Positions 1 to 64,000 of a DNA stretch of 64,000 nucleotides are shown piece by piece. Source of the stretch: Hoeflea sp. YIM 152468 (GTDB lineage: Bacteria; Pseudomonadota; Alphaproteobacteria; Rhizobiales; Rhizobiaceae); NCBI RefSeq assembly GCF_029210485.1, contig NZ_JARGET010000005.1:1-64000 (forward strand), read 5' to 3'. The position numbers and the translations under genes are program-made. Each line of letters opens with the position of its first letter. Positions within the stretch are counted from its first letter, which is position 1. A model generated the notes under the pieces. The model was given only the letters and a program-made list of their open reading frames with translations. It made no database searches and was not told the DNA's origin.

Positions 1-51
1 ATGTCAGCCATCGCAATCGCGGCAACCGTCATCTTCTGGATCAATCAATGA
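1..51 (+). CDS. 3' end of an upstream gene, partial
   Basis: The window opens in a reading frame that runs to a TGA at 49-51, encoding a short hydrophobic tail (AIAIAATVIFWINQ). An ATG lies at base 1, but this is more likely the C-terminal membrane segment of a gene starting outside the window. A strong terminator follows 45 bp later. Function cannot be assigned. Confidence 0.35.
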   Translation: MSAIAIAATVIFWINQ

Positions 52-94
52 GTCCTGAGCCTAAGCACAAACCATCTTCTGCCGGAACTTCTTG

Positions 95-122
95 AGGCGC
101 CGGAGTGTTTCCGGCGCCTTTG
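95..122 (+). terminator. Intrinsic terminator
   Basis: GGCGCCGG (96-103) pairs with CCGGCGCC (111-118), followed by TTTG. It closes the gene ending at 51 and separates it from the kinase gene at 165. Confidence 0.7.
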
Positions 123-164
123 ACACTTTAGCAACAAGAATGACACGCAATTCAAGAGTGCATT

Positions 165-1181
165 ATGACAATGGCATCGGTTAACGAATCTGACCGGCTT
201 CGGTTCGTCCTTGCGGGGCTGCGGAGTGCCGGGGTGTCGATGATGTACCAAGACGTTGACCTGATCATCCGGTTCGCAGCCAACCTGCCCGAAAGTTGGC
301 TGCTGACAGAAGCTCTGGAGGGGCGCACCGACGAAGCGGTGTTCAACCCGCAACATGCCGCCAAGGTCATCAGCACCAAGCGCAGCGTAATCGACAGCGG
401 CACAGCCACCAAGATGGAAATTCTTCACGCCGTCGAACATGAGCGGCACTGGTTCATGCTCAACGTCGAGCCTGACGTGAACTCCGCAGGCGATGTCATC
501 GGTGTCTTCACCACCATAATCGACATCGACGACCTCAAATATCGAGAGACCGTTCTCAAGACATTGCTGCGCGAACTGAGCCACCGCTCGAAAAACCTGC
601 TGGCGATCATTCAATCGGTCGCCTCGCAAACCGCCCGCTATTCGCAGGGGCTTGATGATTTCCTCCTGGCGTTCCGCAATCGGGTGCAGTCCATGGCACA
701 ATCGCAGGATCTGATCACCGAATCCGACTGGCGCGGCGCGGAACTGTTCACGCTGACGAAATCGCAGTTGCAGCCATTGATGGGCGAACTTCCGGCCAGC
801 TTCACGATGGTGGGGCTGGATGCCTATCTGCTGCCCAACGCCGCCTTGCATCTGGGTCTGGCCCTGCACGAACTGACCATCGACTCCCTCGCCAGAGGCG
901 CCATGGGTCCGGCCGGGGGAACGGTGCGGCTGTCCGCCCAGGAGAGCAAGAACGACGAGGGCGAACCGGTTCTGATCGTGACCTGGAGCGAGGCATTCGC
1001 CACCGGCCCGGACCAGTCCGAAATCCGGCCCACCGCCAAGAACGGTTTCTCCGGAACCGTGCTGGGGCGCATTGTGCCCCAGGCGCTTTCGGCGGTCGTT
1101 CGGCACGAAACAGGCACTGATCGAATGATTTATCAACTGACCATTCCCGACACCCAGTACGAGGTCAGCTCAAGACGATAA
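165..1181 (+). CDS. HWE/HisKA_2-family sensor kinase with degenerate N-box
   Basis: Probable cytosolic sensor histidine kinase of 338 residues with no membrane segments. Residues about 10-130 look like a PAS-type sensor (region ending FTTIIDIDDLKYRE). The phospho-acceptor H-box is LLRELSHRSKNLLAII with His140, which is characteristic of the HisKA_2/HWE group common in Rhizobiales. The ATP-binding part is unusual: where HWE kinases have HELATNALKYG this protein has HELTIDSLARG, so the conserved Asn is Asp240, and the later G-box region is shortened. It may bind nucleotide poorly or act as a phosphotransfer or scaffold protein. In Rhizobiales such proteins often feed the PhyR-NepR-EcfG general stress pathway, and its neighbours fit that. 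No response regulator lies beside it. Family call is firm; activity is inference. Confidence 0.8.
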   Translation: MTMASVNESDRLRFVLAGLRSAGVSMMYQDVDLIIRFAANLPESWLLTEALEGRTDEAVFNPQHAAKVISTKRSVIDSGTATKMEILHAVEHERHWFMLNVEPDVNSAGDVIGVFTTIIDIDDLKYRETVLKTLLRELSHRSKNLLAIIQSVASQTARYSQGLDDFLLAFRNRVQSMAQSQDLITESDWRGAELFTLTKSQLQPLMGELPASFTMVGLDAYLLPNAALHLGLALHELTIDSLARGAMGPAGGTVRLSAQESKNDEGEPVLIVTWSEAFATGPDQSEIRPTAKNGFSGTVLGRIVPQALSAVVRHETGTDRMIYQLTIPDTQYEVSSRR

Positions 1182-1336
1182 CCCTCACCCCCGGATGTGC
1201 CGGCAAGTGTGATGGGTTTTTCGCGCTCCCAGCTCGGGCGCCCATCGTCTCATCCCGAAGTCTGAACGGCATGCGGCAATTATTGATTGATTTGCTTGGA
1301 TTGTTTCACCCTGCGCCCCCGAGATAGCTGTTGTGT

Positions 1337-1361
1337 GGAACCTTGGCTGCGGCGGAACGTT
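1337..1361 (+). promoter_or_regulatory. EcfG-type stress promoter
   Basis: GGAAC (1337-1341), 16-bp spacer, CGTT (1358-1361). This matches the alphaproteobacterial general-stress sigma factor consensus GGAAC-N16/17-CGTT and lies 22 bp before the start codon at 1384. Confidence 0.7.
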
Positions 1362-1383
1362 GGTATGCCAAAGGAGAAGCCAC

Positions 1384-1716
1384 ATGGAACACATTGCCGC
1401 ATTCATGCTGCTGATCGCCTGTAGCGACGACCTTAAGGCCTGCGAAGAAATCCCGGCCCCTGCTGTGGCCTACGAAACGGTCGAGCAGTGCGAGCAGGAC
1501 CTGACCCAGGCCGTTCATGCCATGGCATCCCGCGAGAAATCCTATGGCACCTGTGTCGAGATCGACCCGGCCCTGATCTATGAGGATGCCGAGATCGTCT
1601 GGGATGTCACGCAAGCCGGCGGGATTGAGGTCAGCATCGAACTGATCAACCCGCACGTCGAACTCAATGCGGTTGCGCGCGCCGACTCGCCTGCGTCACC
1701 GACCCAGATCAACTAA
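1384..1716 (+). CDS. Small Cys-containing protein of unknown function
   Basis: 110 residues starting at an ATG preceded by AAAGGAG. The N-terminus (MEHIAAFMLLIACSDD) is hydrophobic and could be a short signal or anchor. It carries five cysteines in the first 65 residues or so, arranged as spaced pairs, which suits an exported disulphide-bonded protein. I do not recognise a family. The EcfG-type promoter directly upstream indicates stress induction. A GTG at 1333 would lengthen it but would overlap the promoter, so the ATG is preferred. Confidence 0.65.
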   Translation: MEHIAAFMLLIACSDDLKACEEIPAPAVAYETVEQCEQDLTQAVHAMASREKSYGTCVEIDPALIYEDAEIVWDVTQAGGIEVSIELINPHVELNAVARADSPASPTQIN

Positions 1717-1818
1717 AAGCGCCCGGCGCCGGCAAGCTTCAGGGCGCCCGCCCTGCCCGTCTTCCAATTCGGAGTGCTGCCGCGCCAGGCCACCCCACAG
1801 CAGCCAGAGGGCCTGACC

Positions 1819-2328
1819 ATGTCGACACCAGCCCCCGCCATCGCTCACCGTTCTGTGTTCGAGGCTATCGCCATCATCCTGTCGCGGTTGAACCAGATCG
1901 GCCGTGAGCTCGAGATCCAGCTGACCGATGCAGCTTCCTTCAAGCGCGACAGGCTTGAGAGCGTCTTGCAAACCAACCAGGCGCAGATGGCCGACCTTGC
2001 CGCCTTTCTTGACCGGCACGGATACAAGGCGGACGAGCCAGCGCCACAGGAACCGCTGGTGGATGAAGGCGTGGCGCGGATCAGAGCCCTGTTGTCCAGT
2101 CTTGATATCAATATTCTCCCGGACATCGCCGCGGGTCAGAGATCCTTGTTGTCGACCTATGATGACGCGCTGGAGGCGATGATGGAGTGCGGCGGCAGCT
2201 TGGACGACATGGAGATGCTGCGCGGCTTGCTGCGCACACATCGTCGTCAGCTCGAGCAGATCATTGCCGATCTTGCCATCTCACACCGCGGTGTGGCGGA
2301 TCACGCCGCAAATGAATCGAGAGCCTGA
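1819..2328 (+). CDS. All-helical protein, possibly ferritin-like (DUF2383-type)
   Basis: 169 residues from the ATG at 1819 (a GTG at 1774 is possible but lacks a well-placed ribosome site). The sequence is predicted to be almost entirely helical, with about four amphipathic helices (VFEAIAIILSRLNQIGREL, LESVLQTNQAQMADLAAFL, VARIRALLSSLDINILPDI, MEMLRGLLRTHRRQLEQII). This resembles four-helix-bundle stress proteins of the DUF2383/ferritin-like type, but there are no clear metal-ligand motifs. No separate promoter is evident in the 102-bp gap, so it may be read through from the EcfG promoter at 1337. Confidence 0.6.
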   Translation: MSTPAPAIAHRSVFEAIAIILSRLNQIGRELEIQLTDAASFKRDRLESVLQTNQAQMADLAAFLDRHGYKADEPAPQEPLVDEGVARIRALLSSLDINILPDIAAGQRSLLSTYDDALEAMMECGGSLDDMEMLRGLLRTHRRQLEQIIADLAISHRGVADHAANESRA

Positions 2329-2343
2329 CGGGCCGAGCAGAGT

Positions 2344-3594
2344 TTAATCCTCAACCTTGAAGTCCAGTCTGCGTTGCAGGAATTCCAGATCGGATCTGAT
2401 CGGCTGTGCCAAGCCTGCAGTCTGCAGCAGGGCCTTGCCGTGCGAGCTTAACAATTTCCGCGCGTCCGGCCCGGCCACTTCATAAAGGGAGTTGAGGACG
2501 ACGCCGAGATGATCCAGCATCAGAATATTGCCCTGTGCGGCCTGGCGCAGCGGATGCAGGGTCATGTTGAGCAGATCATCCAGCGACAGACCCGGAACCT
2601 TCAAACGGGCCACGCCATTTTCGTCGGATCGCACGTCACCGCGCAGCCCATCAGAGACAGGTTTTACCAGCGCGGCTGCAATGCGGTCGGCACAGGTGAC
2701 GGCGGTGAAACTGTCATTGACGCCCGGCGACAGCGCCCGCAGCGCAATTTCGAGCAGGATCCGGACGGAAAACCGGATGTCGTCAACGGCACCGCGATAA
2801 GGTTGCAAATTGATCGCGTCGCGCACCGCGCAGGCAGATTTTTCATCGTCACCGCCGAAGCCGACAACGGCCAGTGTTTGTCCCGAGAGAACGAAGTCCC
2901 CCGGCGCGACCCGCACGGCAATATAGGTATCATTGTGCTGTGCAAGAGACAGCAAGGCGGTCTCATCGAGCGTGGTGACATAGCCCGATTGCGCGGCCTT
3001 GAGCGAGGTTTGCAGTCGGTCCTCGTCGAAATCGACGTGCTGTGCATCGGTTTCCGCCACAAGCGCATTGATCTGGCGTTCGAGCTGTTCGGAAATCTTG
3101 ACCACTTCCGCATCGATCGTCACGCTGCGCGATACCGAATGGACAAAGTGAATGACCTGCAACACCGACAATGCGGCCAGAAGAAACGCCATGGCGATCG
3201 AGAGTTCGGGCCGCAGATCCGGACCAGTGGCTCTCAGGACGCTCAGCGAATAGAGGAATGTGCCACCCAAAAGCCCGGAGGTGACCTGGTTGACGCGATC
3301 ACGGGAAAACCGCTGCAGAAGCCGGGGCGCGATGTTGCCAGCGGCCAGCGTGAACACCACCAGCATGATGGAATAGACCATGCTCAACGTGGTGATTGCC
3401 GCGGTTGCTATCGTTGTCAGCAGCGACCTCGCAGTGTCTTCCGAAATAGCCAGCCAGAACGGCAGCGGATCGCCGACAATGGTGAAATGCGTGTCTGTCC
3501 ACACCAGCGGCACCGCAAGAAGCCAGAGACCGATGGCGATTGCCGCGGGGACGCCGAGCATGCCGTTCAAAGTGACAAACGCGCGAAATTTCAT
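2344..3594 (-). CDS. DUF2254 family inner-membrane protein
   Basis: 416 residues. Four hydrophobic segments lie in the first 170 residues (around 12-32, 60-85, 103-118 and 132-150), followed by a cytosolic region containing SGYVTTLDETALLSLAQ and ALSPGVNDSFTAVTCADRI. The latter is a hallmark of the DUF2254 predicted membrane protein family. Biochemical function is unknown. It is transcribed away from the kinase side and starts with AAAGGAACG before the ATG. A near-EcfG sequence (GGAAAC-N16-CGTT) occurs about 60 bp upstream on the minus strand, one base off consensus. Confidence 0.85.
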   Translation of the reverse strand: MKFRAFVTLNGMLGVPAAIAIGLWLLAVPLVWTDTHFTIVGDPLPFWLAISEDTARSLLTTIATAAITTLSMVYSIMLVVFTLAAGNIAPRLLQRFSRDRVNQVTSGLLGGTFLYSLSVLRATGPDLRPELSIAMAFLLAALSVLQVIHFVHSVSRSVTIDAEVVKISEQLERQINALVAETDAQHVDFDEDRLQTSLKAAQSGYVTTLDETALLSLAQHNDTYIAVRVAPGDFVLSGQTLAVVGFGGDDEKSACAVRDAINLQPYRGAVDDIRFSVRILLEIALRALSPGVNDSFTAVTCADRIAAALVKPVSDGLRGDVRSDENGVARLKVPGLSLDDLLNMTLHPLRQAAQGNILMLDHLGVVLNSLYEVAGPDARKLLSSHGKALLQTAGLAQPIRSDLEFLQRRLDFKVED

Positions 3595-3791
3595 GAAACG
3601 TTCCTTTAAATCTTACTGGTAAACGCGCAAATCCGCTGATTGTTTCCGTTTGTCTGCAGATGATCCGCTGTGGCTACATGACCCCGTTTGGCCAAGTGTG
3701 TCGACCGGCAGGTGCCCGCTTTGGGCCCGTCCAATGCGCAAGGTAACACCATTGCCAGACCAGCCTTGGCAGATCAGCTCGACATCGAAGC

Positions 3792-3816
3792 GGAACCCGA
3801 ACCCCGGCTGTGCGTT
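3792..3816 (+). promoter_or_regulatory. EcfG-type stress promoter
   Basis: GGAAC (3792-3796), 16-bp spacer, CGTT (3813-3816), 29 bp upstream of the start codon at 3846. Confidence 0.75.
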
Positions 3817-3845
3817 GACGCCCACACGGACAGAAAGGGTTTTCC

Positions 3846-4382
3846 ATGACAGATCTTACGAAAACACGAAACGAACCGATCGAGCAACTGTTCGACATAC
3901 TCGACGACACCCATGCGGTCATGATCGGCCTCGACCGGACTGGTGACGGGATGCAGCCCATGGCGCCGCAGGTCGATGAGGAAAAGCGCGGCATATGGTT
4001 TTTTGCAAAACGCGATTCAGACATGGGCGGGACAGTTGTCCGCCATCCGGCCAGCCGGGCAAACATCAGCCTGGTCGGCCCTGACCACAATTATCACGCC
4101 TACATCACCGGCACGATGAGCGAGGAACCCGAGACAGCGCGGATCGAAGAGTTCTGGTCGCCGGTGGTCGCAGCCTGGTTCGAAGGCGGCAAGGACGATC
4201 CGAATCTGATCCTGATGCGGTTTGACCCGGCCGAGGCCGATATCTGGGCTTCTTCAGGCAGCGTCATCCGCTTTGCATGGGAGATTGCCATGGCCAACAT
4301 GAGTGGCGACGAACCCAGCCTGGGCGAGACAGCGCGGGTGGTGTTTCCAGGCGCTGCGCCGCACACCCAAGCGGTAAAATAA
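3846..4382 (+). CDS. Pyridoxamine 5'-phosphate oxidase-fold general stress protein
   Basis: 178 residues. The sequence has the split beta-barrel pattern of general stress protein 26-like proteins: helical start (IEQLFDILDDTHAVMIGL), GIWFFAKRDSD, then NISLVGPDHNYHAYITGTMS, and the distal FWSPVVAAWFEGGKDDPNLIL with ILMRFDPAEADIW. Relatives bind flavin, deazaflavin or similar cofactors; the substrate is unknown. An EcfG-type promoter sits directly upstream and CsbD directly downstream, supporting a stress role. Soluble, no signal peptide. Confidence 0.85.
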   Translation: MTDLTKTRNEPIEQLFDILDDTHAVMIGLDRTGDGMQPMAPQVDEEKRGIWFFAKRDSDMGGTVVRHPASRANISLVGPDHNYHAYITGTMSEEPETARIEEFWSPVVAAWFEGGKDDPNLILMRFDPAEADIWASSGSVIRFAWEIAMANMSGDEPSLGETARVVFPGAAPHTQAVK

Positions 4383-4402
4383 TGAATTAAAAGACTTGGT
4401 GC

Positions 4403-4427
4403 GGAACCAAACTCCGGACATGGCGTT
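4403..4427 (+). promoter_or_regulatory. EcfG-type stress promoter
   Basis: GGAAC (4403-4407), 16-bp spacer, CGTT (4424-4427). It drives the csbD-like gene at 4495 with a leader of about 60 nt. Confidence 0.75.
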
Positions 4428-4494
4428 GTTCGAGCAGGCCGGACGCGCACTCACCCAACGGCCGAGTTATTGATCACAACCAGGAGAAAAAAAC

Positions 4495-4692
4495 ATGAAC
4501 TGGGACATCGTTGAAGGCAAATGGAAAGAGTACAGGGGCAAGGCTCAGGCTCAATGGGGCAAACTGACCGATGACGACCTCGATGTTGTCGAAGGCCGCC
4601 GCGACGAGCTGGCCGGCAAGATCCAGACCCGCTACGGCAAAACCCGTGACGAGGCCGAGCGCGAAATCGATGACTGGCTCGGACGCAACTAA
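4495..4692 (+). CDS. CsbD family stress protein
   Basis: 65-residue, highly charged protein starting MNWDIVEGKWKEYRGKAQ, the standard CsbD opening, followed by WGKLTDDDLDVVEGRRDEL and ending DDWLGRN. CsbD-like proteins are small soluble helical proteins strongly induced by general stress; their molecular role is unknown. It has AGGAG upstream of the ATG, its own EcfG-type promoter and a strong terminator, so it is a single-gene unit. Confidence 0.95.
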   Translation: MNWDIVEGKWKEYRGKAQAQWGKLTDDDLDVVEGRRDELAGKIQTRYGKTRDEAEREIDDWLGRN

Positions 4693-4707
4693 TACACCCG
4701 TCTTTTC

Positions 4708-4740
4708 AAGACCCGGCAATCAGATTGCCGGGTCTTCTCT
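4708..4740 (+). terminator. Intrinsic terminator of csbD-like gene
   Basis: AAGACCCGGCAATC pairs with GATTGCCGGGTCTT around a 1-base centre, followed by CTCTT. Both flanks carry A/T tracts, so it may act on both strands. Confidence 0.8.
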
Positions 4741-4758
4741 TACCTGAAAGCGCGCCGC

Positions 4759-5547
4759 ATGAAGTCAGAAAGCCAGAGTGCGATTCCCGAGAATGCCAGC
4801 CCCTTGGTCAGGCGGCTCGGACGCACCGTCCTGTTGACTTCGGAAGAGGTCGATTATCTCGAAACCATGCAGGTCAACCAGGCCGCCATCTCCAAAGGCG
4901 ATGAGTTCATCCGCGACGGCGAACCGTTGCGCGCGACCTTCCTGGTGCGGCGTGGATGGGTAATCCGCTACAAGATCACACCGGCAGGCCGCCGGCTGAT
5001 TATCGGCGTCTCCCTGCCCGGCGACTTCATCGGCCTGCATGTCAATTTCAACCACACCTCGCTCTACTCGGTCGCTGCGCTGACCAATGCCTCGCTGGCA
5101 CTGATCGAGCCGGTCCGCGTTCTCGAAATCCACCGCCGGTTTCCGGTGCTGGCGTCCGGGCTTGACTGGATGACGGTCCGTCATTCCAACATTCTTTCAG
5201 AACACAAGGTGTCACTCGGCGCGCGCACGGCGGCGCAACGGATCTTGCATTTCCTGCTCGAATTGTGGATCCGGCTCGAGCAGGTCGGGCTGGCCACGGC
5301 CAAAGGCTTTGAGCTGGAATTGACCCAGGAGCAGATTGGCGACTGCATGGGATTGTCCACGGTTCACGTCAACCGCTCTCTGAGCCGCCTGACCAAGGAG
5401 AAGCTGGTGCACATCGGCAAGGGCATGGTGAGCTTTCCCGAGACCTCGAGAGCGATCAGCTTTGCAGATTTTGATGAACGTTTTCTGGTTGAGTTTTCAA
5501 CAGATTCAAACAATGGGGGCATCAATCAGCGGTTTACCAAAACCTGA
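4759..5547 (+). CDS. Crp/Fnr-family transcriptional regulator
   Basis: 262 residues. N-terminal cyclic-nucleotide-binding-like beta-barrel (about 30-145, with GDEFIRDGEPLRATFLVRRGW and GVSLPGDFIGLHV). A dimer helix follows at about 145-175 (LGARTAAQRILHFLLELWIRL), then a winged helix (LELTQEQIGDCMGLSTVHVNRSLSRL, about 200-230). There is no N-terminal four-Cys iron-sulphur motif, so it is not a classical FNR. The ligand is unknown; similar Rhizobiales proteins are often adjacent to histidine kinases. The next gene is a CHASE-HWE kinase on the same strand 30 bp downstream. Confidence 0.9.
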   Translation: MKSESQSAIPENASPLVRRLGRTVLLTSEEVDYLETMQVNQAAISKGDEFIRDGEPLRATFLVRRGWVIRYKITPAGRRLIIGVSLPGDFIGLHVNFNHTSLYSVAALTNASLALIEPVRVLEIHRRFPVLASGLDWMTVRHSNILSEHKVSLGARTAAQRILHFLLELWIRLEQVGLATAKGFELELTQEQIGDCMGLSTVHVNRSLSRLTKEKLVHIGKGMVSFPETSRAISFADFDERFLVEFSTDSNNGGINQRFTKT

Positions 5548-5577
5548 ATGACTGCTTAACCTGTGTTATAGACATGC

Positions 5578-7422
5578 TTGGCGTCAGGCCCTATCCGCAA
5601 GCATCGATCTCTTCGTCTATCATACAGGCACGCGTGCCATCGGCTCGGGACACAACTGGAGGTGCACATATCCGGCTTGATCCGCTCATTCTTGCGTCGC
5701 ATCGGCAAGTTCCTTAACCGGATTGCCGCGCGCCCTCACGACAAGATTTTGGCGCTGTTTTACCGTGTGCAGCCAGCACTGGTGTTTTTCGTTGTGGCGC
5801 TGTTGGGCATGCTCACGGCGATTGCGTCCTGGTACACGATTGACCACGCCAACCGTTTGGCCTTCGTCAGCATTGCGGAAGATGCGGTGCGGCGGGTCGG
5901 CGATCGGGTCGAAAATCACATGCTGTTGGTCAAATCGGTCGAAGCTCACTTCCAGGCAGCGGGCGAAGTGCCCAGCGCAGAGGCCTTCAAGGTTTTCGTC
6001 AGCCATCTGCGGAAGACAGAACAGTTCAGCGGCGTCCAGGGCATTGGCTTTGCCCGCTATGTGACGACGGGAGCCTCGTCGGACCAGGCCATCGCCGCGG
6101 AACTTCAGCGCAATTACGGCATCAACCGCAAGCCGTGGCCGGAGACGAGCGAAGAGCAGCGGACACCCATCGTGCTGCTGGAGCCGGCGACCGATGCCAA
6201 TATGCGCGCGCTGGGCTTCGACATGTACTCTCAGCCGATCCGCCGCGCGGCAATTCTGGCAGCCCTGGCGGAGCGGCAATTGCGGGCTTCGGGCATGGTG
6301 CAACTGGTCCAGGAAAATCCCCAGAACCCGCAGGCCGGATATCTGATGTACACGCCCTATTATGCCGCCAATTCAGGCAGGGCGCTCGGCCTGGTCTACG
6401 CCCCATTCCAGATTCCCAGCGTGTTTGAATCCGCCCTCAACCGATCACCGATATTGCCCATCCACGTCACCGCCTGGGACGGGGAACCATCCGACACGAG
6501 CCTGATCTACCGTTCAGACGGCAGACCCAGCGACCGGATCAACCGCCCTCAGCCGGTGGTGATGTCATTGGAAGTTGCCGGACGCAGCTGGAAAGTGGAA
6601 ATCCGGCCATCGGAGAGCTACAGCCCTGCAGTCGATCAGACCCGGACATTCATGCTGGCCTTGGGCGGCTTGCTGCTCGCCGGAGCACTGGCCGTGTCAT
6701 CGCGATCACAACAGCGCACCATCGAAGTCGGCGAGGCCTTGCGGGAACAATCCGAACGTGCGCTCAACGACCGCGAACTGCTGCTGCAGGAAATGAAGCA
6801 CCGGATCAAGAACATGATCGCCCGGGTTCTGGCCATGTCACGGCAGACGGCGCGCTCCTCCACGTCGCTTGACGACTTCACCCAATCATTCAATGCGCGG
6901 CTGCAGGCGATGGCATCCTCGCAGGATCTGCTGGCGCGGACCGCCTGGCAAAGCGCTGATTTGAGAACGCTGCTCATGCAGGAACTGCGGCAGCTGTTCG
7001 GCGGCACACTGGACGAAGCTGCGCTTGAAGGGCCCGACATCGAGCTCAACGAGGTCGCCGCACAGGCATTTGGCCTGGCGTTTCATGAACTCGCCACCAA
7101 CGCGCTGAAATACGGTTCGGCGCAATCGGATACCGGAACGCTCGAAATCAGGTGGCAGGCCGAACCAAGTTCAACCAGTCCCCAAACCCTGATCTTCTCC
7201 TGGCGCGAACGCAGCGAGCAACCACTGGGTGAGAAGGATTCAGCCGCGCTTGCCCGCAAAGGCGGCTTCGGCACCAAGCTGCTGGATGCCACTATGCGGG
7301 TCGAGTTGGGCGGGTCCCTCGACATTGTGCCGGATTCGCACGGGATCGACGTCATCATCCGCGTGCCTTATGGGCGGGTTGTGACGGATCGCCAACTGCG
7401 GCGGCGCGTCAAAGGCGCCTGA
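5578..7422 (+). CDS. CHASE-domain HWE histidine kinase
   Basis: Membrane sensor kinase, 614 residues as an ORF beginning with TTG. The true start may be a TTG near 5677, because no ATG with a ribosome site precedes the first membrane helix. Order: transmembrane helix (ALVFFVVALLGMLTAIASW), periplasmic CHASE domain (about 90-310, with VQGIGFARYV, LGFDMYSQPIRRAAI and YTPYYAANSG), second helix (MLALGGLLLAGALAV). Then an HWE/HisKA_2 transmitter: H-box LLLQEMKHRIKNMIARV, N-box FHELATNALKYGSA, and glycine-rich GGFGTKLLDATM. All key residues are present, unlike the kinase at 165. Ligand unknown; no cognate regulator is adjacent. Confidence 0.9.
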   Translation: MASGPIRKHRSLRLSYRHACHRLGTQLEVHISGLIRSFLRRIGKFLNRIAARPHDKILALFYRVQPALVFFVVALLGMLTAIASWYTIDHANRLAFVSIAEDAVRRVGDRVENHMLLVKSVEAHFQAAGEVPSAEAFKVFVSHLRKTEQFSGVQGIGFARYVTTGASSDQAIAAELQRNYGINRKPWPETSEEQRTPIVLLEPATDANMRALGFDMYSQPIRRAAILAALAERQLRASGMVQLVQENPQNPQAGYLMYTPYYAANSGRALGLVYAPFQIPSVFESALNRSPILPIHVTAWDGEPSDTSLIYRSDGRPSDRINRPQPVVMSLEVAGRSWKVEIRPSESYSPAVDQTRTFMLALGGLLLAGALAVSSRSQQRTIEVGEALREQSERALNDRELLLQEMKHRIKNMIARVLAMSRQTARSSTSLDDFTQSFNARLQAMASSQDLLARTAWQSADLRTLLMQELRQLFGGTLDEAALEGPDIELNEVAAQAFGLAFHELATNALKYGSAQSDTGTLEIRWQAEPSSTSPQTLIFSWRERSEQPLGEKDSAALARKGGFGTKLLDATMRVELGGSLDIVPDSHGIDVIIRVPYGRVVTDRQLRRRVKGA

Positions 7423-7608
7423 TTGTATCGGCTGCCGGAGCGCCACCGTTCTCATGCAGGTCGCGCAAAAGTGTGCAGCGGTTTTGCGACAACGACATGC
7501 ATGAACACAGAGCCTGAAGCGCATCCCCCGGAACCGGTTTGGTGCGACGCCTTGTTTTAAGAGCGCGTGCATCGGGAATTGGCTTCTCCGGGCGCTCAGA
7601 TCCGATCG

Positions 7609-7633
7609 GGAACGATTGCTTCCGGGCGGCGTT
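7609..7633 (+). promoter_or_regulatory. EcfG-type stress promoter
   Basis: GGAAC (7609-7613), 16-bp spacer, CGTT (7630-7633), 28 bp upstream of the ATG at 7662. It lies inside the longer ORF that would start at 7539, which argues for the shorter start. Confidence 0.75.
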
Positions 7634-7661
7634 GTCCCTGTTTATCACAGGGAATATCTGG

Positions 7662-8798
7662 ATGAAGCCTTTGTATCGCCTGGAGCCGCCGGTTGTCCGG
7701 ATCGCCGCGAAATCCGGCATGGATGCCGGGCTTCAATCGACAGCTCGCATTGCCATCATCATCACCGGGCTGGTCGCCACACTTGCCGCGCTCGATCACA
7801 GCCAGGCCTTCCTCGCACCGGTCACACTTGCTCTGGTTACCGGATTGATGGCATCGCCGGTTGCCAGTGCGCTCGAGCGCGTCGTTCCGCCATGGCTATC
7901 GGCGGCAACCGTGGTGGTGCTGTTTCTGGCCCTGATTGCAGCGGCGGTGGCGCTGTTTTCCATGCCATTGTCTATCTGGATGGACCGTCTCCCGCGCATC
8001 TGGCTGGAATTGCAGCGGCATCTGCTGGACTGGCGGACTGTATTCGACACCCTCGGCGGCGTGCAGGAACAGATCCGCAGCCTGTCCGGCGGTGAGACGA
8101 AAATGACCGTCGAAATTGCTGACAACACGGCTGTTGAGGAAATCGCCACGTTGGCGCCCGCTCTGATGGCGCAGATAATCCTGTTTCTTGCCAGCCTGTA
8201 TTTCTTTCTGGCGACACGTCATTCGATCCGCACCAGCGTGCTGTCGTTTTGTTTCAGCCGCCGTTCCCGCCTGAGAACCGCGCGCATGTTTCGCGATGCC
8301 GAATGGTTCGTCTCGCGCTATCTCCTGTCGATTACCGTGATCAACGCCGGCCTCGGCCTGGCCACGGCCAGCGCGATGTGGCTGCTCGGCGTGCCCCAGC
8401 CGTATCTGTGGGGCATGCTGGCCTTCTGCCTCAACTATATTGTCTATATCGGTCCGGCCGTGATGGCGGTCATCCTGCTGGGTGTCGGCCTGGCAACATG
8501 GGATTCTCCGCCCGCCATTATTCTGCCGATGGCCACATTTCTGGTCCTCAACATGATCGAGGCACAATTCGTCACGCCTCAGATCATCGGGCGCTCCGTC
8601 ACGCTCAATCCGTTTGTCGTGTTTCTGTCGCTGGCCTTCTGGATCTGGCTCTGGGGTCCGGTTGGCGGCTTGCTGGCGGTGCCGATGCTGCTCGTCACCT
8701 ATGCGGTGCTCCGGAACGCCGTTCCCTTCCATGCTGCAAACCCGCGACATGGCGAAAATCAGTCAAAAAAAGTTGAACGCCGCCGGAACCAAGCGTGA
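7662..8798 (+). CDS. AI-2E/PerM-family transporter
   Basis: 378 residues from the ATG at 7662. Seven or eight membrane helices with the family layout: paired N-terminal helices (TARIAIIITGLVATLAAL, FLAPVTLALVTGLMASPVASAL), a third helix, an extramembrane helical segment (about 100-150), then the conserved C-terminal block with LLGVPQPYLWGMLAFCLNYIVYIGP, LNMIEAQFVTPQIIGRSVTLNP and WLWGPVGGLLAVPML. Members export small molecules or act in sodium-proton antiport; the substrate here is unknown. The EcfG-type promoter places it in the stress regulon. Confidence 0.9.
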   Translation: MKPLYRLEPPVVRIAAKSGMDAGLQSTARIAIIITGLVATLAALDHSQAFLAPVTLALVTGLMASPVASALERVVPPWLSAATVVVLFLALIAAAVALFSMPLSIWMDRLPRIWLELQRHLLDWRTVFDTLGGVQEQIRSLSGGETKMTVEIADNTAVEEIATLAPALMAQIILFLASLYFFLATRHSIRTSVLSFCFSRRSRLRTARMFRDAEWFVSRYLLSITVINAGLGLATASAMWLLGVPQPYLWGMLAFCLNYIVYIGPAVMAVILLGVGLATWDSPPAIILPMATFLVLNMIEAQFVTPQIIGRSVTLNPFVVFLSLAFWIWLWGPVGGLLAVPMLLVTYAVLRNAVPFHAANPRHGENQSKKVERRRNQA

Positions 8799-8809
8799 GG
8801 GACAGCGTT
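8785..8809 (+). promoter_or_regulatory. EcfG-type stress promoter
   Basis: GGAAC (8785-8789), 16-bp spacer, CGTT (8806-8809). The -35 element lies within the last codons of the transporter gene; the target start codon is at 8901. Confidence 0.75.
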
Positions 8810-8900
8810 TGATCCCTGTAACCACCGCCGAGCCGGCCCAGCGCTCTCACACACACGGTCCAGCCCGGCGGGCACCTTTCGATGCAAAAAGGAAATTATC

Positions 8901-9836
8901 ATGTTTAAGATGCTCTTGGCCAGTACGGCGCTCGCGACACTTGTAACCACCTCCGCGCTTGCAGCAAGCCACTCCCAGACACCTGCCGCCACCTCAGAAA
9001 CCGTTGTGACGACGGATCAGGGCGCAGCCATGGATACCAACATGAACCTGGCCAGCCGGCTGATCGGTTCGTCGGTCTATGCTTCGGCTTCTGAAGACGC
9101 TGAAAAAATCGGCGACATCAACGACATCGTCATCCACGATGACGGGCAAATCTCTTCCATTGTCGTTGGCGTTGGCGGCTTTCTCGGCATTGGCGAAAAG
9201 GACGTCTCGGTCGACTATGACACCATCGAGTGGGTCGAGCGTGATGGCGACCGCTGGTTGGTCGCCAATATGAGCCGCGAACAGCTTGAAGCGGCGCAGC
9301 CGTTTGATCGCACGACCATTTATCCCGACCGCGGCGCTGCTGTGGACATGACTGCCACTCCCGACGCCGAACAGCCGACCGGAATGGCGACCGACACGGA
9401 CAAGCCGGCGGAAGAAATGACGGCGGAAAAAATCGAAAACGGCACAAGTGCCGTCGCGCCTGCCGAACAACAGACCACGTCGATCGATCGCTCGACCATG
9501 ACCGTATTTTCAGCGGAAGAGCTCACCGCAGACAATCTGATCGGCCGCACTGTCTACAGCGCCAATGACGAGAACATCGGCGAAGTCGGTGACGTGCTCC
9601 TGACCAGCGACAACAAGGTCGAAGGGTTTATCCTGGATGTCGGCGGCTTCCTCGGCATGGGTGAAAAGCAGGTGGCCGTATCGCCGGAAAACCTCGACAT
9701 TCGCGCCGACGCGAACGGTGATCTGACCCTGTTCACGCCGTTCACTGAAGATCAGCTGGAAGCCCAGCCTGAGTATTCAGAGGATTCCTGGAAGACCGAC
9801 CGCGACGGCGTCATCCTTCGTGCACCAGCCCGCTAA
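8901..9836 (+). CDS. Exported protein with two PRC-barrel domains
   Basis: 311 residues with a Sec signal peptide (MFKMLLASTALATLVTTSALA, cleavage after about 22) and AAAAAGGAAAT upstream of the ATG. Two PRC-barrel domains are visible. The first, about 50-140, contains LIGSSVYASASEDAEKIGDI and VVGVGGFLGIGEKDV. The second, about 210-300, contains NLIGRTVYSANDENIGEVGD and LDVGGFLGMGEKQV. They are joined by an acidic, Thr/Ala-rich linker. The near-repeat GGFLGxGEKxV shows internal duplication. Periplasmic PRC-barrel proteins are common EcfG targets; the ligand is unknown. Confidence 0.9.
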   Translation: MFKMLLASTALATLVTTSALAASHSQTPAATSETVVTTDQGAAMDTNMNLASRLIGSSVYASASEDAEKIGDINDIVIHDDGQISSIVVGVGGFLGIGEKDVSVDYDTIEWVERDGDRWLVANMSREQLEAAQPFDRTTIYPDRGAAVDMTATPDAEQPTGMATDTDKPAEEMTAEKIENGTSAVAPAEQQTTSIDRSTMTVFSAEELTADNLIGRTVYSANDENIGEVGDVLLTSDNKVEGFILDVGGFLGMGEKQVAVSPENLDIRADANGDLTLFTPFTEDQLEAQPEYSEDSWKTDRDGVILRAPAR

Positions 9837-9856
9837 CGGCGCATGACTTCCCACTG

Positions 9857-9888
9857 AAGGCTGCCGGGTTTCGCCCGGCGGCCTTTTA
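9857..9888 (+). terminator. Intrinsic terminator of PRC-barrel gene
   Basis: AAGGCTGCCGGG pairs with CCCGGCGGCCTT around TTTCG, followed by TTATTTT. Confidence 0.8.
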
Positions 9889-9912
9889 TTTTGAAGCAAT
9901 CCCGACCGGGAT

Positions 9913-9938
9913 GGAACCTTTTGCTTCGGCACAGCGTT
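9913..9938 (+). promoter_or_regulatory. EcfG-type stress promoter
   Basis: GGAAC (9913-9917), 17-bp spacer, CGTT (9935-9938). It stands at the head of a four-gene run ending with dps (9969-11511). Confidence 0.7.
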
Positions 9939-9968
9939 GTCGAGGTGAACGTAACAGGAGATTTGAAA

Positions 9969-10298
9969 ATGGCTGCCACAGGCAAAACCACACGATCCAA
10001 TGGCAATGACGTCGTCGACGACATCGCCGAGCGCACGGCGCGCATCCGCGAAGAGCTTGCAGCACTTGGTGAGGCACTCGCCGGAGCCGGTGCGCTCAAG
10101 GCCGGAGTCGCACGCGAGGCAGCTGAAGCCCGGATCGACGATGTTCTCAAAAACGGCGAGCAATTGCTCTCCGAGATGGCCGGCAAATATTCGCGCGCCG
10201 AAAAGCAGGTCAGCACCACCGTCCGTGAAAAGCCGCTTCAATCGCTGGGCGTTGCCGTCGCCGCCGGTTTCCTGGCCGCGATCCTGCTGCGCCGGTAA
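9969..10298 (+). CDS. DUF883 (ElaB/YqjD-like) membrane-anchored protein
   Basis: 109 residues: a soluble amphipathic helical part (about 15-80, VVDDIAERTARIREELAAL and LLSEMAGKYSRAEKQV), then a C-terminal tail anchor beginning REKPLQSLGVAVAAGFLAA. This is the standard layout of ElaB/YqjD proteins, inner-membrane tail-anchored proteins that in E. coli associate with ribosomes in stationary phase. It is followed 3 bp later by a membrane protein of the YqjE type, as in the E. coli yqjCDE order. Stress promoter upstream. Confidence 0.85.
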   Translation: MAATGKTTRSNGNDVVDDIAERTARIREELAALGEALAGAGALKAGVAREAAEARIDDVLKNGEQLLSEMAGKYSRAEKQVSTTVREKPLQSLGVAVAAGFLAAILLRR

Positions 10299-10301
10299 CT
10301 C

Positions 10302-10718
10302 ATGATGTCATTGCTTCTCTCCCTCTCCAGCCTGGCCTCGTCCTATGCCGGCGCCAAGGCGCGGCAATTGTGCCGCGAGGCCATCCTTGTCGGCTTCGTC
10401 TGCCTGATGGCGCTGGTGGCGATCGCCGCGCTGTTTGGCGCCTTCATCGTGCTCGTGGCCGAAACCCACGGCCTTGTGTACGGAATGCTGGCGGGCGCGG
10501 GATTGGCATTGGCGCTGGCGGTACTGGCCCTTGGTCTGCGCGCGCTGGTGCGCCGGCGCGACAGGCGCCGGACGAGCGTGGAGCTGTCAAGCAATGCATC
10601 GGCGGTGGCGATCTCTGGCGCTGCCAGCCTTATCGCCAGGAACAAGACAACCGCGATCCTTGCAGGCTTGGCAATCGGCGCGATCGCCGCCTCCCTGACG
10701 CGCCCCAGCCGGAGTTAA
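10302..10718 (+). CDS. YqjE/phage-holin-family-like inner-membrane protein
   Basis: 138 residues with two closely spaced hydrophobic helices (ILVGFVCLMALVAIAALFGA at about 29-55 and GMLAGAGLALALAVLALGL at about 63-85). A basic turn (RALVRRRDRRR) and a weaker hydrophobic C-terminal stretch follow. It resembles YqjE-type proteins encoded beside DUF883 proteins. Function unknown; likely partners the tail-anchored product upstream. Confidence 0.7.
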   Translation: MMSLLLSLSSLASSYAGAKARQLCREAILVGFVCLMALVAIAALFGAFIVLVAETHGLVYGMLAGAGLALALAVLALGLRALVRRRDRRRTSVELSSNASAVAISGAASLIARNKTTAILAGLAIGAIAASLTRPSRS

Positions 10719-10747
10719 CCCCATCCGTGACCGAATAGGAAAACGAT

Positions 10748-10951
10748 ATGAATGAAAAACCACTGGATCCGGTCAGCGCCCGCCAGGCGCGTCAGGGAAA
10801 ACCAGTTCTGGCGATCTTGTTGATCAGTCTGGTCCTGGCTCTGATCGGCGGATGGGTGCTTTGGGGCGTCATGGTCGAGGATGCTGGGCCGGTCGACACC
10901 AATTCGTCGCAGATCGAGGACGCACCCGCCAACGCTGCCCCGCAGTCTTGA
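10748..10951 (+). CDS. Small single-pass membrane protein
   Basis: 67 residues, AGGAAAACGAT before the ATG, with one membrane helix (VLAILLISLVLALIGGWVLW) and an acidic C-terminal tail. It lies 29 bp after the YqjE-like gene and 44 bp before dps, so it is probably cotranscribed. No recognised family. Confidence 0.7.
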   Translation: MNEKPLDPVSARQARQGKPVLAILLISLVLALIGGWVLWGVMVEDAGPVDTNSSQIEDAPANAAPQS

Positions 10952-10995
10952 GCCCTCTGCCGAACCAACCAAACGTTATCAGAAAGGAATTCATC

Positions 10996-11511
10996 ATGGC
11001 CAATGCCGCACAGCCAAGCCTATCGCCGGAAGCCGCAAAGGAAGCTATCAACACGGGCCTGAAAACCGACTATCGCAAGTCGATGGCCAAGGATCTTTCG
11101 GAGTTGCTGGCGGCGACCTACCGGTTGACGATCAAGAGCCACATCTACCACTGGAACGTGGTTGGTCCGATTTTCAAACCGATTCATGAATTGACCGAAG
11201 AGCACTACAATGAGCTCTTTGGCGCCAGCGACATCATCGCCGAGCGTATTCGCGCTCTGGGTCATCTCGCCCCCGTGAGCTTCAGCATGACAAAGTCCTT
11301 CGCGCCGATCGAGTCGGACGTCGATCAGGCATCGGCGCATGACATGGTGGCGGATCTCATCTCCGAGCACGAGCAAACGGTGCGCGATGCCCGCAAGGCA
11401 GCAACCAAGGCCGGCGACAATGATGACGTGGTCACCGAAGACGTCCTGACCGCGCGGCTCACCTTCCATGAAAAGGCGCTGTGGATGCTCAGGGCCGTGA
11501 TCGCCAGCTAA
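10996..11511 (+). CDS. dps: Dps family DNA-protecting ferritin-like protein
   Basis: 171 residues, AGAAAGGAAT upstream of the ATG. It carries the Dps signature YHWNVVGPIFKPIHELTEEH followed by ASDIIAERIRALG. These supply the ferroxidase residues (His in HWN, His in IHEL, Asp in ASD, Glu in AER) at the dimer interface of the dodecamer. Dps oxidises ferrous iron with hydrogen peroxide, stores it, and in many species compacts DNA. Last gene of the stress operon beginning at 9969; a strong terminator follows. Confidence 0.95.
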   Translation: MANAAQPSLSPEAAKEAINTGLKTDYRKSMAKDLSELLAATYRLTIKSHIYHWNVVGPIFKPIHELTEEHYNELFGASDIIAERIRALGHLAPVSFSMTKSFAPIESDVDQASAHDMVADLISEHEQTVRDARKAATKAGDNDDVVTEDVLTARLTFHEKALWMLRAVIAS

Positions 11512-11540
11512 ACCGGCCCGGTCGCGACGAACCACATTCG

Positions 11541-11574
11541 GGGCAGAGGCCATTTGCGGCTTCTGCCCTTTTTT
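11541..11574 (+). terminator. Intrinsic terminator of dps
   Basis: GGGCAGAGGCC pairs with GGCTTCTGCCC (one G-T pair) around ATTTGC, followed by TTTTTT. Confidence 0.85.
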
Positions 11575-11594
11575 GGGTGGTGGTCCGGAGACAC

Positions 11595-11616
11595 AAAAAA
11601 ACCCGCCGGAGCGGGT
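11595..11616 (-). terminator. Orphaned terminator of the tRNA-Leu gene
   Basis: On the minus strand ACCCGC-TCCG-GCGGGT is followed by six or more T. Before prophage insertion this would lie a few bases downstream of the tRNA-Leu CCA end, because the 17-bp core at 11623-11639 is the displaced tRNA 3' end. It now faces the dps terminator with no gene of its own. Confidence 0.7.
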
Positions 11617-11622
11617 GTTTTA

Positions 11623-11639
11623 TGGTGCGGTCGAGAAGA
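11623..11639. repeat. attL core (displaced tRNA-Leu 3' end)
   Basis: The 17-bp sequence TGGTGCGGTCGAGAAGA is identical to 52164-52180. The bases on each side differ between the two copies. It contains the complement of the tRNA CCA end, acceptor strand and part of the T arm. Confidence 0.9.
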
Positions 11640-11680
11640 ACAGAACAATCAGCTTTTTATGAGTAAAATCAATGATTGAA

Positions 11681-11746
11681 GTGTCCCACGACCGCCGAAG
11701 CCAGGTCGTTACACATCAATAGGTTAGCTGGCAGGTGTCCCACGCC
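11681..11746 (+). repeat. Putative integrase arm-type sites near attL
   Basis: GTGTCCCACG occurs at 11681-11690 and, as GTGTCCCACGCC, at 11735-11746. The same word reappears just inside attR (52100-52111, plus an inverted GTGTCCCA at 52120-52127). These positions, within about 110 bp of each core, suit arm-type binding sites for the tyrosine integrase; binding is inferred. Confidence 0.55.
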
Positions 11747-11779
11747 ACAAGCCGCAAATCATCCACTGAAATCAGCATC

Positions 11780-11788
11780 TGTGGATAA
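11780..11788 (-). promoter_or_regulatory. Perfect DnaA box
   Basis: TGTGGATAA, the complement of the consensus DnaA box TTATCCACA, lies between attL and the first prophage gene. A single 9-mer match can occur by chance in a window this size, so a role is uncertain. Confidence 0.35.
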
Positions 11789-11804
11789 GTCCCTTATGTG
11801 TTGT

Positions 11805-12083
11805 TCAGTTTAAGACCCTGCGCGTCTCACGCATTTGGTCGAGGATGTACTGCGCAAGAGCGACCTCGCCTGTGCTGCGGATCAAGTCCCATCCGATATC
11901 AATCGTCACGATCTTGTCGTCCATGGCGATGCCTATTTTGAAGCTATCGAGACGGCGGGCCTCTTTGAGCTTGTCAGCAAAATGCGCGTCGATCTTCTCG
12001 CCACGTTCTGCCGCCATGATCGTCGCTGCGATCTGATCGGCCTGAGCCTTGAGAACGCGAAGCGGTGAATTCTTGGTTGTCAT
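11805..12083 (-). CDS. Small prophage protein of unknown function
   Basis: 92 residues, basic and helical (PLRVLKAQADQIAATIMAAE, then IGIAMDDKIVTIDIGWDLI). Its start overlaps the stop of the gene at 12080-12397 as ATGA, so the two are translationally coupled. It is the last gene before attL, transcribed outward. No family recognised. Confidence 0.7.
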   Translation of the reverse strand: MTTKNSPLRVLKAQADQIAATIMAAERGEKIDAHFADKLKEARRLDSFKIGIAMDDKIVTIDIGWDLIRSTGEVALAQYILDQMRETRRVLN

Positions 12084-12397
12084 GTTCCCACCTTTTCATC
12101 CGTCCCTGACCAGACAAACTCGCCGTTTTCACCGACCGGGAAGTGCTTGCCGCAACCGACACAAAAAGTGCCAGAATAGAAGAACGGATCACGGGCATAG
12201 GTTTCCGCCAGGCTGTCGCCCATCGTGGTGACGACACCGCACACAAGATGCTTGTAAGCGTTGCGGACCGGGCGAACAAAGCCCTTCGCTCGCTCGTCAT
12301 CTGACAAAACCACATAGCCTTTCTGCTGGCCGTTGGGCTTCAATTCGCGGTGATCCGACGTGACCGGCGATCCGTCTGTAAGCGTTGTTTTGGGCAT
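12080..12397 (-). CDS. Phage protein with a Cys-rich metal-binding motif
   Basis: 105 residues. The first half contains RPVRNAYKHLVCGVVTTMGD. The second has ETYARDPFFYSGTFCVGCGK, where CxxC with an upstream Cys suggests a zinc site, then FPVGENGEFVW. I have the impression of a widespread phage protein with this motif in alphaproteobacteria, without known function. It is transcribed leftward from the 12.4-12.5 kb divergent region. Confidence 0.7.
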   Translation of the reverse strand: MPKTTLTDGSPVTSDHRELKPNGQQKGYVVLSDDERAKGFVRPVRNAYKHLVCGVVTTMGDSLAETYARDPFFYSGTFCVGCGKHFPVGENGEFVWSGTDEKVGT

Positions 12398-12460
12398 GGT
12401 CGATGGTCCCTTTAATTATTAAACGATAGCGGCGCTGTTGCCGCCTGTTTCAACAAGATT

Positions 12461-12523
12461 AGTTGACTCATAGCGCGATGTCAACTAGGTTATGTTGACA
12501 AGTTGAAATTAGGGGCGCATATA
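12461..12523 (+). promoter_or_regulatory. Divergent promoter region with inverted repeat
   Basis: AGTTGAC (12461-12467) and GTCAACT (12480-12486) form a perfect 7-bp inverted repeat, and GTTGACA recurs at 12494-12500. A sigma-70-like promoter is visible on the plus strand: TTGACA (12495-12500), 17-bp spacer, CATATA (12518-12523). It would start transcription close to the ATG at 12530. The repeats suggest a repressor site separate from the main phage operators. Confidence 0.55.
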
Positions 12524-12529
12524 GGGCAA

Positions 12530-12976
12530 ATGAGAATTGCATATGGAATGAACCGTCGAGAAAAATCCTTTGCCAGCGCCAACATTGCGCCGGGCAAGTT
12601 CTTCATCGACACAGACAACAGCAAGCAGCTTGAACGCGAGGCGATGCTTCATTGCGTTCGCCCCGGCGTGACCGTGGTTGTGATGGCAAAGAAGGATCTC
12701 GGAGGCGGAGCCGGTCAGGTATCAATCATCAAAGCGATTGAAGCTGCTGGCGGGTCTGTCGAGGTGCTGGAGGGCGTCAAGGACGCGCCGCCGCCGTTGT
12801 CCGAGACAGAGATGAACGCGGCCCAGGAGGCGGAAATCTGCCGGATATGGGGCAACAAGGCATTGTCCGAGGCAACCCGCCTGATCCGGATCGAGGAATA
12901 TCTCGGGAGCCCGATGGAGAAAGCGCAGGTCTATTACGTCTGTGTCACCAAACCGAAGCGCAAGAAGGCCAAGTGA
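12530..12976 (+). CDS. Resolvase-N-terminal-like protein
   Basis: 148 residues from the ATG at 12530; a TTG at 12503 is upstream but lies inside the predicted promoter. The opening MRIAYGMNRREKSF and the segment MLHCVRPGVTVVVMAKKDLGGGAGQVSIIKAIEAAGGSVEVL follow the pattern of serine recombinase catalytic domains (REREALL..RPGDTLVV..LSRLGRS). However, the N-terminal region lacks the YxRVS motif with catalytic Ser, and there is no C-terminal recombinase domain. It is therefore probably not an active recombinase. First gene of the rightward small-gene cassette; its product may be leaderless given the promoter spacing. The stop overlaps the next ATG. Confidence 0.55.
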   Translation: MRIAYGMNRREKSFASANIAPGKFFIDTDNSKQLEREAMLHCVRPGVTVVVMAKKDLGGGAGQVSIIKAIEAAGGSVEVLEGVKDAPPPLSETEMNAAQEAEICRIWGNKALSEATRLIRIEEYLGSPMEKAQVYYVCVTKPKRKKAK

Positions 12977-13479
12977 TGTATGCTGTCTATCGCCATTTCG
13001 ATGAGAACGACCAGTTGCTTTATATCGGGCAGTCATTGAACCCGTTGCGCCGGATGGAAGAACACAAATATCAATCAGACTGGTTCGACAGCATTGCCAA
13101 AGTGACCATTGAAAAGTTCAATGAACACGCCGCAGCGCTAGTGGCTGAAGCCGCAGCAATCAGGGCGGAAAAGCCCATGCACAACGTCCAATATGCACGG
13201 ACGAAAGCGGAACGGCACAAAACGCCAAGGGCAGATAGGCAAGCAGAGATGCGGCAACGGTGCGAGGCGTCGAGGCTTGAGGGCGCGGCGATCATAGGAC
13301 TTACGAGAACCCTGCCAGAGCGGGAGTGCGCAGAGTTTATGCGCAGCAATTTCGAACACTGGAAGGCTGAGAACCGGGAACTTTGGCAACAGGCTATGAA
13401 CGATGCCATGCGGATCACGGGGTACCAGATCCCGAATGATGATGACGTGATTGAAGCCAACAGTGAGGACGACACATGA
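12976..13479 (+). CDS. GIY-YIG nuclease-domain protein
   Basis: 167 residues from an ATG overlapping the previous TGA. The N-terminus is a compact GIY-YIG domain: YAVYRHFDENDQLLYIGQS (the VYR...LYIG pair replaces GIY and YIG), then LNPLRRMEEHK, and EAAAIRAEKPMHNVQY, which supplies the conserved Glu and Asn. It could be a homing-type or phage-competition endonuclease. The C-terminal 90 residues are charged and of unknown fold. Confidence 0.8.
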   Translation: MYAVYRHFDENDQLLYIGQSLNPLRRMEEHKYQSDWFDSIAKVTIEKFNEHAAALVAEAAAIRAEKPMHNVQYARTKAERHKTPRADRQAEMRQRCEASRLEGAAIIGLTRTLPERECAEFMRSNFEHWKAENRELWQQAMNDAMRITGYQIPNDDDVIEANSEDDT

Positions 13480-13919
13480 GCGTACCCTACGCAACAGCCC
13501 GCAGCGGCCATGCCGCCCGCGATGAAATTACCAAGATACTGCAACGGTTCGGCTGCGAGAGTGTCGGCTTCATGGACGAGTTTGCAGAGCATTCGGTTTT
13601 GCTGGCTTTCCAGCATCGCGGACGGAGTATCCAGTTGAAGGCATCCGGCAAAGGATGGGCGGCGATGTATCTCAAAGCCGAGCCGTGGTCTCATCGGCGC
13701 AAGGGAAGCCGCCAAGCATACGAGCAGAAGGCGCTCGACCAAGGCATGATTGCCGTGAACTCGATCCTGCGCGATTGGGTCAAAGGTCAGGTTACCGCCG
13801 TCGAGTGTGGAATGCTCTCGTTCGGGGCCGTGTTCATGCCCTACATGCTGACCAATGATGGTCGAACGCTCTATGAGCGCGCCGACGAAATCCCGCTGCT
13901 TGCAGCGCCCAAACAATAG
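13476..13919 (+). CDS. Conserved phage protein, unknown function
   Basis: 147 residues, ATGA overlap with the upstream gene. Contains SVGFMDEFAEHSVLLAFQHRG, KASGKGWAAMYLKAEPWSHR and a hydrophobic AVNSILRDWVKGQVTAVECGM. I associate this pattern with a hypothetical protein found in many rhizobial prophages, but I know of no function. Soluble, mixed alpha/beta. Confidence 0.7.
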   Translation: MSVPYATARSGHAARDEITKILQRFGCESVGFMDEFAEHSVLLAFQHRGRSIQLKASGKGWAAMYLKAEPWSHRRKGSRQAYEQKALDQGMIAVNSILRDWVKGQVTAVECGMLSFGAVFMPYMLTNDGRTLYERADEIPLLAAPKQ

Positions 13920-13924
13920 GAGGC

Positions 13925-14254
13925 ATGGCCGTGACGACTGATCTATACCGGCGCACCATCGAATGGAGCGAGAAAAAGCTAGACGCCGAGGGCCACGAAT
14001 TGACGCTCAAGTGCTGGCAGTCCCGCCCGTGGATGGTTGATGCCTTCACAGACGGGATCAACAGTGACCGCGAGCGCGAGATGAACGAGTGGTGCCGCGA
14101 CAATTTCGGGCCCGAAGCGTGGCCGATCCACGGCAAGCCGGGGGATTGGTATCGCGGCAGCGCGACTGTCTACGGATGGACGCACATCGGGTTTGCAACC
14201 GTAGACATGATGAACCAGTTTCTGGCCCGGTGGCCAGCGCCCGAAACCGTATAA
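13925..14254 (+). CDS. Small prophage protein, unknown function
   Basis: 109 residues, start preceded by AGGAGGC. Acidic, aromatic-rich (MNEWCRDNFGPEAWPIHGKP, DWYRGSATVYGWTHIGFA). No recognised domain. Member of the tightly packed rightward cassette. Confidence 0.65.
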   Translation: MAVTTDLYRRTIEWSEKKLDAEGHELTLKCWQSRPWMVDAFTDGINSDREREMNEWCRDNFGPEAWPIHGKPGDWYRGSATVYGWTHIGFATVDMMNQFLARWPAPETV

Positions 14255-14270
14255 TCGAAGGAGGCTGATC

Positions 14271-14465
14271 ATGCCGAAGCCATGGCAATTCCAGCGCGAC
14301 GAGCTGCACCAAACGCAGCCATACAAGCGGGCATTCGAGATCAACAATGCGGAAGCACGGAAAGCCGGTGGGTGCTGGTCAAAGACGGACTACTGCGACG
14401 ATACGCATTGCCCTTGCGCCGACAAGAGTTTGGCCCGAGCCAAGGCTGAACTCAACAAATCTTAG
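14271..14465 (+). CDS. Small Cys-rich prophage protein
   Basis: 64 residues, GGAGG 10 bp before the ATG. Contains CWSKTDYCDDTHCPC, four cysteines within 16 residues, suggesting a metal-binding knuckle. Function unknown. Confidence 0.6.
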   Translation: MPKPWQFQRDELHQTQPYKRAFEINNAEARKAGGCWSKTDYCDDTHCPCADKSLARAKAELNKS

Positions 14466-14474
14466 GAGCAGACC

Positions 14475-14633
14475 ATGCTGAACGACATCAGGTTCATCAT
14501 CGTGGATAAGGTCTTGCTGTTCTGCCTTTGGCTGGCACCAGAGGGCCATGAACGGACGATTTTGGCCACTGCTCTGCTGGCCTATTTCAAGTCGAGCGTG
14601 GTGCTAGCCGAGCGCCGCAACCCCACCAAATAA
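14475..14633 (+). CDS. Small hydrophobic prophage protein
   Basis: 52 residues (MLNDIRFIIVDKVLLFCLWL at the start), AGGAGCAG before the ATG. A hydrophobic N-terminal half makes a membrane association likely. It sits between two cassette genes with 9- and 16-bp gaps, which supports it being real. Function unknown. Confidence 0.6.
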   Translation: MLNDIRFIIVDKVLLFCLWLAPEGHERTILATALLAYFKSSVVLAERRNPTK

Positions 14634-14649
14634 CAGGAGGGCCTGACCA

Positions 14650-14862
14650 ATGGGCATCGAAGACCAGATATTGCAGGCATACCTCCAGAAGTCGCATGAC
14701 AAGGGCGGCGGCTGGCAAATGGCAATGCGGATGATGGCATCGCGGATGCTTGTTCTCGAAGACCGGCTCTTGCGCGCCGGGGTCGATTTCCCGATCGACA
14801 GCACATTCGCCAATCGCTCGCACAATCATGCCCATGTCGAGAGATACGACAGCATCAACTGA
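14650..14862 (+). CDS. Small prophage protein, unknown function
   Basis: 70 residues, CAGGAGGG upstream. Met-rich helical centre (WQMAMRMMASRMLVLEDRLL). No family recognised. Confidence 0.6.
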   Translation: MGIEDQILQAYLQKSHDKGGGWQMAMRMMASRMLVLEDRLLRAGVDFPIDSTFANRSHNHAHVERYDSIN

Positions 14863-14880
14863 AAATCGAAGGAGATTGCT

Positions 14881-15096
14881 ATGACCGAAAAATCCGATGA
14901 ACAGCAGGAATTGGATGAACTCGCAGGAGGCTGGACTGATGCAACCACCTTCGGATCATCCTATCAGCACTACATAAATCGAGATGGGCGGCAACGGTGG
15001 AGGCCCTATGCAAAACCTGACGATGCTGAGCCGCCGAAGTGGGAGCTTGGCGTGCCGCCAAGCGATGGCGCCGATCTGAGCAAAACCAAATCGTAG
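14881..15096 (+). CDS. Small acidic prophage protein
   Basis: 71 residues, GGAG before the ATG, very hydrophilic (EKSDEQQELDELAGGWTD). No family recognised. Confidence 0.55.
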   Translation: MTEKSDEQQELDELAGGWTDATTFGSSYQHYINRDGRQRWRPYAKPDDAEPPKWELGVPPSDGADLSKTKS

Positions 15097-15107
15097 GAGC
15101 TGAGGCT

Positions 15108-15293
15108 TTGTGGCATTACATCACCCGCCCACTCAGAGATAGATCAGGATGGATTGCCCTCGCGAAACGGGAACCATTTGTCACTGAAGGCGACGTCATC
15201 CAGGAGCCGGGTGACGTCTGGTTTAACTTCGGAGCGACTGAAGCTGAAGCCAGAGCGAACATCGAAGCTGAGGTGCGATCGCTTCTCAATTGA
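15108..15293 (+). CDS. Small prophage protein, TTG start
   Basis: 61 residues. TTG at 15108 follows GGAG (15096-15099) at normal spacing and no ATG fits. The product starts LWHYITRPLRDRSGW and ends with ATEAEARANIEAEVRSLLN, a pattern seen in small phage proteins of unknown role. The frame is open upstream, but those codons overlap the previous gene. Confidence 0.5.
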   Translation: MWHYITRPLRDRSGWIALAKREPFVTEGDVIQEPGDVWFNFGATEAEARANIEAEVRSLLN

Positions 15294-15326
15294 TCGCCTC
15301 GAGATATTCGAAGGAGAGCATGACCG

Positions 15327-15668
15327 ATGGCTAGAGTTATGACGCCAGAGCAGTTCCAGCAATGCCCGGAAGGCACAGTGTTTGCCTATGGCGAGCGGTG
15401 GTGCTTTTCGTCGCTTATGGTCTTGGAAAGCCACATCACGGGCGACGGATATTGGGGCTTTTGGGCGGTCAACCCGATGTGGGTCCAGGCGCAGGACTCC
15501 GGACAGGCTTTCGACCGGCTTGAGGAAATGCTTGAGACTGGCACGAGCTATCCAGTCGAAGATGCCGCAAGCAAATTCATGTCCTACGATGGTGACAAGA
15601 TGGAGGCGTTTTTCGTGTTTGAGCAAGCCGACATCGAAGCACTGGTTGCTACATTCAACCGAAAATGA
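15327..15668 (+). CDS. Small prophage protein, unknown function
   Basis: 113 residues. The ATG at 15320 runs into a stop after four codons, so the ATG at 15327 is the start. Contains MTPEQFQQCPEGTVFAYGE and WAVNPMWVQAQDSGQAFDRL. Mixed alpha/beta, soluble, no family recognised. Confidence 0.65.
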   Translation: MARVMTPEQFQQCPEGTVFAYGERWCFSSLMVLESHITGDGYWGFWAVNPMWVQAQDSGQAFDRLEEMLETGTSYPVEDAASKFMSYDGDKMEAFFVFEQADIEALVATFNRK

Positions 15669-15681
15669 CAGGAGAGCAGGC

Positions 15682-15867
15682 ATGGGAGTTGTCGGTGATT
15701 TCAAGAGTGCGCTTGATCGGGAACGCAAGTGGTATCTGAGCGCGCTGCGGGCGGCCGAATCTGACCTCCGAACCATCTCCCCTGAGCCAGCATCGCTTGA
15801 ACTGGTCCGAGATCGGGTTGCGGCACTTGAGCAGGAATGTAGATCCAATCACGCAAGGAGCACCTGA
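15682..15867 (+). CDS. Small helical prophage protein
   Basis: 61 residues, AGGAGAGC upstream. Charged helical protein (DRERKWYLSALRAAESDL, ELVRDRVAALEQECRS) that may form a coiled coil. Its TGA overlaps the next ATG. Confidence 0.6.
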   Translation: MGVVGDFKSALDRERKWYLSALRAAESDLRTISPEPASLELVRDRVAALEQECRSNHARST

Positions 15868-16109
15868 TGCGCTGGCTTAATTCATTCCGGGTCCGCAAGC
15901 TCCTTGAAACGGGCGGTCTGACCCATGAGAGCTCGGAGCGGATCATGGCTATCAAGGGGCTCGATTTTGTCCACTATCTTCGATATCGGCGAGCCGTGGC
16001 AGGCGGGATAAGCTCAGCGCACTTGGCCCAATACGAACAGAACAAACGCTATTCCAGGCGGCAGCATTTGCTGAGATCTCGAACCGGCGTTTTGGTGAAA
16101 CTGAAATAG
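15867..16109 (+). CDS. Small basic prophage protein
   Basis: 80 residues, strongly basic (LNSFRVRKLLETGG, YLRYRRAVAGGI, YSRRQHLLRSRTGVLVKLK), coupled to the preceding gene by TGATG. Could bind nucleic acid; no recognised motif. Confidence 0.55.
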   Translation: MRWLNSFRVRKLLETGGLTHESSERIMAIKGLDFVHYLRYRRAVAGGISSAHLAQYEQNKRYSRRQHLLRSRTGVLVKLK

Positions 16110-16125
16110 CCGAAGGAGGCATGCC

Positions 16126-16320
16126 ATGCAAATCATCGAGATTGATGGCGTCAACGTCATCTTACACGGCTCGGAGAAAATGAGCTCGGGTGATGTATTG
16201 GATCTCGCAAAATGGCTCAATGCCGATGGCAATAATGCAGAAGAGGAAGTTGAAAAGGTCCGCGAAATACTGCGCTATCTCGCAAACAAAATGGCGCAAG
16301 GCCACATTACCATCCGATAG
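16126..16320 (+). CDS. Small prophage protein, unknown function
   Basis: 64 residues, GAAGGAGG upstream. Acidic and helical (VLDLAKWLNADGNNAEEEVE). No family recognised. Confidence 0.55.
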   Translation: MQIIEIDGVNVILHGSEKMSSGDVLDLAKWLNADGNNAEEEVEKVREILRYLANKMAQGHITIR

Positions 16321-16360
16321 GCTACCTTCTCAAGGTGACGAATACTTCAAGGAGCCAGCC

Positions 16361-16498
16361 ATGACCGCCGCAATTTCTATCATGGCAGTTATCTCAGCGT
16401 TTCTGGCCTACCGCAGCGGCCAATGGTGGGCGTGGCTTGCGGCTGCGGCGCTTAATGCCGGCGCGGCCTACGTGACGTGGGGTGTGGGGTGGGCCTGA
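16361..16498 (+). CDS. Small membrane protein, last gene of the cassette
   Basis: 45 residues, CAAGGAGCC before the ATG. Nearly all hydrophobic (AISIMAVISAFLAYRSG, WWAWLAAAALNAGAAYV), two short membrane helices. It lies next to the lysis cassette but on the opposite strand. Function unknown. Confidence 0.55.
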   Translation: MTAAISIMAVISAFLAYRSGQWWAWLAAAALNAGAAYVTWGVGWA

Positions 16499-16512
16499 CC
16501 CCCAGAACGCAA

Positions 16513-16554
16513 AAAAGAGCCCCATGATCCGGCGGGACCACGGGGCTCTTCATT
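16513..16554. terminator. Bidirectional terminator between convergent operons
   Basis: AAGAGCCCC (16515-16523) pairs with GGGGCTCTT (16542-16550), flanked by A-rich and T-rich tracts. It separates the rightward cassette from the leftward late operon, whose last gene ends at 16673. Confidence 0.8.
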
Positions 16555-16672
16555 TTGATACAGAGTCCAAGCCAGGCAGATTGCAGCCACCCTGGCTTGG
16601 TCACACTTCCCGCAACCTACGCGGGGCCGGGCTGCCCCGGCGGGCAAACGCCGCGGATTGCGGCGAATCTGT

Positions 16673-17068
16673 TCAAGGCGGCGGGCGGCCGGTCCAATAG
16701 GTGTAGACGCCGACGAACCACCCGGCCGATGCCAGCACCCACCCGCCGACACGCAACAACGCATGGCCGAGTGTTCCTAAACCTTCGGCCTGATGGGTCA
16801 ATTTCGTCACACCATCGGTGACATCCTTCATATCGCGGACCTCGCCGCTTAGGGCCTCCACCCTTCCGTTCATTGTCGCCACACTGGTTTCAAGATGGGC
16901 CTGTCTGAGGGTCACATCATCAAGTCGTTTATGGACTTTGTCTCGGCTCGCGGCTGACGCCCTTTCCGACTCCTTCATATCTTCACGCATCCCACCGAAT
17001 TGATCGCCAAGGTTTTCGACCTTGTTGAGCAAGGTGCCCAGCAGCCGATCTATACTTTGATCGCTCAT
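16673..17068 (-). CDS. Coiled-coil protein with C-terminal membrane helix (DUF1515-like)
   Basis: 131 residues. A long heptad-type helix (about 5-90, LLNKVENLGDQFGGMRED and KRLDDVTLRQAHLETSVATM) is followed by one membrane helix (VGGWVLASAGWFVGVYTYW). Small phage proteins of this shape lie in or beside lysis cassettes. It is the last gene of the late operon. A holin accessory or membrane-anchored lysis regulator is possible, but not shown. Confidence 0.7.
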   Translation of the reverse strand: MSDQSIDRLLGTLLNKVENLGDQFGGMREDMKESERASAASRDKVHKRLDDVTLRQAHLETSVATMNGRVEALSGEVRDMKDVTDGVTKLTHQAEGLGTLGHALLRVGGWVLASAGWFVGVYTYWTGRPPP

Positions 17069-17151
17069 GTCAGCACCACCCGCGCCAGCAGAATGACCAT
17101 GGCAATACCGGTCAGGTAGAGCGTGATTTCTCCGGGGTTCGCATTCACCAT
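17065..17151 (-). CDS. 28-residue membrane peptide in the lysis cassette
   Basis: ORF encoding 28 residues, mostly one hydrophobic helix (ITLYLTGIAMVILLARVVL), with GGGGTAA before the ATG and a stop overlapping the next ATG (ATGA). Its position among lysis genes suggests a small holin or antiholin, but its size makes the call tentative. Confidence 0.45.
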   Translation of the reverse strand: MVNANPGEITLYLTGIAMVILLARVVLT

Positions 17152-17253
17152 TGCTTTACCCCTGCCTTGATAATCCTCGTCTCAGCCATGTCGGCCTCCG
17201 TTTAGGTCGGCTTGGTCAGGGTCGGCCCGAGGTCGCATCTCAGGCCGGCCCGC

Positions 17254-17508
17254 TTAGTGTTGGCGGATCTCCGCCCCGTGCCGGGCGCATTCGGCCCTGG
17301 TCCACACCGAGGCCGCACAGATGCCGGTCACCGTCCGGTTGATCTTGTGCTGGTCATCAGCCGTGGCGCCCTTCGTCCCGATCAGGTCAGTCCCGACCAC
17401 GTTACGGAGTCCGCTGACATTTGCCGGCGCCGAAGTCCCACACGCGGCCAGCACCAACGCAATCATCATAACCAAGCCGGGCGATATCAGCACTTTGAGC
17501 CGCTTCAT
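17254..17508 (-). CDS. Rz1-like outer-membrane spanin lipoprotein
   Basis: 84 residues from the ATG at 17508. Lipoprotein signal peptide with lipobox LVLAAC at about residues 18-23, then a short periplasmic chain with four further cysteines or polar residues. Its reading frame starts inside the preceding Rz-like gene (17402-17626), the classical overlapping Rz/Rz1 arrangement. The spanin complex fuses inner and outer membranes in the last step of lysis. Confidence 0.75.
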   Translation of the reverse strand: MKRLKVLISPGLVMMIALVLAACGTSAPANVSGLRNVVGTDLIGTKGATADDQHKINRTVTGICAASVWTRAECARHGAEIRQH

Positions 17509-17626
17509 TGTTCTGCCTTTCAATCTTGTTTCTGAGAGATTGCGCCCCGTCGGCGCGAAGCATCTGGATCACGGCCAGAACAGCGAGGCCGATGGCCACA
17601 TATCTTGCAACGGTCCACCAGATCAT
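17402..17626 (-). CDS. Rz-like inner-membrane spanin
   Basis: 74 residues, N-terminal membrane anchor (MIWWTVARYVAIGLAVLAVI) then a helical periplasmic part (LRNKIERQNNEAAQSADIA) ending with a Cys-containing tail. Start overlaps the lysozyme stop (ATGA). Shorter than lambda Rz. Together with the overlapping lipoprotein it probably forms the spanin pair. Confidence 0.7.
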   Translation of the reverse strand: MIWWTVARYVAIGLAVLAVIQMLRADGAQSLRNKIERQNNEAAQSADIARLGYDDCVGAGRVWDFGAGKCQRTP

Positions 17627-18309
17627 TTGCCGGCCCTCCGCTTGCGAAGGAAGACCAGCCCGCCCACAGTGCCCGCCAGCGCGAGGAAGATGGCAAGGCC
17701 CAGCACTGTGCCCGGAGAGCCGTCATGCTCGTTCTTGGCCGCCTCTGGCGATTTGGCGGCCGGTTTAACCTGCGGCGCTGCCTTTGGAGTTGTGACGGCC
17801 GGCATATCGAGCCCGGCAAGACAGATCTCCAGCTCGCCAATGCGGTTGGCGTCCCCCATCTCGCGCCGCAGCTTGAGACCCCTGACCACCTTGCCGCCGG
17901 CGCGGTTGAACCAGGTCATGGCCTGGCACGATTGCTCAAGGTCTCCCGCGATCGCAAGCCGGGCGGCCGTCGATTTGCAAACCGCACCCGGCCCGACATT
18001 GTAGGTCAGGCTCAATATCGCCACCTGCCAGCCGAGCGGATAGCCGTCAAAGCCGGGAATGCATTTGGTCAGCGGCTGGCGGTAATCCTTCTCCAGCGTG
18101 GCCTGCAGCATCTCTGCGCATTGCTTGTCGGTGTAGCGATCGCCCTTTTTCACGCCCTTGGTCTCGCCGGTGCAGACCGTCCAGACCCTGCCGAGACTGT
18201 CCCAATAAGCGAGGTTTTTTGTGCCTTCCCAGGGCTGCATGAACACAGCCGTGAGCGCGATGACACCGGCAGCGCCACCGGCAAGAAGTGATTTTGCGCG
18301 TTTACTCAT
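17623..18309 (-). CDS. Phage lysozyme (GH24) with N- and C-terminal membrane segments
   Basis: 228 residues from the ATG at 18309 overlapping the holin stop. The N-terminal weakly hydrophobic segment (SLLAGGAAGVIALTAVFM) resembles a signal-arrest-release anchor. The catalytic block follows at once: WEGTKNLAYWDSLGRVW then T, giving the lysozyme Glu-x8-Asp-Thr triad. Domain core to about residue 165 includes AILSLTYNVGPGAVC and RAGGKVVRGLKLRRE. Unusually, a Pro/Ala linker leads to a C-terminal membrane helix (TVLGLAIFLALAGTVGGLVF) with a basic end. The enzyme cleaves the glycan backbone of peptidoglycan. Confidence 0.88.
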   Translation of the reverse strand: MSKRAKSLLAGGAAGVIALTAVFMQPWEGTKNLAYWDSLGRVWTVCTGETKGVKKGDRYTDKQCAEMLQATLEKDYRQPLTKCIPGFDGYPLGWQVAILSLTYNVGPGAVCKSTAARLAIAGDLEQSCQAMTWFNRAGGKVVRGLKLRREMGDANRIGELEICLAGLDMPAVTTPKAAPQVKPAAKSPEAAKNEHDGSPGTVLGLAIFLALAGTVGGLVFLRKRRAGK

Positions 18310-18520
18310 CGTCATCATCCTTTTGAGCAATCAGCCGGGCGGCGAAGGCCGCAGCAGTGGTGAGCGCGGAGAGCGCGGCGAAAACACCGGGCGCGATCTC
18401 CAACAGGCCATCAAGAAACGGAAGCGCCACTTCCGCGCCGGAGAGAACGGCAGCCAGGATCATCAGCCGGACCGACCAGGCCCGCCGCAGCACCCGCCGC
18501 CAGTCAGGAAGCAACGTCAT
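18302..18520 (-). CDS. Putative holin
   Basis: 72 residues, two hydrophobic segments (VRLMILAAVLSGAEVALPFL, GVFAALSALTTAAAFAARLI) and an acidic C-terminus (KDDDDE). Its size, topology and place immediately before the lysozyme fit a phage holin that controls lysis timing. It starts within the stop of the tail-fibre gene. Confidence 0.7.
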   Translation of the reverse strand: MTLLPDWRRVLRRAWSVRLMILAAVLSGAEVALPFLDGLLEIAPGVFAALSALTTAAAFAARLIAQKDDDDE

Positions 18521-20277
18521 GTATCGATCTCTTCAACAGTCAGCACCATCGCCCGCACACCACCGAAGGTGCGGCCTGCCGCCGTCCCGTTGAAGTAAAT
18601 GTCACCAGCACTTGAGCGACCCATGCGGATTGAAATCGTGACCGCAGATGTCGTTCCGGCAACATACTCATGTTCAATGATGAGCTGCCTGGGCTCTCCA
18701 GCAGCTCCCCACACCGTATCCGCCACAATGGCGTTGACCCCGCCGTTGAAGACCGAAGCTGTGATCGAGGCCGAACTGGCGGGCGGGGTGTTTCCGTTGA
18801 GAATCGCCTTGATCCGCAGCTTGTTGGTTGATTTCGTCGGCGTGATCGTAGCTGAAAGAACCTGAAACCCTTCGGAGCTTTTCGGAATAGTGTCGTCGAG
18901 CGGGATGATCTCTGTGCGGGCCACATAGGCGGTGTAGATGTCGCGCACGACCTGGACTGTGTTGACGCCTCCTGAGGCTACATTACCTTCCGCATCAACC
19001 TTAAGAACGCCAGCACCTCCCGCGCCCGCTACGCCCTCAAAACGGACATCTTCGGTTGTGTGCAGTTGAGCTTCTGGCGAAGCCGTTCCAATCCCAAAGT
19101 GCGCACCACTTGCTGTGGCGACTCTCGTGCCGCCACGGAAAAGCGAGAGGCTGCCATTATCCTCCCGGTAAAGGCCCGTGTTTTCGCCAATGGGCTTAAT
19201 CAGATAGCCCGCGGCGGCTGGGCGCGTGAACGCACCTTCCACGTTCAGATCCCCGGTGACCGTACCCCCCGACTTGCCGAGCCTTTCGTCAAGCGCCGAC
19301 TGCAACCCCGTTACCGTGCCAATGGCTTGAGAGCCGGTATGGTTCGCCCGATCGAAGACATCCTTTGCGATTGCCTGCGGGTCGTATGTCGCAACAACCA
19401 TGTCTCCAAATCCGTCGCCATCCGCACCTGGTGTGCCCCGCTCGCCAGCCAGGTTGATCGTCCAGTCACCCCGCGTCCCGGCCCCGCCCACAAGATCGAC
19501 AGACATCTCCAGCGTGACGCCCGAATAGGCCGTGACAACGCCTTCCATCCATCTCGACCCGTCCGCATCCGACGATGCCCGGAGCCGCGCACCGACGCCC
19601 CAGCCTCGATCAGCCTCTGTGACGGTAAATGTCTTGCTGCCAGAGCCGATTGCAAGGCTGGTGGCGCTGGTGCCGACAACGTCCGACGACCCCGGCGCGC
19701 CGGCGGCGCCATCAACACCATCAACACCGTCGGCGCCATCAACACCGTTAACACCATCAACACCGTCAACACCATCGACCCCCGCCGGGCCAGCCGGGCC
19801 GCGGATCTCCACACCGCCGGTCCATGTGCCCGGTGTTGCGCTTGACCTGACATAGAGGACAGGCCCGCCGGTTCCCGATGCCGGCAACAGCGCGAACTTG
19901 AACCCCTCCGCCTCATCGTCAAACGCATCGCGATCGGCAAGCGCGGTCCCGAAGGCGTCATAATCGAAAAAGAACTGGCTTTCGAGCTTGTCGACCAGAT
20001 CGGCCAGCTTGTCCTGGGCATTGACCAGACGGGCCGCTGATGCGGTTGACCTGACAATGATATAGGCCACCTCCGAGACAGTTGACCCGGCCCAGTCTTG
20101 CTCCAGCGTGGCGGCGGTGTCGCTTTCCACGCTGGCGATAACGCCGATCACCCCATCAACAATCAAAATACCGCCCGCACAGGCCCTGACGCTGAACAGC
20201 GTCATGTCTCCGGTCACGGTCTTGCTCCCGGCCGTGAGGCTGATCACGCCGGTTTTTTCAGTCGTATAAGCTGTCAT
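18517..20277 (-). CDS. Tail fibre protein with collagen-like repeats
   Basis: 586 residues. N-terminal part (about 1-145) contains TEKTGVISLTAGSKTVTGDM, typical of the virion-attached end of fibres. Residues about 158-198 are Gly-X-Y collagen-like triplets (GPAGPAGVDGVDG and GADGVDGVDGAAGAPG). The middle has another GTPGADGDG element and SALDERLGKSGGTVTGDLN; the C-terminal half is beta-rich with VRAMVLTVEEID at the end. Collagen-like stretches trimerise phage fibres. Likely a host-recognition or side-fibre protein; last structural gene before lysis. Confidence 0.82.
   Translation of the reverse strand: MTAYTTEKTGVISLTAGSKTVTGDMTLFSVRACAGGILIVDGVIGVIASVESDTAATLEQDWAGSTVSEVAYIIVRSTASAARLVNAQDKLADLVDKLESQFFFDYDAFGTALADRDAFDDEAEGFKFALLPASGTGGPVLYVRSSATPGTWTGGVEIRGPAGPAGVDGVDGVDGVNGVDGADGVDGVDGAAGAPGSSDVVGTSATSLAIGSGSKTFTVTEADRGWGVGARLRASSDADGSRWMEGVVTAYSGVTLEMSVDLVGGAGTRGDWTINLAGERGTPGADGDGFGDMVVATYDPQAIAKDVFDRANHTGSQAIGTVTGLQSALDERLGKSGGTVTGDLNVEGAFTRPAAAGYLIKPIGENTGLYREDNGSLSLFRGGTRVATASGAHFGIGTASPEAQLHTTEDVRFEGVAGAGGAGVLKVDAEGNVASGGVNTVQVVRDIYTAYVARTEIIPLDDTIPKSSEGFQVLSATITPTKSTNKLRIKAILNGNTPPASSASITASVFNGGVNAIVADTVWGAAGEPRQLIIEHEYVAGTTSAVTISIRMGRSSAGDIYFNGTAAGRTFGGVRAMVLTVEEIDT
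19691..19803. repeat. 9-bp-periodic repeat encoding collagen-like triplets
   Basis: The plus strand shows alternating CAACACCAT, CAACACCGT and GCGCCATC units encoding VDG, NGV and ADG triplets on the minus strand. Such tracts can change length by slippage. Confidence 0.75.
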
Positions 20278-20327
20278 GGCAGTCCCTGTTAGGTGATGAT
20301 CAGAGAGGTGGCGGGCGGGCGGCAGGA

Positions 20328-21938
20328 CTATGTCGGGATGCCAAAGATGTAGTAGCGGATGCCGACCGTCGGGTAGGTGTCGTCAACAAAGGCCGTTTCG
20401 CCCGATTCTATAATTCGACCTCTGAACGCATGAAACACAGCCTGGGTATTGCTGTTCAACGTGCAGTAGACTGTATCCCCCCCCAAGCGCTCGAACTCGC
20501 TTCCGGGACTGAACGGGCCTATACGTTTGCGAACAACAGGCGAGCACGCGATGTAAGGCGGCGATGCCCCTCCCCCGCGAACAACGGACATTTTTATGAA
20601 GGGGAACAGGTTGCCCGGATTGGCGAAGTTCACTGTGAAAGACTGGTAGCCCGCAAAGGGGTTGGCGTTATACACGCTCAAAACATCGAGATAGCCCTCA
20701 TCCAAAATAGGAATACTGGGCCAACGGCTGTCGATAACGATGTCAGCCAGCGCAGGCGGCTCCGCAGACCCTGGGCGTAAAATCTGGAAGACGGTGTCGC
20801 CATCTACGTCAATCTGCCGGAACACCTTGTTCGACCCTGTTGTGGGCGGTGCATCATCTGCGGCGATGATCATATATCGAATGTGATAAGTGGTGGCTGT
20901 GTCGTTATAAAAGACAACCTTGGAGCCGCTGATTTTGTACTCAAAATTCCACGTGTCATCGATGTATAGGCTCGGCGGAAACGGGAATGATATCGCAGAC
21001 CCGGAATACATCGCTTGCTCTACGACAACCGTGTCATTCAATGCGATTCCACACTCGACAACATGCGTGGTTCCACCGGCAATCGCCACATCCCCGGCAG
21101 CTATAACCTTGCCCGGACGTTTGTCAGCGGAGAATACCAGCTTGTCGAAAGTGGCAGTGTCAACATTGTGACCCTGACGTGCAATCTTGAACTGCGTGGG
21201 GCTTATGGTTATGGCCTTGACCCCCGACGTTCCGGGGATTTTGGCAGCGTCTTCCAGCGGTGTGTTGTCGGCTGGCAAATTCCACAGAACCTGTGCGGCG
21301 CTCCTGCTCAATTTTGAAACGACATTTCTCAGAATGTAGCCGCCGCCTTCGTAATTGAGCCAATGCAGCCTCTCTGCGCCTGTGACCGATGCGTTATCCG
21401 GGAGTGTGTGGTAGCCGCCACCAGCGGGCACAACAAAGGCAGACTGGGGCGAAACGGGCATTGAACCGGTGGATGCTGTCAGCACGTAACCGCCACCAGG
21501 AATCGACAGGCCTGCAACGGTTCTGATATTCGCGTATCTGCCGTTCGATGTGTTTTTTGTGCAGTCTGAAAGCAGCGGGCAACCATACCTCAGATTGTCA
21601 AAATACCGTGTGCTGTACAAAGTCTCCCCAACCACACCCCCGGATACTCGGATTGTTGCCTTCTTATAATTTGTGCCATTCGACCCCGGCGGCGACATAT
21701 AAAGATAGCCGGTATTCGGACTTAGCGGATAGACAACAGGCGCGCCGTACTCGGCACCGGGAGTGCCGGTTTCCCTTGTGACAACAGCACCAATAGCTGC
21801 ATTCCCCGCATCATTGCTGTTGTAGGAAAACTTGCTTCGCTGGCTGTCAGGCGTCGAGTAAGGGTCGTCAGCACTGTCCCGCGTGATTTTCAAAGCAGGA
21901 ATCCCATTGCTATCAATACCAATGAACAGTCTGGACAT
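20328..21938 (-). CDS. Structural tail protein, probably tip or fibre
   Basis: 536 residues, beta-rich and low in charge, with no cysteine-rich or enzymatic motif. It starts MSRLFIGIDSNGIPALKITR and repeats short Gly/aromatic strands (GNAAIGAVVTRETGTPGAEY, IRYMIIAADDAPPTTGSNKV). It sits between the large host-specificity protein (ATG overlapping its stop) and the collagen-like fibre. By position it is a tail-tip or receptor-binding component. No family recognised with certainty. Confidence 0.65.
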   Translation of the reverse strand: MSRLFIGIDSNGIPALKITRDSADDPYSTPDSQRSKFSYNSNDAGNAAIGAVVTRETGTPGAEYGAPVVYPLSPNTGYLYMSPPGSNGTNYKKATIRVSGGVVGETLYSTRYFDNLRYGCPLLSDCTKNTSNGRYANIRTVAGLSIPGGGYVLTASTGSMPVSPQSAFVVPAGGGYHTLPDNASVTGAERLHWLNYEGGGYILRNVVSKLSRSAAQVLWNLPADNTPLEDAAKIPGTSGVKAITISPTQFKIARQGHNVDTATFDKLVFSADKRPGKVIAAGDVAIAGGTTHVVECGIALNDTVVVEQAMYSGSAISFPFPPSLYIDDTWNFEYKISGSKVVFYNDTATTYHIRYMIIAADDAPPTTGSNKVFRQIDVDGDTVFQILRPGSAEPPALADIVIDSRWPSIPILDEGYLDVLSVYNANPFAGYQSFTVNFANPGNLFPFIKMSVVRGGGASPPYIACSPVVRKRIGPFSPGSEFERLGGDTVYCTLNSNTQAVFHAFRGRIIESGETAFVDDTYPTVGIRYYIFGIPT

Positions 21939-24400
21939 CAGGAGAAAACTTCTATTGACGCAAAGGAATCCGACCCCTTCAGCACCAGTTTCCCGTTCGC
22001 ACTGGAAAGCTGATCGAAAACAAGCGATCCAACCCTGATGTTCTGCAACAACAGATCCGCCCCGGACGTCCCGAACACTGCAATCGGCGTCCCATCGGGC
22101 TTGAGGATGTTGAACTGGTCATTGAAAAATGACCACGAAGCTTTTGTTGGCGTGATATCAAGAACAGCACCAGCCTCCCGGTAAACCCCACCCGCTTCGG
22201 CGCGCCCGTACATCGAAAGCCGGGTCAGAGATCCCCCCGTACCTGCCGATGCCTCGATCTTGAACAAGCCCGATGCGGTGGCGTCGTCGGCCTTGGCCCC
22301 GACAGCGGTTAGCGAACTGGCGAGAGCTTCGTCACCGTCAATGCGGGCCTGGGTTTCGGTCTCGACGAAAGCTGCGAATTCACCCTTTGACCGCCGGATG
22401 ATGTTGCGATCCAGAAACCGTTCGGCAGTGTCGGCCGAGGCGTTGCCGGCCGACAGATCCAGCTTGCTTTCCAGATCATCCACCTGCTCGCGAAGCCGCT
22501 CAAACAGGCCGTAGACATCATCACGTGCCTGGCGAAGCCCGACCGTCACATCACTGGATGGCGGGTTGGTGGTCGTCACCTCTTTCCAGGCGGCCGGAAC
22601 AACCGGGCGCGCCGGGTCGGTGCGGAGAATGTGGCGCGCCTCATAGGTGGTGTTGCGCACGACGGCTTCACTCAGGATCGCAATCGTCATGTCGCGGCCA
22701 ACGATCTTCTCGAACACATTGGCCGGGTCTGCCTTGACACGCCATTGCAGCACCGCGCCCGAGACCGTCGGATCGGTCGGCGCGGTCCACGATGCCCGGA
22801 TGATCGGATAGGCCTGGCTGTCCGACCCCACCCCGGTTGCCGCCGTGACAGTGAAATCCTGCAGCTCATTGGCATAGACCGGGGTGGCGGGCCCAAGCGG
22901 GATGGGCGGCACGGTAATGCCGACGCCGGCATAGATATCACCGGACCTCTCCTGCAACGACAGCACCACATTGCGCGGCCCGTCATCACTGTCAGCCATG
23001 ATCTGCATGTCGGTGACCATGAAGGTTCGCGAGCCGTAGCGCGCAGAATTCCAGGTGATCCAGTCGGCTACCTCCAGCACCTGCCAGCGGGGCCGCACAG
23101 TCAGGCTCGCGGTCGCCTCGAACCGGTTTTCCGAATAGTAGATCGCGGCGAGCTGCCCGGCCTGCTTCGGATAGGGAACCGTGTCGAAATTGATGGCGAC
23201 ATCCCGTGTGCGGCGGTCGATTGCGACAGTGCCGGCGTCCCGCGCTGTAGCGTAGCTGGTCGACGACCACAGATTGTCCGGATTCGGAAACGTGCCAGAA
23301 ACCGAATTGACCAGCTCATCCATGGCCCGGCGGCGCTGGAAAGAAACCGGCTGCCCGACGACCAGGTCGTCATCCGTCAATGTGGCCACAACCGACTGAT
23401 CGGTGCCGACGACAAAATAAATCTCGCCAACGCTTGTGACCAGGATACCGCCGCAGGAGGTCATCACCGCTTCAATATTGTCGCCATGGGCCGCCGTGCA
23501 GTCAAAGCCGATCGAGCAGCGATAGCGCGGCCCACCATCAACAGTCTCGTCACAGATGTTGGCGGCGAGCGTCAACTTCGACAGCGGCAGATCGGACTGG
23601 CTGACCTCCATTCCGCAAAACAGGTCGCCATTGATCGCAAACCCGCGATGATAGGCATAAAACATCAGCGCCGGATTTTCCGAGAATTCCCAGGTGGTGA
23701 CATCGTTCCAGCGATGCGCGCCAGAACCGCCAACGGTCGAATCCTTGCGCCAGTCGTAGAGCGGAGCGCCCTTGGCCTCGAACAGGAATTGAGGCGGTTG
23801 CGTCAGCTTCTCCTGGTCGTATTCCATGGTGACGACCACATAGGAAATACCTGTGCCCTTGTGCGCCGCAGTCCATCTCCCGGACGGATTGGAGCCCGCC
23901 ACCAGCCCCGAGTCTGCTGCCGCCTGCCTGCCGTCATGGTACTTGATCCAGATCTTGCCGGCATGTTCGCCATTGGTGACAACCGCCCCCCTGGTGGCAT
24001 CGACCGCGCCGAGGCTGGCCAGCTCACCATCAATCCACACCTTGTCGAGTGACGTGGTGTAAAAATCCGACAGCACAAAAACCTGTTGCAGCGTTTCATT
24101 GGCGGGGCCATAGGCATTCGGATAGACGAAATGCCCGGCGACAGCGAACCGCCCGCACATCACCTTTCGCGGGACGTTTTCGCCATATTGCAGATCCAGC
24201 TCGACACCGGATACCGGCGCAGCGGGCTTCTTGGCGAAGGCCTTCTGCACCGCCGCAGCGGCCAGATTGAGCCCGATCGACAGCGCGGCCCTGCCGAACA
24301 AACCCAACCCGCCAAGGGCGCCTGTGAGCGGCGCAATGAACGAGCCGACAGCCGTAATCGCTGCGCCGACGACGCCTATGATGGCCGAAAAGATTGGCAT
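21938..24400 (-). CDS. Large tail-tip/host-specificity protein
   Basis: 820 residues. An N-terminal hydrophobic Ala/Gly-rich region (VVGAAITAVGSFIAPLTGAL, RAALSIGLNLAAAAVQKAF) is followed by VELDLQYGENVPRKVMCGRF, a typical start of rhizobial tail-tip proteins related to lambda J and GTA host-specificity proteins. A central phage-tail-3-like region contains SQSDLPLSKLTLAANICDE and WEVLE-type strands, then a fibronectin-like segment (VIRASWTAPTDPTVSGAVLQWR), and a C-terminal DUF1983-like helical/beta part. Probably the central tail fibre that contacts the receptor. Confidence 0.8.
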   Translation of the reverse strand: MPIFSAIIGVVGAAITAVGSFIAPLTGALGGLGLFGRAALSIGLNLAAAAVQKAFAKKPAAPVSGVELDLQYGENVPRKVMCGRFAVAGHFVYPNAYGPANETLQQVFVLSDFYTTSLDKVWIDGELASLGAVDATRGAVVTNGEHAGKIWIKYHDGRQAAADSGLVAGSNPSGRWTAAHKGTGISYVVVTMEYDQEKLTQPPQFLFEAKGAPLYDWRKDSTVGGSGAHRWNDVTTWEFSENPALMFYAYHRGFAINGDLFCGMEVSQSDLPLSKLTLAANICDETVDGGPRYRCSIGFDCTAAHGDNIEAVMTSCGGILVTSVGEIYFVVGTDQSVVATLTDDDLVVGQPVSFQRRRAMDELVNSVSGTFPNPDNLWSSTSYATARDAGTVAIDRRTRDVAINFDTVPYPKQAGQLAAIYYSENRFEATASLTVRPRWQVLEVADWITWNSARYGSRTFMVTDMQIMADSDDGPRNVVLSLQERSGDIYAGVGITVPPIPLGPATPVYANELQDFTVTAATGVGSDSQAYPIIRASWTAPTDPTVSGAVLQWRVKADPANVFEKIVGRDMTIAILSEAVVRNTTYEARHILRTDPARPVVPAAWKEVTTTNPPSSDVTVGLRQARDDVYGLFERLREQVDDLESKLDLSAGNASADTAERFLDRNIIRRSKGEFAAFVETETQARIDGDEALASSLTAVGAKADDATASGLFKIEASAGTGGSLTRLSMYGRAEAGGVYREAGAVLDITPTKASWSFFNDQFNILKPDGTPIAVFGTSGADLLLQNIRVGSLVFDQLSSANGKLVLKGSDSFASIEVFS

Positions 24401-24401
24401 G

Positions 24402-24830
24402 TCAGGTAACCTTGAACGCGCGCGTCATCGCGGTGACCGGGTGGTATTCGAGCACGGATGACCCATCATCGTAGAGTGTCTTGACCGCCAGCCCCAGGGA
24501 GGTGACCACGCCGCAGCTTTCCAGCCCGCCCCGCTCGATCAGGCCGAGATCCCCGCGCTGGGCCATCAAGGCCGGGCACTCCGGCAGATGGGCAGCCAGC
24601 GCCTCGCCAACAGTCGTAAACCCGTGTTTGGCAAACAGCTTGTAGCCGGCCTTCTCGGTCTTGTAGCGGCGAAGCTTCGGAGCCAGCTTCTTGCCCGTCA
24701 CGGCCTCATGGGCTTCGACCGCCAGCATCCAGCAATCCGACACACCCCACTGGCCCGGAAGGTCGCGATGGCGCTCCACGATCGCCTTGAGGCATTTCTC
24801 CCAGCCGTCGATCCTCATGTCTTGCCCCAC
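24402..24830 (-). CDS. DUF6950-like tail protein with NlpC/P60-type Cys motif
   Basis: 142 residues. WGVSDCWMLAVEAHEAVTGK carries the Cys-containing helix typical of NlpC/P60-like peptidases found at tail tips, and GDLGLIERGGLESCGVV holds the following strand. A clear catalytic His is less evident, so it may be an inactive relative. It lies in the usual position between the hub-type protein and the large tip protein, and may help cross the peptidoglycan. Confidence 0.7.
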   Translation of the reverse strand: MGQDMRIDGWEKCLKAIVERHRDLPGQWGVSDCWMLAVEAHEAVTGKKLAPKLRRYKTEKAGYKLFAKHGFTTVGEALAAHLPECPALMAQRGDLGLIERGGLESCGVVTSLGLAVKTLYDDGSSVLEYHPVTAMTRAFKVT

Positions 24831-25396
24831 TTGATTTTCTGCCGCCCGGTCAGTGATGCGTGCTCGAAGAACCGATCCCCGGCCGCACGGCGCTGCTGAT
24901 CCTCCTGAGACCGGATGCGGCCATTGGTCCGGCTGTAATCAATCGCCCGGCTCTCACTCTCGACTGTCATCAAAAATCCGGCATCAGGATCGTCATTGTG
25001 GATGATGGCGTTGATGTAGCCGCGCTCCATGATCACCGGATCGCCAAGCACCGCCCCGGTGTCGGGATGCCGGTGCAGGTCATAAATCGTCACCGGCCGG
25101 TCGCGGTAATCGTAATCCTCGATATTGAGCAACACATCAGGCGTGATGCCATTGTCCGGACTTTCCGACAGCCGCAGCACAAAGCCCGAGGCCGATGTGC
25201 CAGAGCCGCGTGAGAGGCTGGAGACCTCGATCAAGCCATCAAGCATCGCCTTGTAGGTGACCCCGCCATAAACATAATCCGACGACTGCCGGATGAAGCC
25301 AAAGGAGCCCTCACCCAGGTCAAACCGGATCATGCCCGCATAGCGAACCCGGCCCTCATCGAGAAGATCCAGCAGCACCGGCGGATAGCTGCGCAT
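24815..25396 (-). CDS. Baseplate hub-type minor tail protein
   Basis: 193 residues. Contains YAGMIRFDLGEGSFGFIRQS, VTYKAMLDGLIEVSSLSRGS and YRDRPVTIYDLHRHPDT, a pattern like the N-terminal part of DUF2163 baseplate proteins, but this product is shorter than the GTA version. Overlaps its neighbours by 1 and 16 bp. Confidence 0.7.
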   Translation of the reverse strand: MRSYPPVLLDLLDEGRVRYAGMIRFDLGEGSFGFIRQSSDYVYGGVTYKAMLDGLIEVSSLSRGSGTSASGFVLRLSESPDNGITPDVLLNIEDYDYRDRPVTIYDLHRHPDTGAVLGDPVIMERGYINAIIHNDDPDAGFLMTVESESRAIDYSRTNGRIRSQEDQQRRAAGDRFFEHASLTGRQKIKWGKT

Positions 25397-26034
25397 CAGA
25401 TCACCTGCACAGCATCAAACGAGACGGGCGTCAGGTCGAAGGTCGAGGTAGATTCGAACGAACCGTTGACGATCTGCATCTTCACCTTTGGCCTGCGAAA
25501 CACGACCGCTGCAGATGCTGTAAACACATCCTGCACCAGCGGCTCGACCGTGACTGAGATATTGCCGGAACCGTCTGCCGTGGCATCTTCGGCGACATCG
25601 AAATATCCGTACCGGCCGCCCTCGACCAAGCCAACGCGGTCACCGATCATCAGTTGAAATCCTGCCGGAACACCAGACGCATCGATCTGTCCCGGAGTCG
25701 CCAGGCTGGCAACAGTGCCCTCGCCATTCCACGTCGCGGCCAGAATTTCTGGAACACCATTCGGATAAGCCCTCGGCTCTGCCCTGGATATATCCCAGGC
25801 AAGGAAAAACCGGAGCCCGCCCCGCAAGGTGTGGTGCCACGCCTGCCATTGGTTGCGAACAGGATGCTCGAGCCGAGGCGTTTCCAGACGCATGGTCCAG
25901 ACCGCCTCGCGGATTTGAGAGACCGTCCCGGCGAGCCCCTTTCCATGACGGGCAATGGACGTGCCGGGATCGAGCGAAAACGTGCTTTGCGAGGCAGAGA
26001 TAAACGGAAGTTCGCGAACGGATGGAATCGCCAT
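25396..26034 (-). CDS. Distal minor tail protein
   Basis: 212 residues, beta-rich, starting MAIPSVRELPFISASQSTFS, with RNQWQAWHHTLRGGLRFFLA and FRRPKVKMQIVNGSFESTST. Directly follows the tape measure gene, the position of distal-tail (Dit-type) proteins that close the tube. Annotation rests mainly on position. Confidence 0.6.
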   Translation of the reverse strand: MAIPSVRELPFISASQSTFSLDPGTSIARHGKGLAGTVSQIREAVWTMRLETPRLEHPVRNQWQAWHHTLRGGLRFFLAWDISRAEPRAYPNGVPEILAATWNGEGTVASLATPGQIDASGVPAGFQLMIGDRVGLVEGGRYGYFDVAEDATADGSGNISVTVEPLVQDVFTASAAVVFRRPKVKMQIVNGSFESTSTFDLTPVSFDAVQVI

Positions 26035-28019
26035 TACAGCACCCGCCGCTTCTGTGCGTTCTGCACTGTCGGGATGATCTGCGAGTTGGACTTCTGCACC
26101 GCAACATTGATGATTGCGCCGCTTGCGGTCTTGATCTGCTGATCAGCAATCGAAGCCATACGCCCGCTGTCATCTTGTAGGACGATTGTCACAACGTCGC
26201 GCGAGCTGCTGCCACCGCCCGTTGTTCGCGTATGGTCTATTACAGTTTCGTTGGGGTGCAGAAGAGCTGCGAACCCGCCCTTACCATCCAGCCCACCTGT
26301 TCTGGAACCAAAGCCTGTGTGCCCCCCACCATCGAATGACAGCAAGTTACCCAACCATCCGCCACCGGCAGTCCCCCCCCCAAAAATACCGCCGATCAGC
26401 GACTTGAACAGGGAGTTCGTCGCCATGCTGGCAAACTGGCTGAGCAAGTCACGCAGCACATCCTTCACCTTTTTCGACCCGTCGATAAGGCCCTGGAACG
26501 CACTGGAGAAAGTGGAAGCAAGCCTGTCGCCAATCCTCTCCATCACGCTGCCGGTCTTTTTGCCGGCCTCTTCGGCCTGCTTGAAGGCGTCCTGAGCCTG
26601 CAGCACGGCGCGGTTGTAGGTGTCCTGGCTGAGCTTCCCGGCCGCCAGCAACTCATTGAGCCGCGCGATCTGCGCTTGATATTGCTCAAGTGGCGTGCGC
26701 GTAGCCTCGAAGATGCGCGCAGCTTCCCTTTGCATATCCTTTATCTTTTGAGCCTCAGACTTCGCCGCCTCACCCACCTTGCCGAATGATCCAGCCGCCT
26801 CTTCGCCAAACCGGAGATAAGTCCCCATGCTGCTCGCGACTTGGCCATCGACACCCTCGATTTCAGCGCCGAGCCCGGCAAGACCGGCGGAGAGACTGTC
26901 CAGCCCCTCCCTCATGCTTTCCGGCAGCGCATTCATGATGTCCGTCGCTGTGCTCGACAACCATCCTGCCATGTCGTCAAACGTACCGGTCAGCTTTGCA
27001 ATCACCGCAGCCGCCAGTGCGATGGCCGTGATCTTTGCCCGGGTTATTGTGGTAAAGGCGACCATTGCCAGGCCACTGACGCGAATAGCCCGCGCCAGCG
27101 AGATGAAGCCACCTGCCAATGACACCAGAAATGTGACAATCTTCGCCGCTACAAAAACCTTGAAGAGGTCATAAAGCGTGCCGAGATTATCGAAAACAAC
27201 CGAAATACCGCGTGCCAACGCATTCATCGCCCAGGTGATTCCATCCGCGATCGAGGTAAGCTGACCGCCAGCCTGCGATGCGGCAACGAACCTGTCTGAC
27301 AGATGAGTAAAGCCACCAATGACTCCGGCAAGAACCCGGTTCCACAATCCCGTCATGGAGCCGGACAGCCGTGCAATATTGTCATTGAATTGTTCTGCAG
27401 AGCGGGCTGTCTTTTCATCGAATACAAGGCCAAGGCGCTCCGCCTCATCCCCCATAGCCTTGAGCCCTTCACGGCCTGTGTTGAGCATCGGGATCAACTG
27501 AGCCCCGGATCGTCCGAATATGGCGATGGCCGCGTTCGTCTTCGCAACACCGTCCGGCATCTTGGAAAAACGATCAGCAATATCCTCGATTACCGAAGTT
27601 GACGACCTAAGCTTCCCATCCGAATCCTTGACCTTCACACCAAGCTGATGAAACGCCTTGGCAGCCTCGTTGGTTGCACCAGCCGCAGTCTGGCTGATCG
27701 CCTGAGAGGCCCGGCGAATACCCGTCTGCAAAGTTTCAAGCGATGCACCACTCATCTCGGCAGCGTGCGTAAGACGGCCAAGCTCATCAATGGGCATACC
27801 CAGAGACTGGCTGCTCTTCCAGGCATCGTCTGCCCGCTGCGCCGCACCACGAATGGCGAGAAAGGCCCCACTCGCTGCAGCGCTTATTGCAGCGAAAGCG
27901 ACAGCAGCGTTCTTCGCAAAATTCTGGATGCCCGACTGACTTTTCTTCAGCCCATCGCTGAACTGGGCAGAATCCAGACCGAGATTCACGCGCAATGCGC
28001 CTATTACGCTAGAGCTCAA
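26034..28019 (-). CDS. Tail tape measure protein
   Basis: 661 residues. Typical opening GALRVNLGLDSAQFSDGLKK, long helical Ala-rich regions, hydrophobic segments (IVTFLVSLAGGFISLARAI, ITAIALAAAVIAKLTGTF) and a C-terminal part FDGGGHTGFGSRTGGLDGKG that is common to phage tape measure and minor-tail proteins. It sets tail length and is probably injected during infection. At the usual 1.5 angstrom per residue the length implies a tail of roughly 100 nm. Position after the frameshifted chaperones is canonical. Confidence 0.9.
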   Translation of the reverse strand: MSSSVIGALRVNLGLDSAQFSDGLKKSQSGIQNFAKNAAVAFAAISAAASGAFLAIRGAAQRADDAWKSSQSLGMPIDELGRLTHAAEMSGASLETLQTGIRRASQAISQTAAGATNEAAKAFHQLGVKVKDSDGKLRSSTSVIEDIADRFSKMPDGVAKTNAAIAIFGRSGAQLIPMLNTGREGLKAMGDEAERLGLVFDEKTARSAEQFNDNIARLSGSMTGLWNRVLAGVIGGFTHLSDRFVAASQAGGQLTSIADGITWAMNALARGISVVFDNLGTLYDLFKVFVAAKIVTFLVSLAGGFISLARAIRVSGLAMVAFTTITRAKITAIALAAAVIAKLTGTFDDMAGWLSSTATDIMNALPESMREGLDSLSAGLAGLGAEIEGVDGQVASSMGTYLRFGEEAAGSFGKVGEAAKSEAQKIKDMQREAARIFEATRTPLEQYQAQIARLNELLAAGKLSQDTYNRAVLQAQDAFKQAEEAGKKTGSVMERIGDRLASTFSSAFQGLIDGSKKVKDVLRDLLSQFASMATNSLFKSLIGGIFGGGTAGGGWLGNLLSFDGGGHTGFGSRTGGLDGKGGFAALLHPNETVIDHTRTTGGGSSSRDVVTIVLQDDSGRMASIADQQIKTASGAIINVAVQKSNSQIIPTVQNAQKRRVL

Positions 28020-28228
28020 TTGATATCTCCTGATGCAAAAACAGCCAAGACAGTCTCCATCATCCTGTTCGTGCGCGGAAATTGATCCTCACGCATCGCT
28101 AATGCAGTCTGTTGGCTTCACTTAAGTCACGGTCGCGGAGAGAATGACTCATCTTGTCTGCGCTGCTAGGCTATCTACCGGCGAGCGCACACAATCCAAA
28201 GATCGCAACCTTTTCAGGGGAACCCGAC

Positions 28229-28630
28229 ATGAAGAAGATCACGCTGTTAACTCTCGCCCTGTCCGCAGGATCGGCCTCCGCCGATCAACCAACCATCACT
28301 GACGCCTGCCAGAGGGCAGCCGAACACCACTGGAACGCCTCCGGTTCAATAGCTACAGACGTTCAGGCCTTCCCCGACCTGTCACCACCGCGCGTCCGGA
28401 TGAGGATTGCAGTTGAACTGCCGAACCGGCCAAGCAGGGTTGCAGCGTTGCTGAGCGGTGAGAAACAACCATCAACCCACACCGTTGATCAAGGCGAGGT
28501 TGAATGCTCATTCTCGCATCCGACCGCACCGTTCGGCCTGTCTCAGTTTTGCCCACCGGAAGGCTGCTGGCTGATCTCCCCATCTCGCCTCGAAGAGCTT
28601 CAGGAACTCATGAGGCGTGATGGACTTTAA
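28229..28630 (+). CDS. Exported moron protein inside the late operon
   Basis: 133 residues from the ATG at 28229, preceded by CAGGGGAA. Signal peptide MKKITLLTLALSAGSASA then a mature chain with four cysteines. It lies on the strand opposite the whole tail operon, between the chaperone frame and the tape measure, with a 208-bp leader region of its own, which is how phage morons are arranged. It could be expressed from the prophage and alter the host envelope, for example superinfection exclusion. No family recognised. Confidence 0.6.
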   Translation: MKKITLLTLALSAGSASADQPTITDACQRAAEHHWNASGSIATDVQAFPDLSPPRVRMRIAVELPNRPSRVAALLSGEKQPSTHTVDQGEVECSFSHPTAPFGLSQFCPPEGCWLISPSRLEELQELMRRDGL

Positions 28631-28960
28631 CTACTTCGACCCCATCGATGACAAAGCTTCCGCCATACTGATTCCGCGCAAGCCCTTGACGGATGCCCGC
28701 AGCCGCATATCCAGAAACGATGCCGGCTCCGCCTTGCGGGGCGCGCCACCGACAAACTCGTCATAGGTCGGCGGATTTTTCTGCTGGGGCAGGAAGGCAC
28801 CCTGCCAAACCAAACCACGCTCACGCCTGACCCGGGCAATCGCGCCGTTCAATTCGGTCTCGTAAAGCCGGGGCGTGATGTCCCAGAAGCGCGCAGGCGG
28901 CAGGCCGGCAGCGACATAGGTTTCGCACAGACTTGCGAAATCTAAGCCGCCGCCTTCCTC
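28631..28960 (-). CDS. Tail assembly chaperone second frame (reached by -1 frameshift)
   Basis: 109 codons in the -1 frame after the slippery site, starting EEGGGLDFASLCETYVAAG and containing LPPARFWDITPRLYETEL. The frame has no ATG before FLDM and MAEALSS, near its C-terminal end, so it is best read as an extension of the upstream chaperone. The extended form would bind the tape measure during tail assembly, as GT does in lambda. Confidence 0.75.
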   Translation of the reverse strand, partial: EEGGGLDFASLCETYVAAGLPPARFWDITPRLYETELNGAIARVRRERGLVWQGAFLPQQKNPPTYDEFVGGAPRKAEPASFLDMRLRASVKGLRGISMAEALSSMGSK

Positions 28961-29289
28961 TTTTTTGCGCCGGGGCCATCCTTGCCCCCTTCCTTGACGT
29001 CGGGGAATGAGGACGTCAGCAACTCACCAAAGGCGTCGGCGTTTTCAGCAATCAGGTCATCGACCAGCCACCGATCAGCCTCATCCTCATGGTAGCGCTG
29101 CAGAGCTGCAATAAACACATCCTGGATCACCCGCAGGTTCGGCATCTTGCCGTCCTTGGGCGGCGCCAGGAGTTCGTCGAATTTGTCGCCGAATTTCTCT
29201 TGCAGATCGGCAAGCACTGACATCCCCAGATGAAGGCGGTATTCCTTGCCGCCCGCCTTCATCACTTTAACGCCTGCTGGATGAGCCAT
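28942..29289 (-). CDS. Tail assembly chaperone first frame (G-like)
   Basis: 115 residues from the ATG at 29289. Contains MKAGGKEYRLHLGMSVLADL and a helical core (IQDVFIAALQRYHEDEADRW), ending in a Lys-rich tail (AKKRKAAA). It lies between the tube protein and the tape measure, the standard chaperone position, and its 3' end carries a slippery heptamer leading into a second open frame. Confidence 0.8.
   Translation of the reverse strand: MAHPAGVKVMKAGGKEYRLHLGMSVLADLQEKFGDKFDELLAPPKDGKMPNLRVIQDVFIAALQRYHEDEADRWLVDDLIAENADAFGELLTSSFPDVKEGGKDGPGAKKRKAAA
28960..28966 (-). other. Programmed -1 frameshift site (A AAA AAG)
   Basis: On the minus strand the zero-frame codons GCA AAA AAG AGG contain the heptamer A-AAA-AAG. 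A -1 slip continues as GAG GAA GGC GGC GGC TTA, avoiding the zero-frame TAG 16 nt downstream. This heptamer is one of the most efficient bacterial slippery sequences. Confidence 0.75.
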
Positions 29290-29291
29290 GA

Positions 29292-30014
29292 TCAAGCCCC
29301 AATCACGTCAGCAGTCGGCGCCGATGTGGCGCTCGCATTGCCATCGCTGTTGGTGCCAGTCACAGCAACCCGGATCGGGTTTCCGACATTGGCGGTCACG
29401 ACCGTGTAAGTCCTGTCAGTTGCACCGGAGATCGCGGCATAACCGGCACCGGTGTCCTCTTCCCAGGAATAGGTAAATGTTGGTGAGCCAGTCCATGATC
29501 CTTCAATCGCCGTGAGCACCTGCCCCTCCTGGGCAACCCCCGAGATCGATGGCAGCAACACATTGGCCGGGGCCGCAGTTGCGATGACACGAGCCATCAC
29601 CTTCCAGGCGGCAGCCACCATCTGCTTTTCGCCAACCGATGACGAGGGCACATACTCGTTGAGATAGGCCTGAAACAGCCAGGTCGACCCACCATTCGGC
29701 GTGATCTCCAGAAGCACGATCTCACGCGACCCTGCCGAGGTCAGATCGGCAAGCTCCATCAACAGAAGATCTGTTGCGGATCCAGGCCAGTATTGCAGCT
29801 CCAGCGAATAATCCGCGACCGGCTTCAGGCCCGGTTTGGTCTCGCGGGTGCGTCCCGGCGATTGAAAATGAGTAACATCGATATCTTCGGGTGGCTGCGA
29901 CGGAACACCGGCCGTCTCTCCACCCATGATCTGTGTCCAGGTCGGGCCGACCCCACGGCCCACCCGAACGACGGTGCCATAGCCGATATCGACCTGAGAA
30001 AGTGCTTCAGGCAT
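29292..30014 (-). CDS. Major tail tube protein with C-terminal Ig-like domain
   Basis: 240 residues from the ATG at 30014. The first 145 or so residues form the tube domain (VDIGYGTVVRVGRG, VTHFQSPGRTRETKPGLKPV, ELQYWPGSATDLLLMELADL). A C-terminal Ig-like domain follows (about 150-238, GVAQEGQVLTAIEGSWTG, YTVVTANVGNPIRVAVTGTN), a decoration common on tail tubes that protrudes from the surface and may bind the host. Confidence 0.85.
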   Translation of the reverse strand: MPEALSQVDIGYGTVVRVGRGVGPTWTQIMGGETAGVPSQPPEDIDVTHFQSPGRTRETKPGLKPVADYSLELQYWPGSATDLLLMELADLTSAGSREIVLLEITPNGGSTWLFQAYLNEYVPSSSVGEKQMVAAAWKVMARVIATAAPANVLLPSISGVAQEGQVLTAIEGSWTGSPTFTYSWEEDTGAGYAAISGATDRTYTVVTANVGNPIRVAVTGTNSDGNASATSAPTADVIGA

Positions 30015-30068
30015 GTTGCTTCTCCGTTGTGTACAAAAGCGCCTGCCCACGGCGCGATAGGGCTATGA

Positions 30069-30437
30069 TCACGCTTCGCGAAACCAGACCATCAGATCAA
30101 TTGACACGCGAAACAGATGATTGACCTCGCCGGCATCGGAGGCGGGAAGATCACGAATGCCGTCGACGAAGATTGCTCGCATCGCACCACTGCGATATCC
30201 ACTCACAAGATCGACAATTGTTTTCGAGATATCGCGGGCCGAAGTGTAGGTATCCGCATAAATGTCGACCTGCACCCGTGTCTCCGGCAAGCCGTCATCC
30301 CCTTCAGACGTGTACCCGCGAACCTGACTGATCCGGTTGAAAACTATGAACGGCCGCGCAACTTCCTGCGGCGCCCTGCCCCAATAGCGCCGCCCGCCAG
30401 TAACACTTGCAAGTAGCGCGATGATTGCCTCTTCCAT
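30069..30437 (-). CDS. DUF3168 tail completion/terminator protein
   Basis: 122 residues: EEAIIALLASVTGGRRYWGR, RPFIVFNRISQVRGYTSEGD, RVQVDIYADTYTSARDISKT and LFRVSIDLMVWFRE. This is the DUF3168 pattern, the protein that caps the head-proximal end of long tails. Adjacent to the gp10-like gene as in other HK97-type phages. Confidence 0.85.
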   Translation of the reverse strand: MEEAIIALLASVTGGRRYWGRAPQEVARPFIVFNRISQVRGYTSEGDDGLPETRVQVDIYADTYTSARDISKTIVDLVSGYRSGAMRAIFVDGIRDLPASDAGEVNHLFRVSIDLMVWFREA

Positions 30438-30440
30438 GGG

Positions 30441-30917
30441 TCAGCCTTTCGCCGCGAGCCGTGCAGCCTTGCGCGCCAGCCGCTTGGCGGCCTTCTCGAT
30501 CTCGCTCCACATTTCCGTCCTGATGATACCAAGCGCCTGACCCTGCTTCTCGTCCCAGGCCGGACGCCCAGCCGGTTGCGGGCCATGGTTGACGTTGCCG
30601 AACTCCTGCTGATGCGGATGCGGCAACGGTCCGGCGCCGACGAACATTTCAACCGAAGCCTTGTCGTCGCGAAACATCTTGCGGTGCGCCGCCCTTTGCC
30701 GCTTGCTCAGCTTTGTGCTGACTGTAATCGAACTCCGGTAATCATCTCCGCTCGTGTTCGGATCGTCAGGCGCAAGCGACCGCCACCTGTCAGCAATCGG
30801 CTCACCAGCCTTCTTCAGCGTCCGCCGGATCACCGCCTTGCCGGTCGATTTCGGCAATTCGGACAATGCGACCTCAAGGTCGCGCAAGCCCTCGATCTTG
30901 ACAGTGGTCTTCATCAT
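30441..30917 (-). CDS. HK97 gp10-family head-tail joining protein
   Basis: 158 residues. KIEGLRDLEVALSELPKSTG at the start and a following basic helix, then FVGAGPLPHPHQQEFGNVNH with GRPAWDEKQ. The HxxEFG and RPaW motifs are diagnostic of the HK97 gp10 family, which lies between connector and tail tube. Confidence 0.9.
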   Translation of the reverse strand: MMKTTVKIEGLRDLEVALSELPKSTGKAVIRRTLKKAGEPIADRWRSLAPDDPNTSGDDYRSSITVSTKLSKRQRAAHRKMFRDDKASVEMFVGAGPLPHPHQQEFGNVNHGPQPAGRPAWDEKQGQALGIIRTEMWSEIEKAAKRLARKAARLAAKG

Positions 30918-30939
30918 TGACCTGTAGTATTTTGTATGA

Positions 30940-31173
30940 ATGGAAAGTTTTCAAAGCGTAGTCATCGCTGTCATTGCCATCTCAATGGCACTCAGCTTTT
31001 CGGTCTTGTTCCTGATCGCCAGGCCAGATCATGTTGTCTGGCGTATCTGGCAACGGGCTAGAGGGCGGCAATTGCTGTTCTACAGCGATTACTCCGGGCG
31101 GAGCCTCAAACAGGTCAAAGCATCGAGAATGACATGGGTCATTGATAACAGCCCGTTCGAATGCTGGGGTTAA
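30940..31173 (+). CDS. Small membrane moron protein
   Basis: 77 residues, opposite strand to the head-tail operon, in a 256-bp gap between the gp10-like and head-closure genes. N-terminal membrane helix (VVIAVIAISMALSFSVLFLI), basic cytosolic tail. A TAGTAT just upstream of the ATG could be a -10 giving a nearly leaderless transcript. Position suggests a moron; function unknown. Confidence 0.5.
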   Translation: MESFQSVVIAVIAISMALSFSVLFLIARPDHVVWRIWQRARGRQLLFYSDYSGRSLKQVKASRMTWVIDNSPFECWG

Positions 31174-31509
31174 TCAGTCCAGATCCCGCGCTACAGTAAT
31201 CTCGAGATACCGGCGGCGCCCATCGGCAGTTTCCTTGATGCCGAAGATCGACCAGATACCCCCGTCATGATTGACGCGATCACTCGGCTTGATCGCTCTG
31301 GATTCAGAACTTGATCTCACCGTAAACCGGCTGGAGAGGGAAGCCCCCACCTGCCCGCCAGCCAGCTTCTCGCCGTCGCTGACATCCTTGCGCGCAGCCC
31401 ATATCCTGGCATAGGCCGCCCAGGTCTTCACCGGCTCATTCAGCGCGTTGTAGGTCACCGTGGCCCGCTCGATGACGATGCGGCGGTCGAGCTTGCCAGC
31501 GCCAGCCAT
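31174..31509 (-). CDS. Head-closure/head-tail adaptor protein
   Basis: 111 residues: MAGAGKLDRRIVIERATVTY, WAAYARIWAARKDVSDGEKL, RFTVRSSSESRAIKPSDRVN and IFGIKETADGRRRYLEITVA. This is the standard SPP1 gp16/HK97 head-closure family pattern. Start coincides with the stop of the connector gene. Confidence 0.9.
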   Translation of the reverse strand: MAGAGKLDRRIVIERATVTYNALNEPVKTWAAYARIWAARKDVSDGEKLAGGQVGASLSSRFTVRSSSESRAIKPSDRVNHDGGIWSIFGIKETADGRRRYLEITVARDLD

Positions 31510-32117
31510 CAGACCCCTACCCGGCGATAAGGCGCAATCAGCGCATCAACCGCCAGCGGCAGCTCGCTCGCGATGGTGCCCGTCACAACACTCTCGCGAT
31601 TTTCATACCAATTGCCGATCAGCAGAAGTATCGCGGTCTTGATGGCCGCAGGAACCGTCGATTGCGCCGGTATTGCCGGTATCTCGCCATCCGCCGGAAC
31701 TTCCGGTGTCGTCGGGTACCCGGAAAGATAAGTGATACTCACAGAACCCGAGACAGACACTCCATCAAACTCAACGCGGGAACGCCCACCCGCATCAGTC
31801 TTGAGAGAATAGGAGCCACTGTCCACGATCGCCGGATCACCGTTCGCATCCGTATAGTCTACGCTGGTGATCGAAATGACCGGACCGAGCGGGAGGGACA
31901 GGCAGGAACTGAACGCATCGAAGTCCTGCCGCCATTCCTGTTCGACCAGGCTCCGGCCCAGAATGCCCGACCACCCGTCCAGATGATCCACCGCAGCACC
32001 CAGCAGTGATGTGATCAGCGTGTCGTCGTCGGCATGATCCACACGGAGATGCAGCTTCGCCTCGACAAGCGAGACGGGCAAACCCGCAGGAGGCGCAACA
32101 AGAACAGGACGGTGCAT
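31509..32117 (-). CDS. gp6-like head-tail connector protein
   Basis: 202 residues. Opens with LPVSLVEAKLHLRVDHADDD and TLITSLLGAAVDHLDGWSGI, the helical region of the gp6-like connector family. An extra beta-rich insert follows (PVISITSVDYTDANGDPAIV), then a C-terminal helix (IKTAILLLIGNWYENRESVV). Forms the ring beneath the portal. Confidence 0.9.
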   Translation of the reverse strand: MHRPVLVAPPAGLPVSLVEAKLHLRVDHADDDTLITSLLGAAVDHLDGWSGILGRSLVEQEWRQDFDAFSSCLSLPLGPVISITSVDYTDANGDPAIVDSGSYSLKTDAGGRSRVEFDGVSVSGSVSITYLSGYPTTPEVPADGEIPAIPAQSTVPAAIKTAILLLIGNWYENRESVVTGTIASELPLAVDALIAPYRRVGV

Positions 32118-32187
32118 GGCATCCTCGATTGAGAGCGGCGGGGCGACCGAAGCAGCCCCGCTCAGTTTCGTGATAACCGCGGATTAA

Positions 32188-32574
32188 CTACGCGACAGGC
32201 GCGTCGTAAGGCTCGCCACAGACAACCACAGCACCTGCGGCAATCGATGTCCCTGACTGCTTGGTGATCACCGCACGGACATATCGCCTGGAGCCCTTGT
32301 AGCCTTGCTTGTAGACCGAAGCTGCAGCCAGAGCAGCCGGAAGCGTGCCGAGAAGATCAGAAGCAGGAACATCGACAAAATCGCCGCCCGTGGTCGTGTC
32401 GCTGTGCTGGAGCTTCACGTCATAAAGACCAGCACCAACAATCGCACCGGTATTGATCACCAGCGTTGCGGAGTTGAAGTCTTGCAGATCCACAGCCGTA
32501 CCATCGGCGGATGCGGCGACCACAGCAGGAGCCAGCGTGGCGCCAATGCCAACGCCCGAATAACCGTCCTTCAT
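32188..32574 (-). CDS. Small structural protein, possible capsid decoration
   Basis: 128 residues, beta-rich and low in charge: DLQDFNSATLVINTGAIVGA, LYDVKLQHSDTTTGGDFVDV and RRYVRAVITKQSGTSIAAG. Located just after the capsid gene, a normal place for decoration or head-fibre proteins. The pattern is familiar from Rhizobiales and Rhodobacterales phages, without known function. Confidence 0.65.
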   Translation of the reverse strand: MKDGYSGVGIGATLAPAVVAASADGTAVDLQDFNSATLVINTGAIVGAGLYDVKLQHSDTTTGGDFVDVPASDLLGTLPAALAAASVYKQGYKGSRRYVRAVITKQSGTSIAAGAVVVCGEPYDAPVA

Positions 32575-32656
32575 GGGACTATCCTTTCAGAGAATGGGAG
32601 AGTGCAGCGGGCGACCTAAGTCGCCCACCTTTGAGTCGGGGTGAATCGGCGGCGGG

Positions 32657-33937
32657 TTAGGAAGCCGCGACCTTGAGGAGTTTCATGGCCTCGAAGTTCA
32701 CGATTCCGCCACCGACACGCTTTGTCGTATAGAACAGCACGTTGGGTTTGGCGGTGTACGGGTCACGCAGCACACGGATACCGGCGCGATCAACGATAAG
32801 GTAGGAGCGCTTGAAATCACCAAAGGCAATCGGGAACTTGCCAGCCCCGACAGCTTCCATGTTGTCGTCGTTGTGGACCGGCTTGCCAAGTATTGTCGCC
32901 ACTTCCGCCGCACTGGTCGGCGGGGCCCAGACGAAGGCACCATCCGCATCCTTGAACTTGCGAACAGTGCTCATGGTCGCATCCGACATCAACCATGATG
33001 CGTTGTTCCGATACCCGGCCTTGAGCGCATAGTAGAGCTCAATCAGGCAATCCACCGGGCTGACAGTCGTCGAAGCCGCCTTGAAGTCGGCAGCCTCCTT
33101 CGTGGCGATATACCCCAGCTTGCCCCATGCATGGGAGGCGTTTGCCACCGTGTCATAAGCTAAGATCCCGCGCGGCTTGTTCACACCATCACCGGTTGCG
33201 AAGGCAGCACCTTCCTGTTCGGCAAACTCGATGCTGACTTCATCGGCAAGCCAGCCGGCGATGTCGATACGGCCATCATCCAACATGGACTGCGTTGCAC
33301 CAGGCATTGCGTAGATTTCGCCGGTATTGATGGCGATCTCGCGCAGCGTCGGGGTGCCGGTTCCGGGCCGCGAATCTTCCTCGCCAACCCAACCCGATGT
33401 AGCGCCACCCATATTCACCAGCTTCTTGTAGGTGTTGGTCGAGATCGACATGGTTCGAGCCAGAGAGCGGATGGTCGACACAGTCCCAAGAACGCGATCG
33501 ATGCCGGTTTCGGTTTCTTCCGGAACCAGATAACCGCCGTCCGGGTCCGACTGCGTGGTCAGCTTGGCCTTGACTTCAAGATCACGCAAACCGGCCTCGG
33601 CACCACGCCGGAAAAACTGGTTGAACGCCTGTGTGTGTTCTGCCTTCTCCGGCTCCGCGGTATTGCCGCCAGCTCCGCCGAGCTTGATTGCCGCGAGAGC
33701 TGCGTTGACTTCATCCAGGGATTTGCTCAGCGTGGTGATTTCCGCGTTGATACGATCAACCTTATCAGTCTGCACCACATCGGCAAACTTGGCGTTGATG
33801 CCCTCGAGCTCCTTGTTGCGCTCTTCCTTGAATGCCTCAAAAGTCGCGTTGAGCTGGTTGAGAATTTCGGTGGCGTTGCCAGAATCTGCGCGAACGGCGA
33901 CCAAACCGCGGGCGCGGTTGTTCAGTGCGATGTTCAT
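32657..33937 (-). CDS. HK97-family major capsid protein
   Basis: 426 residues. An N-terminal delta (scaffold) region of about 100 residues is coiled coil (LNQLNATFEAFKEERNKEL and DRINAEITTLSKSLDEVNAAL) and would be removed by the protease encoded upstream. The HK97 fold follows (SDPDGGYLVPEETETGIDRV, then GEIYAMPGATQSMLDD, FATGDGVNKPRGIL, SWLMSDATMSTVRKFKDADG, VLRDPYTAKP). Forms the icosahedral shell. Confidence 0.95.
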   Translation of the reverse strand: MNIALNNRARGLVAVRADSGNATEILNQLNATFEAFKEERNKELEGINAKFADVVQTDKVDRINAEITTLSKSLDEVNAALAAIKLGGAGGNTAEPEKAEHTQAFNQFFRRGAEAGLRDLEVKAKLTTQSDPDGGYLVPEETETGIDRVLGTVSTIRSLARTMSISTNTYKKLVNMGGATSGWVGEEDSRPGTGTPTLREIAINTGEIYAMPGATQSMLDDGRIDIAGWLADEVSIEFAEQEGAAFATGDGVNKPRGILAYDTVANASHAWGKLGYIATKEAADFKAASTTVSPVDCLIELYYALKAGYRNNASWLMSDATMSTVRKFKDADGAFVWAPPTSAAEVATILGKPVHNDDNMEAVGAGKFPIAFGDFKRSYLIVDRAGIRVLRDPYTAKPNVLFYTTKRVGGGIVNFEAMKLLKVAAS

Positions 33938-33948
33938 GATATTTCCTT

Positions 33949-34791
33949 TCAGGACCGCATTGTTGCAATGAGCCGCAGAAGTGCGGCGGGGTCGAGGTCA
34001 GCGTCGTGCGTGACCGGCGGGATAGCGTTTTGCGTATCCCCAATTGCTTCCTTGATCATCCTGCGCCGCTCGGAACGTGGCACACCAGATTGCGCAAGGA
34101 TTGCATCCATTCGCCGTTTGGCCTGGATCTCAGGGCGGACAGATGCCGAAGCACCTCCGCCAGTTTCGTTTTCCATGAGATCGTCCGCAAATCCTTTTTC
34201 CATAGCGGACTTGGCGCTGAAGAAAGTCTCTGCATCCATGTATTCTTCGATCTGGGTCCGCTTCAATCCGGTTCGGACTTCGTAAATATCCATTTGTGCG
34301 CCGTCGATCTGCGCCAGCATTTCAGATGCCGCGACCAGATCGTTGCGGTTTCCCATCACCACACCCCACGAGTTATGGATCATGATGAAAGAGCCGAGAC
34401 CCATTTTGATGTCGTCACCAGCCATCGCGATGTATGACGCCGCAGACGCTGCAATGCCCATGACTTCCACAGATACTTTCGCCTTGTGCGAGCGCAGCTC
34501 GTTGTAGATAGCAAACCCCTCAAACACATCCCCACCCGGAGAGTTGATTCGGACAGTTACGTCCTTTGGCCCGATCGCCCGCAGCGCTGCATTCATCCGC
34601 TTGACAGTGAACCCGCCACCGTACCAAGTGTCCTCACCGATTACGTCATAGATCGTGATGGTCGCCGGATCGTCATTCGCTGCTGCGCAAGGAGTCTCGA
34701 CCCATCGCGCCAGCGCGTCAGACGGCACGTCCCATTGATAAGCCTTGGGCCGCTGAAATGCCTGGATCTCAGGCAGGTTTCTAAGACTCAT
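33949..34791 (-). CDS. ClpP-type prohead protease
   Basis: 280 residues from the ATG at 34791 (AAAAAAGG upstream; ATGs at 34797 and 34800 are alternatives). S14-type fold: VTVRINSPGGDVFEGFAIYN, then MGIAASAASYIAMAGDDI with the active Ser in AAS/ASY, and IMIHNSWGVVMGNRNDL with the active His. The C-terminal 60 residues are variable. Matures the prohead by cutting the capsid delta domain. Overlaps the portal gene. Confidence 0.93.
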   Translation of the reverse strand: MSLRNLPEIQAFQRPKAYQWDVPSDALARWVETPCAAANDDPATITIYDVIGEDTWYGGGFTVKRMNAALRAIGPKDVTVRINSPGGDVFEGFAIYNELRSHKAKVSVEVMGIAASAASYIAMAGDDIKMGLGSFIMIHNSWGVVMGNRNDLVAASEMLAQIDGAQMDIYEVRTGLKRTQIEEYMDAETFFSAKSAMEKGFADDLMENETGGGASASVRPEIQAKRRMDAILAQSGVPRSERRRMIKEAIGDTQNAIPPVTHDADLDPAALLRLIATMRS

Positions 34792-36055
34792 CACCATCAT
34801 CCTTTTTTGTGTCGGAAGTGCCAGCCGTGTTCGGCGGGTCGTAATATCGTCCACCCATACCGTCCGGCCGCGGGTTCATATCCTCAAGCGCTCGAACTTC
34901 GTCAGGGCAATAGACACCCCATTGCAAGCCTTTCACATAGGCTTCCCACCGGGTCTTCAGGTCGCCTTTTACCAGTGCAGCCCGGTTAAATCGGGCATAC
35001 ATTGTCAAATCATCATCAGCGATCAGATCGCGACCGATGGCTTCTTCCCAGGTCGTCAACCAGTCTTCGAGCGTATAGGCCACGAAGCCGAGGGATTTCT
35101 GTTCGAGACCCGTGCCCCAGTTGCTGTCCGATCCGGAGTTATCTCCCAGCATCGAGGGTGGAACGCCCATGAACATGGCAATGTCGACACGGCTGAACTC
35201 GCGGCTCTGGAGCCATTGCGCATCTTCCGCCGTCATGGCGAGCGGCTTAACATCCATCCCTTCCTCAAGGATGAGGGCTTTGCCTTCGCTTTCGCCGCCG
35301 GACCGATAATCATCCAGGCTGGTACGCAGAAACGCGAGCCCCTCCGGACCGAGCTTCCCCGGATGCGACAGCACGTTCGAAACACGCGCGCCGTTCCTGA
35401 ACGTGGTCGCACCGTGATTTTCCATCGACAGCGCAAGACCGATGCTTTCGCGGGCATAGGTAATCGGAGACACACCGTGCACACCATCAAGCGTTAGCCC
35501 GACAAGATGAAAAACCTCGCTTTGCGGCAACCTGATCTTTCGCCCGTCCTTGCGAGTGTAGGTGTATTCAAGCTGCAGATCATCGTTCTGATTGCACTCG
35601 ACCTGATCCGGATGCAGTGGCACCAGTTCCATGACCCTGCCAGCCGACCTGACAATCATCGCGTAGGCATTGCCGCGCAGAAGCAAATGCGCCTGCATCA
35701 TCCGGCGAAACTGCGAGGGCGTTTGCCAGCGATTTGGCTTGCGGCGAAGCACAACGCCTAACGGGTGCTCCGATGCGTCTTCCCGCGTCCGCTCATCAAC
35801 CCTAAGCTTGAGTTGCAGCGGCATATTGGCCACGGCACCGGAGATGATCCGAACTGACGCATAGACCGACGACACGTTCATCGCCTTGTTCGGCGTAACC
35901 GTCGCGCCTGATGCGGTGACCCCACCGGTCCGCAATGCCTCTTCAAGCTGCGCCGGCGTTGTGATGGCCACGCCACCACCAGCATCCTGATAGGACGCAC
36001 TCGGATTGAGTGTCCGTGACGCCTTCGCCCCGAACCATCGCTGGAGTAGGTTCAT
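34781..36055 (-). CDS. HK97-family portal protein
   Basis: 424 residues: KAMNVSSVYASVRIISGAVA, RKPNRWQTPSQFRRMMQAHL, LLRGNAYAMIVRSAGRVMEL, HLVGLTLDGVHGVSPITYAR and GVPPSMLGDNSGSDSNWGTG. All are portal family landmarks in the normal order. Forms the dodecameric DNA channel at one capsid vertex. Confidence 0.96.
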   Translation of the reverse strand: MNLLQRWFGAKASRTLNPSASYQDAGGGVAITTPAQLEEALRTGGVTASGATVTPNKAMNVSSVYASVRIISGAVANMPLQLKLRVDERTREDASEHPLGVVLRRKPNRWQTPSQFRRMMQAHLLLRGNAYAMIVRSAGRVMELVPLHPDQVECNQNDDLQLEYTYTRKDGRKIRLPQSEVFHLVGLTLDGVHGVSPITYARESIGLALSMENHGATTFRNGARVSNVLSHPGKLGPEGLAFLRTSLDDYRSGGESEGKALILEEGMDVKPLAMTAEDAQWLQSREFSRVDIAMFMGVPPSMLGDNSGSDSNWGTGLEQKSLGFVAYTLEDWLTTWEEAIGRDLIADDDLTMYARFNRAALVKGDLKTRWEAYVKGLQWGVYCPDEVRALEDMNPRPDGMGGRYYDPPNTAGTSDTKKDDGDES

Positions 36056-36064
36056 CGAATTTCC

Positions 36065-37798
36065 TTAAAGCACCAGGGCGCCGCGGGTTTGATAGATTGA
36101 AGGCGATTCATCGCCCTTGTCGCGAAGCGCGATGCCGAGCGCATTGACCAGGGACGCGACACCGTCGATCCGTTGCGTCGATTTGTTCTTGGCTGGCTTG
36201 ATATTTCCGGCTGCATCTTCCTCGACCGCAACGACCTTGGCATGCTGCCTCAGCACCGGATGGCCACCATGATGAAACCCATTGTCCAGCACCAGCCGCT
36301 CAAGTTCTGCCGAGGGCGCCGCCAGCGAGGCAAAGCCCTGACCGAACAGAACCACAGGCAAACCTTCCTGCTGCAACTCGATTGCCATCTGGGTTGCGTT
36401 CCATCGGTCGATTGCCAACCCGCCCTGGCCATCCTCCAGCTTCTGCGCGCCGGCATGTGCAATACTGAATTTCTCGCCATCATCCAGTATCTGCTTCTTG
36501 ATGAAAGCGTAGTCGACCACATTGCCTGGCGTAGCCGTGATCGCACCCTCGTCCACCCACCTTTCATAAGGCAGTTTGTCACGCCGCCCGTGCTCTCTCA
36601 GAAGCCGTGATGGTTTGAAAAACCGGGAAAGAAGCGCCGGTTTTTCGAGACCGGGCTGGATCGGAAACCACCATGTTAGCGCCGAAATATCCTGCACTGC
36701 CGACAGGTCGAGCCCGCCAAAGCAGCGCTTTCCAGCGAGGTGATCTTCCAACTCCTTCCAACCGATCGGCCCTTGGCAATGATCCCATCCGAACGGGTTG
36801 CCATCATCATCTACCGCATCTATCGGCAACCAGATCGACGCCTGGTCGGTCCACATGTTGAGCTGGTAATTCTTGAACCCGTTAACCAGCCGCGGCAATT
36901 GCCGTGCGCGTTTGGCCGCGGCTTCCATGGCTGACAGCTTTTTCGAGATACCCAGATTGGGATTGGCTTTCGCCCAGACCTTCGGGTCGGTCCAGTCGTC
37001 GTCAGGATCAGCGGCATAGATCACAACCAGCGTTTCCGGGTCGTCAATGCTACCGTCACGTATAGCCTGGCATTCGTCCCAGACCTCTTCGCCGTAACCT
37101 CCCTTCTTGCCTGCTGTCGAGATCAGGAATTCCAGTGGCTGGCGCCGGGCCGAACTTGAATCATGAACGAAGCTGTAAAGCTCGCCATCCTGCCATTCGT
37201 GAATTTCGTCACCGATCAACCCTGAGGATGAAAGCCCGTGCTTGCCGCCTGACTTGCCAGACAGCGGCTTGAATGCCGCGTTGAGCTCCGGGCAATAGAC
37301 CGATGTCTTGTAACCCTCCAGAACCTGCCCCAGCGTCGGCGACCGCTGCACCATCGCGATGGCCTTGGTGAAGCAGAGTTCCGCCTGATCCTTGTTGGTG
37401 GCAATCGAATAGACCTGACCGGCGGGCTCACCATCGCCGACCAGCATCAGGATGGCCATGCCGGCAGCCAGTTCGGTCTTGCCGTTTTTGCGTGGCACCC
37501 AGACAAACACCCGGCGGTAACGCCGCGTGCCGTCTGGTCGCTTCCAACCATACACCGGGCGAACGATGTCATGCTCTTGCCAGTCAGCCAGGTCGAATGG
37601 ACGCCCGGCCCACTCACCTTCCGTCAGAACCAGATGGTCAGGGAAGAACCGCGCCGCCTTTTCAGCCGCCGCTTCATCAAACCAGAATTCACCGTCCGTC
37701 CAGACGCCCCGCTCCCCATCCCATTTGCAATGGACAGGCACCGCTTTCGGTCGGCGGCGCGGCCTTCCGGCCTTTGGTTGCCTCACCTGGACAGCCAT
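36065..37798 (-). CDS. Terminase large subunit (packaging ATPase-nuclease)
   Basis: 577 residues. Walker A-type loop in VFVWVPRKNGKTELAAGMAI (about 100-120), Walker B-type GLIGDEIHEW, motif III region LEFLISTAGKKGGYGEEVWD. The C-terminal RNase H-like nuclease begins FGGLDLSAVQDISALTWWF with Asp residues for metals. HK97/P27-type TerL. Two bp after TerS. Confidence 0.95.
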   Translation of the reverse strand: MAVQVRQPKAGRPRRRPKAVPVHCKWDGERGVWTDGEFWFDEAAAEKAARFFPDHLVLTEGEWAGRPFDLADWQEHDIVRPVYGWKRPDGTRRYRRVFVWVPRKNGKTELAAGMAILMLVGDGEPAGQVYSIATNKDQAELCFTKAIAMVQRSPTLGQVLEGYKTSVYCPELNAAFKPLSGKSGGKHGLSSSGLIGDEIHEWQDGELYSFVHDSSSARRQPLEFLISTAGKKGGYGEEVWDECQAIRDGSIDDPETLVVIYAADPDDDWTDPKVWAKANPNLGISKKLSAMEAAAKRARQLPRLVNGFKNYQLNMWTDQASIWLPIDAVDDDGNPFGWDHCQGPIGWKELEDHLAGKRCFGGLDLSAVQDISALTWWFPIQPGLEKPALLSRFFKPSRLLREHGRRDKLPYERWVDEGAITATPGNVVDYAFIKKQILDDGEKFSIAHAGAQKLEDGQGGLAIDRWNATQMAIELQQEGLPVVLFGQGFASLAAPSAELERLVLDNGFHHGGHPVLRQHAKVVAVEEDAAGNIKPAKNKSTQRIDGVASLVNALGIALRDKGDESPSIYQTRGALVL

Positions 37799-37800
37799 GA

Positions 37801-38364
37801 TTACTGCAGAAAGCCGATCGTCTTACCGTGCGTGGATGCCGGAACGCTGGGTTGGGTCGGCGATGCCGGCGCAGCAGGCATGGTCTGGCCCCGGAACAGA
37901 TCATCCGCGCCGGGCGTCTTGGCCGCACGGGCAGCAAATATCCGCTGTCGTTCTGCCGGGTTGAGACCGAAGACCGATTCCGCCGAGACCAGTTGGCGCT
38001 CCAGACGGTCGGCGATCATGTAAGCCGGGTCCGCGCGCCTGACCGTGCCGGACGCTGTTTCGATTTCATAAATCTCGCCCATGTCATCAAGCCGGGTTTG
38101 CATGCTCAACCACCGCGCATAGTTGCGGCAGTAGCGTGCGAACGTGTCAGCATCGGTTTGCGTGAGCAGCTTCAGCGCCACCAGACGCGGCGCGATCTTC
38201 TTCCAGATCTTCAGGCCCGGCCCCTTGAGCCATGTCGGATGGGTGATACTGGACGCGACTGCACCGCCGGCCTCGACCGGATCACTGCCGATCTTGCGAC
38301 GACCGGGATTTCCCTTCGCTGCTTTCACCGCCGCCGGTTCCGGCTTCGGTCCACGCCTTGACAT
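37801..38364 (-). CDS. P27-family terminase small subunit
   Basis: 187 residues: RRGPKPEPAAVKAAKGNPGR at the start, WLKGPGLKIWKKIAPRLVAL and LTQTDADTFARYCRNYARWL, the P27 family core. It binds the packaging initiation site. An A/T-rich 100-bp segment lies upstream of its start (38365-38464). Confidence 0.93.
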   Translation of the reverse strand: MSRRGPKPEPAAVKAAKGNPGRRKIGSDPVEAGGAVASSITHPTWLKGPGLKIWKKIAPRLVALKLLTQTDADTFARYCRNYARWLSMQTRLDDMGEIYEIETASGTVRRADPAYMIADRLERQLVSAESVFGLNPAERQRIFAARAAKTPGADDLFRGQTMPAAPASPTQPSVPASTHGKTIGFLQ

Positions 38365-38464
38365 TTTTGCACCTCACACCAGGCCAGCCGGCCACCGACA
38401 GCTGCCCTCAATAAAAAAATTATCCCGAAACTTGCGCCCACAAAAATTTGACTACCCCGCCGGT

Positions 38465-38851
38465 CTAGAAGCGAGAGGGTTGGGGACTTTTGACCACCCC
38501 CCCGGGTCTACGGCGGCGGGCCTGCTCACGCTGGCGCTCGCCATCGTGGTATTCCTTGCTCACAGTGCGGATGTTGTCGATATCCCAGAACAGATCCGGG
38601 TCGCCTTCAGGTTCCGTGATGTGGTCAGCAACCGGGCTGTTGCCCGTCGGATACTTTCCACCACACAGCACCCCGGTCACCTGGCACACGTAGAGATCAC
38701 GAACATGAACCTTGACCTTGAGCTTCTGCCAACGCGCAGTCTTGTACCACCGGCGCTGCTCACGATCGTCACGCCGCTGGTCATAGACACGACGATTATC
38801 CTGCCGCGTCGGCATGTGCGCCGGACGGAAGGTCGGCGGCATCTCAGGCAT
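38465..38851 (-). CDS. HNH endonuclease
   Basis: 128 residues from the ATG at 38851 (an upstream in-frame start at 38905 exists). Contains WYKTARWQKLKVKVHVRDLY, C-x-V-T-G-V-L-C, then VADHITEPEGDPDLFWDIDN and IRTVSKEYHDGERQREQARR, the phage HNH core (DH..HxxN variant). HK97-type phages encode an HNH protein next to the terminase that takes part in DNA packaging and cos cleavage. Confidence 0.9.
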   Translation of the reverse strand: MPEMPPTFRPAHMPTRQDNRRVYDQRRDDREQRRWYKTARWQKLKVKVHVRDLYVCQVTGVLCGGKYPTGNSPVADHITEPEGDPDLFWDIDNIRTVSKEYHDGERQREQARRRRPGGVVKSPQPSRF

Positions 38852-39009
38852 GATGATATCCAGACATAGCTTGCGCACTGGCCTTGAGTCGATCAGCCCG
38901 GACAATGGGCGGTCTCAAGGCCGGGGCCGGAGGGTGAACTAGGTCAACCATCACGATCGTCAGTGATGGGCATCAGCGCGCCCCGGTCATCCCGGTTGCC
39001 TCCCCGCAT

Positions 39010-39039
39010 CCACCGCAGGCCTTGGCCTGCTGTCGGTGG
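39010..39039. other. Strong hairpin between the NusG-like gene and HNH gene
   Basis: CCACCG-CAGGCC-TT-GGCCTG-CTGT-CGGTGG folds into a long stem with a 4-base bulge. No T-run follows on the minus strand, so it is not a standard intrinsic terminator. It may be a pause or processing site, or part of the packaging site. The surrounding 38906-39069 contains no gene. Confidence 0.45.
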
Positions 39040-39069
39040 AGCGGTTCAGCTGGGTTGGATTCGCTAAAC

Positions 39070-39744
39070 CTAAATCTTGAGCTGGTCAAGCCCCAGCTCA
39101 ACCGGCGTGATCCGACCGAAGATATTCACCTCCACTTCCGCGCGGCCATGGCTGCGCATCACACGCCTGATCTTCGCCTCGAACGCGGCAAACGGACCAT
39201 CCCTGACAATGGCCGACATCCCGGCCCGGATACGCGGCACCAGGCTTGCCACTTCCGGGCTTTTCACCTTGATCATCAAGGTGTTGATCTCACTGGCCGG
39301 GATCTTCGCCGGCACACCGTCAACCCCCAGATAGCCCGTCACACGACCTGCAATGCCAGCGCCGATCCATGCTTCTGCACAGTCGGGCAAACGCAGGAAA
39401 ACATAACCTGTGAAGATCGGTCTTTCCACCGTCACCGCAGGGCGACCACGCTTCGCATTCCGCCGCTCACTGGCCATCGGACACCACACAGCAATCGATC
39501 TGGCCTTAAGTTCATCAGAGGCGATTCGCTCCTGGCCGACCGGCACACGGGCAATCACCCACTCAAGCCGCTCATCGTCGATGCGGCCGCACGCCGCCTT
39601 CATCAGCCGGTCAGCGCTGCCGGCTTCCAGCCCGCACCGGCGGATCTCATCATCAATCCGCGCACGCTGCTCTGTGGTCAACTCTCCCGGATTGACCTGC
39701 CTGCCGTTCAACCGCCTGCCCTTGAATGTGGAATTGTGCATCAC
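39070..39744 (-). CDS. NusG/RfaH-like transcription factor of the phage
   Basis: 224 residues. N-terminal helical part (about 1-60), then an NGN-like domain (LEWVIARVPVGQERIASDEL, IAVWCPMASERRNAKRGRPA, RPIFTGYVFLRLPDCAEAWI). A C-terminal KOW-type beta domain follows (RAGMSAIVRDGPFAAFEAKI, EVEVNIFGRITPVELGLDQL). NusG paralogues bind RNA polymerase and suppress pausing and termination on chosen operons. The gene lies immediately before the packaging and structural genes, the place of a late antiterminator. Confidence 0.85.
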   Translation of the reverse strand: MMHNSTFKGRRLNGRQVNPGELTTEQRARIDDEIRRCGLEAGSADRLMKAACGRIDDERLEWVIARVPVGQERIASDELKARSIAVWCPMASERRNAKRGRPAVTVERPIFTGYVFLRLPDCAEAWIGAGIAGRVTGYLGVDGVPAKIPASEINTLMIKVKSPEVASLVPRIRAGMSAIVRDGPFAAFEAKIRRVMRSHGRAEVEVNIFGRITPVELGLDQLKI

Positions 39745-40982
39745 GCCGTCGTCTCCTTTTGCGGTGTCGAAAGGGCCTCGAACGCGGCCAAACCTTCCGG
39801 CCCGCCGACCGGAAAATACATACCCTTCATGCCGTCATGGCGCGGCCACATCGGCCAGCAGCGAGCCTTGTATTCGGCTTCCCATGCCGCCCAGGCGTTG
39901 CAGCCTTCGGGCACGAATTCCATCTGGTCCTTGAGCGCATGCAGCCGTGGCGGCAGAATGACACCGCGCTTCATCGCGGCCATCTGGTGCAGCCCCGCCA
40001 TCTCCGGCCAGGCGCGGCGCAGATCTCCGGCCAGCCACAACGGGCCATCCGGCGCATAGTCGCGGTGCTCTGGCCCCTTGAGCAGCACAAGGTGCAGATA
40101 GGCGGAGAACACCGGCCCCATCGACACCGCCCAGCCTTCGGGCTTGGCATGCTCGGCGGGCTTTGCGCCCTGCGCCGCCGCCTTCATCGCCCGCTGCAGC
40201 AGCTCCGGATCCAGCCCTTCCCACAACCGGTCGCGGAAGAACGTGCCCACCGGCACCGGCTTTTTGCGCCGCGTGGCGATGTCACGCAGATAGGCATCGC
40301 GCCAGCGTTCGGCATGCTGCCGGTCGGCTTCCGACAGCTTGGCAAACTGCCGCCCGATCCATCCCGGCGAGGATGTGTCCCAGTCCGGCCAGGGACCGGC
40401 GGCAAAGTCCCGTCCATTGCAAAAGCGCATGACCCGTTTCTGAAAATCAGCCGTTTCCGGCACTGTCGACGGATCAGGCTTGTCTGAAATTTCCTCTTCC
40501 TGCCCTTCCCCGTCCGCATCCGCGCTTGCGCGCTCTCTCTCTGTTACAGGTTCTATTACTGGTTCCCTTACAGGGTTAGAGTCCGAATTTCGGACACGGG
40601 ATTGGCCTTTTTTCGGACACGGACCAGCCCCTTTTTCGGACACGGCTGCACTGCTTTTTCCATGTCCGATTTCCGGACACGGTTTTGCGGGTTCTTCACG
40701 TGTTTCAGCCATTTCAAATCCCAGCACATATTGGGTCGGCAACTGCTTCCCGGTCTCCGGGCAACGGCCCGCCGCCCGCCGGATCAGGCCCGCATCCTCA
40801 AGCTTTTCGAGGTGCAGATTGACCGTCGACCGGCTCATTTCGCAGGCATCCGCCAGCCATTCCTGCGAAGGAAAACACCCAAGTTTCGGGTTGTGGCAAT
40901 CGGCCAGATGCCACAGCACGATCCGCGCCGCAGGCTTCAGCCCGCGCCGTGTAATCGCCCAGTTGGTCGCTGCATGGCTCAT
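39741..40982 (-). CDS. Winged-helix replication initiator-like protein
   Basis: 413 residues. N-terminal winged helix (about 15-75, ARIVLWHLADCHNPKLGCFP, WLADACEMSRSTVNLHLEKL, EDAGLIRR). Then a low-complexity linker (about 95-190) whose DNA holds four iterons, and a C-terminal domain (DFQKRVMRFCNGRDFAAGPW, AERWRDAYLRDIATRRKKPV) of unknown fold. Winged-helix plus internal iterons resembles lambdoid O-type initiators that bind an origin inside their own gene. Coupled to the methylase gene by ATGA and to the NusG-like gene downstream. Confidence 0.7.
   Translation of the reverse strand: MSHAATNWAITRRGLKPAARIVLWHLADCHNPKLGCFPSQEWLADACEMSRSTVNLHLEKLEDAGLIRRAAGRCPETGKQLPTQYVLGFEMAETREEPAKPCPEIGHGKSSAAVSEKGAGPCPKKGQSRVRNSDSNPVREPVIEPVTERERASADADGEGQEEEISDKPDPSTVPETADFQKRVMRFCNGRDFAAGPWPDWDTSSPGWIGRQFAKLSEADRQHAERWRDAYLRDIATRRKKPVPVGTFFRDRLWEGLDPELLQRAMKAAAQGAKPAEHAKPEGWAVSMGPVFSAYLHLVLLKGPEHRDYAPDGPLWLAGDLRRAWPEMAGLHQMAAMKRGVILPPRLHALKDQMEFVPEGCNAWAAWEAEYKARCWPMWPRHDGMKGMYFPVGGPEGLAAFEALSTPQKETTA
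40540..40685. repeat. Iteron array, candidate phage origin
   Basis: TTTCGGACACGG starts at 40588, 40611 and 40634 (exact 23-bp spacing), with a one-mismatch copy TTCCGGACACGG at 40671. The first and last are preceded by GTCCGA, making inverted repeats (GTCCGAA-T-TTCGGAC at 40581-40595). An A/T-richer tract with TTACAGG words (40552-40580) adjoins. All lie within the initiator-like gene. Confidence 0.65.
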
Positions 40983-42787
40983 TCCGCAGCCTCCCTGAAT
41001 TGCGCCAGATGCGGAACATTGGCCCGCGTGATGGCTTCGGCCAGCGGTGGACAGACGCTGTTTCCGGCGCGTCCCACCTGGTCCGATTTGGAGAACATGT
41101 TGCCTTCCAGATCCCGGTCGATCTGATAGTCGGGCGGAAACCCCTGGGCGTTGAACAGCTCGCGCGGTGTCAGCATCCGCATGCCGATATCGACCATGAC
41201 CAGTGTCACGCCCTCGACGTCGAGCGTGACGAATTCCCGGTCATCCCAGAAGCCGTGTGCGCGCAGGAAACCCGCCACCTCGCGCGCCCGCGCGTGATGC
41301 TCCGGGCCGAACGGCGGCGCCGCCATGGCCGCCTGAGACAGGCAGAACCGGTCCTTCGTCGTCACCGTGTGCAGCGGCCCGGATGGCTCCTGTCCGTCTC
41401 CGGTGCCGTAATACTTGGTCAGCGCACCCGCGACGACCGCCGACTGCCCGCCGCCGGTGCAGGCCACCCGCGCAGGCTCATCCGCCCCGCTGGCGCGCCG
41501 CGCGCTGCCCTTCATCGAGAACATGTTTGCGGCCACGACCTGGCACTGGCTTCCGGCCTGCGTGACCGTCGCCAGTGGCGCCGCGGCGGCACGGCCAATC
41601 ACGCCATTGCCGTTGTGCTGCGCCATATAGGCAGCTACCGGGGCATGTTTCACGCCACCGGCCACAACAGTGCCGAGCGGCGCGGACGGGTCGAGCGCGC
41701 GCGCCGCCTGCCCTTCCCGCTCGCCATAGCCGGTCTGCACCAGCGAAGCGGCGACACAGGTCAGCCCGGCCCCGCCGGCGGTCACCGTGTGCGCCGGCTC
41801 ATCCGCACCCTGGAATGGCTTACCGGCGTTGCGCATGGTCATCAGATGCGGAGCAACCACCGCATGCTGCACCCCGCCCACCGTGACCGTGTGATAGGGC
41901 TCTTCGACCGGATACTCCCGCCGCCCGCCGCTGTCGCCGTGCGCGATCGACACCAAGAACGGCCTTGCCGCATCCAGCACATAGCGCTTGATGCCACGCG
42001 CCACCCGGGCTTGCGTGTTTGCCGCCAACGGCCGCACCGCGCGCAGCCCGTACCGGGCCATGATTTCGGCCTTGGTGTCGAAGATCGACGGGCAGGCAAT
42101 CGACCAGTCGATCACATCGCACCCGGCTGTCAGCCATGGCTTGAGCTTCCCGCTCTTCACCTCGTCGCTGTCCGGGCTGGCATGTGTCGGCTCCGGCCAG
42201 ACGATCTTCTGACCGTCGAACCGGATCAGGATGAACACCCGCTTGCGGATGGTCGGCGCGCCGTAATCGCAGGCCCGCAATTCGCGCCATTCGATCTTGC
42301 CGCCAAGCTGCCTGAGCTTTCTGCACCAGGCACGGAAAGTCTCACCCTTGCGCTCCGGGTCCGGCACCAGTCCCTTGCCGGTGGTCAGCAGCGGCCCCCA
42401 GGTCTGGAATTCCTCGACATTCTCGATCGCCACCACATCGACCTTGCCGCCCGATCTCTGGATTCGCTCGATCCAGCCCGGAATGATCCAGGCCAGATCG
42501 CGGATATTGCGCTGCACCGGCGCGCCGCCCTTGGCCTTGGAGAAGTGCTTGCAGTCGGGCGAAAACCACGCAAACCCGATATGGGCGCGGGCGAAATGAT
42601 CGAGCGGGTCGACCTGGTAGACATTCTGGCAAAGATGGATGCTGTCGGGATGATTGACCGCATGCATGGCGACTGCCACCGGGTCGTGATTGATGGCAAA
42701 ATCCGGCGAACGGCCGAGCGCCATTTCAATCCCCGTCGAAGCGCCGCCGCCACCGGCGAAACAGTCGATAATCAAGGGTCTCGTCAT
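40979..42787 (-). CDS. DNA cytosine-C5 methyltransferase with a repeat-containing TRD
   Basis: 602 residues. Motif I IIDCFAGGGGASTGIEMALG, motif IV FSPDCKHFSKAKGG (catalytic Cys kept, PPC replaced by PDC), motif VI AIENVEEF, motif IX MLTPRELFNAQGFPPDYQID, motif X GNSVCPPLAEAI. Between motifs VIII and IX lies a target region of about 200 residues built from about six degenerate repeats of DEPAHTVTAGG...VVA. Methylation probably protects phage DNA; no partner restriction enzyme is seen. Confidence 0.93.
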   Translation of the reverse strand: MTRPLIIDCFAGGGGASTGIEMALGRSPDFAINHDPVAVAMHAVNHPDSIHLCQNVYQVDPLDHFARAHIGFAWFSPDCKHFSKAKGGAPVQRNIRDLAWIIPGWIERIQRSGGKVDVVAIENVEEFQTWGPLLTTGKGLVPDPERKGETFRAWCRKLRQLGGKIEWRELRACDYGAPTIRKRVFILIRFDGQKIVWPEPTHASPDSDEVKSGKLKPWLTAGCDVIDWSIACPSIFDTKAEIMARYGLRAVRPLAANTQARVARGIKRYVLDAARPFLVSIAHGDSGGRREYPVEEPYHTVTVGGVQHAVVAPHLMTMRNAGKPFQGADEPAHTVTAGGAGLTCVAASLVQTGYGEREGQAARALDPSAPLGTVVAGGVKHAPVAAYMAQHNGNGVIGRAAAAPLATVTQAGSQCQVVAANMFSMKGSARRASGADEPARVACTGGGQSAVVAGALTKYYGTGDGQEPSGPLHTVTTKDRFCLSQAAMAAPPFGPEHHARAREVAGFLRAHGFWDDREFVTLDVEGVTLVMVDIGMRMLTPRELFNAQGFPPDYQIDRDLEGNMFSKSDQVGRAGNSVCPPLAEAITRANVPHLAQFREAAE

Positions 42788-43152
42788 CGGCCCATCCTCC
42801 GCATCAACTGAAGATCCCGCGGCGAATGCCCAAGCCCTCGGGGCTCTTCATCTTCCCGATGTTTCACGTTTGACCCGCTGCAACAGGTTGATTTCGTTGT
42901 CTTGATCAGCGGTGGCAGATAGAAGTCCATCACCCCGAACCCGATCCACTTGCAGATGGCGATCACCTTCTGCACGCTGACAATCTGCCCGCCCATGGCG
43001 CGCGACAGGTCGCTGGCGGTCACGCCCATTTCGGTGGCAATTGCGCGCAGGCCGCGCCCGTCCGAGCGGTGTTTCATGCTCAGCTCATGCGCAAACCGCC
43101 GCCAGTCATAATCGGCCATTTTCGGATTTCGTCCGTTTTGCAAACCGGTCAT
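42784..43152 (-). CDS. HTH regulator-like phage protein
   Basis: 122 residues. RRFAHELSMKHRSDGRGLRA and IATEMGVTASDLSRAMGGQI form a lambda-repressor-type helix-turn-helix; VQKVIAICKWIGFGVMDFYL follows. The C-terminal 40 residues are basic and contain CCSG. ATGA-coupled to both neighbours. Probably an early regulator. Confidence 0.75.
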   Translation of the reverse strand: MTGLQNGRNPKMADYDWRRFAHELSMKHRSDGRGLRAIATEMGVTASDLSRAMGGQIVSVQKVIAICKWIGFGVMDFYLPPLIKTTKSTCCSGSNVKHREDEEPRGLGHSPRDLQLMRRMGR

Positions 43153-43439
43153 TCCTGCCCTCCGTCATCGGTCAAAGTCACGCCATGGTCGGCAGGCACA
43201 TGGCCGAGCGCGCCCCACAGCTTCGCCCGCGCTTCGGCCGTGTTCAGCCGCCCCGTCCAGGCAAAATTGAATTCGAAATTGGTCACGCCAGCCGCCTTGC
43301 GGATTCCCGCCTTGGCCTTCCGCGTGGCATCATAGCGGACCCCGCCGGCAGGCTCCGCACCGCCCGCCCGAAACACCGCATCGGCAATCCGGGCGCGCAG
43401 GAACACCTTGAGCATCGCGGGTGAGAATTCCGGCCTCAT
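43149..43439 (-). CDS. Small phage protein, unknown function
   Basis: 96 residues from the ATG at 43439, overlapping the upstream stop. Contains VFLRARIADAVFRAGGAEPA and NFEFNFAWTGRLNTAEARAK. No family recognised; part of the tightly coupled early operon. Confidence 0.65.
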   Translation of the reverse strand: MRPEFSPAMLKVFLRARIADAVFRAGGAEPAGGVRYDATRKAKAGIRKAAGVTNFEFNFAWTGRLNTAEARAKLWGALGHVPADHGVTLTDDGGQE

Positions 43440-44023
43440 GCTTGCGCCCACGCCGAATATTCCGCCCGCATCTCGCGCCAGCGGCCAGCCGCATCCGGGT
43501 CGGTGTTGAGCTGCGACCGGCTTTCAATCGCCAGCGCCCGGCGCAGCACCGCCGCCGCCGTGGCGCTGTCGGCCAGGTCGCCATCATCATCGGTGGCGTG
43601 ATGGAGCCTGAGCCATGCCTGAAACCCCGGCTCGCCGCATTTTATCGACGCTTCGGCCGCCAGATTCTTGACCCGCGCCGGCCCGGCCGGTGGCGCCACC
43701 CTGTCGAGCCGCGCCCGCTGCTCACGGATCAGCCGGCCCGCAGCCGTCAACTGATCGAGAACGAAGGCCAGATCACTGCGCGCCTCGCGGACGAATTCCT
43801 TTTCAAACCAGGACGCATCCGGACCGAAACTGCACAGCGCCACCGGCGCCTCATTGCCCGCATGGCGGCCCTGACTGTCGATCACCGCGCGGGTGATGAC
43901 GATACTCTCTCCGGCATCGGAAAACTCATGGCTCCAGCGGTCGGCCCGCACCCGCGCCAGCCGCTCGCGGATTTCATCGAGCCGGGCGCGGATTTCGCCG
44001 GGTGTGACGGGCGCGGCGGTCAT
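43436..44023 (-). CDS. Phage protein, unknown function
   Basis: 195 residues from the ATG at 44023 (ATGA overlap). N-terminal helix pair (EIRARLDEIRERLARVRADR), a beta segment (GESIVITRAVIDSQGRHAGN), a coiled helix (FVLDQLTAAGRLIREQRARL) and a helical C-terminus. Unrecognised. Confidence 0.65.
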   Translation of the reverse strand: MTAAPVTPGEIRARLDEIRERLARVRADRWSHEFSDAGESIVITRAVIDSQGRHAGNEAPVALCSFGPDASWFEKEFVREARSDLAFVLDQLTAAGRLIREQRARLDRVAPPAGPARVKNLAAEASIKCGEPGFQAWLRLHHATDDDGDLADSATAAAVLRRALAIESRSQLNTDPDAAGRWREMRAEYSAWAQA

Positions 44024-45357
44024 GGTCTTGGCCTCACGCTGTCGCCGTCCCTGACGGCTGCGCTCCGGCCAGGGCGGCGCACCGGCGCCGGCGCCCGGTC
44101 GGGCTTGCGGCCAGCGGCCGGGCTGTTGTCTCCTGCCGCTTCGGTCCGTCCGCCCTCGCCCTCGCCCTCGGCCTCGAAGCCCCAGAAGGTCCAGCCGTCC
44201 GGCGCCACGCCCCGGCCAAACAATTCGAGCTTGGGCAAGCTGGGAAACATGGTGTCGATTATCTCGCGGAACCGGTGCGGCTTGGCCGAGTGCTCGGTCT
44301 TTGGTTCGGTATAGACACTCAGCGGCTGCGTCCCCGGCAGCGGGCAAGGCGGGTCACCCCGCTTGCAGATCATCAGCACTTCGTGACAATCGATCACCCA
44401 GCGCCCGGTGCCGCGATGCACCTTGTTCCACATGATCTCGGTAACGACCTCGAACCCCCAGGCCTCCACGACCTCAAGCGCGGGGCGCTGGCGGTTGCCG
44501 GTACGCCAGAAAAACAGCACCGCATCATCGGTGAACGGGCTGGCGTCACCGGCGCACAGCGCCTTGATCTCGTCGAGCGGCAGGGTCGGATAGGGATAGG
44601 CCCGGTCGTTGCCTGTCTCATGATCCCAGACGTTCGCCTGCTCCCACGGCACATCGGCATAGCCGACGGCGAAGGCTTTCGCAGGCAGCGCGCCCGGCCT
44701 TGCACGCTCGAGCCCCTTGGCCGAAATTGCCGCCATCAGCGACAGCCTGCCCGCCCGCGATGCAGCCATCTTTTCGGTGCGCAGCGCCTTGGCCGTTTCC
44801 AGCACCGCCCGGTCACCGGCTTTCAGCAACCGCTGCACATCCGGGTCAGGCAGCGTCTTGAGCGCATCGGCGGTGTGAACCGTGACGCGGCCATCGCGAA
44901 TGGCGTCAAACAGCGCCGGAGCTCCATGCTTGCGGATCGAGCGGCAGGCCGCCACGGCCCGCTCGGAGATCGACAAGGCCCGCGCCGCCTGCCGGGTCTG
45001 CAAATTTGCAGGCCCCGACGTGTGCTGGTTGACCCCCTTCTCCCAATTGACCAGTTGCGCCGCAATGGCCGCGCGCTGGCTTTCGCTCAAATGCCGCCGG
45101 GCCAGGTTCTTCGACAGCACGAAGGCCAGCGCATCAACGCCGTCATATTCGGTCACCATGCCATCGGGCACCAGCCCCAGTTCGGCACAGGCCGCCTGCC
45201 GGTTGCGGCCGTCGAGCACCTGGCCATCCAGCGTCACGATCGGCTCGCGCAGGCCGTTGTCGGCAATATCCTGCAGGAAGGCGGCAAAGGTCTCGCCATC
45301 CATCGCCGGAAACAGGGTGCACAACGGGTGCAGCGGCAGGAAGGGAAATTCACTCAT
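44020..45357 (-). CDS. ParB-like domain fused to MT-A70 adenine methyltransferase
   Basis: 445 residues. Residues about 1-110 form a ParB/sulfiredoxin-type domain (LCTLFPAMDGETFAAFLQDI, GLREPIVTLDGQVLDGRNRQ, LSKNLARRHLSESQRAA). A ParB-like HTH linker follows to about 215. Residues about 220-390 are an MT-A70 N6-adenine methylase (FAVGYADVPWEQANVWDHET, DAVLFFWRTGNRQRPALEVV, EIMWNKVHRGTGRW, KPHRFREIIDTMFPSLPKLE). The catalytic DPPW motif is DVPW here, an unusual substitution. The C-terminal 50 residues are low complexity. Confidence 0.88.
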   Translation of the reverse strand: MSEFPFLPLHPLCTLFPAMDGETFAAFLQDIADNGLREPIVTLDGQVLDGRNRQAACAELGLVPDGMVTEYDGVDALAFVLSKNLARRHLSESQRAAIAAQLVNWEKGVNQHTSGPANLQTRQAARALSISERAVAACRSIRKHGAPALFDAIRDGRVTVHTADALKTLPDPDVQRLLKAGDRAVLETAKALRTEKMAASRAGRLSLMAAISAKGLERARPGALPAKAFAVGYADVPWEQANVWDHETGNDRAYPYPTLPLDEIKALCAGDASPFTDDAVLFFWRTGNRQRPALEVVEAWGFEVVTEIMWNKVHRGTGRWVIDCHEVLMICKRGDPPCPLPGTQPLSVYTEPKTEHSAKPHRFREIIDTMFPSLPKLELFGRGVAPDGWTFWGFEAEGEGEGGRTEAAGDNSPAAGRKPDRAPAPVRRPGRSAAVRDGDSVRPRP

Positions 45358-45574
45358 GGCGCATCACCTTGGGTTTTTCCCAGGCACCGAGAGCCGGGTT
45401 CCAGTGGTGGCGATAGTCAAACGCCCGGTCATCGCCCGAAGCCAGGCCGGCGCCATCGAGCGGCACCGACCTGATGCCGGCGGCAAACCCGGCCCGCCAG
45501 ATCTTGCGGACCAGAACCGCAAGCCCGAAGCCGCCGACGACACACCAGCCCAGCATGAAGGGATCAATCATCAT
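45350..45574 (-). CDS. Small membrane protein
   Basis: 74 residues, one hydrophobic segment (PFMLGWCVVGGFGLAVLV), then a soluble tail ending WNPALGAWEKPKVMRHE. Overlaps both neighbours. Unknown role. Confidence 0.6.
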   Translation of the reverse strand: MMIDPFMLGWCVVGGFGLAVLVRKIWRAGFAAGIRSVPLDGAGLASGDDRAFDYRHHWNPALGAWEKPKVMRHE

Positions 45575-46182
45575 GCCGCCCGCCCGCCATCATCACCGGC
45601 AAGCGGCACCAACCCGCGGCTGCGCTGCCTGATCACCGCCGCCTCGGTCCGGTTGACCGGTTGACCGGCGTGAATCAGCGCCCGTATGGCCCGCGCCTCT
45701 GCCCGGCTTCCGGGCCATCTGTCGCGGCCATAAATCGCGGTTGTGTGGTCGCGCCCGCCCATCTGCCGACCCACCATGGTGGTCGACATCGAGGTGCGCC
45801 GCAGCGCCCAGTGGGTCACGAAAAACCGCGCCATCACGATCCGCCGGGTGCGCCGGATGCTCTTGATATCCGCCTTGGTCACGGCGAAAGCGCGCATGGC
45901 TATCCCCATCAGCCGGTCCATTTCGCTGCTCATCGCCGGGGCAAACTGGACCACTCCGAATCCGTGCGCCAGCATCCGCAATTCGCCCGTCGTGCGGCCT
46001 TCCAGCACCAGCGCCACATCGGCGCCGTGCAGGGTGGCATAGCGGCTGAAGCGCAGGGTCGAAGTCACGCCGCCATCGGCCAGCGCATCGGCCAGCGCAG
46101 CCTGCATCCGCTGCTTGAAGACCGGTTGCCCTGTGCGGCGCGGAGCCGCAACTGCATCCAGGGCTTGTGTGTGCAACACCAT
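45571..46182 (-). CDS. Stand-alone DnaA domain IV protein
   Basis: 203 residues from the ATG at 46182 (GAGGAGTGAAAGCG upstream). The first 100 residues are unrecognised. Residues about 110-160 match the DNA-binding domain IV of DnaA: ADIKSIRRTRRIVMARFFVT, then LRRTSMSTTMVGRQMGGRDH followed by TTA. GGRDHTT is the DnaA signature that reads the DnaA box. There is no AAA+ ATPase domain. It could occupy DnaA boxes in phage or host DNA. Neighbouring genes encode GcrA- and GapR-like proteins. Confidence 0.82.
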   Translation of the reverse strand: MVLHTQALDAVAAPRRTGQPVFKQRMQAALADALADGGVTSTLRFSRYATLHGADVALVLEGRTTGELRMLAHGFGVVQFAPAMSSEMDRLMGIAMRAFAVTKADIKSIRRTRRIVMARFFVTHWALRRTSMSTTMVGRQMGGRDHTTAIYGRDRWPGSRAEARAIRALIHAGQPVNRTEAAVIRQRSRGLVPLAGDDGGRAA

Positions 46183-46187
46183 CGCTT

Positions 46188-46409
46188 TCACTCCTCTGCC
46201 GTTTCGCGCATCGCCTGATGCCTGAGCACCTGCAGCGCGCTGCGCTCGCCTTGCGTGCCGGTGCCCACAGCGCGCGCTGCATGCGCCGCGCAATAGGAAC
46301 TGCCCCTGGCCGCCACCTCACCGCAAAACCGGTGACCGCCGCTGTCATGCGCATCATCAACCGGCCAGCGGCAGTGATGCCTGGAGAGATCGAGAAGGGA
46401 CAAACTCAT
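46188..46409 (-). CDS. GcrA C-terminal domain alone
   Basis: 73 residues. HHCRWPVDDAHDSGGHRFCG and ARGSSYCAAHAARAV reproduce the C-terminal motif of GcrA (C-K/R-W-P-[IV]-G/D-D ... FCG ... G-x-x-YC-x-x-H), including the three Cys and the His. Full GcrA is about 170 residues with an N-terminal DNA-binding helix-turn-helix, which is absent here. In Caulobacter this C-terminal domain is the part that contacts sigma-70. Start overlaps the GapR-like stop as TGATG. Confidence 0.8.
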   Translation of the reverse strand: MSLSLLDLSRHHCRWPVDDAHDSGGHRFCGEVAARGSSYCAAHAARAVGTGTQGERSALQVLRHQAMRETAEE

Positions 46410-46726
46410 CACGCCCCCTCCGGATCTGGCGCCATACCCAGCGCGTGCAGATAGGTGTCGAGGATCGCTTCCTGCTCGAGCCGCTCGCTCGGATCGACCT
46501 TGCGGATCGCAATCACCCGGCGCAAAACTTTGGCGTCATAGCCCATGGCCCTGGCCTCGCCGTAGACATCCTTGATGTCGTCGGCGACCACCTTCTTGTC
46601 CTCTTCCAGCCGCTCGATCCGTTCGACGAACGCGCGCAACTGGTCCCGCGCCACAGCCCCGGCATCCGACGAATTCACCGGCACCGTCTGCCGTGGCGCA
46701 TAGGGATCGTGCACAGCGCCGCTCAT
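46409..46726 (-). CDS. UPF0335/GapR-like nucleoid protein
   Basis: 105 residues. Core [40 protein letters not shown] and [20 protein letters not shown] match DUF2312/UPF0335, the family of Caulobacter GapR. GapR clamps overtwisted DNA ahead of replication forks and RNA polymerase. The phage copy may assist phage replication or compete with the host protein. Coupled at both ends. Confidence 0.9.
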
Positions 46727-46845
46727 GGCCGGTCACCCCGGCCAGAGGCCGCAAGGGCAAGCGCCCGCCGCGCGTTGTCGCGCGCCCCGTCTGGAGCGCA
46801 GCCGCCACAGGCGGCGACAGCGTGAAGACAGATCAACCCGCTCAT
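46723..46845 (-). CDS. 40-residue Cys-rich peptide
   Basis: ORF ([20 protein letters not shown] at the start) with ATGA overlaps at both its start and stop, which strongly suggests translation. C-x5-C-x2-C spacing ([11 protein letters not shown]) could bind metal. Function unknown. Confidence 0.5.
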
Positions 46846-47366
46846 GGCTCACCTGCCTTGAAAGCCACCACCTGGCCGCCGTCGGCCGCGCCGCGGGCCA
46901 GAGCCATATCAAGACTGGCAAGCAGCTCACGCACTGGCGCGGTCTGGCGGGATATGAATGACAATTCGTTGGGTGTCAGTTGCCCATCGGCCAGAGCGTC
47001 GGCGACAGCCATGGTCAACGCCCCGACCTTGCTCATGATCGCATTGTTGCACCGGAAGACATCGGCGGTCAGTTTGGCCTTGTCTCCCCCATCACTTCCG
47101 GGCGCGGCCAGGCGGTGTCCGTTGAGTTCAGCCATTGCTGCAGTTACAAACGGAACTCCGGCCTCCGCCTCCAGAACAGCGACCACCGGCAGCGTCATCA
47201 CGGCCGGGTGATCCCGGTTGTTGAAATTGCCCATCTGGCCGGTGGACAATCCGGTAAATTCAGCCGAGCATTTTATACCACCCGCCCGCTCAATCAGCGC
47301 GCGTTGCGCAGACTTGATCCGTGGAAGCCATCCCCTTGGCAACGGCACCGCATATTCGCCACTCAT
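46842..47366 (-). CDS. CII-position phage regulator-like protein
   Basis: 174 residues. Starts MSGEYAVPLPRGWLPRIKSA; KCSAEFTGLSTGQMGNFNNR could be an HTH, followed by a helical C-terminal half (MSKVGALTMAVADALADGQL, LSFISRQTAPVRELLASLDM). Pattern and position resemble proteins named phage regulatory CII-like in rhizobial prophages; that name is tentative. The 145-bp gap upstream (47367-47510) holds no gene. Confidence 0.55.
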   Translation of the reverse strand: MSGEYAVPLPRGWLPRIKSAQRALIERAGGIKCSAEFTGLSTGQMGNFNNRDHPAVMTLPVVAVLEAEAGVPFVTAAMAELNGHRLAAPGSDGGDKAKLTADVFRCNNAIMSKVGALTMAVADALADGQLTPNELSFISRQTAPVRELLASLDMALARGAADGGQVVAFKAGEP

Positions 47367-47510
47367 CTCTTCCGCCTTTCATTCATCGCCCGCCGGAACA
47401 CGATTCCACCCGGTGGAAAATCACACCGTTTTTCCAAGTGCAGGAACACTCCAAAACTGGTTTTCTCAGGCCTTGCAGACCCCGATCACCGGAGACCGAA
47501 AGCCGATGAC

Positions 47511-47750
47511 CTACCCGCCGACCCCCGCAAGCCGCAGCCAGGCAGCACCCGGCCAGGCCAACTGCCCGAAGGCGGCGGCCACATCCTGCGCCGCCAGCCA
47601 GATCGACCAGATGATGACCGGGGCGCTGACCGCCAGGCCAGCCCAATCGCCCGACTGGCGAAAGTCGAATTCGCGACCCAGAAACCAGATGACGACCAGC
47701 ATTCCGGCGATCAGCCACAGGTCGGCAGCAAATCTGAAAATCTCAAACAT
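47511..47750 (-). CDS. Small membrane protein
   Basis: 79 residues from the ATG at 47750. Two hydrophobic segments (LWLIAGMLVVIWFLG, LAVSAPVIIWSIWLAAQ). Start overlaps the upstream stop. Early-operon membrane protein of unknown role, possibly superinfection exclusion. Confidence 0.6.
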   Translation of the reverse strand: MFEIFRFAADLWLIAGMLVVIWFLGREFDFRQSGDWAGLAVSAPVIIWSIWLAAQDVAAAFGQLAWPGAAWLRLAGVGG

Positions 47751-48294
47751 GGGCAATTCCGCCTTTGCGCTCGATTTCGGCAACCACAAGCCGCGCCACG
47801 GCGCCGGACAGGCTTTCGCCATGTTCGGCCGCCAGCAGGGCCAGCAGCCCCGCCGCATCGGCACTGATGTGAAGGGTAACGAGGTCAACGGCCGCAGGCC
47901 GCAAGCCCGACCGGGCGTCGGCGCCCGCAGCGCCGCCGGCGGGCAAAGTGTGAGAGCGCCGCTCGCGCGCGAGGTCAACCAACTCGAGGCCCGGCGCGGG
48001 AGGAGGATGCGCCGGGCCCCTGCCACGACCGGAGGCCGCCGCGGCATCGCCGGAGGCGCGGGAGGAGGATGCCCCGCCGGCGAAGGAAATATCGGGATCA
48101 TCCGGACGGGAGAGAGAAAGGGGATCAGATCCCCCGCCCGGCGTTCCGGCAGTCACGGCCTTCAGACCGCCGGGAAGGAAACTGGTTGCAGGGGCCGGAT
48201 TCGAACCGGCGAACTCCTGGTTATGGTGAGCCGCAGGCGAACGGCGGGATGGACCAGACTTCCCCACCCTGCAATTGAAAACGGCCTCACTCAT
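47743..48294 (-). CDS. ORF with RHH-like C-terminus, overlapping a tRNA-like gene
   Basis: 183 codons from the ATG at 48294, which overlaps the preceding stop (ATGA). The N-terminal 40 codons are the translation of the tRNA-like element (QEFAGSNPAPATS is what a T arm looks like in this frame), then a Pro/Ala/Gly/Ser low-complexity stretch. Only the last 50 residues look protein-like (VDLVTLHISADAAGLLALLA, SGAVARLVVAEIERKGGI), similar to ribbon-helix-helix DNA-binding proteins. The real protein may start downstream at a non-ATG codon. Coding status of the 5' half is doubtful. Confidence 0.45.
   Translation of the reverse strand: MSEAVFNCRVGKSGPSRRSPAAHHNQEFAGSNPAPATSFLPGGLKAVTAGTPGGGSDPLSLSRPDDPDISFAGGASSSRASGDAAAASGRGRGPAHPPPAPGLELVDLARERRSHTLPAGGAAGADARSGLRPAAVDLVTLHISADAAGLLALLAAEHGESLSGAVARLVVAEIERKGGIAHV
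48183..48273 (-). tRNA. tRNA-like gene with aberrant anticodon region
   Basis: 91 nt on the minus strand. Acceptor stem TGCAGGG/CCCTGCA is perfect (7 bp), with discriminator A and encoded CCA. The T arm GCCGG-TTCGAAT-CCGGC is perfect and canonical. The D arm GGGA...TCCC has a GG-containing loop. The 34 nt between D and T arms do not form a standard 5-bp/7-nt anticodon arm. Model 1: the 3' strand CCAGG plus variable loop AGTTC with a CAT near the loop, like initiator or elongator tRNA-Met, but with about 12 extra nt. Model 2: a GCCG/CGGC arm plus a long variable region. Anticodon unassigned. Confidence 0.6.
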
Positions 48295-48536
48295 TCCGCA
48301 ACCTCGGCAACAGCGGGCCGCTCGACGCCCTCGGGCCACTCGGCACCATCGGGCCAGTTGGCCGAAAACCACATGACAGCGGCGTTGAACCGCCCGGTGA
48401 CGATATCGGCGCCATCGTGCAGGCCCTGCAACTTCTTGCTGTCGGAAAACACGCGGCTGCTGACGGTCTTGCGCGGGATTCCCAGCGCGTTTCCGTACAC
48501 TTCAGCCAGCAAGAGGAGTGATGCGATCTTAAACAT
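48291..48536 (-). CDS. Cro-position regulator
   Basis: 81 residues from the ATG at 48536. MFKIASLLLLAEVYGNALGI and PRKTVSSRVFSDSKKLQGLH look like a helix-turn-helix in which RKTVSSRVF would be the recognition helix; DIVTGRFNAAVMWFSANWPD follows. First gene of the leftward lytic operon and divergent from the repressor, so a Cro-type role is likely. No ribosome site is obvious. The operator O1 lies 12 bp before the start. Confidence 0.65.
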   Translation of the reverse strand: MFKIASLLLLAEVYGNALGIPRKTVSSRVFSDSKKLQGLHDGADIVTGRFNAAVMWFSANWPDGAEWPEGVERPAVAEVAE

Positions 48537-48547
48537 GGCGAATCTAT

Positions 48548-48617
48548 GCGGTAATTTAACCGCGCTTGTCAATGGTTATATTACCGCTAACCGCAGACCG
48601 AGCGGTAGGGTTACTGT
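48548..48617. promoter_or_regulatory. Divergent lytic/lysogenic operator-promoter region
   Basis: Three operators: O1 GCGGTAATTTAACCGC (48548-48563), O2 on the minus strand GCGGTAATATAACCAT (48572-48587), O3 GCGGTAGGGTTACTGT (48602-48617). A minus-strand promoter TTGACA (48567-48572) has O1 in its spacer and CATAGA as -10, driving the Cro-position gene. O3 ends 7 bp before the repressor ATG, suggesting autoregulation. Confidence 0.75.
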
Positions 48618-48623
48618 GCCACC

Positions 48624-49031
48624 ATGTTGAAAGATGTCGTCACACGCATAGAAGCACAGCTTGAGCTCAAGGGACTGAGCGCGTCAAAAGCCTCGGAAGC
48701 CGCAGGCTTGAGCCGCGATGCGATCCGCAACCTGCAAAGAGCGGTGCACGACGGCAAGGAGGCAGGCGCATCCACGAGAACAATCACGGCGCTGGCCACC
48801 GTTCTGGAGGTCTCACCGGCATGGCTGCTGACCGGCCAGGGACCGGAAACTACCGAATCACCGGCTGACGGATCAGATCCGGATCACACTCTGTTCACCG
48901 AAACCGAGATCCGCACAGCCATCGAGAGCATTTTGAATAATGGCGCGATGCGCGATGAGCCCGCCCCTATCGTCTCCGCCCTGGTGATCTCGATCATGAT
49001 CGAGCGCCGCCGCCAGAGCCGCAGCCGTTAA
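48624..49031 (+). CDS. Phage repressor (CI-type XRE regulator)
   Basis: 135 residues. N-terminal XRE helix-turn-helix: VVTRIEAQLELKGLSASKAS, EAAGLSRDAIRNLQRAVHD, ALATVLEVSPAWLLTGQGPE. A short C-terminal helical part (about 85-135) replaces the usual LexA-like self-cleaving peptidase; no Ser-Lys pair is visible. Induction must therefore differ from lambda, for example by antirepressor. Divergent from the Cro-position gene and flanked by matching operators. Confidence 0.85.
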   Translation: MLKDVVTRIEAQLELKGLSASKASEAAGLSRDAIRNLQRAVHDGKEAGASTRTITALATVLEVSPAWLLTGQGPETTESPADGSDPDHTLFTETEIRTAIESILNNGAMRDEPAPIVSALVISIMIERRRQSRSR

Positions 49032-49145
49032 CCAAGTTTAGGCATTGCTAAGATTTTAACCAAATACAATCTGGACGCGACAACGCCCCACATGTGAGGC
49101 TTCCAACCGACGCTGCGTATCGCAGCACCTTCGGGGGAGGGCATC

Positions 49146-49571
49146 ATGCGCGAGAGCGATGCAGACAAACTGTTAAGAAAATACACCACCGGCAACAGCT
49201 TTTTCAGCGCCCGCCGGCCCACGCGCCACAGGCTGATTTGGGCAGGCGCAGTCGGCGCATTGAGCGCCATCACCGTGGGTGCCGGCATCATCACCGGCTG
49301 GTATCTGCACAACACCTATTGGCGTCAGGCCGAATTTGACTACACGCTGAGCCGTGCAGCCGGGCAGCTTGCCTATTGCAAGGGGATCAGCCGGTCCGAG
49401 CTGATGCGCAACATCGAGGATCATATCGCCCGGCCCAGCCGGCTGTTCCAGCTCGACGACAAACTGGTGGCGCTCGACTTCATCTTTGACCGCATCGAGG
49501 CGCGCGGCTGCATCACGATCCAGGCGCGCACCCCTGCGCCGTCCATCGCCTCGCGCCGGAACTCCGGCTAG
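49146..49571 (+). CDS. Single-pass membrane protein
   Basis: 141 residues, GGGGGAGGG upstream. Basic N-terminus, one membrane helix (GAVGALSAITVGAGIITGWY), then a helical domain with two Cys (LAYCKGISRSELMRNIEDHI, FDRIEARGCITIQA). It lies just after the repressor and may be expressed in the lysogen, so immunity or exclusion is possible. No family recognised. Confidence 0.6.
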   Translation: MRESDADKLLRKYTTGNSFFSARRPTRHRLIWAGAVGALSAITVGAGIITGWYLHNTYWRQAEFDYTLSRAAGQLAYCKGISRSELMRNIEDHIARPSRLFQLDDKLVALDFIFDRIEARGCITIQARTPAPSIASRRNSG

Positions 49572-49600
49572 CCGAGCCGCACATCGCGCCAGTCAAGTGT

Positions 49601-49649
49601 GAGGTATTTTTACCGACATTGTTGACATGCGGTTATTTTACCGTATTCT
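49601..49649 (+). promoter_or_regulatory. Rightward lytic promoter with two operators
   Basis: TTGACA (49622-49627), 16-bp spacer, TATTCT (49644-49649). O5 GCGGTTATTTTACCGT (49629-49644) fills the spacer; O4 GAGGTATTTTTACCGA is at 49601-49616. The layout copies that of the leftward promoter, with the operator between -35 and -10. Confidence 0.75.
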
Positions 49650-49683
49650 CTCCGGACAGCCTCCCTGCTGTTGGCCCAACTGG

Positions 49684-49711
49684 CCGGGGTCTTTGCACCC
49701 CGGTCTTTTTT
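49684..49711 (+). terminator. Intrinsic terminator in the rightward leader
   Basis: CCGGGGT (49684-49690) pairs with ACCCCGG (49697-49703), followed by TCTTTTTT. It sits between the operator-controlled promoter and the first gene (49726), so transcripts would end early unless antiterminated. Confidence 0.7.
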
Positions 49712-49725
49712 CCGGAGACACCATC

Positions 49726-49986
49726 ATGACCAACCGACTTCCAGCCCTTGGAGACAAGGTCCGAGACAGGATCACGGGCTTTGAAGGCATAGCCACCACT
49801 CACGCCGCCCACCTCACCGGCTGCGACCGATTCTGGGTCACCCCGCCGGTCGGCGAGGACGGTAAGCCGGTCGATGGCATGTGGGTCGATATCGACATGC
49901 TGGAAATCACGCAGCCCTCCGCAATCGAACGGGTGGAATACACCCGCCACGCCCCCGGCGGCATCGACCTGCCACCTTCCCGATGA
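49726..49986 (+). CDS. Small phage protein, possibly SH3-like
   Basis: 86 residues. LGDKVRDRITGFEGIATTHA, HLTGCDRFWVTPPVGEDGKP and MWVDIDMLEITQPSAIERVE form a compact beta barrel-like pattern that I associate with rhizobial phages. CGGAGACACC lies before the ATG. Function unknown. Confidence 0.65.
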   Translation: MTNRLPALGDKVRDRITGFEGIATTHAAHLTGCDRFWVTPPVGEDGKPVDGMWVDIDMLEITQPSAIERVEYTRHAPGGIDLPPSR

Positions 49987-50014
49987 CGCAACACGAAGTC
50001 GCGAGGATACCATC

Positions 50015-50332
50015 ATGAGCACTTTCACCTGTCCCGAATGGACCCGCACCGGCGGCGAATGCTGCCCGCGCGGCACCTTTCAATCCGATTGCCCGGCGCT
50101 GAAACAGGCATTGGCCGCCCGCCGCGCAGACGCCGCCTTTCTGCCCGACGCAACCACCGCGGAACCCTTGACCGGCACCAGGCTCGAGGCGCTCAGCCGC
50201 CCGCCCTGGCCAATGTCTGCCCGCATCCTGCTGGCCAGCCTCGCCGGCACCCTGCTCTTCACCCTCACCGGCCTGCTCATCTGCCACCTGCGCTCAGCCG
50301 AGACAGCCTTCCAGCTGGCAGCGAGGGTGTGA
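50015..50332 (+). CDS. Small protein with zinc-ribbon-like N-terminus and membrane tail
   Basis: 105 residues. CPEWTRTGGECCPRG and the following C at PAL carry several Cys; a C-terminal membrane helix (ILLASLAGTLLFTLTGLLIC) anchors it. GCGAGGATACC before the ATG. Unknown role. Confidence 0.55.
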   Translation: MSTFTCPEWTRTGGECCPRGTFQSDCPALKQALAARRADAAFLPDATTAEPLTGTRLEALSRPPWPMSARILLASLAGTLLFTLTGLLICHLRSAETAFQLAARV

Positions 50333-50334
50333 AA

Positions 50335-50652
50335 ATGGGCGTCTTTGGTATCGATTGCCCGGGAGGGACATCCATCGATCCAGACGAGTGGATCTTGATC
50401 AATCTCCCAGCCCGCGGAGACGTGGTGGGCAAGTTTTCGGGCATCTGGAAAAGCAGCCGTTTCGGCTGGATGTTTGGGATCAAGCATGCGCGTCAGACTG
50501 ACGGATCCAAGATCGAAGGCACGGTCTATTGCCCACTAAACGAGAAAAACCGTGACCGCCTTCATGCAGCAGTTCGCATCAGGAAACCGGTTTGGAAGAA
50601 CGGAACTTGCACGATCGAGAAACTTGACCAGATGCCGGATCCGCTGTCATGA
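50335..50652 (+). CDS. Small phage protein, unknown function
   Basis: 105 residues. MGVFGIDCPGGTSIDPDEWI, LINLPARGDVVGKFSGIWKS and WMFGIKHARQTDGSKIEGTV: beta-rich and soluble. Follows the previous gene by 2 bp. No family recognised. Confidence 0.6.
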   Translation: MGVFGIDCPGGTSIDPDEWILINLPARGDVVGKFSGIWKSSRFGWMFGIKHARQTDGSKIEGTVYCPLNEKNRDRLHAAVRIRKPVWKNGTCTIEKLDQMPDPLS

Positions 50653-50810
50653 CCGCCCGCCGCTACATCTACCGCTGGAACCGGCAGGGCCGCAAAGGCC
50701 AGGTCTGCACGGTCACCGCGCGCGGCAAGATGAATTCCATCTGCGTGCGCTTCGCCGACGGCTACACGATGGTGACCAGCGGCAATGCGATCCGGAGACT
50801 GCGTCCATGA
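50649..50810 (+). CDS. Small basic phage protein
   Basis: 53 residues: RRYIYRWNRQGRKGQVCTVT, ARGKMNSICVRFADGYTMVT. Start and stop both overlap neighbours as ATGA. A pattern familiar from rhizobial prophages; the beta barrel-like shape and basic charge suggest nucleic-acid binding. Confidence 0.6.
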   Translation: MTARRYIYRWNRQGRKGQVCTVTARGKMNSICVRFADGYTMVTSGNAIRRLRP

Positions 50811-51022
50811 CAGAGCCCGCCGCAATCAGCCAGACACCAGCCAGGAAGGCCACCCGTGTGCGCGCCAGCGAGAATGCCTTGAGCGTGGCGCTCAAGGTGG
50901 CACGGGCGGAGGGGCTGGCTGTGGACAAGCTGTTGATAAGCGGTGGACGGTTCGAGCTGCACTTTGCCGGCGTTGAGCGTGACGCAAGCCCGGAGCACGA
51001 TGAAGGCCTTGAACAATGGTAG
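50807..51022 (+). CDS. Small protein upstream of integrase, excisionase position
   Basis: 71 residues: ARKATRVRASENALSVALKV then GLAVDKLLISGGRFELHF. ATGA-coupled to the gene before and 8 bp from the integrase start. Its size and place fit a recombination directionality factor, but no MerR-type helix-turn-helix is visible. Confidence 0.45.
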   Translation: MTEPAAISQTPARKATRVRASENALSVALKVARAEGLAVDKLLISGGRFELHFAGVERDASPEHDEGLEQW

Positions 51023-51030
51023 GGGCCAGC

Positions 51031-52098
51031 ATGAACATCGATTATCCAGGCTTGTTGAAAGAGCCACTGCCCTCGGGCCAGGTCCGCTACCGGGTTCGGC
51101 CGGAGGGCCAACCGCGCAAGCGCATCACCATCCACGCCAGCCCAGGCGACGAGGATTTCCAGCGGCAATACCTTGCCGCCCGGCGCGGCGGCACCGCCAA
51201 AACCGTCAAGCCGGCGTCAACCTATGCCAAGCCGCGCTCGATCGGCTGGCTGGTCAACACCTATTTCGAATATCTCGAGGCCCGCGTTTCAGCCGCGACA
51301 ACCAGCGCCAAGACCTTGAAGAAAAAGCGCAACCTGCTGGCGCGCCTGCTCAAGCGGCCCGACCGCGTGATGCTGATCCCGCAAGAAAAGCTGATCGAGA
51401 TGCAGGACGGAATGGCAGCAACTCCCGCCCAGGCCGACGCCTTCATCGAGGCCGTCGCCGTGATGTATGACTGGGCGGTCAAACGCAAGCACGTCTCGCA
51501 CAACCCGGCCCGCGGCATCGACCGCGTCTATGTCAAAGGCCATGGCGCCACGCCGTGGAAGGCGGATGATGTGCGCGCCTTTTTCCAGCGCCACAAGGCA
51601 GGCTCAAAACCCCACGTCGCCATGTCGCTGCTGCTGTGGACCGGATGCCGGGTCGAGGATCTGACCACACTCGGCCGCCGCCATGAATGCGTGATCGAGG
51701 GTGTCGAGGCGATTCGCTGGACGCCGGGCAAGAAGGGATCGTCGGAGGTGGCGATTCCGTTGCTGCCGCCCCTCAAGACCGCCACGCGGGCGCCGATCGT
51801 GCAGGGCGCGACCTATGTGCTGGGCCGCGGCGGCAAGCCTTATGCGAGCGGCGACAGCATGTCTGCCATGGTCAAGCGCTGGTGCGCCGATGCCGGGCTT
51901 GGCCACCTGTCGGCACATGGTGTGCGCAAGGGCCTGGCCGAACTGCTGGCCGAACTGGGTTGCTCGCAATATGAAATCATGGCGATTCTCGGCCATTCCG
52001 AGGCGCGAACCAGCGAGGTTTACACCCGTCGGGTCGAGCGCTGGAAGCTCGCGCTGGGCGCGATGGACCGGGTCACTGTATCAGGCGCTTGGATCTGA
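51031..52098 (+). CDS. int: Tyrosine-family phage integrase
   Basis: 355 residues from the ATG at 51031. N-terminal arm-binding and core-binding regions (VRYRVRPEGQPRKRITIHAS, WLVNTYFEYLEARVSAATTS). Catalytic domain: first Arg in LLLWTGCRVEDL, Lys in TPGKKGSSE, HGVRKG supplying His-x-x-Arg, LGHSEARTSEVYTRR with the second His-type position and nucleophile Tyr. Lies next to attR in tRNA-Leu, as expected for an integrase acting on that tRNA 3' end. Confidence 0.95.
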   Translation: MNIDYPGLLKEPLPSGQVRYRVRPEGQPRKRITIHASPGDEDFQRQYLAARRGGTAKTVKPASTYAKPRSIGWLVNTYFEYLEARVSAATTSAKTLKKKRNLLARLLKRPDRVMLIPQEKLIEMQDGMAATPAQADAFIEAVAVMYDWAVKRKHVSHNPARGIDRVYVKGHGATPWKADDVRAFFQRHKAGSKPHVAMSLLLWTGCRVEDLTTLGRRHECVIEGVEAIRWTPGKKGSSEVAIPLLPPLKTATRAPIVQGATYVLGRGGKPYASGDSMSAMVKRWCADAGLGHLSAHGVRKGLAELLAELGCSQYEIMAILGHSEARTSEVYTRRVERWKLALGAMDRVTVSGAWI

Positions 52099-52099
52099 T

Positions 52100-52127
52100 G
52101 TGTCCCACGCCGCATAATATGGGACAC
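52100..52127 (+). repeat. Integrase-gene terminator and arm-type repeats
   Basis: GTGTCCCA (52100-52107) and TGGGACAC (52120-52127) form a perfect 8-bp inverted repeat starting 2 bp after the integrase stop. No T-run follows, so termination would be weak. The same GTGTCCCACGCC word lies at 11735, so the arms may rather be integrase-binding sites on the P arm. Confidence 0.6.
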
Positions 52128-52163
52128 AATTTCATTGAAAACATTACACTTTTTCAGTGTGCT

Positions 52164-52180
52164 TGGTGCGGTCGAGAAGA
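52164..52180. repeat. attR core within tRNA-Leu
   Basis: Second copy of TGGTGCGGTCGAGAAGA, equal to the last 17 nt of the tRNA gene including CCA. Confidence 0.9.
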
Positions 52181-52248
52181 CTCGAACTTCCACGGGTTGC
52201 CCCACAGCGACCTCAACGCTGCGCGTCTACCAATTCCGCCACGACCGC
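52164..52248 (-). tRNA. tRNA-Leu(GAG)
   Basis: 85 nt with encoded CCA. Acceptor GCGGTCG/CGACCGC, D arm GCGGAATTGGTAGACGC, anticodon arm CAGCG-TTGAGGT-CGCTG with anticodon GAG, long type II variable arm (TGGGGCAACCCG region), T loop TTCGAGT. Reads CUC and CUU. Integration leaves the gene complete because the phage supplies the same 3' end, but its terminator is now phage DNA. Confidence 0.96.
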
Positions 52249-52281
52249 ACGTGGTAGAGCCGAAACCTGTCGGCGCGCTGC

Positions 52282-52310
52282 ATGTAGCAAATGGGCTTGG
52301 GCAGCACAAG
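52282..52310 (-). promoter_or_regulatory. Promoter of tRNA-Leu
   Basis: Minus strand CTTGTG (52305-52310), 17-bp spacer, CTACAT (52282-52287), matching the alphaproteobacterial housekeeping pattern and 33 bp before the tRNA. Apart from this I see nothing functional in 52249-52631, the gap to lipB. Confidence 0.65.
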
Positions 52311-52631
52311 CTGCATTCGTCATAAAAATCAATTGCCATCACCGCCAGTGTGGATCCTGGATTTGCCAGCTGACAAAACGGCTTGGAAGTGCCGTCGGCG
52401 GCCGCTTTCGCGCTTGACAGCGAAGCTGCAGCCGCAATTTTGATTGGTGCTGAGCAGCTCCGCTGGCAAACCCGGACCATCCCGCAGCCCTTGCCCATGC
52501 AACAACACGACTGATTCTGCGTTCTGGACGTCTGCTGGCGTCAGCACAGGTGCCCCGGGTGAGATCGACGACGCCAAAGCGGGACCAACAAGCCTGTTTC
52601 CTTTGGCCCGAAACCGCTCTAGACAGACAGC

Positions 52632-53357
52632 ATGAATCGTCTCGATACCCACGAAACACAGTTCTTTGCACACCCAGGCAGCCCGCCGGTCCGATGGCGG
52701 ATAGCTGCGGGGCTCATCCCCTACCCTGACGCTGTCAGGCTGATGGAGACCGAAGCTCAGCGGATTGCCCTGGGCGAAGCCGATGAGCTGGTCTGGCTGC
52801 TCGAACATCCACCGCTCTACACCGCCGGCACCAGCGCCAAGCCCGAAGATCTGGTCGCACCGGATCGTTTCGAGGTCCACACGACCGGGCGCGGCGGTGA
52901 GTACACCTACCATGGGCCGGGCCAGAGGGTGGCCTATGTGATGCTTGATCTGAAAAGACGGCGGCAGGATGTGCGCGCCTTCGTCTCAGCGCTCGAGGCG
53001 GTGATCATCGATACGCTGGCCAGCATGAATGTGACCGGAGAGCGGCGCGAGGACCGCGTTGGCGTCTGGGTTCGCCGTCCCGACAAGCCGCCGCTCGCCG
53101 ACGGCTCCGTCGCAGAAGACAAGATTGCCGCCATCGGTATCCGCCTGCGCAAATGGGTGAGTTTTCACGGGCTGGCGCTGAACGTCGACCCGGATCTTGA
53201 GCATTTTTCCGGTATCGTTCCCTGCGGTGTGCAGGCGCACGGGGTCACAAGCCTGCTCGACCTTGGGCTGCCAATCGCGATGCATGAAGCCGACATCCGG
53301 TTGCGCGAAGCCTTCGAGAATGTGTTCGGCCCGACGCGGGATGATCGTCTGATCTGA
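52632..53357 (+). CDS. lipB: Octanoyl-ACP:protein N-octanoyltransferase
   Basis: 241 residues. LipB landmarks: [40 protein letters not shown] (the GGxxTYHGPGQ substrate loop), [20 protein letters not shown] with the catalytic Lys, and GIVPCGVQ with the catalytic Cys. Transfers octanoyl groups from acyl carrier protein to lipoyl domains of 2-oxoacid dehydrogenases, glycine cleavage H protein and others. Confidence 0.96.
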
Positions 53358-53759
53358 CCTGTGCAGGAGGCGCCTGCTCCGCAGCGGCGCGCCATTTGCC
53401 GCCTATTTGTCGCTTGAAAAACAGGCGATCCAGTCAGTTTTGGGGGCTTGTATTTCAAATAAACACGGATGACGCTCTGGACGGAGGGAGGACAATCACC
53501 GATAATAACTTCTCCGGACTTCAGGCCTATCCCCGATTCAACTGGTCCGGCGTTTCACGCAATGTGAGGCCATTGAAGGGGACTGCCGCAGTGACAACTG
53601 GCGGAAGGCCATCCAGTCTGACACGCCAATGCATGTCGCGCGTCCACAGGTTCAACCGAGCCACACGGTCCTTGCAATGGCCTATTCCGACAAGAGTTGT
53701 GCCCGGGCGCCTTTTCGCGCGACCGGACCCCGCTTTGTCGGCAAATCAAAGGAACGACA
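53358..53759. other. Intergenic region without a convincing gene
   Basis: 402 bp between lipB and the XRE gene. Open frames here lack ribosome sites and recognisable protein character. A GC-rich imperfect hairpin just after lipB may terminate it. Confidence 0.4.
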
Positions 53760-54155
53760 ATGAATGACATGACAGCGAACACCTCTGCAGAAACCTATGA
53801 CGATGGTGATACCCTGGGCGGCCGAATTACCCGTGCGCGCGATCTCGCAACGTTGAAACTTGAAGACGCGGCATCGCGAATCGGGGTTACGGACGAGACG
53901 CTTGCCGAGTGGGAAACCGACCGGTCCGAGCCCCGCGCCAACAAGATCATGACATTGGCCGGCGTTCTCGGTGTCTCTCCGGCATGGTTGATCAGCGGTG
54001 CGGGCGATGCGCCGCAGTCGAAAAGCTTGGCCATCGCAGTCGATGAGATGACCGGCGAAATCAACCGGTTGCGAGATCTTGCCCTGCAGATTACCGCGAG
54101 TGTGGAAATTCTCGAAAACCGGCTGGCGACCTTGACCCGGGTTGCCAACGACTGA
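53760..54155 (+). CDS. XRE-family regulator
   Basis: 131 residues, AAAGGAACGAC before the ATG. HTH at about 20-75: GGRITRARDLATLKLEDAAS, RIGVTDETLAEWETDRSEPR, TLAGVLGVSPAWLISGAGDA. C-terminal heptad helix (INRLRDLALQITASVEILEN) for dimerisation. Similar in layout to the phage repressor but lies outside the att sites. Target unknown; it precedes the formaldehyde genes by 174 bp. Confidence 0.85.
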   Translation: MNDMTANTSAETYDDGDTLGGRITRARDLATLKLEDAASRIGVTDETLAEWETDRSEPRANKIMTLAGVLGVSPAWLISGAGDAPQSKSLAIAVDEMTGEINRLRDLALQITASVEILENRLATLTRVAND

Positions 54156-54329
54156 TGACCCCTCCCCGCGGGGGAATGCACACAACACCATGACAGCGCC
54201 GCGTGATCATCCGATTGCCGCGGCGTTGTCGTCTTGGCGGCGCGGTGCAATCGTCAGAATTGGGGTTGAGCCGCGTCTTCCGGTCTGTCAGGTTCAGATC
54301 ATTGGAGACCACTATCTGGGAGTCAGGCG

Positions 54330-55439
<1,110 letters not shown>

Positions 55440-55580
55440 TCCGGGGCGCAGACCTGTCGGCCGGTTGTGGGTGCGCGGCCGGCTTGAGAGCCCGACGAGC
55501 GGACAGAGCGTAGATTCCGCATGTCACGGATGAGGTGACGCAGCACAGCGCAAATGGACCCGGAAGCGGACGTAAAAGCC

Positions 55581-56414
55581 ATGAAAATCATCTCGGATGC
55601 CAAGGCCCATAGCGGACGCCAGGGTGTTTACACAATGGAATCAGACGCCTGTAGCTGCGACATGAGCTTCGCAGTGTTCACGCCACCCCAGGCCAAAGAG
55701 CATTTGTGCCCCGTGGTGTGGTATCTGTCGGGGCTGACATGCAGCCACGCCAATGTGATGGACAAGGGGGAATACCGGCAACTGGCCGCGGAACTCGGAT
55801 TGATCTTTGTCTGTCCCGATACCAGCCCGCGCGGCGACCAGGTTCCCGACGAGCCGGACAACTGGCAGTTCGGCCAAGGCGCAGGTTTCTATCTCGATGC
55901 AACCCAGGCTCCGTGGTCGCACCACTACCGCATGGAGACCCATATTCTCGATGAACTGCCTCGCCTGATCGCGGCCCATTTCGCCGCCGACATGGGCCGT
56001 CAGGCGATCATGGGGCACTCGATGGGCGGGCATGGCGCGCTGACCTTTGCGCTGAAAAACCCGGGCCGGTTCAGGAGTTGCTCCGCTTTTGCTCCGATCG
56101 TGCAGCCTTCGACAGCGGACTGGTCGCGCCCGGCGCTGGAAAAATATCTCGGTGAGGATGAGAGCGGCTGGCGGCGTCACGATGCCACCCAGCTCATCGC
56201 CGACGGCGCCCGGTGTGACGAATTGCTGATCGACCAGGGCACCGCCGACACCTTTCTGGAAAACGGCCTCCAGCCTTGGCTGCTGGAAGAGGCGTGCCGC
56301 GACAGCGGCATCGCCCTGACATTGCGGATGCAGGAGGGCTACGACCACTCCTACAACTTCATCTCGACCTTCATGGGAGACCATCTCCTCTGGCACGCCG
56401 AACGGCTGGGGTGA
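55581..56414 (+). CDS. fghA: S-formylglutathione hydrolase
   Basis: 277 residues from the ATG at 55581 (normal family length; an ATG at 55554 would add nine residues). Esterase-D family: VVWYLSGLTCSHANVMDKG, PDTSPRGDQVPDEPDNWQFG, nucleophile Ser in MGHSMGGHGALTFAL, SAFAPIVQPS, and the His in GYDHSYNFISTF. Hydrolyses S-formylglutathione to formate and glutathione, the second step after the class III dehydrogenase. Confidence 0.95.
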   Translation: MKIISDAKAHSGRQGVYTMESDACSCDMSFAVFTPPQAKEHLCPVVWYLSGLTCSHANVMDKGEYRQLAAELGLIFVCPDTSPRGDQVPDEPDNWQFGQGAGFYLDATQAPWSHHYRMETHILDELPRLIAAHFAADMGRQAIMGHSMGGHGALTFALKNPGRFRSCSAFAPIVQPSTADWSRPALEKYLGEDESGWRRHDATQLIADGARCDELLIDQGTADTFLENGLQPWLLEEACRDSGIALTLRMQEGYDHSYNFISTFMGDHLLWHAERLG

Positions 56415-56512
56415 TCGTCGAGATCACGCTTTTTCGGAACCATCAGTCCCGGTTGATCCCAGACTGTCCGGTTCCGGACGCGACTTTTGTGATCATCTGC
56501 GATCTGTGCCCG

Positions 56513-57472
56513 TCAAACGATGCTTTCAAAGCGGTATTGGGATGCAGTCCTGGTGACATACCCCACGCCCGGGAAAGGCAAATGCATGCCGGCCACAAGG
56601 ATCCTGTCGGTTGCGGCTTCGTCAAAGATCTTGAGACGGGATGTCACCGACTGGTCGGCATCGGCATCAAAAGCACTTGACCAGCCAGGATGGGCAAATT
56701 GCAGTTCGGGGCACACCACGGCATCACCCCAGATGATCATCTGCTCAGCGCCCGAGGCAATCCGCAGGCCGGAATGGCCGACCGAATGACCAGGCAATGC
56801 GATCGCAAAAATACCGCTCAAGGTTTCCGCGTTGCCGGTGAACAGGCGCACCCGGTCCCTGTAGGCAACACTTGCGGCGCGCGCGCCGGTGAAGGAGTAT
56901 TTGAAGCCATCCGGCGCCCGGGAAAAATTGTCTTCGTTGGTCCAATAATCCCACTCCAATGCGGGCACCACCAGTTCGGCATTGGCAAACATCGCTGCCC
57001 CGTCAGCGCTCGTCAGCCCGCCAGTATGGTCGTTGTGCATGTGGGTCAAGACAATCGTTGTGATGTCGTGCGGGGCGACACCAAGGGCTGCCAATTGCTG
57101 CGGCAGTTTGCCAAGACCTGGTCCATAAAGGTCACGTGTACCCGTATCGATCAGGATCTTTTTGCCAGCAATATCAAGAAGATAGGCATTCACATCAAGG
57201 TTGACCTTGCCCTCAGGATGCCCGGCATCGGTCAGAACCGATGCCATTCTTGCCGCATCGTCGGTGGTGAAGATCGAGCTGTCCACCTGGACAACGCCAT
57301 CAAAAAGCGCGGCGCAGGAGATCTCGCCAATGCTCCAGGTCTGACGGCCAGAGAGGCTGATCTCGGCGTTGGAGTTTGCCGCAAGGCCAACAGGTGGGAA
57401 GGCCGCGCCAGCGGCGCCGGCAATCAGGCCGGTGGTGACATTGTGCAGAAAGGTACGACGGTTCTGTTGCAT
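56513..57472 (-). CDS. Tat-exported metallo-beta-lactamase-fold hydrolase
   Basis: 319 residues from the ATG at 57472. Starts MQQNRRTFLHNVTTGLIAGA, a Tat-like signal (NRRTFL) with an Ala-rich core. MBL fold: NAYLLDIAGKKILIDTGTRD, zinc motif LTHMHNDHTGGL, then GHSVGHSGLRI, IIWGDAVVCP and VAGMHLPFPGVGYV. Resembles MBL proteins of the quorum-quenching or aryl-sulfatase-like type; the substrate is unknown. Divergent from a LysR regulator, probably its regulator. Confidence 0.88.
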   Translation of the reverse strand: MQQNRRTFLHNVTTGLIAGAAGAAFPPVGLAANSNAEISLSGRQTWSIGEISCAALFDGVVQVDSSIFTTDDAARMASVLTDAGHPEGKVNLDVNAYLLDIAGKKILIDTGTRDLYGPGLGKLPQQLAALGVAPHDITTIVLTHMHNDHTGGLTSADGAAMFANAELVVPALEWDYWTNEDNFSRAPDGFKYSFTGARAASVAYRDRVRLFTGNAETLSGIFAIALPGHSVGHSGLRIASGAEQMIIWGDAVVCPELQFAHPGWSSAFDADADQSVTSRLKIFDEAATDRILVAGMHLPFPGVGYVTRTASQYRFESIV

Positions 57473-57555
57473 GGGAGAGCCCTTTGTAGATGGTGTGAAA
57501 GGGCAGAATAAGTCGGACCAAACCTGCAATAAAGATTGCTATCGGCAGACTTGTG

Positions 57556-57569
57556 CTGCATTTTTGCAG
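57556..57569. promoter_or_regulatory. Palindrome in the MBL-LysR intergenic region
   Basis: CTGCA-TTTT-TGCAG is a perfect inverted repeat ending 1 bp before the LysR ATG (57571). A candidate LysR binding or autoregulation site; AT-rich core fits T-N11-A-type boxes only loosely. Confidence 0.4.
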
Positions 57570-57570
57570 A

Positions 57571-58437
57571 ATGGAGAATTGGGATGAGGTCCGGTATTTT
57601 CTCGCCGTCGTCCGCCAGGGGAGTATCTCGGCTGCGGCAGAGACGCTGCGGGTGAACCACACCACCGTGTCACGCCGCATTGCGGCGCTCGAGGCGCAGC
57701 TGGATGTGCGCCTGTTTGATCGCCGCAAAACCGGGTTTGTGCCGACGAAGGAAGCCGCACAGCTGATCGATGCAGCGGAGGAGATCGAAGCTGGCGCAAT
57801 GCGGATCTCTCGCCTGGCGCTGGCCAAGGATACCAGGCTGGAAGGAGTCTTGCGGATCACCGCACCCCTGGTGCTGATGCATTATGTGCTGGCTCCCATC
57901 TTCGCCGCTTTCAAGCGGGACTATCCGGACGTCGAACTCTATCTGCAGGGCTCGGACGAAATCTACAATCTCATCAACCGTGAATCCGATGTCGCCTTGA
58001 GGGTCACCGCAGCGCCGATGGAGACGCTGTATGGCTACAAGGTCGCCGATACCTATTCAGGGCTCTATGCCGCGCCCTCCCTGCTCGCTGAGCGGTGTGT
58101 CGATGCAGCCCAAGCCTGCTCTGTCGACGATTTGAACTGGATCTCCGAGGGAGAGGACGTGTCGCGCCCAAGCTGGCACCAGCACTTGTTTCCGAACGGC
58201 CGGCTGGCCTGTCATTGCGACAACAAACTGACGGCGATCAATGCCGCCGTGCAGGGTATGGGGGTGATCGAATTGCCCACTGTACTGGGAAAAGCAGAGC
58301 CAGGTCTGGTCCGTCTGCAAGGGTATGAGGTCAAATCCGAAAAGGGGATCTGGGTGCTTTATCACCGAGATTTGCGAAACACCGCCCGGGTACAGGCGTT
58401 CGTTTCCGCCATGCGTGCAGCATCGATTGGCCGCTGA
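57571..58437 (+). CDS. LysR-family transcriptional regulator
   Basis: 288 residues from the ATG at 57571. HTH at about 1-60: EVRYFLAVVRQGSISAAAET and LRVNHTTVSRRIAALEAQLD. Substrate-binding domain beyond residue 90 (GVLRITAPLVLMHYVLAPIF, AFKRDYPDVELYLQGSDEIY, DVALRVTAAPMETLYGYKVA). Belongs to the group with the opening WDEVRYFLAV. Divergent from the MBL gene, which it likely controls. Confidence 0.92.
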   Translation: MENWDEVRYFLAVVRQGSISAAAETLRVNHTTVSRRIAALEAQLDVRLFDRRKTGFVPTKEAAQLIDAAEEIEAGAMRISRLALAKDTRLEGVLRITAPLVLMHYVLAPIFAAFKRDYPDVELYLQGSDEIYNLINRESDVALRVTAAPMETLYGYKVADTYSGLYAAPSLLAERCVDAAQACSVDDLNWISEGEDVSRPSWHQHLFPNGRLACHCDNKLTAINAAVQGMGVIELPTVLGKAEPGLVRLQGYEVKSEKGIWVLYHRDLRNTARVQAFVSAMRAASIGR

Positions 58438-58530
58438 ACAGGTCTATCGACGGCGCCAGAAGCCGTGCAGGTGCGTCGGACCAGCGCACAGGTGCCGATC
58501 CCGCTCCTGTCCTGCAGTGCGCGAGCAGGC

Positions 58531-59484
58531 CTAGCGGCTGCCGGGGTCAACACAGTCACTCTCGAGCGTAATGATGCACGGCTCGTCCAGCACGTCGCTG
58601 CCCCCAGACCCGACGTCGGTCACATGTGCCTGTGCCGGTGTCTGGGCCTGTATCTGGGCCTGTGTCTGTGTCTGGGCCGGTGCCTGTTCCTGTTCCTGTG
58701 TCTGTGTCTGTGTCTGCGTCTGGGCCGGAATTTCAAGTCCGTTGGGCAGTTTGACCAGAGCCGGCGGCGCCATGGCATCTTTTGGGGCCGGTGCGGCGAT
58801 GGCCGGGGTTGCATCGAGCAACGGCCTGGAAATATCAATGGAAGGAGCGGCATCAGGCGCGACATCAAGCACTAGCGATGTTGGCGTGAGAGTGCCGTTC
58901 AACAGCGGGTCCGCTGACAACAGCGCCGCATCTGTGAGTTCGTCGGCCGCGCCAGTGCCCGGCTTGCTCTGCGGGACAACCACCGGCAGCTTGGCCCCAC
59001 GGACCGGGAATGGGGTGTAGCCAGCGAGCCCGAGCAGGGTGCGGATATCATCGGTCAACTTGCTGATCAGGACGGCTTCACCCTGGCGACCTGATGCGCC
59101 AACACGCAACACGTGCGAGCGCAGGACATGCCCGCTCTCAGAGTCGAGCAGACTCAGATCAAGACTGGCCGACTGCGTTTGTCCAATGAAGAAACTGACC
59201 GGCCCGAAGTCCGTCCGGCGGTCGAGCACGACAATTCTGAGCACCGTCGCCTCGCCGATATCGGCGGTAGACCGCCCAACCGACGCCGATAGCCGGTTCT
59301 GCAGACGATCGGCAAAGCCGAAATCCTCGATGTTTTTTGGCAGAACCCGCACTTCGGTCACATTGAACGGCCGGGCCGGATCCAGCGGCTTGGGCCTTCC
59401 GGCACATGCGGACAGCGCAAAACCGACCATGATGACAAGCACCACTTGCGCGAGACGATTGAATCCTGAATTGCTTAGAGACAC
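58531..59484 (-). CDS. Lipoprotein with Gln/Thr/Ala low-complexity tail
   Basis: 317 residues. Signal sequence LAQVVLVIMVGFALSACAG with lipobox LSAC at about 24-27. A folded part (about 35-175) contains VTEVRVLPKNIEDFGFADRL, VLRIVVLDRRTDFGPVSFFI and GASGRQGEAVLISKLTDDIR. A Pro/Ala-rich linker and a Gln-rich repeat (AQTQTQTQTQEQEQAPAQ and similar, about 255-290) follow, and two Cys near the end. Probably an outer- or inner-membrane periplasmic lipoprotein; function unknown. Confidence 0.7.
   Translation of the reverse strand: MSLSNSGFNRLAQVVLVIMVGFALSACAGRPKPLDPARPFNVTEVRVLPKNIEDFGFADRLQNRLSASVGRSTADIGEATVLRIVVLDRRTDFGPVSFFIGQTQSASLDLSLLDSESGHVLRSHVLRVGASGRQGEAVLISKLTDDIRTLLGLAGYTPFPVRGAKLPVVVPQSKPGTGAADELTDAALLSADPLLNGTLTPTSLVLDVAPDAAPSIDISRPLLDATPAIAAPAPKDAMAPPALVKLPNGLEIPAQTQTQTQTQEQEQAPAQTQTQAQIQAQTPAQAHVTDVGSGGSDVLDEPCIITLESDCVDPGSR
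58627..58728. repeat. Hexanucleotide-type repeat in the lipoprotein gene
   Basis: The plus strand is a run of TGTCTG, GGCCTG, TTCCTG and similar 6-bp units encoding Gln-Thr and Gln-Glu pairs. Likely to vary in length by slippage. Confidence 0.75.
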
Positions 59485-59757
59485 ACGGACGCTCCGGGTA
59501 TTGGCAGATCAACTCACCCGAAAATCTCATCTTATGGTTAGCAGCAGGTTAACTTGCTCAATATCAGCCAGATTTGCAGCACGGCTGTTCTTGTTTCTTA
59601 CCAGCGCCGCGCAGCCAATACATGCCTGCGCCTCCAACAGGACGCGCAAGGACCCACAACAGCACTTCAAAACAATGCTTGTTCGCCGTCGTTGACACCA
59701 GTCGATGGACCGCGACCTGCACTTAAAGGCAGCCCCCGCTCGACATCGTGACCCATC

Positions 59758-60546
59758 TTAGACCTTGACTGTCGACAGAATAAGGGTTGCGGCTTGAAAA
59801 TCGGTCAGCCGCTTGGCGCGGCGCGCGGCAGCCTCAGCATCACCACCCCACTGGGCGATGTTGAAATCCTCGTCGACATGGGCTGCGTCCCAGATTTCGG
59901 AGGGCTCGCCCTGCCCTTCGGCCAAGGCCAATGCGAGGATCAGCGAGCCCGTCAATACGGTGACCGCGTGCAGTGCGGTCAATTGCAGAGGTGTGGCATA
60001 CCGGCGAAGCAGCACGGCAATGGCACGGATTGCCTCCGGCGGCTGTTCGACATGAACAATGCCTTCGGCGAGCAGCATCCGCGCGCCCATGCTGGCCGCC
60101 CAGTCAAGATAGGGATCCCACAGCTCCGCCTCGCGCGCCACCAGCGCGTCTGGCGCGGCGGCGCGGTAGCACAGCAGATCCGATCCGGCGAAGCGCAAGA
60201 TTTCCTCGAACACTTCTTCCTGGGCTGTGGCCACAGCATCGATTGCGGTGTTGATCATCCGCGTCAGCGGCATCGTTGCCGGATCGATCCTGTCGGTTTG
60301 CGCCTCCCATTCCGCCGCCAGAGCAGCAGCCAGGCCTGCATCGGAGACGCCCAGTTCCTGGCCGGACGGCGTGCGCACGGGCTTTCCATCAAGCGCGACG
60401 ACGAATCCGCTGTCGTTTCCGGGCAGCACTGCGGCCTGTTTGTAAAACCGCTTGGGCAGGGCTTTTTTCATGCCGGCCTGGATTTCGCGCACCGGATCAG
60501 ACGGCTTGGCGTCACCCAGATCAAGGTCGCCCAAAATGTCGCGCAT
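59758..60546 (-). CDS. ATP12-family F1-ATPase assembly chaperone
   Basis: 262 residues from the ATG at 60546 (GGGAGATGTGATC upstream). KRFYKQAAVLPGNDSGFVVA, LDGKPVRTPSGQELGVSDAG, AEWEAQTDRIDPATMPLTRM, AIDAV and LRFAGSDLLCYRAA match ATP12, which binds the F1 alpha subunit before assembly. Restricted to alphaproteobacteria and mitochondria, a useful lineage marker. Confidence 0.95.
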   Translation of the reverse strand: MRDILGDLDLGDAKPSDPVREIQAGMKKALPKRFYKQAAVLPGNDSGFVVALDGKPVRTPSGQELGVSDAGLAAALAAEWEAQTDRIDPATMPLTRMINTAIDAVATAQEEVFEEILRFAGSDLLCYRAAAPDALVAREAELWDPYLDWAASMGARMLLAEGIVHVEQPPEAIRAIAVLLRRYATPLQLTALHAVTVLTGSLILALALAEGQGEPSEIWDAAHVDEDFNIAQWGGDAEAAARRAKRLTDFQAATLILSTVKV

Positions 60547-60563
60547 GATCACATCTCCCGTGA

Positions 60564-61211
60564 TTAGATCAGAGTAGCAATTTCGCCGGCAGTGGTCACC
60601 ACATGCGCGGCGCCGGCCGCCCTGAGCGCACCCACCGAAGCATAGCCCCAGGACACACCCACGCCCCGGGCTCCGGCGTTGACCGCCATCTGCATGTCAT
60701 AGATCGCATCGCCAATCACTGTCGTGCGTTCGGGATCGATTCCGGCAGCCGCACAGCATTCCAGCACCATAGCCGGGTGCGGCTTGGACGGGCAGTCATC
60801 AGCCGTGCGGGTGGTGAAGAATGCCTTTGTCAGATCATGATGTGCCAGGATAGCGTCGAGCCCGCGCCGGGATTTTCCGGTGACCACGCCCAGTACGACA
60901 TCGTCGCGGGCAGCCAGTTCGGCGATGAGAGGCAGCAGGCCGTCATAGGCGGATTCAAAGCCACCACCATTTTGACGGTGGTCCATAAAGTGTTGCTTGT
61001 AGCGTGTTGTCATGGCTGTGATTTCCACATCGACAGGCCGGCCGAGCATCTGCGCGATGGCGATATCGAGCGTCAGCCCAATAATCGACTTGGTGTGATC
61101 AAGCTCGGGCCGAACCACCCCGAAATCTTCGAATGTGCGCACCATGCAGGTATGGATAATCCCGGCACTGTCGACAATGGTGCCGTCGCAATCAAACAGC
61201 ACCAGCTTCAT
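60564..61211 (-). CDS. HAD-superfamily phosphatase (phosphoglycolate phosphatase-like)
   Basis: 215 residues. Motif I LVLFDCDGTIVDSAG with both Asp, cap domain (about 20-95), motif II VVTGKSRRGLDAIL (Thr in TGK), motif III Lys region (DCPSKPHPAMVLECC), motif IV VIGDAIYDMQMAVNAGARGV. Acts on a small phosphorylated metabolite; the substrate cannot be read from sequence. Start overlaps the pseudouridine synthase stop. Confidence 0.92.
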   Translation of the reverse strand: MKLVLFDCDGTIVDSAGIIHTCMVRTFEDFGVVRPELDHTKSIIGLTLDIAIAQMLGRPVDVEITAMTTRYKQHFMDHRQNGGGFESAYDGLLPLIAELAARDDVVLGVVTGKSRRGLDAILAHHDLTKAFFTTRTADDCPSKPHPAMVLECCAAAGIDPERTTVIGDAIYDMQMAVNAGARGVGVSWGYASVGALRAAGAAHVVTTAGEIATLI

Positions 61212-62197
61212 TCTTCCGCTTCCCCGGCGGTGGCTTCGTCAAAGCCGAGCAGGTTCCAGCTTTGCACCATGTGCGGCGGCAAGGGGGCTGTCACCGACAG
61301 CCGCCCGCCATCGGGGTGCGGCACCGAGATGTGGCGGGCCAGCAGATGCAACCGGTTCTGCATGCCGCTGGGAAACTCCCAGTTCTTGTCGAACTCGAAA
61401 TATTTGGGATCGCCGATGATCGGGTGACCCAGATGCAGCGCGTGCACCCGAAGCTGATGCGTGCGGCCGGTGTAGGGCTCGAGTTCGAGCCAGGCAAGTC
61501 TCTGTGCCGCCTTGTCGATGATGCGGAAATAGGACACCGCATGATCGGCGCCCTGCTCGCCATGCCTGGCGACGCGCATCCGGTCACCATCCTCGGTCTG
61601 CTCCTTGATCAGCCAGGTGGAGATCTTGCCTTCCTTGTCGCGCGGCACGCCCTTGACCAGCGCCCAGTAGGTCTTCTTGGTGGTGCGTTCGCGGAAGGCC
61701 GCGGTCAGCGCCTGGGCCGCGCCACGGGTGCGGGCAACGACCAGAACTCCAGCCGTGTCGCGATCCAGCCGGTGCACAAGCCGCGGCTTCTCGCCCTTCT
61801 TGTTGCGCCAGGCCTCAAGCATCTCGTCGACATTGCGGGTAACGCCGGAGCCGCCCTGCACGGCGAGACCGGCGGGCTTGTTGAACACCAGAACCTTTGC
61901 ATCCTCATGCAACAGCATCTGGCTCAGCACTTCGTGGTCGTTCTGGCTGCGCATGGTCTTGGCGGTCAACGGCCCGGAGGCCTTCTCGTCGACATCCATC
62001 GGCGGAATCCGCACGGTCTGGCCCGGTTGCACCCTGGCGTCGGATTTCACCCTGCCGCCATCCACCCGGATTTGCCCGGATCTGAGCAGCTTTTGCAGCG
62101 GCCCGAACCCCAGTCCCGGAAAATGCACCTTGAACCAGCGATCGAGCCGCATGCCGGCTTCGTCCGGTTCCACTTGTTTGAGCTGTACGCCCGCCAT
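61208..62197 (-). CDS. RluA-family pseudouridine synthase (RluC-like)
   Basis: 329 residues from the ATG at 62197. N-terminal S4 domain (DEAGMRLDRWFKVHFPGLGF, LLRSGQIRVDGGRVKSDARV). Catalytic motif RLVHRLDRDTAGVLVVARTR with the nucleophile Asp in RLDRDT, and PYTGRTHQLRVHALHLGHPI near the C-terminus. Likely modifies 23S rRNA uridines as RluC does; specificity is inferred from the S4-containing layout. Confidence 0.92.
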   Translation of the reverse strand: MAGVQLKQVEPDEAGMRLDRWFKVHFPGLGFGPLQKLLRSGQIRVDGGRVKSDARVQPGQTVRIPPMDVDEKASGPLTAKTMRSQNDHEVLSQMLLHEDAKVLVFNKPAGLAVQGGSGVTRNVDEMLEAWRNKKGEKPRLVHRLDRDTAGVLVVARTRGAAQALTAAFRERTTKKTYWALVKGVPRDKEGKISTWLIKEQTEDGDRMRVARHGEQGADHAVSYFRIIDKAAQRLAWLELEPYTGRTHQLRVHALHLGHPIIGDPKYFEFDKNWEFPSGMQNRLHLLARHISVPHPDGGRLSVTAPLPPHMVQSWNLLGFDEATAGEAEE

Positions 62198-62234
62198 ATC
62201 GATTATCTCTTTGTCCTGGGCTTGAAGGCTGGTC

Positions 62235-62609
62235 TTAGAGCTGGCGCGCCAGCCAAAGCCCGCCAAACAACGCCAGGATGGAAACTGTTACGCTGGCAAT
62301 CACATAGGCGGCCGCCGCCGTCAACGCACCGCGTTCGTAAAGCGTCACCGCATCAAGCGAAAAGGCGGAAAATGTGGTAAAACCGCCCAAAAATCCGGTT
62401 GCAAGCAACAACCGCAGATCCGCATCGCCCGAGGAGCGCCGCGCCAGCCAGGCAATCAGCAGGCCCATGGCCAGTGAGCCGGCGATATTGACCAGCATCG
62501 TGCCCCAGGGAAAGGCGGGGCCCGACAGGCGCAGCATCGCCATGCCCGAGAGATGGCGCGACACGGCGCCAAGACCGCCGCCGAGAAAAACGAGAAGCAT
62601 TGCATACAT
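62235..62609 (-). CDS. crcB: CrcB/Fluc fluoride channel
   Basis: 124 residues, four membrane helices. LLVFLGGGLGAVSRHLSG, GTMLVNIAGSLAMGLLIAWL (Asn of the pore), and LLATGFLGGFTTFSAFSLDA, the family signature GFxGGxTTFSTF with the Phe-box. Exports fluoride. No fluoride riboswitch fold is evident upstream. Confidence 0.96.
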   Translation of the reverse strand: MYAMLLVFLGGGLGAVSRHLSGMAMLRLSGPAFPWGTMLVNIAGSLAMGLLIAWLARRSSGDADLRLLLATGFLGGFTTFSAFSLDAVTLYERGALTAAAAYVIASVTVSILALFGGLWLARQL

Positions 62610-62626
62610 GGATGCTGCTTAGCCGA

Positions 62627-62650
62627 AAAGCACGGCTTGATAAAGCCGTA
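62627..62650 (-). terminator. Intrinsic terminator of the flavodoxin gene
   Basis: Minus strand ACGGCTT-TATC-AAGCCGT followed by GCTTTT, downstream of the gene ending at 62694. Confidence 0.65.
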
Positions 62651-62693
62651 GCCTCACAGGTGCGCAGGCATTGGGGCGACCGGTGCCCTCACC

Positions 62694-63242
62694 TTACCCC
62701 GTCTCCGCCAGGGCGACATCGTCGGCGAATTCCTGCACGAACGCGTCAAGTGCGGCCCAATCGGTGAATTCGTGATCTCGGCTGGTGTCAACAGGGCCGC
62801 CTTCCCTGGCGGCGATCTGGCGCATCAACATGCGCTTGAAGAAATCATACTCCAGAAACTTGAGCGCACCGGCGGCGTGGTGGACCTTGGAGATATGAAA
62901 TCCGGTCTTCCTTTCCAGCTTTGCCGGATAGGTTTGTGCTTGCGCGCGCTCTTCGGCGCTGTCGCTGCGAATGCCGAGCGAAACCGAGACAAAGGCAGTG
63001 GGCACATCAGCAAGAGCGGCTTTCCAGTCGATCAGAAACTGGGCCACCGAGGATGGGTAGCGGCCAATGTGGATCGGCGCGCAAATCAGCACCCCGTCAA
63101 ACCGTCCCGGGACAGCAAATCCGGGGTCACGGACATCGGCCAGGATCACCCCCTGCCCCGCATTTTCGAGCTTGCCTGCCACGTGCTCGGCAATCTTGCG
63201 TGTATGGCCCTCAACCGTGGCATAAAGCACCAGAACAGTCAT
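62694..63242 (-). CDS. HemG-like flavodoxin-domain protein
   Basis: 182 residues. VLVLYATVEGHTRKIAEHVA is the FMN phosphate loop; FDGVLICAPIHIGRYPSSVA, TAFVSVSLGIRS and AGALKFLEYDFFKRMLMRQI match menaquinone-dependent protoporphyrinogen oxidase (HemG-type) flavodoxins. Could oxidise protoporphyrinogen IX, but such proteins have other roles in species with HemJ, so no symbol is given. Confidence 0.85.
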   Translation of the reverse strand: MTVLVLYATVEGHTRKIAEHVAGKLENAGQGVILADVRDPGFAVPGRFDGVLICAPIHIGRYPSSVAQFLIDWKAALADVPTAFVSVSLGIRSDSAEERAQAQTYPAKLERKTGFHISKVHHAAGALKFLEYDFFKRMLMRQIAAREGGPVDTSRDHEFTDWAALDAFVQEFADDVALAETG

Positions 63243-63335
63243 GGATACGTCCTCCGTGAGTACTGGAAATCAGCATGCACCGCCCGGCCTCATCCGGCGT
63301 TGATGCAGATCAAACCCACTGAACGGTTTCAGCGC

Positions 63336-64000
63336 TCACGCGCTGTGTCGCGCTGCGTTTTGCGCCAGTGCCAAGAGGTCAGCGCCCGGCATTGCTGGCG
63401 AGGCCTTGGCGGCGAAGGCTTCCTCCACCAATTGGCAAATCAGCGCGTTGACCGGCGCAGCGCGGCCGTGCGCCTGGGCAAGGGCACACACGGCTCCATT
63501 GAGAAACCTTGTCTCGGGCTCCCTGCCCGCCTTGAGATCATCCCAGGACGATGACCTCGCGGTGTCGTCCATCTTCAATTGCTGCCGGGCGACAATCCGG
63601 AACAGCCAGGTTGGCAGGCGCAGGATCTTCGGGATCAGCTTGGGATTTGTGCGGGTTGCGCCAACAGCGCGGATCCCGGCCGCGTCGAGCGCTTGCAGCA
63701 ACTCCTCCATCGCCATGGCCAGAACGGTGCGATATCCCGGATCCTCGAACTGACGCCGCAGCGGCAGGCCGCTGATCACATTGAGACCGTTGTTGAGATT
63801 GAGCAGCAGCTTGCCCCATTGCAACGCTTGCAGATCGGGATGAATTTCCAGGCACAGGCTGGAGGTTGCGGCAAGCTCGGCCAGTGCGTCTGAAGCCGGG
63901 GAAGCGGCGAGGAGCACCTTGCCCTCCATCGCGCAATGGATCGCATTGGGCGACAACCGAACGACATTGAACGGAACCGTGCCGGCAACAATCTGATGAC
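63336..64000 (-). CDS. 2-dehydropantoate 2-reductase family protein, 5' end outside window
   Basis: The last 221 codons are present; the frame is open to base 64000 and begins mid-protein (IVAGTVPFNVVRLSPNAIH). Typical C-terminal domain: WGKLLLNLNNGLNVISGLPL, and SSSWDDLKAGREPETRFLNG with NALICQLVEEAF. Reduces ketopantoate to pantoate with NADPH in pantothenate synthesis, or acts on a related substrate; the NADPH-binding half is not in the window. Confidence 0.88.
   Translation of the reverse strand, partial: HQIVAGTVPFNVVRLSPNAIHCAMEGKVLLAASPASDALAELAATSSLCLEIHPDLQALQWGKLLLNLNNGLNVISGLPLRRQFEDPGYRTVLAMAMEELLQALDAAGIRAVGATRTNPKLIPKILRLPTWLFRIVARQQLKMDDTARSSSWDDLKAGREPETRFLNGAVCALAQAHGRAAPVNALICQLVEEAFAAKASPAMPGADLLALAQNAARHSA

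Follow-up and report, generated by a model that had tools for sequence, protein, structure and literature searches.

The cofactor GcrA consists of a DNA-binding domain (residues 1-45) and a sigma-interacting domain (SID, residues 108-173) that binds sigma2, according to the available part of PMC7403470. Phage-borne GcrA is already in print (PMC3556154, excerpt). A second point of comparison is the gene transfer agent of Caulobacter, in which GafY binds domains 3-4 of sigma70 and activates with IHF, while GafYZ antiterminates (PMC11150451, excerpt). Activation of the gene transfer agent promoters requires the N-terminal, DnaA-like domain of GafA (PMC9638019, excerpt). The DsbA protein of T4, called a GapR homolog, might recruit the host polymerase to late promoters (PMC7824862, excerpt).

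Here, we describe a prophage in which a GapR copy, a fragment of GcrA and a protein built around DnaA domain IV (DnaA-IV) are encoded side by side. We propose, with a probability of roughly one half, that this trio may be part of a phage transcription-control block that would act via the sigma70 polymerase, by a logic akin to that of GcrA and GafY.

Prophage and early operon

The window, that is, the whole stretch of DNA analysed, covers 64 kb at the start of a contig of 385 kb. It contains a prophage with an integrase, a repressor-like gene, an early chain on the minus strand, and packaging and virion genes (Table 1). The first-pass annotation had described three adjacent genes in an early operon. 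Both gene arrangement and position were confirmed: the trio lies on the minus strand between a CII-like regulator and an O-like initiator, in a chain of mostly overlapping ORFs that runs from the CII-like gene (47366) to ~39070. The genes had also been described as translationally coupled. Indeed, the stop of the GapR gene and the ATG of P0002 have one base in common, and P0003 starts 5 nt past the stop of P0002. However, most other genes of the chain overlap a neighbour by a few bases too, and hence coupling is not peculiar to the trio. Gene starts are those of the longest ORF rather than of a gene caller; P0002 starts at GTG 46412 or ATG 46409, and the open frame of P0003, whose 203 aa are counted from its ATG, extends to 46293.

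Table 1. Prophage features in the window, ordered from integrase to packaging genes.
Feature	Position	Strand	Evidence
Integrase	51016-52098	+	prophage gene
Repressor-like gene	48624-49031	+	prophage gene
CII-like regulator, upstream end of the operon	46842..47366	-	phrog_101 CII-like activator 2e-16; Phage_CP76 6e-4, under cut-off
P0001, GapR/UPF0335 copy, 105 aa, host-like lineage	46409..46726	-	PF10073 6.4e-32; tree
P0002, GcrA sigma-interacting domain alone, 74 aa	46188..46412	-	PF07750 positions 100-151; 7ye1, 5yix_B
P0003, 203 aa, DnaA domain IV between N- and C-terminal parts of its own	45571..46182	-	PF08299 2e-12; 3pvp, 1j1v
Small gene, overlaps the P0003 stop by 4 nt	45350..45574	-	ORF
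ParB-like N-domain + MT-A70 methyltransferase	44020..45357	-	PF05063 4.8e-17; phrog_21315 2e-123; ParB-like phrog_4715 5e-8
Lambda O-like replication initiation protein	39741..40982	-	phrog_270 1e-30; phrog_345/391 O-like
NusG-type antiterminator, which ends the chain	39070..39744	-	PF02357 1.4e-9; phrog_6386 transcription antiterminator 1.2e-33
Terminase small + large subunits; packaging and virion genes begin	36065..38364	-	Terminase_4, TerL_ATPase, TerL_nuclease

The small gene after P0003 had no match in Pfam, PHROGs or NCBIfam. Relatives of the ParB-MT-A70 gene, which follows it, occur repeatedly near DnaA-IV genes in viral loci. Further along the same operon, the ORF at 40979..42787 (-) overlaps its neighbours and presumably encodes a C5 cytosine methyltransferase, going by motifs read in the sequence. 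Between the end of the early chain (~39070) and the terminase lies an HNH-endonuclease-like gene, whose best PHROG label is terminase small subunit. The terminase is followed by portal, capsid and tail genes, all on the minus strand. A terminator-like hairpin at the end of the NusG-type gene (39101-39077) fits the consensus only, and is a weak signal given 17 such sites against 10.2 expected. At the other end of the prophage, a tRNA-Leu (GAG) at 52164-52248 (-) directly follows the integrase gene and is a possible attachment site. At 48183-48273, ARAGORN further called an unusual tRNA whose anticodon is incomplete.

The three proteins

Profile searches placed all three proteins above the curated Pfam cut-offs of the families first named for them, GapR, GcrA and DnaA_C. 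P0001 contains the GapR DNA-binding domain (GapR_DNA-bd; 109.4 bits, cut-off 22.6). It reached subfamily PRK13694 (121.6 bits, threshold 94), missed the threshold of the full-length GapR equivalog of NCBIfam (93.1 of 140 bits), and matched strongly a PHROGs family of unknown function. The host has full-length copies of each family outside the prophage, namely one GcrA (contig C14), one DnaA (C8) and one other GapR (C4), the last of which is 77% identical to P0001 over residues 11-105. In a 134-tip tree that included as host sequences the 30 best matches to P0001, P0001 was placed with the GapR of the host's genus and of one further genome (support 0.73), inside a wider clade of 11 host tips, 6 phage tips and P0001 itself (support 0.90). 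Most simply, P0001 would be a host gene acquired by the phage lineage.

P0002 matches only the end of the GcrA profile (45.8 bits, cut-off 26.9, 1e-11; positions 100-151 of 155), such that the N-terminal DNA-binding domain of GcrA is absent from this 74-aa protein. It scored 27.8 of the 280 bits set for the full-length GcrA equivalog of NCBIfam, missing the threshold, and its PHROGs match was weak (0.0027). Residues 4-49 align to the SID of the Caulobacter protein in 5yix (chain 5yix_B) and 7ye1, where they correspond to GcrA 108-151. Since P0002 aligns only to the region given as sigma-binding (108-173) in the available part of PMC7403470, it comprises that domain alone. Cys14, Cys30, Cys41 and His44 form a Cys3His set that is invariant across 17 aligned domains. 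The AlphaFold model (mean pLDDT 85) had three matches in the PDB, all of them GcrA chains, with probabilities of 0.99-1.00 at modest E-values (0.047-0.13). Its match to 5yix_B, from a structure of the sigma-interacting domain with sigma70 domain 2, had an rmsd of 1.7 over 46 columns and a probability of 1.00.

Among 247 genomes, P0002 scored 42-55 bits against its five best matches, a few of them second, prophage-like GcrAs, compared to 33 bits for the GcrA of the host itself. Two of these five, in G096 and G153, adjoin a GapR gene and look like prophage genes. Furthermore, a tail of the GxGTxxERxA type is common to P0002 and 9 of 11 aligned prophage or phage GcrAs, but is absent from the host GcrA. 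P0002 thus appears closer to the phage GcrA family than to the host GcrA, although the evidence is weaker here because single-copy GcrAs from other genomes reach up to 39 bits.

P0003 contains DnaA domain IV at residues about 87-155 (Bac_DnaA_C; 47.4 bits, cut-off 31.5; profile positions 7-66 of 69), flanked by N- and C-terminal parts of its own. PF08299 was the one Pfam domain found in its 203 aa, and both the AAA+ domain and domain I of DnaA are absent. Accordingly, each of P0002 and P0003 is cut to a single domain, as the first-pass annotation had read them, and the structural models agree. The full-length DnaA equivalog of NCBIfam was missed (38.2 of 343.9 bits), and PHROGs gave no match to P0003. 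Its AlphaFold model has a mean pLDDT of 69 overall and is confident only at the DnaA-IV part (residues about 90-160), where its best matches are 3pvp (E 7e-4) and 1j1v (E 0.008), both of them complexes of DnaA domain IV with DNA. Aligned to the host DnaA, P0003 keeps the equivalents of R399, R407, R432, D433, H434, T435 and T436, whereas those of Q408, K415, P423 and R442 are changed. We take this numbering to be that of E. coli DnaA; it agrees with the residues named in PMC9638019 (excerpt).

In the tree of P0003, 15 phage or prophage-like proteins form a clade with it before others join (supports 0.24 to 0.89). Its nearest neighbour comes from genome G151, where the gene next to it encodes a GcrA. 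This tree is only a guide, as its deeper groups are mixed, one GafY-labelled tip falls among phages, and oversized proteins are included. P0003 resembles phage families more than the host DnaA in these comparisons. The ancestry of the trio therefore appears mixed, with a host-like GapR and with P0002 and P0003 more like phage families. The earlier description of the trio as being of host origin suits GapR (77% identity; genus clade, 0.73). P0003 instead falls in a clade of phage and prophage-like proteins, and P0002, on weaker evidence, also leans away from the host GcrA (33 bits).

The host also carries a GafY-like gene, at 369.8 kb of contig C36, beside genes read as MucR-, GafZ- and SufE-like; these names come from ORF reading and from the synteny in the available part of PMC9638019. 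This mucR-gafY-gafZ-sufE locus (L011, 3035-5241; about 369-371 kb of C36 in genome G000) lies outside the prophage and matches what would be expected of a control locus for a gene transfer agent. In 50 of 61 family genomes, GafY-like matches were found. Profile A1 matched the host GafY-like protein with 87.5% probability, and a single-sequence BLASTP of P0003 against that protein gave nothing. Orthology of P0003 to GafY was ruled out by the tree, in which P0003 nests with phage or prophage-like proteins, by synteny and by the residue pattern.

DnaA boxes and the host cell cycle

The first-pass annotation proposed that the trio redirects host replication, for which we found no positive evidence. 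DnaA boxes were not enriched in the window (19 sites with one mismatch allowed, versus 15 expected). Across 72 phage loci, oversized-DnaA loci included, TTWTNCACA was not clearly enriched either (36 versus 34 expected), while exact TTATCCACA occurred 7 times versus 2.7 expected. Box enrichment, absent in the window and weak at most in the phage loci, was therefore dropped as support for DnaA-box binding. Two one-mismatch boxes whose starts are 11 bp apart lie just upstream of the integrase start (50920-50939, -), perhaps inside another ORF; they could be due to chance.

On this reading, DnaA-IV would compete with the host DnaA at the boxes of oriC, the free SID would compete with the host GcrA for sigma70, and extra GapR would alter supercoiling of the host chromosome, so that host replication and cell-cycle transcription come to favour the phage. 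Both reduced proteins keep just the part that would compete, i.e. the base-reading residues of P0003 and the sigma-contacting fold of P0002, the latter devoid of a DNA-binding domain. Full-length host targets exist in the genome, and the GcrA of phiCbK phages has been proposed to change the state of the host (PMC3556154, excerpt). However, we consider this explanation unlikely. Most of the phage GcrAs found are longer, with a region ahead of the SID. Of 45 nonredundant proteins, 8 have a SID match that starts at or before residue 45, and three of these eight, each 158 aa long, open with a DNA-binding-like stretch. Moreover, the position of the genes tracks the packaging genes of the phage.

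Recurrence in other phages

Viral contigs were scanned with anchors on DnaA-IV, GapR, phage GcrA and short GcrA fragments. The DnaA-IV scan used the best 80 of at least 400 confirmed candidates, and the GapR scan the best 80 of at least 418. We left out by hand 17 DnaA loci (15 with an AAA+ motif and 2 of >320 aa without the motif) as well as L136, which has an over-long ORF. This gave 57 nonredundant DnaA-IV loci from the best 80. In the fetched flank, 34 of these had neither partner, 14 had GapR, 4 had GcrA and 5 had both. GapR was on the same strand in 19 loci; GcrA was on the same strand in 8 and on the opposite strand in one. Both partners were located nearer to DnaA-IV than expected from uniform placement (P about 5e-5 for the 19 GapR and 1e-4 for the 8 GcrA), at mean distance fractions of 0.24 and 0.16, respectively, versus 0.5. 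Yet, the unrelated ParB-MT-A70 gene is likewise close to DnaA-IV (fraction 0.27, 7 loci, P 0.018), and hence the clustering may reflect merely a shared early region.

Among 64 nonredundant GapR-anchored loci from the best 80, 14 had a same-strand DnaA match (oversized DnaA kept) and 10 had GcrA. The 17 nonredundant GcrA-anchored loci had GapR in 6 and a same-strand DnaA-IV in only 1. A stand-alone DnaA-IV gene on the same strand occurred in 7 of 44 nonredundant SID-anchored loci, in 6 of these 7 within 450 bp (stop of one gene to domain of the other) and in several with overlapping ORFs; the DnaA-IV neighbour in L363 fell under the threshold and is uncounted. All three families were found on one strand in viral loci L097, L098, L106, L113, L195/196, L205/206, L212 and L146, the last of which differs from the others in having an AAA+ DnaA. 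These same-strand trios span 1.2 to 9.6 kb in several gene orders.

Single-sequence scans of the viral contigs proved too narrow, with nothing for P0003 and one locus for P0002. A tblastn search of 50,697 phage records matched P0003 in 4 and P0002 in 8. Of five annotated phage records, L006 has DnaA-IV and GapR, L007 has DnaA-IV and a GapR domain, and in L009 GapR directly precedes GcrA. Ten loci of family genomes, picked by a short-ORF match to P0003 (247 searched; 18-20 kb fetched), had GapR in L044, L045 and L048, and GcrA directly beside in L043.

Given DnaA-IV, both partners were seen in 5 loci, compared to 3.0 expected from the single frequencies (worked by hand). There is no clear three-way excess, and the trio as more than its parts is unsupported. 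Together with the varied gene orders, this shows that the three families are members of one shuffling block and not an obligate trio. As to the co-occurrence and order that had been suggested as a check, the families recur, clustered and upstream of the terminase, but in shuffled order. One might go further and regard the early operon as a mosaic that gathers unrelated small regulators, swapped singly, with adjacency but without joint function. This would fit the variable order among trio loci, the 34 of 57 DnaA-IV loci (from the best 80) without GapR or GcrA in the fetched flank, a trio no commoner than its parts predict, and the mixed ancestry. We think it distinctly improbable, however, as DnaA-IV and GcrA, when together, are mostly very close in the SID-anchored set (6 of 7 within 450 bp).

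Several viral contigs (L099, L110, L121, L156, L159/L160) encode DnaA homologs of 406-427 aa with a Walker motif and unusual N-termini; in L159/L160 the homolog is directly followed by a GcrA-like gene.

Position relative to packaging genes

Terminase genes were sought with four seed proteins only. All 27 of the 57 DnaA-IV loci (from the best 80) with a recognised terminase had it downstream of DnaA-IV on the same strand, at 3.2-9.3 kb (flanks end at 10 kb). A CII-like gene was upstream of DnaA-IV in all three loci of this set that have one. Relatives of the NusG-like gene of the prophage (39070-39744) occurred in 14 of the 57 loci, downstream of DnaA-IV in 14/14, and between DnaA-IV and the terminase in all 9 loci where this could be tested. 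In the GapR-anchored set (from the best 80), the NusG-like gene was downstream in 12/14 and on the other strand in 2/14.

An initiator-like gene was found downstream of stand-alone DnaA-IV in all 5 loci with both (of the 57, from the best 80), and the block of the prophage likewise lies upstream of an O-like initiator. Possibly, DnaA-IV and GapR serve the origin of the phage together with this initiator, by site recognition and topology. It is domain IV with which DnaA recognises origins, and DnaA homologs that have an AAA+ motif occur on some phage contigs. Still, this explanation strikes us as rather improbable: neither the initiator gene (39741-40982) nor the 3 kb around it contains a DnaA-box-like site at up to one mismatch, and the sigma-binding GcrA fragment would be left unexplained.

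Proposed role of the block

The position relative to terminase and NusG-like genes, together with the biochemistry of the relatives, points to phage transcription at least as much as to host replication. Lambda-like phages have an antiterminator at a comparable position. For a transcription-control block acting via sigma70 polymerase, we infer the following steps from protein to function. The block would sit in the early (lambda pR-like) operon of the phage as a regulatory unit. The DnaA-IV protein would act as a transcription factor that recognises a DnaA-box-like DNA site, and the GcrA fragment would dock on domain 2 of the host sigma70 and strengthen promoter opening. GapR might coat A+T-rich or overtwisted DNA while the phage is being heavily transcribed and replicated. 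The three proteins and the NusG-type protein at the end of the operon would jointly direct the host's RNA polymerase to the promoters of the phage and onward into the late genes. Such a logic would parallel that of gene transfer agents, where GafY is responsible for sigma70 activation and GafZ for antitermination. Host replication and cell-cycle genes would be affected only secondarily.

A more specific version, which we advance tentatively and would not bet on, is that of a split and re-aimed GcrA, in which the sigma70-holding part is kept and the DNA-reading half is replaced by the DnaA domain IV of the next gene. The pair would act as a two-part activator at DnaA-box-like sites, instead of at methylated GANTC promoters. 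In line with this idea, fragment and DnaA-IV genes overlap directly in L097/L342 and L141/L358; L336 and the window are further cases in its favour. The window and L336 were found via the finding itself or the DnaA-IV anchor, and L097 and L141 were first found via the DnaA-IV anchor as well. In the SID-anchored set, DnaA-IV lies beside 2 of 5 SID-only genes and within 450 bp of 4 of the 39 others. Three short GcrAs in whole genomes (L337, L338 and L339; 81-104 aa) had no DnaA-IV in the fetched stretch of up to 10 kb on each side. In L343, a SID-only GcrA without DnaA-IV beside it instead has a gene read as helix-turn-helix and then a lone CtrA-type DNA-binding domain. With such lone CtrA-type domains in similar blocks, alphaproteobacterial phages could run a miniature DnaA-GcrA-CtrA circuit.

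The rule that a GcrA fragment without a DNA-binding domain is always accompanied by DnaA-IV was rejected, as it held in 2 of 5 SID-only loci (L342 = L097 and L358 = L141) and, within the fetched stretches, for none of the three short GcrAs from whole genomes.

Short proteins in L236 (3188-3541), L338 (8696-9070) and L343 (10500-10856) carry a lone winged-helix DNA-binding domain of the CtrA/OmpR type, as do, by profile, proteins in phage loci L131, L211, L195, L212 and L123. Pfam Trans_reg_C gave 3e-11 for L236, values under the cut-off for L338 and L343, and none for L212. A 480-aa ORF in L186 (4098-5540, -) has a partial GcrA match and a CtrA-type DNA-binding domain, and is a possible fusion. 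In L336 (9725-10478), from an Opitutae MAG contig binned outside Alphaproteobacteria, the DnaA-IV gene overlaps the gene of a 74-aa GcrA fragment, which may reflect either the binning or a spread of the phage.

If the proposed role holds, alphaproteobacterial phages seize the sigma70 polymerase by means of single domains of the very regulators that govern the host cell cycle, and the block would be the phage counterpart of the gene transfer agent control system. The 74- and 203-aa proteins would then offer a probe of whether the sigma-binding half of GcrA works once a different protein provides the DNA-reading half.

Comparison with known systems

In agreement with the first-pass annotation, which knew of no description of the trio as a unit, we found no publication naming GcrA, DnaA, GapR and phage together; the literature covered included little of the subscription journals. 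Within the same coverage, we found no description of the set or of its single-domain forms, of its location ahead of the terminase, or of its NusG-like and CtrA-type company. The phiCbK-like phages with their GcrA homologs provide a likeness as carriers of cell-cycle regulators (PMC3556154, excerpt), and a table on phiLM21-like Sinorhizobium prophages has entries for GcrA, DnaA (COG0593) and UPF0335 singly (PMC12429752, excerpt). In contrast to our locus, the available parts of these two sources describe neither a neighbouring set nor single-domain forms (PMC3556154, PMC12429752).

P0001 differs from the GapR (UPF0335) of the host, to which it is 77% identical, in being phage-encoded and in sitting in an early operon. 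Like GcrA, the sigma70 cofactor of Caulobacter (PF07750), P0002 has the sigma-interacting domain with its Cys3His set, and its model matches 5yix_B. However, it is devoid of the N-terminal DNA-binding domain and the linker, and it carries the GxGTxxERxA-type tail inside a predicted C-terminal helix. P0003 shares the fold and the base-contacting residues of DnaA domain IV, whereas the AAA+ domain and domain I are missing and other contact residues are partly lost.

Compared to GafY, P0003 keeps the His at DnaA position 434, where GafY-like proteins have Arg in 29 of 30 cases (phage residue counts were based on 87 domains, with oversized proteins left out). The two are not orthologous, the host has a separate GafY-like gene elsewhere, and no GafZ-like gene was noticed next to P0003. 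What P0003 has in common with GafY and the N-terminal part of GafA is that it is a small protein with a DnaA-domain-IV-like DNA-binding domain and without AAA+, encoded upstream of phage-type packaging genes.
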